In this document: one piece after another, positions 1 through 25,008 of the stretch
Numbering within the stretch: the first letter of the stretch is position 1
Layout: every line of letters begins with the position of its first letter
Source of the DNA: a virus
Direction: 5' to 3' (one strand)
Length of the DNA: 25,008 nucleotides
Virus record (IMG/VR): IMGVR_UViG_3300044294_000224
Location: 1-25,008 of that record
Notes under the pieces: generated by a model
Database searches by the model: none
Told to the model about the DNA's origin: nothing
What the model saw: only the letters and a program-made list of their open reading frames with translations
Made by a program: the position numbers and the translations under genes

Positions 1-171
1 TATTTCGCGTTTCCATAAATCTTTAGAGTAATATCTGCCGTTCCCGTTTTTTACTTCAGCTGTAGCTAATACACCTTCAACCACCGGATTACCTGATGGG
101 GCTCTTATACCTTCTGTTAGTTGAACAGGAGACACGTTGAATGGAATAGTTTCTATGAGTACCTGTCTCAT
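1..171 (-). CDS. gp21: Prohead core protease, gp21-like (partial, N-terminal 57 residues)
   Basis: Only the N terminus is present; the gene runs off the left edge. It starts at the ATG at 171-169, one base after the TAA of the previous gene. The 57 visible residues begin MRQVLIETIPF and contain VEGVLATAEVKNGNGRYYSK, the opening strand and 'NGNGR-Y' signature of T4 gp21-type prohead proteases. In T4 this serine protease cleaves scaffold and internal head proteins after Leu/Ile-x-Glu during head maturation. The catalytic His and Ser lie outside the window and cannot be checked. Its position downstream of portal fits the T4 order (20 then 21). It is the likely processing enzyme for the leader-bearing proteins elsewhere in the window (inference). 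Confidence 0.85.
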   Translation of the reverse strand, partial: MRQVLIETIPFNVSPVQLTEGIRAPSGNPVVEGVLATAEVKNGNGRYYSKDLWKREI

Positions 172-172
172 A

Positions 173-817
173 TTATTTTAATTCTTCTCTAATAATAGTA
201 CTGATAATAGAGCGGAGTTTATTTTCTTTTAAATTACCATACCCACTTGATTTGTATTTGCCGGTTGGTGCTTTAGGTTCTTTAGACGTTTGGTATCCTA
301 ACCCTTTAATACCAAAAGCTGCATTTTTCATGTAATAATTAATATCTTGAGCCATATTTTTAGCTACGATTTTTTTCAATTCGTTTACAGTTTTATCAGT
401 ATTTTTAGGATCTTGCATTTCTGCATAAAAGCCTTGTAAAAATGATTGGCCATAAACATTGTCTATATTTTTAGGATCGCTATTGTCAAAATTGCTTTCT
501 AAATCTTTAGCTACATCTTTATCTATTTTTTCAAAGGCGTTTTGATCACCATATTCTTTTGTATCTTTAACACCAACAGCTTCTTTTATGTTTGTGTTAA
601 AAATTTTAAACCAATCTGGTTTGTTTGGGTTCTGTGTTGCAATACCACCTACTGCTTCTGTTAGGATATTTTTACCCTTTAATATTTTAACAGTATCTTT
701 AAATGTGCTATTTACAGTAATAAGTTCAGGAAACAAGTAGCGGGCTTGTTTTAGGAAATGGTCTTTATTTCCTCTGCCTTCTGTAATTTCGATATATTGG
801 TTTTGTAATGTTTTCAT
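173..817 (-). CDS. Conserved head-region protein with C-terminal leader-like helix
   Basis: The product has 214 residues. It opens with MKTLQNQYIEITEGRGNKD followed by a helical, charged segment (residues 1-60) of a type I recognise from T4-like aquatic phages next to the prohead protease gene. The body is rich in Asn, Asp and Lys. The last 17 residues, ENKLRSIISTIIREELK, match the amphipathic motif found at the N terminus of other proteins in the window, with an I-R-E tripeptide. The location between portal and gp21 suggests a scaffold or core component (gp22-like role), which is inference. The start is preceded by an ATATTTATAA element, and there is no Shine-Dalgarno sequence. Confidence 0.8.
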   Translation of the reverse strand: MKTLQNQYIEITEGRGNKDHFLKQARYLFPELITVNSTFKDTVKILKGKNILTEAVGGIATQNPNKPDWFKIFNTNIKEAVGVKDTKEYGDQNAFEKIDKDVAKDLESNFDNSDPKNIDNVYGQSFLQGFYAEMQDPKNTDKTVNELKKIVAKNMAQDINYYMKNAAFGIKGLGYQTSKEPKAPTGKYKSSGYGNLKENKLRSIISTIIREELK

Positions 818-828
818 GATTATAAATA

Positions 829-1110
829 TTATGTGTATAAAATTACAGGTGCACTTAATGTTCCTAAACTACAAGAAGTTATAAATAAATTAAGTGTTTG
901 ACCAGCGGGAAGAGTAAACGAGGGACCAGTTCCTTCAATAACCCTCCCACTACCATTCAATCCAGCTCCATATTTAAATGCTGTAATTAAAGAACCAGTA
1001 GGAAAATTAATTGAACCGGTTCCTAAACTTTGAATACCAGCAAACGAACCAGTAGCGGATTGTCCTGCTGTTAATATTACTCCTCCAAAATTTACGGGTA
1101 TATTTGCCAT
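829..1110 (-). CDS. Small Gly/Ser/Thr-rich beta protein, possible head decoration
   Basis: The product has 93 residues, with almost no charged residues and many Gly, Ser, Thr and Leu. It reads as a chain of short beta strands (for example GGVILTAGQSATGSFAGIQ). There is no signal peptide or transmembrane segment. The composition resembles small phage surface proteins such as decoration proteins or fibre-tip domains, but I do not recognise a family. It starts one base left of the next gene's stop and ends 11 bases before the 214-residue protein, so it is co-transcribed with the head genes. A decoration role is only a guess from composition and place. Confidence 0.7.
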   Translation of the reverse strand: MANIPVNFGGVILTAGQSATGSFAGIQSLGTGSINFPTGSLITAFKYGAGLNGSGRVIEGTGPSFTLPAGQTLNLFITSCSLGTLSAPVILYT

Positions 1111-1111
1111 T

Positions 1112-1510
1112 TTATTGTTTCGGGTTTAAAAGTTTTTTGATATCGTTTAAGTAATCTAAAATTAAATCTGTTGGTATAACAACATCGTATGATTGTGGTT
1201 TATCATTATAATATGCTATAGTTTCTTTTTTAGCGTTGTCTAATAAAGGATACAAATTATTGAGCTTATTAGTTATTTTTGTAAAAGCATTAATACGTTC
1301 TTCTTGGAATTTTAGTCTTTTAGGGTCGGCTTCTTTTACTAGTTTATATTTATATTTTTTAGTGTACATATTGTTGGTTACTCCTTTAGAACCAGCTTTT
1401 GGGCCTCGTCCAAAAGAAGCACCAACATTTTCTCCTGTTTGACCAGAAGCAAACCCAGAATTACTAGATATAGTACTAGTTTCTTTAAGTTTATATTTGT
1501 ACTTACCCAT
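1112..1510 (-). CDS. Conserved small protein between portal and prohead protease
   Basis: The product has 132 residues. Two copies of a Lys-Tyr motif (KYKYKL near residues 3-8 and again near 52-57) flank a Gly/Ser/Asn-rich stretch. A helical C-terminal half follows (ERINAFTKITNKLNNLYPLL, then a segment ending DYLNDIKKLLN). The C-terminal half resembles a conserved but unnamed protein encoded beside portal genes in T4-like marine phages. The ATG overlaps the end of the 284-residue gene by 8 bases (ATGGGTAA), a sign of translational coupling. A head assembly or scaffold role is inferred from position only. Confidence 0.75.
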   Translation of the reverse strand: MGKYKYKLKETSTISSNSGFASGQTGENVGASFGRGPKAGSKGVTNNMYTKKYKYKLVKEADPKRLKFQEERINAFTKITNKLNNLYPLLDNAKKETIAYYNDKPQSYDVVIPTDLILDYLNDIKKLLNPKQ

Positions 1511-2357
1511 TGATAGATTTAAATTCGTTCAAAAGTTCATAATATTGAAGAATATTAATAATTTCATTGTCTCCTATTTTACTAGTTTTAGACAATGGAA
1601 CTAAGAATTTAATAACTTCATTTAATTTAATTTGAATTGCCTTTTCAGTAATATTATTAGATAAAAGCATTAATTCTTTTTTAATTTCTTCAATCTTTTG
1701 ATTATAAAAAGTTTTTAGTTTAGGTGTAGAATCTACAGATTCAACAAATTCTTTTAAAACTGTTTTTTGTTGAGAGCTTAAAGCGGAATATTTTTCATTA
1801 AATTTATCTAACAAAATTTTATATGTTAAAATTCTAACATCTTTATCATATGTTTGAAATTCTGTTATAACATCATCTGTTATTTTTTGTTTGTTAATAT
1901 CTTTTAAAGTAATTGTTTCTAACAGATTAATTTTGTTTTCTATAATTTGGGTTGGGTTCGGATTAGGCGAGTTATATAACTCAATTAACGTATATAAACT
2001 GGCATATGATTTGTAATTAGGTAATTTGGTTTTAAAGAAATCGTCTGAATTGTAGTGTGTAAGAATTTCTTTTACTAAGTTAAATTTTTGTCTTTTTATA
2101 GTCCCTCTATTTAATCCTTTAGATAAGTCTATAATAGAATTTAGTATTAATTCTGCTTTTCCTTCGGTTAAATTTTTGTATTTAGATAAATTTTCATATA
2201 ACTTATATTCTTTTCCTAATTCTGTTTTAACAAAATATTTTTTTAAAATATTAATAGCTTTTGATTCTTTACCGGATAAAGTATCAGATGTAATTTGTCT
2301 TACGAGTAACTCAAAGAGTATTCCAGTATTTTTAACTTTCGAATGTTTAAATTTCAT
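1503..2357 (-). CDS. Conserved helical protein downstream of portal
   Basis: The product has 284 residues, is Lys-rich and almost wholly alpha-helical in pattern, with no Cys-rich or membrane segment. It starts MKFKHSKVKNTGILFELLVR, an opening I recognise from an unnamed family immediately downstream of gp20-type portal genes in aquatic T4-like phages. The C terminus is leucine-rich (for example NIITINILQYYELL-like helices around residues 262-278). It lies 39 bases after the portal stop, and that gap carries an A/T element. Being long, helical and in the head cluster, it could be a scaffold, portal-associated or head-completion factor. No enzymatic motif is visible. Confidence 0.8.
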   Translation of the reverse strand: MKFKHSKVKNTGILFELLVRQITSDTLSGKESKAINILKKYFVKTELGKEYKLYENLSKYKNLTEGKAELILNSIIDLSKGLNRGTIKRQKFNLVKEILTHYNSDDFFKTKLPNYKSYASLYTLIELYNSPNPNPTQIIENKINLLETITLKDINKQKITDDVITEFQTYDKDVRILTYKILLDKFNEKYSALSSQQKTVLKEFVESVDSTPKLKTFYNQKIEEIKKELMLLSNNITEKAIQIKLNEVIKFLVPLSKTSKIGDNEIINILQYYELLNEFKSING

Positions 2358-2396
2358 TCTATTTTATTATATTTTATTATAAATATACAAAAATAT

Positions 2397-5396
2397 TTAT
2401 TCCGTTAAGTTTTCTTCGTCTAGGAATGAAATTTCGTTAGATGGTTTAGCTTTATTTGCTAAGCTTTCTATAAGACTTTTATTCTTTAAATATATTTGTT
2501 TTGCTTCTAAAGCCAAAGGCGAACCTCCTTTATATTGAGGGCGTATGCTATCTGATTCGTTATCGTCAAATTTAGCTCCTCTATTTCCTAACCTATCTTT
2601 TCCAAACGGGCTTTCTTGAGTATTTCTGTTTGTAGATTTTTCTTGAGGACGGCCTAAAGGTATATTTTCATCATACCCTTCAGGAACAGAATTATCTTGA
2701 TATCTTCCTCTACCATATAATGAAGCTAAGTCGTGTGGTGTGCCATATGAACGACCAGTTACTATAGGATCATTTCCTTCTGCAGAAAGCTGTTGAACTC
2801 TAAATGCTCGCTTTTGGTCTTCAACAATTAAATCTCTATATTCTTCATATTGATCTTCACTTAAATGGAAAATATTATCGTAAACCCAATCACTAGGAAG
2901 TAATTTGGTTTCTAAGATTTTTTGAGCTAGGTCCACTTTTTGGGTTAACAACGCTATTTTTTCTTGATCGTAAATGATCGAGGGCGTTGTTAAGTCTAGC
3001 TCAAAATTTGTTAATTCTTCACCATTGTACCCTTGAGAATATAAATGTACTAATGCTATTTTGTATAATTCAGATAAAACAATACGCTGGATTCTATCAA
3101 TTGTGCGAGCAAATCTAATATCTTCTGCGGCTAATGTTGCTTTACCTGTTAAATCTTTTTCGTATCCCATAAATGCTTTTGGCACCTTAAGGGCAGCAAA
3201 TAGTTTTTCTCTTAGATATATCACGTCTGTAATTCCATCAAATTGTAATCCTTGAGAAGTATCAATTTTAGTTACAGTATCATTGCCTCTTACAGGGATG
3301 TAAAAATCCTCAAGTAAGTTTTGCATATTGTATTTTAGATTATATTGGCCTGTTTCGTGGTCAATTAATGGGGTACGTTTTAATGTTGAAATAGTTTTTT
3401 GCATAAAGTTTTCTACTTCAGCAGGAGGGATAGAGCCAACATTAATATAAAATATTCTTCTATCTGGACTACGGGCTATTCTGTTGATTAGCATCGCGTC
3501 TTCCATTAAAATATATTGTTTGAATAATCTGCGGGCTGGTTCTAAGTATGAATTATGAATAATAACACCATCACAAATAAAGTTAGAATTTTTACTTACT
3601 TGTATATCATATGTTTCTTCTGGTAAATCTTCTGTTATTGATTTAATCTTAAATAGTTCAACATTATAATTTGAATTAATTATATTATATTTTTCATATT
3701 GTTGTTTTCTTTTCCCATCTAGATAAAAAGTAAAATCATATGCCTGTTTGCAATTATATTCTTTTCCTAAAATATTACATTTCCCATTCCATTTTCTAAA
3801 TCTAATATTTCCAGTTTTTATTTTAATTCTATCAAGCAAAGATTTTATATCTCTTAACAAATCTTTATTATTTAGTGTTAAATTATATGAATTACAGCCC
3901 CATTTGTCTGTGAATATATAACCATCAGCATCTATCAATCCTTTTATTAATGCTAATTGTGTTTCTTCATCACATTCATATATCCAACTAGGCAATCTTT
4001 TAGAATAACTTTTTCCAACATATCCATTTATAGACATTAAATGGTGGAATATTTTTGAATTAACAGAAACTCCACTAATTTTAATTTTGCTAGTTTTAGA
4101 ATAATTTAAATTTAATTTCTCTTTATTAGAATATTTTTTTAATAAATTTTCATAATATTGATTTTTCTCTTCATTTGTTCCCCTAGCAAAACCTATAGTA
4201 TAATTAGAATTATTTTCCCATCCGTCTCCTAACATAAATCCCCAAAATCTAGCGAATTCTGGGGTTATTTTGTCAGGGAATGAGTTTATAGGGTTTTGGT
4301 TGGTTTTCCAATCATATTTTCCTAGTTCAGGAAGAGTTTTATTTAAAATAGGGTTAGATAATTTAATGTTTGCTTTTTTATAGGAGCATATATAATCATC
4401 TTTTTTTAGATCTTTTACTTGTTTATATTCTGGTTTGTTTTGATTAAAATCCCAAACTAAAACCGGATGATTTTCTGTTAAATTTAACTCATTATGAGCT
4501 GTTTTAATATTATATATTGTTTTAATACCCGAGTTGATTGTATTTAATACATCCGCTATTTCATATTGGTTTTTTTCTATATTAAAGGTCCAAACTTTAT
4601 CTCCTTTTACTATATCTTTTATTTCTTTTATTCCATTTTCAGTATAAATTTTTGAATCTAAACGTGCGCATCTTCCATATGGAAGATAATTAACATCTGT
4701 TAATAATCTAAAATGAGCCATTTCGTAATTATCGAAATATATAGTATTTTTATCTTTTTCAAATGTATTAGGTACACCATAATATCCTGACCCCCCTGAA
4801 TAAGATCCTTCAGGAGAATATTTAAATCTTATAGCATTTGGTTTTTCTTTATCATATTGTTCTTGTCTTTCTATATGATATGCTGTATATGGGATAACAT
4901 TATATACTCCAAATTTTTCAGCTATCTCAAGTTTTAAGAAAAAATCACCATATTTATTCATTTGGCGAATCCAAGACCATAAATTAAATTCGATATTTAA
5001 TACATCATAAAATAAATTATATAATATTTTTTGTATGTCTTCATTTGAGCTTCTAATTTGAAGTACTTCTCCCATATCATTTTTTAAAGTACATTCATCT
5101 GATATAATATCTAAGGCAGAAGCCACAATAGCATCATAATCCATAGTGTCATAATCTGAATAGATCATGGTACGAAGATATTGATAGTTTATATTTAACT
5201 GCTGGCCAAATAATGATGTTGATGATGGGGAGTATAAACGATTATACCTATCCATTATAGAGTTTGTTGCTATATCTCCAGATGTTTGGATAGAGTCAAC
5301 ATCTATTACTTTTAATTGATTCCCCCCTTGATTACGAATGATAATGTCTGTTGAAAACAGGCGCTGTAATCGGGTAAATAAGCTTTTATCTGCCAT
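2397..5396 (-). CDS. gp20: Portal vertex protein (gp20-like) interrupted by a LAGLIDADG intein
   Basis: The reading frame encodes 999 residues; without the intein (residues 243-615) it leaves a 626-residue portal. The N-extein (1-242) contains MIYSDYDTMDYDAIVASALDIISDE and ends at YLPYGR. The C-extein resumes with SYLEPARRLFKQY, which rejoins the conserved portal sequence found in T4-type gp20. RIFYINVGSIPP and DFYIPVRGND follow, both typical of this family. The dodecameric portal forms the DNA entry channel at one head vertex, nucleates prohead assembly and docks the terminase. The gene lies 18 bases after the terminase stop. In T4, genes 18 and 19 lie between 17 and 20; here they are absent. 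An intact portal requires protein splicing, since the insertion disrupts a conserved helix. Confidence 0.95.
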   Translation of the reverse strand: MADKSLFTRLQRLFSTDIIIRNQGGNQLKVIDVDSIQTSGDIATNSIMDRYNRLYSPSSTSLFGQQLNINYQYLRTMIYSDYDTMDYDAIVASALDIISDECTLKNDMGEVLQIRSSNEDIQKILYNLFYDVLNIEFNLWSWIRQMNKYGDFFLKLEIAEKFGVYNVIPYTAYHIERQEQYDKEKPNAIRFKYSPEGSYSGGSGYYGVPNTFEKDKNTIYFDNYEMAHFRLLTDVNYLPYGRCARLDSKIYTENGIKEIKDIVKGDKVWTFNIEKNQYEIADVLNTINSGIKTIYNIKTAHNELNLTENHPVLVWDFNQNKPEYKQVKDLKKDDYICSYKKANIKLSNPILNKTLPELGKYDWKTNQNPINSFPDKITPEFARFWGFMLGDGWENNSNYTIGFARGTNEEKNQYYENLLKKYSNKEKLNLNYSKTSKIKISGVSVNSKIFHHLMSINGYVGKSYSKRLPSWIYECDEETQLALIKGLIDADGYIFTDKWGCNSYNLTLNNKDLLRDIKSLLDRIKIKTGNIRFRKWNGKCNILGKEYNCKQAYDFTFYLDGKRKQQYEKYNIINSNYNVELFKIKSITEDLPEETYDIQVSKNSNFICDGVIIHNSYLEPARRLFKQYILMEDAMLINRIARSPDRRIFYINVGSIPPAEVENFMQKTISTLKRTPLIDHETGQYNLKYNMQNLLEDFYIPVRGNDTVTKIDTSQGLQFDGITDVIYLREKLFAALKVPKAFMGYEKDLTGKATLAAEDIRFARTIDRIQRIVLSELYKIALVHLYSQGYNGEELTNFELDLTTPSIIYDQEKIALLTQKVDLAQKILETKLLPSDWVYDNIFHLSEDQYEEYRDLIVEDQKRAFRVQQLSAEGNDPIVTGRSYGTPHDLASLYGRGRYQDNSVPEGYDENIPLGRPQEKSTNRNTQESPFGKDRLGNRGAKFDDNESDSIRPQYKGGSPLALEAKQIYLKNKSLIESLANKAKPSNEISFLDEENLTE
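3552..4670 (-). mobile_element. Intein with LAGLIDADG homing endonuclease in portal gene
   Basis: This in-frame insertion of 373 residues occupies portal residues 243-615. It begins with Cys (CARLDSKIYTENG, block A), has the block B motif LTENHPVLVW, and ends in His-Asn (GVIIHN) followed by Ser as the +1 nucleophile. All residues for standard splicing are present. The endonuclease part has two DOD motifs: WGFMLGDG (residues 385-392, Asp391) and LIKGLIDADG (483-492, Asp491). Both catalytic acids are intact, so homing may still work. Boundaries were set by continuity of the portal sequence LPYGR/SYLEP across the splice and by the Cys and Asn/Ser splice residues. Confidence 0.93.
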
Positions 5397-5414
5397 TGTT
5401 TTTTGTTATAAATA

Positions 5415-8150
5415 TTATAGAAGCCAATTAATGTTTTCTTGTCCATATTTTGTTTCTAAAATATATGGGTTTTGGATATTATTTAGATTATATGCTCCTA
5501 CTGCTGTATTTTTTTTAATACCACTAAGTGCTGCTCTAGTCATATCTAGACTTTGTTGTTGGAATTTTAATGAAGTATCTCTTAAAAACATTCCTATAGC
5601 AAAAGACATAATCAAATCATCATTATAACCGGATTGTGCTTCGGGTCGGCCATTTTTCCAAACAAATACTTTCATTTCTTCTAGCAAGCGTTTAGATTGT
5701 ATTGTAACACTTCTATCTCCAATATATTCTCTCATTTTATTCACTACAAGAGGACGAGTTCTTAAAGACATTGTAAAACCGGGAGTCATATTTGAATCTC
5801 CTTCATATATTTTTAGGTATGATTCTGAAGTAAGTTGATCAGATTTAGGTGAATGATATAGGTTTCTGTATCCTCTTTCAATAATAGAATCTAAAGTAGC
5901 CCATCCAATTGAAGCGTTCTCTACAACAAGTAAAGCATTATTATACTCCGTAGCAATAGCAACTAACATATAACCAAATTCTTTTGGACTCATTTGTCCC
6001 CTATATTCTGCTATTTGAGAATTTGTTGCTATATCAATCACATGAAATGCAGAAAAATCTTTACCATCTCCTCTAGCAACGTCTGCTATTACCATATATT
6101 CTCTAGTATAATCTGCTGATTCCCATATCCACAAATTTTGGTCTGCGCCTCTGCGTTCCATTGGATCTTTAATGGTAGTAGATTTAATAAAATCTATCCA
6201 TTCATTATAGAATACTATATCTCCGGATGTGTTAAAATCACAATCACAATTATGTACTATCCCATATTCAGTTACATAAGTATGAGTATTTTCTACTTCT
6301 ATATTAAATACTTCAATAGGAGTATCATCTATTTCTAGTTTTAAGCTTACATAAGGTTCATTGATATATTCAAAATTACAATTAGAATCAGATTTTCCAA
6401 CAGTATTTAAACGTTTCCAATTTTCAATTCTTTTACTAAATACTTTTTCATTTGAAGAAATTAGAGAATTAGTCCAAGTTAATGTATAATTAGGTTTCCA
6501 ACTGCTATTTTTAGGATTTTGTGATTTTCCCTGCTTTATACTAACATTATGTATTCCTAATATATTAGTAATGTATAAAATATCATATATAAGCTTTTCA
6601 GAGGTTAGCAAAAGTTGAATGTTATATTCTGGTTTAAGTAGTCCATCTCCTATTAATATTCCATCTAAAATCCCTTTTAGTACTTCATTATTTGATAAAG
6701 AATATATAAAAGAGCTAATGTGTTTGTTGTGGCATTTTTCTCCTCCTTGAATGCATAATTTTATAAAATTATTAAATATTTGATCTTTAATATAAAGTTT
6801 ACTACTTCCCTCCCACATTTTAGAAGTATAATAAGAAAAACGATTAATGTTAAATTTTTCAAATAAGATTCTTTCAATTTCAAGAGGAAAACTATTTCTT
6901 TCGGTTTTTCCATTGAATGAAAATTCAACTTTATTTTTAGCTAATGACCCTTCTGAAAGAAAGCATCCTAAAATGAATCCTAAATCATAATCTATGTCAA
7001 TGTATCTATTTATTTTACTAGTTTTAGTTAACCATATATATTTTTCATCTATTTTTAAAGGAAAAGATGTAGGAGAATTTGAAGTAATATATTTAGATAA
7101 ATCTATATTTTGAGTAGGAATTTTATACTCATCTATTTTAGGAAAATATTTAACTTTATTTTGAGTAGTTATTAATGAATTAATTTCTTCCCATTCATTA
7201 TTTTTATTTAAAAATGGATGATTTAAAGTAGTAAATTTTTGTATATTATTTAACCCTCCTTTTATTTTTACAGGATTATTTTCTATATGATTAAAAATTC
7301 TTACTACTTTATTATAGGTACCATCATGACTTAAAACTAAATCTTCTATTTTTATATCTTTAATATATTTTGGGCCATGTTTAGTATAAATTATTGTATT
7401 TTCACTAAAACATTCTTGTGCTGCTAGCCTAGGATCACCTAATAAATCATCTTGTCGTTTTCTCCATGTCTCATCTCGTTCAGGATGAACATACCAAGGT
7501 AATTTAATAGGTAAAAAATCATTATCTGCTTGTTCTGCTCTAACCCATGTTTGATGAAACCAATTGCCAGTTCCGTATGGCGTAGATAACACAATTGCTC
7601 CTCCTCCTGTTGCTAAAGTTTGTTGTGCTGAGGCCCATATTTCTCCAATATTTTCAATAAATGCGGCTTCATCTACTAGTAATAATGATACTGCTTCTGA
7701 TCTACCGGCGTCACTAGCGGCAGATGTTGCTTTAATTATTGATCCATTAGATAATCTTAATGATAGTCTATTGTTTTCTGCGGCTTCTATTTTTAACCAT
7801 GATGGTAAGTTATCATACATAAACTTAACCTTAGTTACCATATTACGTGCAGTTTCTTGTTTTGTAGCTATACAAAGTACATTTTTATCTTTATGAAAAG
7901 TCATTAACCATAAAGAATACCCAGCCGCTAATGTTGATATGCCTAGTTGTCTTGATTTAAGTACTATAGAGTATGGATTTTCTTTCCATAATTTTAATAC
8001 TTTATCTTGAAAAGGGTATAAATTAAATAATACTCTACCTCTTTGCGGGTGTTGAATATTACAGTATTTACGCATAAAATGGCTAGGATCAGTAGCACAT
8101 TTTATATACTCTTGTTTGAGTATTTCTTTTATATTTTGTTGTTCACTCAT
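5415..8150 (-). CDS. gp17: Large terminase subunit (gp17-like) interrupted by a LAGLIDADG intein
   Basis: The reading frame encodes 911 residues; removing the intein (247-634) leaves 523. The ATPase domain shows a Walker A-like SRQLGIST (66-73), Walker B LLLVDE (156-161) and the coupling motif STP (189-191). The C-extein carries the RNase H-like nuclease, with Asp690 in IADVARGDG, Glu744 in LLVVENAS and Asp844/845 in YNDDLIMSF. This motor cuts concatemeric DNA and pumps it through the portal into the prohead. The intein sits in the AAQE/CDCDF segment between ATPase and nuclease domains. The start overlaps the stop of the membrane protein gene as ATGA. No small terminase (gp16) is recognisable nearby. 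Confidence 0.95.
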   Translation of the reverse strand: MSEQQNIKEILKQEYIKCATDPSHFMRKYCNIQHPQRGRVLFNLYPFQDKVLKLWKENPYSIVLKSRQLGISTLAAGYSLWLMTFHKDKNVLCIATKQETARNMVTKVKFMYDNLPSWLKIEAAENNRLSLRLSNGSIIKATSAASDAGRSEAVSLLLVDEAAFIENIGEIWASAQQTLATGGGAIVLSTPYGTGNWFHQTWVRAEQADNDFLPIKLPWYVHPERDETWRKRQDDLLGDPRLAAQECFSENTIIYTKHGPKYIKDIKIEDLVLSHDGTYNKVVRIFNHIENNPVKIKGGLNNIQKFTTLNHPFLNKNNEWEEINSLITTQNKVKYFPKIDEYKIPTQNIDLSKYITSNSPTSFPLKIDEKYIWLTKTSKINRYIDIDYDLGFILGCFLSEGSLAKNKVEFSFNGKTERNSFPLEIERILFEKFNINRFSYYTSKMWEGSSKLYIKDQIFNNFIKLCIQGGEKCHNKHISSFIYSLSNNEVLKGILDGILIGDGLLKPEYNIQLLLTSEKLIYDILYITNILGIHNVSIKQGKSQNPKNSSWKPNYTLTWTNSLISSNEKVFSKRIENWKRLNTVGKSDSNCNFEYINEPYVSLKLEIDDTPIEVFNIEVENTHTYVTEYGIVHNCDCDFNTSGDIVFYNEWIDFIKSTTIKDPMERRGADQNLWIWESADYTREYMVIADVARGDGKDFSAFHVIDIATNSQIAEYRGQMSPKEFGYMLVAIATEYNNALLVVENASIGWATLDSIIERGYRNLYHSPKSDQLTSESYLKIYEGDSNMTPGFTMSLRTRPLVVNKMREYIGDRSVTIQSKRLLEEMKVFVWKNGRPEAQSGYNDDLIMSFAIGMFLRDTSLKFQQQSLDMTRAALSGIKKNTAVGAYNLNNIQNPYILETKYGQENINWLL
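6249..7412 (-). mobile_element. Intein with LAGLIDADG homing endonuclease in terminase gene
   Basis: The insertion is 388 residues, terminase residues 247-634. It starts CFSENTIIYTKHG (block A), has block B FTTLNHPF, block F VFNIEVENTHTYV and ends YGIVHN, followed by Cys as the +1 residue. The penultimate His and final Asn are intact. DOD motifs are LGFILGCFLSEG (390-401, Glu400) and LKGILDGILIGDG (491-503, Asp502). It is clearly different in sequence from the portal intein, so the two are not a recent duplication. Splicing is required to restore the link between the ATPase and nuclease domains. Confidence 0.93.
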
Positions 8151-8737
8151 TTACCTATTTTCCAAAACAATTTAAACGAGGCTTGTGGGAATAAATCTTG
8201 ATTTACTCCTAATCCTATCCCAATTGCTTTGCGTTTTTTGGTCCTGTATAGCATTTCAGCACCAATATAACTAATTTGATTAGTACCTCCAACTAATCCT
8301 ATACCAGCATACCATTCTCTGTTATTTATATAAACAGTATTTTCAATTGTAATTTTTGGTATTTCTAAATTTGATTGAACTTTACGAGCTAAAATATAAT
8401 TTTTTGTTATAGTGTCTTTTACTATTATATTACCAAAGGTATCAATTTGGATAGTATCTTGATAAGCATATGTTGAATAATAGTCTTTTAATATTTCATT
8501 AGTATCAATAGGACCTTGAGATGCAATAAATGTATCTATATCTGTTATAGTATCAACACGAGTCCTATATTTTGGGACATATACCGGTGTTTCAATTGTA
8601 ACAGGTACTATTTCAATAGTTTTCTTTGTAATTACAGTGCCCTCTTTAATATCAGGAGGTAAAGTAAGCAAATAAATAATAACTCCTATAAGAGATATTA
8701 TTATAATAGGTTGAATTATTTTAGATAATACACTCAT
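8147..8737 (-). CDS. Membrane-anchored protein of unknown function, possible spanin or envelope protein
   Basis: The product has 196 residues. An N-terminal hydrophobic helix (about residues 7-26, IIQPIIIISLIGVIIYLL) is followed by a Thr/Val/Ile-rich stretch with repeated DTI/DTF motifs. The end looks like amphipathic beta strands (WYAGIGLVGGTNQISYIGAE, then KAIGIGLGVNQD and a final FKLFWKIGK), resembling outer-membrane strand pairs. This layout resembles small envelope proteins encoded by Bacteroidota phages, some proposed as lysis spanins; that assignment is inference. The ATGA overlaps on both sides couple it to terminase and to the leader protein. It could also be a structural or superinfection protein. 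Confidence 0.75.
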   Translation of the reverse strand: MSVLSKIIQPIIIISLIGVIIYLLTLPPDIKEGTVITKKTIEIVPVTIETPVYVPKYRTRVDTITDIDTFIASQGPIDTNEILKDYYSTYAYQDTIQIDTFGNIIVKDTITKNYILARKVQSNLEIPKITIENTVYINNREWYAGIGLVGGTNQISYIGAEMLYRTKKRKAIGIGLGVNQDLFPQASFKLFWKIGK

Positions 8738-9537
8738 TTTATAACATCACTTACCAAAGCCATTAAATCTGTACCTTTAATTTTAAATAAATCTTTTACC
8801 TCTTTTCTATTAATTATTTGTTTTAATATATCTAAATCACTTGATTTTTTACGTTCAGATGGAGTCATTTTAGAAAGCTTATCAACTTTTTTTGTAATTC
8901 CGGTTTTAAGTGTTTTATATTTTTCTTCTTGTGCCGCAGTAAGTTTACCGGCATGAGTAGCACTACCTTTAACAGTTTTTTCTCCCTTTTTTAAATCAGC
9001 TTGTGATGGCTCTTTATCATCATCTGATGTGTCTTCGGGGTCTGGTCTGCCATATGTATCTTCTATTTCTATATCTTCGTCTTCTGGTTTTGTTTTTCTA
9101 CCAAGTCTTTCACCTTTTTTATCCTCTTCTGATTTTTTAGTTGCTATATTTAGATTTGGTTTTCTACCACGTTGACTTAATTCTCTTTCACCTTTAACTA
9201 AATCTATAAATTGATTTAATTGATTATCAAAAAGTGATTCTCCACCTAATGCTGTTTTTACATCTGAGTCTGATTTAATTGCTTGCCTCAAATCTGATTT
9301 AGCTAATTTAGATTTATTTTTTATAACTGCTTCAATAGCAGTTTTTAAATCACCAGTAATTTTAGCCATTTCAGTTAAATTACCTTTATCTTCTTGTGTA
9401 ATTTTAGGAGCGTTAGGATCAAACTGATAACCTATTTTTTTACCAGTAAGCTCTCTTGCTACATTAGGGTCACTAGTAACAGTTAATTCAGCTAAAATGA
9501 TTTCTTTAATATATTGTTTTAATTCCGATATTTTCAT
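8734..9537 (-). CDS. Charged leader-bearing protein with AT-hook-like motifs
   Basis: The product has 267 residues from the ATG at 9537-9535. I chose this start over an in-frame ATG nine codons upstream because that one lies across the ATATTTATAAT element and breaks the leader. The N terminus MKISELKQYIKEIILAELT is a clear copy of the shared amphipathic leader, with L-A-E. A helical segment follows, then a low-complexity acidic and basic middle with RGRKP and LGRKTKP, which look like AT-hook cores, and an acidic stretch (EDEDIEIEDTYGRPDPEDTS). The end is helical. DNA binding inside the head is a plausible role, but this is inference. The gene sits just before the packaging genes, so a small-terminase-like adaptor cannot be excluded. 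Confidence 0.78.
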   Translation of the reverse strand: MKISELKQYIKEIILAELTVTSDPNVARELTGKKIGYQFDPNAPKITQEDKGNLTEMAKITGDLKTAIEAVIKNKSKLAKSDLRQAIKSDSDVKTALGGESLFDNQLNQFIDLVKGERELSQRGRKPNLNIATKKSEEDKKGERLGRKTKPEDEDIEIEDTYGRPDPEDTSDDDKEPSQADLKKGEKTVKGSATHAGKLTAAQEEKYKTLKTGITKKVDKLSKMTPSERKKSSDLDILKQIINRKEVKDLFKIKGTDLMALVSDVIK

Positions 9538-9567
9538 ATTTATGTTTTTATTATAAATATGCATTTT

Positions 9568-10098
9568 TTAGGAAAGAACATGTTTTACAACTTGCTTAAT
9601 ACGTTCTTCAGTTGAGCCTGATATTTCTATAATATTTTTAGCACGATGTCCATGTAATCTTAACATATATGAAATAGTATTATCTATTTGTTCTCTATAT
9701 TGCTCATTAGTTTCCCTAATACCATTATCTTCTATTTCTACTCCTTGAGGAGAAACATAAAATATGTAATCATATTCTTCTATTAAGAATTTAGCTACAT
9801 TTTCAAATGTTTCTTTTTCATAAGGAGTCATAGAATTAGAACAATGACTAAAGGCCATTACATCAATAACTGTTCTGTCTGTTATAATGTAATCATTCAT
9901 TAATTCAGCAGAACGCTCAGCTAAAAATATTAACTGCCCTTTAAGTGTTGAATCTGTGTTCAATGGAATACCTAAACTATTTAAATATTTTGAACGTTCA
10001 GTAGCGAAATTGTAATGTTGAAATGATGGATGCTCTTTCAAAGTATTAACTAACGTGGTCTTCCCACATGACATAGTTCCACAAAAACCTATTTTCAT
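9568..10098 (-). CDS. P-loop ATPase/kinase-like protein (AAA_28 or NadR-kinase type)
   Basis: The product has 176 residues. It starts MKIGFCGTMSCGKTTLVNTL, with a Walker A P-loop GTMSCGKT at residues 7-14. TDRTVIDVMAF is in the usual place of the kinase Asp-Arg motif, and YDYIFYVSPQG is a core beta strand. Size and motifs match small nucleoside- or nucleotide-kinase-like proteins related to the C-terminal kinase of NadR (AAA_28). The substrate is unknown; a role in nucleotide or NAD precursor metabolism is possible. It lies immediately after a strong terminator, so it probably begins the transcription unit that leads into packaging genes. An A/T element precedes the start. Confidence 0.85.
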   Translation of the reverse strand: MKIGFCGTMSCGKTTLVNTLKEHPSFQHYNFATERSKYLNSLGIPLNTDSTLKGQLIFLAERSAELMNDYIITDRTVIDVMAFSHCSNSMTPYEKETFENVAKFLIEEYDYIFYVSPQGVEIEDNGIRETNEQYREQIDNTISYMLRLHGHRAKNIIEISGSTEERIKQVVKHVLS

Positions 10099-10107
10099 AT
10101 TATAATA

Positions 10108-10137
10108 TTTTTGGGTATAAATATAAAAAAGAAAGCT
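10108..10137. repeat. 30-bp dispersed repeat, copy 1
   Basis: This copy differs from the one at 10948-10977 at one position (T at 10116 versus C at 10956). It covers the A/T element, the T-run and the 3' half-stem of the terminator, so it spans a gene boundary. The terminator stem is complete here. Confidence 0.85.
10116..10125 (-). promoter_or_regulatory. A/T-rich pre-start element before the P-loop kinase gene
   Basis: The coding strand reads TATATTTATA 17 bases upstream of the ATG. It directly follows a terminator, so this copy is the best candidate for a promoter or for a leader signal of a new transcript. The same element recurs before at least eleven other starts in the window. Confidence 0.4.
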
Positions 10138-10153
10138 TGGTTTTCCAAGCTTT
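10125..10153 (-). terminator. Intrinsic terminator after the 152-residue gene
   Basis: On the minus strand there is a perfect 9-bp stem AAAGCTTGG/CCAAGCTTT with an AAAA loop, then C and a run of T. It lies 34 bases past the stop at 10187 and separates the accessory block from the P-loop kinase and packaging unit. Confidence 0.85.
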
Positions 10154-10186
10154 ACTTTAAGTGATTTTTATATATAGTTTAAATTT

Positions 10187-10645
10187 TTAAATATCATATC
10201 CTCCTCTTATAGAAACAGAAAATATATGTTTTTTATTTTCTTTTCCTTTATATGTTACTGTTGTTTCTCTAAAAGATTGTCCTGGTCCTCCGTAAGTGTA
10301 CCCCCCAATATTAGATTGAAGATTTTCTTTAAATTCTTCTACTGCATTCTTACCTGTGTATCCGCCAAGATCATTAAGACCAAATTCTAATTCGAATTCT
10401 AAATAATATGTTCCTTCTTCATCAGGGCCATGTGTAAATTTTATAGAATCTTTGTTAATAGATTTATATAAATCTGATTCTTCTGATACGGTATCTTTGA
10501 CAATTTGGGTTGCTAATTCTTGATTAGCATTGTTTTTTGGTTCAAAATTAGATAATCTTTTTTCAGCATCAGTATTTTTATCTTCATTAATAATGCCAGC
10601 AAGCTTTTGCATTCTTCTAAATTCCTCAGATAATATTTGTTTCAT
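10187..10645 (-). CDS. Leader-bearing protein of unknown function
   Basis: The product has 152 residues. The N terminus MKQILSEEFRRMQKLAGIIN carries the second leader type, RRMQKLAGI, followed by an I-N-E tripeptide. The same motif appears at the C terminus of the 130-residue protein at 20565-20957 (RRLQRIAGL). After a charged linker, residues 60-152 form an alternating strand pattern (TYYLEFELEFGLNDLGGY, TVTYKGKENKKHIFSVSIRG). This suggests a small alpha/beta domain that I do not recognise. Cleavage after I-N-E would release a mature protein of about 131 residues. A packaged internal protein is the inference. Confidence 0.75.
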   Translation of the reverse strand: MKQILSEEFRRMQKLAGIINEDKNTDAEKRLSNFEPKNNANQELATQIVKDTVSEESDLYKSINKDSIKFTHGPDEEGTYYLEFELEFGLNDLGGYTGKNAVEEFKENLQSNIGGYTYGGPGQSFRETTVTYKGKENKKHIFSVSIRGGYDI

Positions 10646-10678
10646 AATTTAAATATTTGTTTGATTATACATATTAAA

Positions 10679-10708
10679 AAAAAAATAAAAAACGATATTT
10701 TTAATATC
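10679..10708 (-). terminator. Weak intrinsic terminator after the 80-residue gene
   Basis: The minus strand shows GATATT-AAA-AATATC, a 6-bp A/T-rich stem overlapping the stop codon, followed by a long T-rich run. The stem is weak, but the T tract is long. Confidence 0.55.
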
Positions 10709-10943
10709 TACTTGTTCCTGTAACGCTAGGTTTTTTGTACCACGGAAGACCTTCTCTATCTTTTAATGCAGCATTCCATTCTTTTTCTGTTTTCTTAAAA
10801 CCATAAATATAATATTCACGTTTGCGCATATTGCCTTCGGGTATTAAAGCCGGGCCGTCCCAATTGTGAAGCTTGCCATCCCATATGTATGCTATTGTGC
10901 CATCAGCTTTAGTGAGTTTTTTGGTAGGTTCCCATTTTTCCAT
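10701..10943 (-). CDS. Conserved small phage protein (WDGPAL-type)
   Basis: The product has 80 residues, starting MEKWEPTKKLTKADGTIAYI. The motifs WDGKLHNWDGPALIPEG, REYYIYGFKKTEKEW and DREGLPWYKK recur in an unnamed protein common in aquatic T4-like phages. Function is unknown. A longer in-frame start at 11030 would add a hydrophobic N terminus but overlaps the dehydrogenase gene. The ATG at 10943-10941 follows the A/T element at normal spacing, so I use it. A weak terminator overlaps its stop. Confidence 0.82.
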   Translation of the reverse strand: MEKWEPTKKLTKADGTIAYIWDGKLHNWDGPALIPEGNMRKREYYIYGFKKTEKEWNAALKDREGLPWYKKPSVTGTSRY

Positions 10944-10947
10944 AGTG

Positions 10948-10977
10948 TTTTTGGGCATAAATATAAAAAAGAAAGCT
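10948..10977. repeat. 30-bp dispersed repeat, copy 2 (truncated terminator)
   Basis: This copy matches 10108-10137 with one mismatch. It keeps the T-run and the 3' half of a terminator stem but lacks the 5' arm, which is replaced by the end of the dehydrogenase fragment seven bases away. Confidence 0.85.
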
Positions 10978-10983
10978 AAATAT

Positions 10984-11814
10984 TTAAGAATTTTGAAGAA
11001 TCGAAGAAGCCACATAAATACCATGAGCACCTGAAACTGTTATACCACGAGCTGATAAAGCATCACCTACAAAGTGCACATTTGGGTATTTAGTTAATGA
11101 CAAATCGTTGTAATTTACAAGAGGCTCTGGACTTAGATATTTTACCTCAGGGATATATATCCCCCAATCATCTTTTAGTGTTGGGAATACTTTTTTCATA
11201 TCGTAAATAAAATCTGTAATATAATCAAAATATCCCTTAAAGGCTTCAATTACTTTGCTTAACTCTGTTAATCTTATAACGCGAACAGGATTATTTTCAG
11301 AAGTAAACGATGGTTGTCTAAAACCAGGACTATAATATAGACCGGCTTTGTATAAAAAGCCTTCTCCAGTAGGAGAATGTGAAGGCGGGATATTTACAGA
11401 AACATTACATTGGTTAACAACGTTGCGTGACCATTCAAATGGATCTTCAATACCATTAATTTCCATCAAAATACCAAAATTGGTCATATCGTTTTTGTAT
11501 TTTGGGTCTTTTTTAGCATGCCCGTTGTAACTATAGTCGCCGTATGTTTCTTCTACGGCAACATAAGCTGCATTATTGTTTGTACAAAAAGAGCGAAGTG
11601 AAACGCCTTTATCTTCAAATTTTCTATAAAGTTTGAAATCATATGATATATCGATTAGTTTTTGGAAATGGTGTTGGGGTGCTTCAAAACGGACTCCCAA
11701 CTGGACACTCTTTGGCTCAGTAGGTAAATCATATTTTTTAGCTAATTTAGCTGAAAAATTAATTCCAGTTTTTCCTGTTCCTACAATACACGTGTCAAAT
11801 TTTATTTTTCTCAT
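10984..11814 (-). CDS. FAD-dependent dehydrogenase, C-terminal fragment
   Basis: The product has 276 residues. It picks up a COG2509-type NAD(FAD)-utilising dehydrogenase partway through. The start IKFDTCIVGTGKTGINFSAK is the internal 'A-x-G-x-x-G' segment. RFEAPQHHFQ, RSFCTNNNAAYVAVEETYGD and the FAD-closing HFVGDALSARGITVSGAHGI follow in family order. The first half is encoded separately at 12523-13050, and the two products together cover one full-length enzyme of about 450 residues without obvious overlap. It could work as a two-chain enzyme or be a relic; the conserved FAD-contacting residues look intact. The MR start is probably newly acquired. Confidence 0.85.
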   Translation of the reverse strand: MRKIKFDTCIVGTGKTGINFSAKLAKKYDLPTEPKSVQLGVRFEAPQHHFQKLIDISYDFKLYRKFEDKGVSLRSFCTNNNAAYVAVEETYGDYSYNGHAKKDPKYKNDMTNFGILMEINGIEDPFEWSRNVVNQCNVSVNIPPSHSPTGEGFLYKAGLYYSPGFRQPSFTSENNPVRVIRLTELSKVIEAFKGYFDYITDFIYDMKKVFPTLKDDWGIYIPEVKYLSPEPLVNYNDLSLTKYPNVHFVGDALSARGITVSGAHGIYVASSILQNS

Positions 11815-11874
11815 ATTAATTGTTTTTATATTTCCATATATTAATAAAACTCATTTTGTATCATAACTTTTATT

Positions 11875-12501
11875 TTAAATGTCTAACATTTTTAATTCTC
11901 CTTTTGAATTATAACCAAAATTTTCATCATTTATATCTTTTTCTATTTTTGAACCCCATGAAATATTCTTTACATTTTGAAGTAAGGGATACCAATTTTT
12001 TATTAAAGAATTATATAAATTACTTGGTAGTTCTTTTTGTAATTGAGATTTTAATTCATTATCATCTAAATTATTATATATCAATTGACTCATCTTAGAA
12101 TTATACCAATTAGGTCCTTTAATTCGAGGTCTTTGAACTAATTTAGCAATATATTGGTTTTTAGGTGGAATTTCTGATGATTGGGAGAATAAATATTCTT
12201 TACATTCCCACATTTCTGAGGATGCTTTTCTATCGTCTAATTTTTCTAAAATAGCGTAATTATATCCCATATAATAAACTTTTGGAAAAACATCAGGATA
12301 TTCAGTAAATATTTTTAAATTATCTCCTATCTCTCCTTCCCCACTATAATTAAATTTAATTACTTTATCTTTATCATAATCATAAACTTTATGTTGTCCT
12401 CCTTTACCATATTCAGATCCTATTAAATCTTTATCATATATTTCATTTAATACCTTACTAATTTCTTCTTTAATTAGTTGTATTAATTTAGATTTTTTCA
12501 T
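11875..12501 (-). CDS. Kinase-like protein with capsid-leader-like N terminus
   Basis: The product has 208 residues. Residues 1-20, MKKSKLIQLIKEEISKVLNE, form the shared leader ending L-N-E. Then comes a protein-kinase-like core: a glycine loop YGKGGQHKVY (31-40), a strand VIKF with the presumed ATP-contacting Lys49, a hinge-like LEKLD, and near the end KDINDENFG, where Asp189 and Asn194 match the kinase catalytic loop D-x4-N. The protein stops right after LKMLDI, the DFG-equivalent position, so the activation segment and C-lobe helices are missing. Such minimal kinase-like folds occur in T4-like marine phages. The gene separates the two halves of the dehydrogenase. It may be a packaged effector modifying host proteins or small molecules (inference). 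Confidence 0.72.
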   Translation of the reverse strand: MKKSKLIQLIKEEISKVLNEIYDKDLIGSEYGKGGQHKVYDYDKDKVIKFNYSGEGEIGDNLKIFTEYPDVFPKVYYMGYNYAILEKLDDRKASSEMWECKEYLFSQSSEIPPKNQYIAKLVQRPRIKGPNWYNSKMSQLIYNNLDDNELKSQLQKELPSNLYNSLIKNWYPLLQNVKNISWGSKIEKDINDENFGYNSKGELKMLDI

Positions 12502-12514
12502 AATTGTGTTTTAA

Positions 12515-12524
12515 TATAAATATT
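12515..12524 (-). promoter_or_regulatory. A/T-rich pre-start element before the kinase-like gene
   Basis: The coding strand reads AATATTTATA, overlapping the stop codon of the dehydrogenase N-terminal fragment and lying 13 bases before the ATG. It belongs to the recurring family of start-proximal elements. Confidence 0.35.
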
Positions 12525-13050
12525 AATCTTCTAATATTACCTCTCCAGTTTCAAAATCAATATTATCCACTTTAGTTTCCCAAATAAATTGTACACCTTT
12601 AGATACTAAATAATCATACCATCTTTTTCCTATTTCGTGAAGATAATCTGTGCCAATATGATATACTCCAAATAAACGTAAACCAAAATAGGGCTTAATA
12701 AAATCTGGTTCTTCGGTAGGGTTGGAGTACATAATTTTAGATGGATCAGGATGAAATCGTTTCCATGTTTCTATAACTTCATCCATCAATTGGTATGCTT
12801 TTTCTTCACCACAATATTTTGATAATTGACCACCAATCATATGATGATAGGTTAATTTACCATCAGAGAACCCTCCACTCCCTAGCCATCCTGACATTAC
12901 TTCTTCCGGTTTACGTTGGTATGGGTTTTTTCCCATATCAATGATAGTAATAAGTTCTCCAGGGTAGCCATTATCTATTAATTTTGTTACAGCATGCGCT
13001 CCTGCTACTCCTCCTCCAATAATTACAATTTTTTTAGTATATTTATTCAT
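12523..13050 (-). CDS. FAD-dependent dehydrogenase, N-terminal fragment
   Basis: The product has 175 residues from MNKYTKKIVIIGGGVAGAHA, a Rossmann FAD-binding motif GGGVAGAHA with the strand ending in an acidic residue (IIDMG). LGSGGFSDGKLTYHHMIGGQ is the typical next motif of the COG2509 family. It ends at NIDFETGEVILED, inside the hairpin where the C-terminal fragment (10984-11814) resumes. I chose the ATG at 13050 because an upstream in-frame ATG lies inside the endonuclease gene. The break between halves is filled by the 208-residue kinase-like gene. The substrate is unknown; it may be a phage-carried metabolic gene. Confidence 0.85.
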   Translation of the reverse strand: MNKYTKKIVIIGGGVAGAHAVTKLIDNGYPGELITIIDMGKNPYQRKPEEVMSGWLGSGGFSDGKLTYHHMIGGQLSKYCGEEKAYQLMDEVIETWKRFHPDPSKIMYSNPTEEPDFIKPYFGLRLFGVYHIGTDYLHEIGKRWYDYLVSKGVQFIWETKVDNIDFETGEVILED

Positions 13051-13051
13051 A

Positions 13052-13411
13052 TTATTTATATTTCCATTTATATCCAAAAGCTGTTTTTTGTCTCCCTAAT
13101 ATACAATCCTTTATTTGAGAAGTCACGTTACTTTTTTTATTTGTTTGTTCTTTTATCCATACAGCAGCTTGTCCTTTGCTTTCCCATTCTTTAATAATAT
13201 TATTTTCTAAATCACATTGCCAAACCGGTTTAGCTTGTTTACGTTTTGCTATCCCCATTGCTATTTTATGGGATTCTGAGAATGGTTTTGGTTTTCCTTT
13301 ATTGTTTTGACTAATTTTTTGCTTGATTTCATCTGTATAATATTGAGAATGATTTCTTTCTCTTAAAGTTTTACTTATTTTTTCACCCGTTCCAGGGCGT
13401 GGTCCTTTCAT
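13052..13411 (-). CDS. GIY-YIG homing endonuclease, C-terminal DNA-binding part (frameshifted)
   Basis: 119 residues are read from an internal Met, but coding clearly continues upstream in this frame to the G run at 13446-13452 (GGPSNYTEEQKQKMKGPRPG). It carries NUMOD3-like repeats (SQNNKGKPKPFSESHKIAMG) and a NUMOD1/helix-turn-helix region (QAAVWIKEQTNKKSNVTSQI) ending in the usual FGYKW. These parts bind the target DNA of group-I-type homing enzymes. It joins the catalytic fragment at 13408-13701 if one G is added to the run of seven. Translated alone it would be a DNA-binding domain without nuclease. Confidence 0.85.
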   Translation of the reverse strand: MKGPRPGTGEKISKTLRERNHSQYYTDEIKQKISQNNKGKPKPFSESHKIAMGIAKRKQAKPVWQCDLENNIIKEWESKGQAAVWIKEQTNKKSNVTSQIKDCILGRQKTAFGYKWKYK

Positions 13412-13701
13412 TTTTTGTTTTTGTTCTTCAGTATAATTTGAAGGGCCCCCCCTCCATTATTTTTATTTTCTAATTTAAATCCCCAACACCTAAATTGTTC
13501 TATCCAATAACTTTTCCAAAATTTCCAATCTTCAACTTCGTCTATGACATAAGATTGAATATCTAAACCATATGTTTTTCTATGAGAGTGTTTTCTTCGA
13601 GTTGAATCTTTTGTCTTCCCAACATAAAATGGAATCCCGTTTTTTTCTAATATATAAATTTTAATCATGTTGATTTTATTATACATATGTTGAAATTCCA
13701 T
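13408..13701 (-). CDS. GIY-YIG homing endonuclease, catalytic part (frameshifted)
   Basis: 97 residues. The GIY-YIG core reads IYILEKNGIPFYVGKTKDS, then R-rich SRRKHSHRK-like helix residues, and Glu in WIEQFRCWGFKLENKNNGGG, the catalytic Glu position of the family. The frame is lost in seven G and ends as ALQIILKNKNKK. A strong Shine-Dalgarno sequence (GGAGG, 8 bases before the ATG) is present, unlike nearly all other genes in the window, which hints at separate origin. It follows a strong terminator and precedes the dehydrogenase. It is free-standing rather than inside an intron as far as I can see. Confidence 0.87.
   Translation of the reverse strand: MEFQHMYNKINMIKIYILEKNGIPFYVGKTKDSTRRKHSHRKTYGLDIQSYVIDEVEDWKFWKSYWIEQFRCWGFKLENKNNGGGALQIILKNKNKK
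13446..13452 (-). other. Homopolymer frameshift site in GIY-YIG gene 1
   Basis: A run of seven G on the coding strand within the codons of a Gly-rich linker. Eight G would keep one open frame; equivalently, a -1 ribosomal shift would join the frames. Confidence 0.8.
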
Positions 13702-13710
13702 CTGTCCATC

Positions 13711-13717
13711 CTCCGGT
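13711..13717 (-). promoter_or_regulatory. Shine-Dalgarno sequence of GIY-YIG gene 1
   Basis: GGAGG with upstream CC lies 8 bases before the ATG at 13701. It is notable because almost every other start in the window has no such site. Confidence 0.6.
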
Positions 13718-13735
13718 TAATTATTAAAGGTACAT

Positions 13736-13775
13736 AAAAAAAGTGGCGTCTCCAAGTTTATTGGGATGACGCCAC
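13736..13775 (-). terminator. Strong intrinsic terminator, right border of accessory block
   Basis: The stem GTGGCGTC/GACGCCAC (13743-13750 with 13768-13775) is extended by an inner TCCAA/TTGGGA pairing and followed on the minus strand by seven T. It is unusually G+C-rich for this genome and lies 29 bases after the stop at 13805. Confidence 0.9.
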
Positions 13776-13804
13776 AGCTGTCAGTTTTTTTGTTAAGCGA
13801 CCTG

Positions 13805-14080
13805 CTATGAATAGGCCTGTATTTTATATATTTTTAATTTAAGTGTTCCTGTTCCTTTTATAACACGATGATATTCGTGTTTGGGTATAAATATGTGAGA
13901 ATTTAGGGAAGTCGGCAACTGGTTATCAAGTTGTAGTTGCCAATCTGTTTTACCTATGATTTCTACTATTCTTGACTCATTATCCCGATGCCAAAGTAGT
14001 TCTATAGGGTCTATATTTTCGTCAAATTCACGAATAATATAGCTGTCTGTGATTTCTATATCTTTATACGGCTTTGTCAT
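13805..14080 (-). CDS. Conserved small cupin-like phage protein
   Basis: The product has 91 residues, MTKPYKDIEITDSYIIREFD onward. WHRDNESRIVEIIG, TDWQLQLDNQLP, HIFIPKHEYHRVIKGTG and a final KLKIYKI form a beta-rich pattern. The HEYHRVIKGTG segment resembles the strand and turn of single-domain cupins. I recognise a matching unnamed family in aquatic T4-like phages. The ATG at 14080-14078 overlaps the previous gene by 17 bases; the longer in-frame start at 14110 would extend a further 30 bases into that gene. Metal binding and function are unproven. Confidence 0.8.
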   Translation of the reverse strand: MTKPYKDIEITDSYIIREFDENIDPIELLWHRDNESRIVEIIGKTDWQLQLDNQLPTSLNSHIFIPKHEYHRVIKGTGTLKLKIYKIQAYS

Positions 14081-14489
14081 CTGTAATAGGACCACCAACA
14101 ACCCAAGCATCGCAAGTTCGAGCCGCGGCGCATTTAAATTTTAAAAACCTACAATATCCTAATTTACCCGCTTCAATTACATCGAACGGATCTTCTGTGC
14201 CTTCATCGTTGCCTATTCCTTTAGCAATACAATCTAATGTTTTGGTTGTAATATCGAATGCGGCACAATTACCACAGCGGGAAGTTTTAGCTTCTTCTAT
14301 AGAATCAAGCTTCCACATATTAACTTTGGCTTGCCAAAATTTTTCGTTAGGTTGATTTGGATTTAAAGGACCATACCCATATTTGTTTATAGCTTCTTGC
14401 CTGTTTTGTAAGTTCAACTCTATGTTTTGAGTTGGGGATGGGCATTGGTTTAGCTCAGCTTCGTTTAATATGTTAAGCAGTTTTATCAT
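14064..14489 (-). CDS. Conserved Cys-rich phage protein (RCGNCAAF type) with short leader
   Basis: The product has 141 residues. The N terminus MIKLLNILNEAELNQ is a short leader-like helix ending I-L-N-E before Ala, a good Leu-x-Glu processing site. The core has six Cys in fixed spacing: C72/C75 in SRCGNCAAFD, C87 in DCIAKGIG, C113 in LGYCRFLKFKC, C120 and C126 in ARTCDAWVVGG. This is a well-conserved unnamed protein of cyanophages and relatives, and the Cys pattern suggests a metal centre (zinc or Fe-S). The start overlaps the LRR gene's stop (TAATG). Confidence 0.85.
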   Translation of the reverse strand: MIKLLNILNEAELNQCPSPTQNIELNLQNRQEAINKYGYGPLNPNQPNEKFWQAKVNMWKLDSIEEAKTSRCGNCAAFDITTKTLDCIAKGIGNDEGTEDPFDVIEAGKLGYCRFLKFKCAAARTCDAWVVGGPITDDKAV

Positions 14490-14965
14490 TATAAATATAT
14501 GCCTCCTTTTACTTTTATGTTAGAATATTCTGCTTTAAGTTGTTCTTCAGTAGTGTATTTTTTAGATAGTGGGGTATTACTTAAATGTAAACTACCTCCA
14601 ACTGTAAGACCATTTGGAAGTTCTTTGATATTTGTTCCTCTTAAATCTAAATAACCTCCAACTGTAAGATTATCGGGTAATGATTGGATTGGTGTATGAT
14701 TTAAATCTAAATAACCTCCAACTTTAAGATTATCGGGCAGTGATTGGATTGGTGTATGACTTAAATATAAATTACCTCCAACTTTAAGATTATCGGGAAG
14801 TGATTGGATTGGTGTATGACTTAAATCTAAATAACCTTCAACATTTAGATCTTCTTTTGTTAAAGAATCAGGATCATATACCCATTTAACTTTAAAAGGG
14901 ACTTTGTATTGAGGCTTTTTATCCTCAATGAATTTAAATAGGTTATATATAGCTTTAGATTCCAT
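14489..14965 (-). CDS. Leucine-rich-repeat protein
   Basis: The product has 158 residues from MESKAIYNLFKFIEDKKPQY. A helical cap is followed by about five 20-residue repeats of the form GYLDLSHTPIQSLPDNLKVG, the short bacterial LRR type in which Leu-Pro starts the convex side. LRR solenoids bind protein ligands. I chose the ATG at 14965 because an upstream start at 15091 lies inside the ParB-like gene. The three central repeats are nearly identical in DNA, so copy number may vary. A binding partner is not evident; phage surface adsorption or host interaction are options. Confidence 0.82.
   Translation of the reverse strand: MESKAIYNLFKFIEDKKPQYKVPFKVKWVYDPDSLTKEDLNVEGYLDLSHTPIQSLPDNLKVGGNLYLSHTPIQSLPDNLKVGGYLDLNHTPIQSLPDNLTVGGYLDLRGTNIKELPNGLTVGGSLHLSNTPLSKKYTTEEQLKAEYSNIKVKGGIYL
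14581..14846. repeat. 60-bp tandem repeats encoding LRR units
   Basis: Exact 60-base period. Units 14641-14700, 14701-14760 and 14761-14820 differ at only a few bases. 14581-14640 and 14821-14846 are degraded flanking copies. Each unit encodes one 20-residue LRR. Confidence 0.92.
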
Positions 14966-14984
14966 TAAATGTTGAGTAGTTTTA

Positions 14985-16220
14985 TCATTTTGTTTTACCC
15001 CATTTTTTACCTTTACCCGGATCTTTACATTTAGAGGGTGTTGGACGACATGAAGGATATTTTGAACGTACTTCTCCTTTTTGTCTCCCACATGGCTTGT
15101 ATCCTGTTATTTTTCCGTCTTTGTGGATTGGTGAATTGCAATCAACCCAACCTCCTGTTTTACCCGGTGCTCCTTTACGTTTGAACCAGGTGCGGAGTGT
15201 TTCTTTTTGTTTTTCGGTTAATTGTTCTCCTTCTTTTAAATATTTTTCTGGCACATCCACATACAGTACAACAGCGTATGGTGATTTTATTGCAGATAAA
15301 GCATAGTGTCTGTGGTTACCATCTATTATTTTATTATCTCTTTTGTTAACTACAATAGGATAAAAATCTTCTTTTCTATGATCTTTAATATTTTTTTTAT
15401 TATTTAATATTTTTTGAAATTCTTGTGCTTCGGATTTTGATGATTCATTTTTATAGTCTTTTTCTTCTTGTGAACGAAAAATTCGTTCCAAAGGTACTCG
15501 TTTTATTTCTATTTCTCCCTTTAAATTTTCTATAAAGTTAAAAAATTCATTTTTATCCTCTGTTTTATTCCATTTGTACTTTGATTTTATAAAGGCTTTA
15601 AAATGAGCTAAACCATACTCAATTCCTTTTTCTAATAATCCATTTATTTTTATGTATGCTAAATCTTGTATATTTAGTTGTTTTTTTCCTTCTTTAATGC
15701 CTTTCCATATTTTTCCTTTACGACATCTAACTACAGCTCCTGATTTGTAAGCTGATGGTTTATCGAATTTGCGGTCTGCAATGCGTAAGCATCTATCACG
15801 TTTTGATTCTTGAATAATTTCTTTAATAAGATTTTTTAATTTTAGGTTTTCTACTATAGTTGGTTCTGAGGAAAATTTAGCTCCTATTACATTTGGGAGT
15901 TTTTTGATGTCTGAGAGTATTTGATCGTAGGAACTTTGGTCGAATGGAGTAAAAGGAGATGGGTCAATTTTAATGCGGGTTTTGATTAGGTGTCTACCTT
16001 TTTCTGTATTTTCATCAGTATATGTAATATCAATTGTTGTTACTCCTGTTATTGCTCTAATATCTGATATTATAGAAGTTATAGAGCGTTTGCCTGCTTC
16101 AAGAGCGATAATACATTCTACTTCATATATATTAGGATTATATGATTCGTAAAATAAACTATTTGTTAACATATTTAATTCTTCTATATTAATTTGTTTG
16201 AGAATGGATATAAGTTTCAT
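14985..16220 (-). CDS. Multidomain protein: leader, ACT-like domain, Cys-rich module, ParB-like domain
   Basis: The product has 411 residues from MKLISILKQINIEELNM (leader-like, I-E-E). Residues 32-120 form a ferredoxin/ACT-like domain (ISDIRAITGVTTIDITYTDE, RIKIDPSPFTPF). At 127-137 a second leader-like helix occurs inside the protein (LKLKNLIKEIIQESK, I-Q-E). Then a basic module RCLRIADRKFDKPSAY...VVRCRKG, and a ParB/sulfiredoxin-type domain (238-325) with IIDGNHRHYALSA. The C-terminal 60 residues are Cys/Lys/Gly-rich (GGWVDCNSP, YKPCGRQKGE, PSCRPTPSKC). It may be a polyprotein cut after I-Q-E. A start 20 codons upstream lies inside the neighbouring endonuclease gene and is rejected. Confidence 0.82.
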   Translation of the reverse strand: MKLISILKQINIEELNMLTNSLFYESYNPNIYEVECIIALEAGKRSITSIISDIRAITGVTTIDITYTDENTEKGRHLIKTRIKIDPSPFTPFDQSSYDQILSDIKKLPNVIGAKFSSEPTIVENLKLKNLIKEIIQESKRDRCLRIADRKFDKPSAYKSGAVVRCRKGKIWKGIKEGKKQLNIQDLAYIKINGLLEKGIEYGLAHFKAFIKSKYKWNKTEDKNEFFNFIENLKGEIEIKRVPLERIFRSQEEKDYKNESSKSEAQEFQKILNNKKNIKDHRKEDFYPIVVNKRDNKIIDGNHRHYALSAIKSPYAVVLYVDVPEKYLKEGEQLTEKQKETLRTWFKRKGAPGKTGGWVDCNSPIHKDGKITGYKPCGRQKGEVRSKYPSCRPTPSKCKDPGKGKKWGKTK

Positions 16221-16227
16221 ATTATGT

Positions 16228-16605
16228 TTATACGTATTGGGCTTTATATTGCCTTTTACATAGAGTATTTGCTTTTCCAATTAATTGGCATCTTACTGTT
16301 TCTGGGTTGATTTTTAGGAAAAGGGCTAGGTCAAAGTAACTAGGATAGGTATTAATGTATCCTCCTTGGACAGTGTATAATGCAACTGGTTTGCTTTTAC
16401 CTTTATTTGGGCTTATTCTACCTTTATGAGCTTCAGATACTTTAGGTTTGGGGCCGTCTGGTTTTCCTTTTTTAGATGTAGTAGATCCTTGTTTTGCTTT
16501 GGATATTTTTTCACATATTTCTTTAGAAAATTTACGTCCTGTTAATTTTTCACTAACAGTTTTTTTAGTTTCTTCTTTATGAATATTATTTCCCCCTAGC
16601 ATCAT
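16228..16605 (-). CDS. GIY-YIG homing endonuclease 2, C-terminal DNA-binding part (frameshifted)
   Basis: 125 residues. From the G run it reads GGNNIHKEETKKTVSEKLTG, then NUMOD3-like repeats (SEAHKGRISPNKGKSKPVAL) and a NUMOD1/HTH end (YPSYFDLALFLKINPETVRC). The Met start overlaps the catalytic fragment in another frame and is probably not the real start; this is the downstream half of the gene whose catalytic part is at 16586-16855. It ends eight bases before the ParB-like gene. Confidence 0.85.
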   Translation of the reverse strand: MMLGGNNIHKEETKKTVSEKLTGRKFSKEICEKISKAKQGSTTSKKGKPDGPKPKVSEAHKGRISPNKGKSKPVALYTVQGGYINTYPSYFDLALFLKINPETVRCQLIGKANTLCKRQYKAQYV

Positions 16606-16855
16606 TAGTCATATTATAATATAAAGGATTATTTACTGCGTTTACTTTTTCTAAAAAATAAGTTTCTATATTACGAGCATTTCCTTTACCTTCCCATAAT
16701 ATATCTCTTTGAAAATTATTTTTTCCATACTTTTTTAAAGCATCTTTTATTACTTTCCCACTACCATAATAGTTATAATCTATTTGAGATTTTTTAGAAG
16801 AACCAATATATTTTCTTCCATTTATTTTGTTAATTATAAGATAAACATAAGCCAT
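16586..16855 (-). CDS. GIY-YIG homing endonuclease 2, catalytic part (frameshifted)
   Basis: 89 residues. It starts MAYVYLIINKINGRKYIGSS, the GIY-YIG core, followed by YNYYGSGKVIKDALKKYGKN and the catalytic Glu in ARNIETYFLEKVNA. The frame is lost at a run of five G (16592-16596), giving ARGK and a stop. Four G would restore one open frame into the downstream part. No group I intron is evident around it, so it looks free-standing. It is preceded by an A/T element rather than a Shine-Dalgarno sequence. Confidence 0.87.
   Translation of the reverse strand: MAYVYLIINKINGRKYIGSSKKSQIDYNYYGSGKVIKDALKKYGKNNFQRDILWEGKGNARNIETYFLEKVNAVNNPLYYNMTNDARGK
16592..16596 (-). other. Homopolymer frameshift site in GIY-YIG gene 2
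   Basis: Five G on the coding strand in the same linker as in gene 1. One G fewer, or a +1 ribosomal shift, would join the frames. Confidence 0.75.
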
Positions 16856-16862
16856 ATTCCAT

Positions 16863-16872
16863 TATAAATATT
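16863..16872 (-). promoter_or_regulatory. A/T-rich pre-start element before GIY-YIG gene 2
   Basis: The coding strand reads AATATTTATAATGG just before the start, a full match to the recurring element. Confidence 0.35.
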
Positions 16873-16887
16873 GGAGAGGCCATTTCC

Positions 16888-17568
16888 CTACCAAAAACCG
16901 CTAAAATTATTTCCTAGTCCTAACTGTTTAGCATAACGACCAACTCTACATGACCAATATCTCGCACTTGTTCTTGGCTCCCCAGTACCACATTTATGTC
17001 TAGCGGCAAAAGCTTTTCTTCTTTTAGGATTTTTAAATCCTACACTCATACCAGGAGCGCCAAAACTAACTTTTTTAACACGTTTAGTTTTAGGGTCTCT
17101 TACATAAACATAGAATTTTTTAGATCCACCACGTTTTGGTTTACCAATTGGTGGAGTTTTCTTTTTTTTATCTGCTTCTTCTAGTTCAACTTCTTCCATT
17201 ATAAAATCTAATGGAACCTTTTTACCTTCATACATCCCAAATTCACCCAATTGTGTTTCAGTTAATATTTCAAGATCGTCTTGGTTTTTAATATCTATAA
17301 TATCGCGAGAATATAATGCTCTTGCCTCAGACCATAAATCAAAATATTTTTGTGAACCCGCACGATATACGTGTTCAGTAAGCGGTTTGTTATTGTCTAT
17401 ATGGTATTTAAGCCCCTCAGACAATATTTCGCGTGGTGCGATTGATTCATTAAGTATAGGCGCTATCATGCGTTTATCTTCACAAGTGTTACAACCACAA
17501 GAACATGATTTTTTCTTTAAGTTATGTATTTGGATAGATTCTTTGATAAGTTTGCGAAGTGTGTTCAT
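16888..17568 (-). CDS. Conserved leader-bearing Cys- and Lys-rich phage protein
   Basis: The product has 226 residues. The leader MNTLRKLIKESIQIHNLKKK is followed by a tight Cys cluster SCSCGCNTCE (21-30), which may bind metal. Two processing-type sites follow, ILNES (39-43) and ILSEG (48-52). The middle (YHIDNNKPLTEHVYRAGSQK; LGEFGMYEGKKVPLDF) and the C terminus (RGGSKKFYVYVRD, SARYWSCR) match an unnamed protein widespread in T4-like cyanophages. The basic C terminus could bind DNA. If processed, the Cys cluster would be removed with the leader. Confidence 0.82.
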   Translation of the reverse strand: MNTLRKLIKESIQIHNLKKKSCSCGCNTCEDKRMIAPILNESIAPREILSEGLKYHIDNNKPLTEHVYRAGSQKYFDLWSEARALYSRDIIDIKNQDDLEILTETQLGEFGMYEGKKVPLDFIMEEVELEEADKKKKTPPIGKPKRGGSKKFYVYVRDPKTKRVKKVSFGAPGMSVGFKNPKRRKAFAARHKCGTGEPRTSARYWSCRVGRYAKQLGLGNNFSGFW

Positions 17569-17579
17569 AATTATAGATA

Positions 17580-18545
17580 TTATTTAAATAATTTATTAAA
17601 ATTCATTTGTATTTCTGATGATTTTACTGTTATTCCATTATTTAATATATTTTCATTAGGAATATTGTCAATTATATCTTTAGTAATTTGAATATATTCT
17701 CCTTTTCCCCCAGCATTAACATTTAATATATATCCTACTTCTTGGTTTCTATTAGGTTTTTTAGCTAGTTTAGTCCATAAAAGTTTACGCAATAAAGTTA
17801 CAGTAGCTTGTTCTGGTGATACGTTTGATTCTAATTCTAGAATATTGTATAGTTTTTCTATTTTATCAAAAAATGGTTTAGTTATAGGTAATTTTTTTAA
17901 ATCTTCATTATTATATATTTCACCAACTATTTCAAAACCATTTAATAGATTTTGAGTTCCAAAATTACCTGTATTAGCTTTAACTGGTTCTCCTGAAAAT
18001 AATATTAGAGTTCCAAATACTTTATTTAATAAATTTATAGTTTCAGTATCTGCAGCAAATTTTCCTAAAGTAATTATTTTAGTATCATAAGATTTTACTT
18101 CTACTCCGATCCCTCCAATAATTAAATCAGGATCTTCTCCAGATCTCCCATCTTTGGCTTCTATTGGGTTTATATTATGTTGATAAGCCCAATATGTTGC
18201 TATTTCTCCATTTCCTGAGCCTGCTGTAGGAGTTTGGCTGTCAGCTTTTAATGGTTTTACAGGATAAAGTAAATCCCAAATTTCTTCATCTTTGCCCCTT
18301 AAATTAAAATTTTCACCTACTGATAAAGGAGTATTACATTTTGGAATTTCATCAACTTGTAAAACAGATTGAATTCTTTTATCATATGATTCTGTACCTT
18401 CTTTTATCATGTTACCCTCTAATTCAATTATGTTATTAATTAATTCAAATAACATAACTTTATCTTTAGGATTTTTTATATCGGGATATCCTTTTGGAAA
18501 TTTATAAGCAAATTTCTTAAAAAATATGTCAAATACGTCATTCAT
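17580..18545 (-). CDS. PD-(D/E)XK-like protein, possible nuclease
   Basis: The product has 321 residues. The N terminus MNDVFDIFFKKFAYKFPKGY resembles an unnamed aquatic T4-like phage family. Residues 110-155 fit a PD-(D/E)XK nuclease core: Glu114 in GNGEIATYWA, Asp140 in GEDPDL, and Glu149-x-Lys151 in GIGVEVKSY, followed by a long helix. This set is shared by restriction enzymes and Holliday-junction-like nucleases. The fold assignment is from pattern only. It starts directly at the end of the 309-residue gene with an overlapping stop and start. Roles in host DNA breakdown or recombination are possible. Confidence 0.75.
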   Translation of the reverse strand: MNDVFDIFFKKFAYKFPKGYPDIKNPKDKVMLFELINNIIELEGNMIKEGTESYDKRIQSVLQVDEIPKCNTPLSVGENFNLRGKDEEIWDLLYPVKPLKADSQTPTAGSGNGEIATYWAYQHNINPIEAKDGRSGEDPDLIIGGIGVEVKSYDTKIITLGKFAADTETINLLNKVFGTLILFSGEPVKANTGNFGTQNLLNGFEIVGEIYNNEDLKKLPITKPFFDKIEKLYNILELESNVSPEQATVTLLRKLLWTKLAKKPNRNQEVGYILNVNAGGKGEYIQITKDIIDNIPNENILNNGITVKSSEIQMNFNKLFK

Positions 18546-19474
18546 TATACTTTTTTAGTAAAGCGATTATCTATTGCGGTTTTAAGAGCAGAAGTATTTA
18601 CTCCAGCAATTTTAGGATTAATAGTATTTAAAATATATTCTAAAAAAGATAGAATTTCACTGGGCTGATCAACTTTTTGTAAAGCATTTATTAAAGAAGT
18701 ATTGCTTTTAACTATTTTAGTAAGATTAACTACATCAGAAGGTGTTTCTATTTCAGATAAAATGATTTCTCTAATAATTTTACGTAATTGTTGTGTTTTC
18801 ATATTTTCTTTAATTAATTTTGTTGCAAATTTATTTCCAGATTTAAGAGCAATATTAAATGCTTCTATTAAAGGTTTTAAAAGTTCATATATAATTTCTA
18901 CTCCATTAATAATAGGCTGTAGCCATCCTATGTAAGATGTAAAGTCTGTTAATTTATTAGTAATAGTAGTTAGTATTTCAGAAGATGAAGAAAAAAGTTT
19001 AGTAAGATATTTTACAATTTTTTCTGAGGAGAGTTTTTCAGTAATAAATATTACTATACTTCCCAAAGTAGTTAGGAGCATAAATTTTTTCCATCCTGTT
19101 AATGATTTAATTTCTGTAAAAAATTCTTTAATTTTTTCAACCCAGGACTCTAAATTTTGTTTTTTTAAAAAATCAGTAAGTGATAAAATTAATATTTCTA
19201 CTCTTCTTTCTAGTGGTTTTAAAAAATTATTTAATAACTCACTATCAGATAATACTTTTCCCATAACAACAGCTGCATCTTTCCAATCTTTAATATTTGT
19301 TATAACTTGATTATATTTTTCAGAAGTATATTTTTTAATACTATCCAAAAAGGTTTCGTATAATAATTGTTCTTGAATGATATGTAATTTTATAGATTTA
19401 CTTAAGTAAACTGATTCATTAAGAGGGATAGAAATTCCTAAAGTAAAATTTATATGTTCTTTAGATATATCCAT
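18545..19474 (-). CDS. Helical protein with internal leader: apparent fusion
   Basis: The product has 309 residues. Residues 1-224 are helical and include a hydrophobic stretch (KFMLLTTLGSIVIFITEKL, about 130-148) that could cross or sit on a membrane. At residue 225 an in-frame Met opens a perfect leader, MKTQQLRKIIREIILSEIE, with L-S-E, followed by a short helical domain of about 70 residues. This looks like two genes joined in frame. Either the ATG at 18802 also serves as a start, or the head protease cuts the fusion after L-S-E. I do not recognise the N-terminal domain; the hydrophobic helix suggests a membrane-active or injected protein. Confidence 0.75.
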   Translation of the reverse strand: MDISKEHINFTLGISIPLNESVYLSKSIKLHIIQEQLLYETFLDSIKKYTSEKYNQVITNIKDWKDAAVVMGKVLSDSELLNNFLKPLERRVEILILSLTDFLKKQNLESWVEKIKEFFTEIKSLTGWKKFMLLTTLGSIVIFITEKLSSEKIVKYLTKLFSSSSEILTTITNKLTDFTSYIGWLQPIINGVEIIYELLKPLIEAFNIALKSGNKFATKLIKENMKTQQLRKIIREIILSEIETPSDVVNLTKIVKSNTSLINALQKVDQPSEILSFLEYILNTINPKIAGVNTSALKTAIDNRFTKKV

Positions 19475-19483
19475 AATTAATTT

Positions 19484-19945
19484 TTATGCTGTTGTATCTT
19501 CTTCAGCTGCTGGTTCTTCAGCGGGGACTTCAGCAGGAGTTTCAGCAGGAATTTCTGCTTCTTCTTCTCCTTTATCTTCTATTTTAGTTCCTTGTCTTAG
19601 TAAGCGAGAAATAGCATTAGCTGCTGCCTCTTCTTCGTTTAAATTTAATAAGTAATATTTTTTACCTTCTATTTGAGCAATCCATGAACGTAAAGTAAAC
19701 ATAAGATAAAAATTAGTTTCATTTTTTAAATTAATACGGAATGTTGTTGGGCGGGGAGCAACCCAATCAATAGATGCTAAGAAATAATCAAAATCTGATG
19801 TAAGTAAATCTACTATTACTTTTTTTAGTTCTGGGAATTTGGTTAATTCATCATATTCAACAGCAGCAATTTCAACTTTTTTGCGATTAGCAAGAGATTG
19901 TTTTGCTATTGATTTGATTTTGATTACAAGTTCGTCGCGGTTCAT
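19484..19945 (-). CDS. Small structural-type protein with acidic Ala/Glu/Pro tail
   Basis: The product has 153 residues. The globular part (1-115) alternates helices and strands (MNRDELVIKIKSIAKQSLAN; RPTTFRINLKNETNFYLMFT). The last 35 residues are a disordered repeat of Pro-Ala-Glu units (AEIPAETPAEVPAEEPAAEE). Such tails are found on phage structural or chaperone-like proteins. The start overlaps the previous stop by one base (TAATG), so it is probably translated by coupling. The family is an unnamed phage one; function unknown. Confidence 0.78.
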   Translation of the reverse strand: MNRDELVIKIKSIAKQSLANRKKVEIAAVEYDELTKFPELKKVIVDLLTSDFDYFLASIDWVAPRPTTFRINLKNETNFYLMFTLRSWIAQIEGKKYYLLNLNEEEAAANAISRLLRQGTKIEDKGEEEAEIPAETPAEVPAEEPAAEEDTTA

Positions 19946-20556
19946 TATTTTTTTAGTCTTGCTAATACTTTGGCTTTGATTTCTTCAATTGCTCCTACAT
20001 CTTGAGCAACACCTACCATAGCATCAATCTCTGGTTCTTTAAGTTCAAATTCAAGATAGTGTTTGGCACTGCTAATCATACTACAAGCATTTGTAATTTT
20101 TGATTGCCACCAAGCCGGAAAATCAACTTCACCTTGACCTTCAAACTGATCTACCATTTGATAAAGTTCCATAGCGTATTTTCCGATTTTATATAAATCG
20201 GCTTTAATCATATGTGGTTCGTTATCTTCGTGGCCTAAGTCGAGGTCTTCTTTTTGCATGGCTCTTTCAATGGCTGCCCCTCTTGTTTTTTCATAAGATG
20301 AAAGTTTACCATCTTTATTTAGATCAGCTGCTTTGGGGTTCATTAAGGCCGCCTTAACTGCTTCTTTAAGTTTATCTGTTTCCATAGTATTTTCTGCTAC
20401 TTTTTTAGCTATATTAGTTGCTCTACCATACATAACCTTTTCAGCGTCAGCTCCATATTTTTTAACTAATTTGCGCTTATTTTTTTTCATTGACTTAAGA
20501 ATTTCTTCTCGCTTTGACAGTTCGTTTTTACTAAGTTTATGTTCGTTAATAAGCAT
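19945..20556 (-). CDS. EF-hand protein with conserved helical phage domain
   Basis: The product has 203 residues. The N terminus MLINEHKLSKNELSKREEIL contains I-N-E and leads into a basic helix pair (KRKLVKKYGADAEKVMYGRA) common in T4-like phages. A canonical EF-hand loop DLNKDGKLSSYE lies at 78-89, with ligands Asp78, Asn80, Asp82 and Glu89 and the invariant Gly83. The C-terminal part (HMIKADLYKIGKYAMELYQM; FPAWWQSKITNACSMISSAK) is a conserved helical domain. Calcium binding is well supported by the loop; its purpose in the phage is not known. It is likely a structural or internal protein. Confidence 0.82.
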   Translation of the reverse strand: MLINEHKLSKNELSKREEILKSMKKNKRKLVKKYGADAEKVMYGRATNIAKKVAENTMETDKLKEAVKAALMNPKAADLNKDGKLSSYEKTRGAAIERAMQKEDLDLGHEDNEPHMIKADLYKIGKYAMELYQMVDQFEGQGEVDFPAWWQSKITNACSMISSAKHYLEFELKEPEIDAMVGVAQDVGAIEEIKAKVLARLKK

Positions 20557-20564
20557 GTTATTAA

Positions 20565-20957
20565 TTATTTAATAAGACCTGCTATTCTTTGTAAGCGACG
20601 AAGTTCGTAGTTTTCCATTAATGATTCTTCTCCAGCTTCTGGGCCTTCGTCTTTAGTTACGTGGTTACGAGTATAATATGTGATAGCATTATTCATTAAT
20701 CTATCAAATTTATCGTCGTCTACTTTATCTTTTAAGTCTTCTAAAGTTTTTAAAATTTCTTCATTTGAGTTTTCAGTAGCTGACTCTTCGTCTGTAGTAA
20801 TTTCTATATCTTCTTCAGTTTCATCAGTGGGAGGAGGTTGAGGTTCTTCTTTTTTCTTTTTTTCAGATAAAAAATCATATTCTGAAATGTCACTATCAGT
20901 AGATAATTCTTGAATAATATTTTTACGGATTAACTCTTTAAGATCGGATCTTTTCAT
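20565..20957 (-). CDS. Acidic leader-bearing protein with both shared motifs
   Basis: The product has 130 residues. The N terminus MKRSDLKELIRKNIIQELST is the shared leader with I-Q-E. The middle is a highly acidic, probably disordered segment (TDETEEDIEITTDEESATEN). The C terminus YELRRLQRIAGLIK carries the second shared motif, which is at the N terminus of the protein at 10187-10645. It has the features of an acidic scaffold or internal core protein. An A/T element lies about 22 bases upstream of the start. Confidence 0.78.
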   Translation of the reverse strand: MKRSDLKELIRKNIIQELSTDSDISEYDFLSEKKKKEEPQPPPTDETEEDIEITTDEESATENSNEEILKTLEDLKDKVDDDKFDRLMNNAITYYTRNHVTKDEGPEAGEESLMENYELRRLQRIAGLIK

Positions 20958-20978
20958 TATTTTATTATTTAATATGTT

Positions 20979-20987
20979 TATAAATAT
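20979..20987 (-). promoter_or_regulatory. A/T-rich pre-start element before the acidic leader gene
   Basis: The coding strand reads ATATTTATA in the 36-base gap between two genes. Confidence 0.35.
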
Positions 20988-20993
20988 GTAAAA

Positions 20994-22436
20994 TTATAAT
21001 TTACGAAGTCTTTCCATAACTTTTTTTACTAAAGTTTCTTCTAAACCTTGTTCACGACGAAATTGGTTTTCATCTTTTTCTATTTCATCTCTAGTTACTT
21101 TACCCATAAATTCTTCTTTGAACTGAGGAAAGTTATTTACAGGTTTTCCATATAATTCAATAGTTTTATCTTCTATATTAATAGAGATATCAGCGGTTTG
21201 GTAACCCATGTCTAATATTAATGTATTATAATTTTTACCAATAGCAATTCCACCAGTGATTCTAGCACCTACTTTTTCAGCCCAATCAGCAACTTTATTA
21301 ACTAAAGAAGATATACCTTTTCTTTTAGCAAATTCTTTAATGTTTGAAGGAACATATGCTTCTGTTAACTCACCTTCGTTTACTTTTTTAGAAGTAAGAT
21401 TAGTCCAATCAGTTTTTATTGTTCTTATCTCATTATCATTTTTATCATATACTACAACTTGATAAATAGCCATCATATTATAGTTACGAGCCGATGATGT
21501 ATCTTTTATTACTCCATAGTATCCTTGTGATGAAGGGTATTTTTTACCCATATCGCCTCTGAAGTAGACTTTATCACCTACTTCATTTCCCATACCTTCT
21601 TTACTTTCTTTAGTAATTATACTTTTATCTAAGTTATATTTGTTAACTAAGTGGGATTGTTCCCAAGAATCTAACCAACCAAAGTATTTAATACCAAATA
21701 TTTCTTGAGCTAATAAATCTTCTTTTTTATATTTAGGTCCACCTTTCCAAGGATCATTTTTAAATTTATCATCCTCAATTTCTTTAATATCTTCAGCAGC
21801 ACCTACAATAGCATCATAATCTTCCATAGATAAGATACCTCTTTCTTTACCTAATTTATTTGCTTTTTCGGTAACGTTATGTAAGTCTAAATCTTTTTTA
21901 GCATCTTCTCTTGAATATTCTAACATACGAAGGAATAAAGGGATATCCATTGTGATGGTATCTACTGGGTCTTCTTCTTTGGCTTCATTGACTGGGTTTT
22001 CAAAAGAAGCATTATTAAAGAAATCCCAAATCCATTCAGCCATTTCCATAGTAAAATTGGACTCACCAATCATATCAATTAATTGGTTAATTTTAGCTAC
22101 AGCTTTAGGATAACGTCTTAACTTTATATTAATAAATTCTTTACCAGATTTAAAACCATTAGCTTCATCTAAAGATAATCCTCTTTTATCCATCTCAATT
22201 TTAACTAATTTTTGTTGAAAAGCAAGAGGTGTATTTGGAATACCTTTACCAATACCTTTATTACTCTTAGCCCAAGCAATTAAAGTACTATCTGATAGTT
22301 TTTTAATTTGTGAAGCAAATTCTTGTGGGGTCCAGTCTTCACCAGCCCATCCTAATTTACGGAGGAATTTTTCTGTTGAAGATGCTTCTTCTAAAGGTTT
22401 AGAGAAAAATTTTTTAATTTTTTGTAGATCTTCCAT
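20994..22436 (-). CDS. Large multidomain protein of unknown function
   Basis: The product has 480 residues. It begins MEDLQKIKKFFSKPLEEASS, with an L-E-E/A processing-type site. A helical domain follows (TPQEFASQIKKLSDSTLIAW). Residues about 150-215 contain DIPLFLRMLEYSREDAKKD and MEDYDAIVGAAEDIKEI, a helical module I recognise from other aquatic phage proteins. A beta-rich stretch (GDKVYFRGDMGKKYPSSQGY) recalls a small SH3-like barrel, and the final part (GARITGGIAIGKNYNTLILD) is alpha/beta. It is probably a head-associated protein made of shuffled modules; no catalytic motif is evident. Confidence 0.78.
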   Translation of the reverse strand: MEDLQKIKKFFSKPLEEASSTEKFLRKLGWAGEDWTPQEFASQIKKLSDSTLIAWAKSNKGIGKGIPNTPLAFQQKLVKIEMDKRGLSLDEANGFKSGKEFINIKLRRYPKAVAKINQLIDMIGESNFTMEMAEWIWDFFNNASFENPVNEAKEEDPVDTITMDIPLFLRMLEYSREDAKKDLDLHNVTEKANKLGKERGILSMEDYDAIVGAAEDIKEIEDDKFKNDPWKGGPKYKKEDLLAQEIFGIKYFGWLDSWEQSHLVNKYNLDKSIITKESKEGMGNEVGDKVYFRGDMGKKYPSSQGYYGVIKDTSSARNYNMMAIYQVVVYDKNDNEIRTIKTDWTNLTSKKVNEGELTEAYVPSNIKEFAKRKGISSLVNKVADWAEKVGARITGGIAIGKNYNTLILDMGYQTADISINIEDKTIELYGKPVNNFPQFKEEFMGKVTRDEIEKDENQFRREQGLEETLVKKVMERLRKL

Positions 22437-22455
22437 TTTTACTTAGATTTATATT

Positions 22456-22465
22456 TATAAATATT
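22456..22465 (-). promoter_or_regulatory. A/T-rich pre-start element before the 480-residue gene
   Basis: The coding strand reads AATATTTATAAATATAAAT across the previous stop. This copy also contains a T4-late-promoter-like TATAAATA in coding orientation. Confidence 0.4.
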
Positions 22466-23024
22466 ACTCTTTTTTTAAACCATCAAGATATTTTAGGGCT
22501 TCAGCCTTTGCCTCTAATAATTTACTTTTTGATGATCCTACCCAATTTTCAACATCACCATTTTCCGTAATATATGAACTATTGGATTCGTTTATTTGAT
22601 CCTCAATCCATACTTGAAAATCCTTTTGTAAGCCTTCAATATCAGCATTAAATATATTTTTTTCATACTCTTCCCACTCTCCTTTTCGGCGAAGATTAGA
22701 CTCAAATATAACTTGACAATCAAAACAATGATTATACATGATATACCATTGTTTATCTAAACTAGGTTTCATCATTTTACTACAGGAAGGGCAGAATAAA
22801 GGAAGAATTATACCTTTTTTTGCTTTATCTAATTTAGTAATGTTTTGTTTTATCCCGTTTTTGATAGTCCATTTACGGCCATCTTCTTCCCAAATATCAC
22901 CTTCATTATGAAATTCTTGTACTTTTGTATAACCGACACTTTGCGTGGTTTTATCTCCGTATTTTTTAGTTACAAGATTACGGAGACGTTGTACATCACG
23001 CTCTTTGAATTGCTTCTTTAACAT
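22464..23024 (-). CDS. Conserved zinc-ribbon phage protein
   Basis: The product has 186 residues. The opening MLKKQFKERDVQRLRNLVTK and the segment DIWEEDGRKWTIKNGIKQNI are strongly conserved in an unnamed T4-like phage family. A four-Cys zinc ribbon is formed by C78-x2-C81 (FCPSCSKMM) and C100-x2-C103 (HCFDCQV). The C-terminal half is helical and charged. Function is unknown; nucleic-acid or protein binding through the ribbon is plausible. The start overlaps the end of the upstream gene by 29 bases in another frame. Confidence 0.87.
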   Translation of the reverse strand: MLKKQFKERDVQRLRNLVTKKYGDKTTQSVGYTKVQEFHNEGDIWEEDGRKWTIKNGIKQNITKLDKAKKGIILPLFCPSCSKMMKPSLDKQWYIMYNHCFDCQVIFESNLRRKGEWEEYEKNIFNADIEGLQKDFQVWIEDQINESNSSYITENGDVENWVGSSKSKLLEAKAEALKYLDGLKKE

Positions 23025-23517
23025 ATTTTCTTATTGTTTCTTGTATATCTTTTTTTATACTGATTGTATATTGATCTGGGGAAATTCCTGCGTTTTTCAT
23101 TACTTCTTTTATAATATTTGTAATATTAGGGGATACATTGCTTTTATATGGGAAATATATGCTATTTCCTTCTATTTCATATTTGAGTAAAGAAGATTCA
23201 CTGGATATTTGTTTGATTAAGTCATCAATAGCTTGTTTTGTTTTGGCAGGGAATGGTTTTCCTCTTTGTTTTTCTAGGGCTCTACGCTTCATAGGTACAG
23301 AAGGGCCAAAATAATCTTCAATGGCTTTATTAATTTTTGCATTATTTCTTAAATTAGAAATATATATTCCATAGTTTTCTATTTTGCTAAAAGCGGAGGA
23401 TAAGTCTTCTATCCCTATTCCGCCTTTGGGGGTTAATAGTATACCTACTGGATTTGATTGGATTCTTTTTTGAGATCCTAAACCATCATCTTCGTTTTCT
23501 CTTAATTTATAAGTCAT
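22996..23517 (-). CDS. Protein of unknown function
   Basis: The product has 173 residues from MTYKLRENEDDGLGSQKRIQ, using the ATG at 23517 that overlaps the previous stop by 11 bases. An ATG 17 codons upstream would lie deeper in the metallopeptidase gene and is less likely. The middle (KAIEDYFGPSVPMKRRALEK) is helical with a conserved-looking YFGPSVPM segment. The C-terminal third (SSLLKYEIEGNSIYFPYKSN) is alpha/beta and ends in an amphipathic helix IRKYVKEAIQRA similar to the shared leader. The family appears phage-specific; function unknown. Confidence 0.75.
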   Translation of the reverse strand: MTYKLRENEDDGLGSQKRIQSNPVGILLTPKGGIGIEDLSSAFSKIENYGIYISNLRNNAKINKAIEDYFGPSVPMKRRALEKQRGKPFPAKTKQAIDDLIKQISSESSLLKYEIEGNSIYFPYKSNVSPNITNIIKEVMKNAGISPDQYTISIKKDIQETIRKYVKEAIQRA

Positions 23518-25008
23518 ATTTTTTAAGTTGTTTAATTGTTTCGTTTGCTGAGGTGTGTAGTATGCCAATACCGCTTTTGGCTCTCCATTGTTCTATATTT
23601 GAGGGTCTATCGTCTATTAAGATAGCATTTGGATTAGCAGATTCTTGTTTTTGTTCTGCTGAACGTAATATAAGTTTTGTGCCTGGGATGTTATTTCTGA
23701 CCCACAAACGTTTACCTAAACGAGATGATTCTTCCATAGAGGGGGCTGACAATAATGAAGGGTTGTGTTTTTTAATATAACTCCAAAGTTGTCTACCATC
23801 TGGCATCCAATGAATACCAACCCAGAAACCAACACCTTGGTTATTAATTAGTTTCCAAAATTCTTTTTTTCCATGTTGGGCTTCAAATTCTTTAGGAGAT
23901 ATACCATTTGAAAATTCCTTAAAACGTTCATCAAAATCACATAACACCCCATCCATATCACAATATATTTCATACCCCCCGGTTCCCTTATCCCCTTTCT
24001 CTTCTCTCATTTTCCTACTATTTTCTTTAACCCCGTAACTAAAACGTACGGACATATTTTCAGATTGCCAAGTTTTTTTTGAAAGAGAATCTGCCCAATT
24101 TCGAAACATTATATTTCCTCTTTCGTATGCCTCTCTTTCGATTTCATCCAAATGAGAATCTTCGGTTGTATTTTGTGTTTTGATATTTCCTAATGTACCC
24201 TTTATATTTTGTTCATGATGTACTATTTCATGGCAAAACGAACGTAAAATGTCTTTAGGGTGACGATCTAAAGTATATAATACAATAGTTTTAGATTGTG
24301 GATTATAATATGCTGTTGTTCCTAAAATATTTTGAGCATTAGTTATATCGTCTTCTATAAATTGAACTTTAGGTAATGGTTGAATTTCCATACCTTGATT
24401 TATCATAAATTTAGATATTTCAAGAAGGAGTGGTTTGTATCCTGAGCCGTATGGAGAGGATTTGCCTGAATGGTTTGGTGCTACATTTTCTTTTAGTTTA
24501 CGTAAACGTTCTGTTTTTTCTTTAGATGCTTCTTTTCTCTGTTTGGCATATTCTAAAGCATTTTTTAAACGCGATTTAACCTCAGGATCTTTAGCTCTTT
24601 CATACGCGGCCCTAACACGTTGGTGTATTAGATTGATTATTTGAGATTGGCGAGCGTGTGGTTTGGATTTAAAGGATTCTTTAGATAAAGTATCTATAAT
24701 ATCCTGTTTAGTAGAAAATTTAACCTTTACAGTATCACTTGGATCTTCGTCTGTGTATAATCTACGGCCTGAACCTTTCGGCTTTTTGCCTGTACCTGTT
24801 TTAGGATCAGCTTCAGATATACCACCAGGTGTATCTAATTTTTTGCCTGTTATTACATCTGTATCATACCCACAAGTTCCTTCTTTTACTGCTCCTTTTT
24901 TTAATAAGTCGTATATTTGCTGTTTTTCTTCATCAGTAAGTCCATCAGGGAGAAATTGTTTAAAATCCTCTAAAGTTTTTTTTGGGTTGAGTAGTGTATC
25001 ACGAGCTG
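23507..25008 (-). CDS. Large fusion protein: Lys-rich helices, HExxH metallopeptidase, HAD-like phosphatase (5' end outside window)
   Basis: The frame is open from the right edge, so the true start lies beyond 25008. About 499 residues are visible; an internal Met at 24406 is not the gene start, because sequence upstream of it is clearly coding. Order: CGYDTDVITGKKLDTPGG; a long basic helical segment (HARQSQIINLIHQRVRAAYE); a metallopeptidase with CHEIVHHEQ (HExxH near 24232) and a downstream EIEREAYERG supplying a likely third ligand; then a HAD-type domain with YCDMDGVLCDFD (near 23959) and motif IDDRPSN near the end. Both active sites look intact. It may be a head or injected protein processed into enzymes; the exact role is unknown. 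Confidence 0.85.
   Translation of the reverse strand, partial: ARDTLLNPKKTLEDFKQFLPDGLTDEEKQQIYDLLKKGAVKEGTCGYDTDVITGKKLDTPGGISEADPKTGTGKKPKGSGRRLYTDEDPSDTVKVKFSTKQDIIDTLSKESFKSKPHARQSQIINLIHQRVRAAYERAKDPEVKSRLKNALEYAKQRKEASKEKTERLRKLKENVAPNHSGKSSPYGSGYKPLLLEISKFMINQGMEIQPLPKVQFIEDDITNAQNILGTTAYYNPQSKTIVLYTLDRHPKDILRSFCHEIVHHEQNIKGTLGNIKTQNTTEDSHLDEIEREAYERGNIMFRNWADSLSKKTWQSENMSVRFSYGVKENSRKMREEKGDKGTGGYEIYCDMDGVLCDFDERFKEFSNGISPKEFEAQHGKKEFWKLINNQGVGFWVGIHWMPDGRQLWSYIKKHNPSLLSAPSMEESSRLGKRLWVRNNIPGTKLILRSAEQKQESANPNAILIDDRPSNIEQWRAKSGIGILHTSANETIKQLKKYDL

Follow-up and report, generated by a model that had tools for sequence, protein, structure and literature searches.

The adjacent portal and large terminase (TerL) genes of this virus are each interrupted by an intein. 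At a probability of about 0.9, the two are unrelated class 1 LAGLIDADG homing inteins, with splicing and cleavage themselves predicted. They look like mobile passengers rather than a control switch, because near-identical viruses exist without both of them. The window, meaning the whole stretch of 25,008 nucleotides that was analysed, is a 25-kb virus record in which the portal and TerL open reading frames (ORFs) are neighbours, both on the minus strand and without an internal stop.

Two inteins within the portal and terminase genes

The features of the two genes are as follows.

2397..5396, minus strand, portal (T4 gp20-type) precursor gene, 999 aa; 626 aa after splicing
3552..4670, minus strand, portal intein, 373 aa (ORF residues 243-615), at the LPYGR/SYLEP site, with a LAGLIDADG homing endonuclease (HEN) inside
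4464..4481, minus strand, portal intein block B, LTENHP, with the conserved His68 (family alignment)
4218..4253, minus strand, portal intein LAGLIDADG motif 1, GFMLGDG (family alignment)
3915..3950, minus strand, portal intein LAGLIDADG motif 2, GLIDADG (family alignment)
3552..3572, minus strand, portal intein C-terminal splice block, DGVIIHN, then +1 Ser (junction reading)
5415..8150, minus strand, large terminase (T4 gp17-type) precursor gene, 911 aa; 523 aa after splicing
6249..7412, minus strand, TerL intein, 388 aa (ORF residues 247-634), at the AAQE/CDCDF site, with a LAGLIDADG homing endonuclease inside
7215..7232, minus strand, TerL intein block B, TTLNHP, with the invariant T62 and H65 (family alignment)
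6945..6983, minus strand, TerL intein LAGLIDADG motif 1, GCFLSEG (family alignment)
6642..6680, minus strand, TerL intein LAGLIDADG motif 2, GILIGDG (family alignment)
6249..6269, minus strand, TerL intein C-terminal splice block, EYGIVHN, then +1 Cys (junction and family alignment)

The host proteins were compared with their solved relatives in phage T4, and homology was found for the portal with gp20 (E 2e-20) and for TerL with gp17 (E 2.6e-35). By Pfam, the portal ORF was matched to Portal_T4 (E 1.4e-60), Intein_splicing (E 1.5e-19) and LAGLIDADG_3 (E 1e-7). The TerL ORF was matched to Terminase_6N (E 3.4e-11), with Hint_2 and LAGLIDADG_3 under their cut-offs. The TerL insertion, as read from the gp17 alignment, falls after about residue 351 of gp17, which we take to be just ahead of the nuclease domain. 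The two inteins are separated by 1,578 bp. No match was obtained when the window was scanned for Rfam families and tRNA genes.

The junctions read LPYGR/CARLDS...GVIIHN/SYLEP in the portal and RLAAQE/CFSENT...GIVHN/CDCDF in TerL. Both inteins carry the sequence features of class 1, namely Cys1, a block B of the TxxH type, a terminal His-Asn and a +1 Ser or Cys. Both insertions are in frame, and the exteins join into a conserved protein at each site. Cys1, the block-B His and the terminal His-Asn are invariant in the alignment of six portal-site inteins; within block B, which reads TENH in the window copy, His68 is invariant and Thr is replaced by Ser in some members. Similarly, C1, T62, H65 and H387-N388 are invariant among 15 inteins of the TerL-site family. 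The acidic LAGLIDADG residues of the window copies lie in GDG and DADG (portal) and in SEG and GDG (TerL).

AlphaFold models were obtained with a pLDDT of 80 for the portal intein and 89 for the TerL intein. The best PDB match of both was TliVMA, a HEN-bearing intein (Z 28.5 for portal and 29.4 for TerL), and PI-PkoII was also matched (Z 26.0 and 28.0). The models follow TliVMA, PI-PkoII and PI-SceI over the full length, including the LAGLIDADG homing endonuclease fold. The HINT fold was recognised by similarity to DnaB mini-inteins in the portal intein model (Z about 21) and to gp41-1 in the TerL intein model (Z about 16.5). The identity of the TerL intein is secured by its 15-member family with invariant splice residues together with the predicted fold. 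Two full inteins with intact splice residues and two LAGLIDADG motifs each had been proposed in the original prediction; these residues and motifs were found, and they are conserved within the families.

Support for separate origins of the two inteins

The portal and TerL inteins share 24% identity, and in the intein tree the portal-site and TerL-site groups are reciprocally monophyletic (support 100/100). Separate arrival of the two, also part of the original prediction, is supported because they sit in reciprocally monophyletic, site-specific families. A pattern scan of the TerL site picked up intein-like ends in 33 stretches of contigs, and a profile scan detected many inteins at the LPYG[RK]/S portal site. 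These scans indicate that each site has its own widespread intein family. Three of the 12 matches to the portal N-junction pattern (contigs L130, L132 and L134) were rejected as chance matches in short unrelated frames. Among cultured phages, only distant matches to the window inteins were found, at about 36% identity or less. The search of the TerL inteins against bacterial and archaeal genomes likewise returned only distant inteins, at about 27% over the full length.

Filled and empty sites in related viruses

Both insertion sites had been described as conserved, and the comparison with relatives bears this out: intein-free relatives, at about 62-98% identity, align exactly through both junctions without an insert. 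The cultured Flavobacterium phage immuto also aligns exactly at both junctions, has no inteins, and is 58-60% identical. All four occupancy states are seen in near relatives. Both sites are empty in contig L002, whose portal/TerL pair is 98% identical to that of the window at the amino acid level. Both inteins are present in L082, a contig not identical in sequence to the window. L086 has the portal intein only, in a HEN-less form of 156 aa, with an empty TerL site and 98% identity in TerL; L088 has the TerL intein only.

Occupancy was scored in the closest 80 relatives of the TerL N-extein among the matches listed, which were picked blind to inteins. In this sample, 79 contigs could be scored at the TerL site, of which one is filled, and 62 at the portal site, all of them empty. 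Inteins in both the portal and TerL genes also occur in L091, L092, L098/L104/L106, L100, L110 and L209. The presence of inteins in both genes in several other lineages indicates that the double state is recurrent.

Mobility, selection and flanking haplotype

The best TerL extein tree calls for a minimum of 15 state changes of the TerL intein and 7 of the portal intein; many forks of this tree are weak, and the sample was partly chosen for intein carriers, so these counts are not a frequency. In the HEN part, dN is about 0.03-0.04 against a dS of 0.6-0.9 for the TerL intein, and 0.16 against 0.85 for the portal intein. On these substitution estimates, the HEN parts of both inteins are under purifying selection. 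When the window was paired with L087, dN was 0.047 for the TerL intein versus 0.147 for its host gene, and dS was 0.53 versus 0.92. Horizontal transfer of the TerL intein is suggested because the inteins of this pair are closer than their host genes.

Nine of the 13 SNPs that mark the intein-bearing portal alleles (window, L082 and L086) fall at positions -4 to +43 of the site, with four elsewhere in 1.32 kb; near relatives with an empty site (L002, L003, L004 and L230) are without these SNPs. The nine probably reflect one event, and therefore the binomial statistic indicates clustering only. This flank of about 50 nt resembles a co-conversion tract, and shared ancestry of a short segment could also account for the tight haplotype. 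L088, with its portal site empty, has exactly the nine flank SNPs of the intein-bearing alleles. Its site may be the scar of intein loss, the donor haplotype of the intein's spread, or a resistant haplotype. The compared contigs are nearly all metagenomic, and flanks that look recombinant may in part be mosaics assembled from mixed strains.

Decayed and split forms

HEN-less or short portal inteins were found in L086, L133, L216, L218, L222 and L121. Degenerate HENs were found in L110 and others; in L110 both window sites are filled, and each HEN has one LAGLIDADG acidic residue replaced (AKG in TerL, GGG in portal). Split inteins occupy the window's TerL site in L100, L111 and L116, and L116 has a further split intein at the TerL Walker B region. 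In L113 the intein at the window's TerL site is contiguous, and a split intein lies at the Walker B region. L209 has a split TerL intein two residues downstream of the window's site. An extra ORF sits between the split TerL intein halves of L100, L113 and L116.

Within the clade, inteins were also seen at several other sites of the portal gene. Three inteins, of 150, 141 and 458 aa, were seen in the portal gene of L121 (from 7451), a huge-phage record (LR756508, unannotated). A weak second TerL-like match, at 22-23% identity, was seen just upstream of TerL in L131 (3894-4568), L207 (1756-2361) and L222 (556-1296).

Alternative explanations

Chimeric assembly, in which inteins were joined in silico to the packaging genes of other strains, had been named in the original prediction as a danger to it. 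L082 matches the window without a difference over kilobases, yet the two diverge by about 8% in three blocks (13443-13935, 18791-19735 and 21541-21883 in reverse-complement coordinates), and two of the three begin 31 and 84 nt 3' of an intein. The block edges were rejected as marks of the intein ends, since random placement gave P 0.057, which is not significant and only suggestive. Assembly mosaicism might still be the source of the L082/window mosaic. However, the intein junctions are exact and in frame, and homologous inteins fill the same sites in many other contigs. A one-off artefact is unlikely because a second, non-identical contig, L082, has both inteins, each in frame as in the window; chimeric joining as the origin of the two inteins is considered extremely improbable. 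The same contig bears on the idea that the 1.6-kb interval is co-converted as a linked unit, with one active endonuclease carrying the other intein along. The short distance of 1,578 bp, the zero or one SNP per intein between the window and L082, and the known interaction of neighbouring inteins in haloarchaea (PMC10643990) speak for it. However, either intein occurs alone in close relatives (L086 and L088), the inter-intein interval shows about 8% divergence between L082 and the window along some 900 bp, and both window HENs look intact. Linked transfer is judged unlikely.

Independent homing inteins also have to be weighed against the suggestion of a timing or redox switch, in which splicing of portal and terminase would be delayed, or gated by the state of the cell, to the benefit of the phage. 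We infer that packaging in the window genotype needs two splicing events. Cys1 is used by both inteins, as the switch would have it, but Cys1 by itself is the ordinary nucleophile of class 1 inteins. TerL inteins are common in mycobacteriophages (PMC5050341). This suggestion did not hold up well: both sites are empty in 98%-identical relatives and others have one filled, few of the nearest relatives among the matches listed carry an intein, and Cys is absent from the N-exteins within 60 residues of both junctions. Occupancy of the two sites is not associated along the tree, in a comparison with few informative pairs and low power. The selection on the HENs fits mobility, and HENs are conserved in some family members and decayed in others. 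The switch is therefore regarded as very unlikely; it is lowered and not brought to zero because some inteins elsewhere, such as that of mycobacterial DnaB, are documented to splice conditionally (PMC6195587).

Other features of the window

An FAD-type dehydrogenase gene (phrog_12409, 10984-13077) is present as two halves, 12523-13077 and 10984-11814, split by an inserted 208-aa ORF (11875-12501); in L083 the dehydrogenase is a single 454-aa frame (2571-3932). A GIY-YIG endonuclease at 13052-13701 is represented by two overlapping ORFs, and its L083 counterpart (1723-2577) is one frame of 285 aa. A second GIY-YIG (SegE-like) and NUMOD ORF pair lies at 16228-16855. Short LK-x-LI(R/K)E-like or RRMQKLAGI-like motifs were seen near the protein ends at 8734-9564, 11875-12501, 16888-17568 and 20565-20957, and at 10187-10645. 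The proteins with these motifs are otherwise unrelated. The motifs could be capsid-targeting or protease-site tags.

Discussion

The favoured mechanism is that of separate invasions, in which each site-specific selfish intein would have entered a highly conserved stretch of one of the two neighbouring packaging genes. In the protein, the intein would excise itself via Cys1, the block-B His, His-Asn and the +1 Ser or Cys, leaving an intact portal or terminase. In the DNA, its endonuclease would cleave the intein-free allele upon co-infection, and repair of the cut allele would copy the intein plus some flanking DNA. A broader and rather doubtful extension is that the terminase-portal pair of the T4-type clade is a multi-site homing hotspot, repeatedly invaded by LAGLIDADG, HNH-like, mini and split inteins. 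Their endonucleases would drive packaging-gene conversion between co-infecting viruses, and carriers would gain by marker exclusion.

A natural, fine-grained view of the homing cycle is provided, with empty, filled, HEN-deleted and flank-converted alleles in close relatives, and wider relatives contribute degenerate and split forms. Phage intein gain, loss and co-conversion become directly testable with this large natural set of intein variants at two sites. Location in an essential gene alone is poor ground for assigning a function to inteins.

Naturally split TerL inteins, such as AceL-TerL, are known in the fractured-gene arrangement. The split TerL inteins of L100, L111, L113, L116 and L209 are arranged like this type, whereas the window TerL intein is contiguous with its own LAGLIDADG endonuclease. 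TerL inteins are also known from crAss-like phages. In mycobacteriophages (PMC5050341), inteins reside in TerL and portal (PORT) genes, the same two hosts as in the window; splicing was shown for five of the TerL inteins and cutting of intein-free alleles for two. However, those phages differ from that of the window, the insertions in their TerL fall within the ATPase domain, often close to the P-loop, Walker B or C motif, and their portal site is apparently not the T4-type LPYG/S site. The Kuttervirus phages Maynard and Marshall (PMC3868846, PMC3853055) have an intein within a T4-like large terminase, as the window does, but that of Maynard is short and sits at the P-loop (ARQSGK/TTV) instead of AAQE/C. 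Eggerthella phage LE2-3 (MW679026) similarly has an intein-like match in its portal gene, at 22.5% identity over the whole length; however, the portal is a different one, and the intein-like match falls outside the portal-site family in the tree. Two independent, sporadic homing inteins close to each other are also known as haloarchaeal MCM-a and MCM-d (PMC10643990), but both lie in one archaeal gene, whereas those of the window lie in two adjacent phage genes. In a partial literature search, neither the T4-type LPYG/S portal site nor the double occupancy was found described. Inteins of both kinds are known already; the T4-type portal site, the dual occupancy and the population picture appear to be new.
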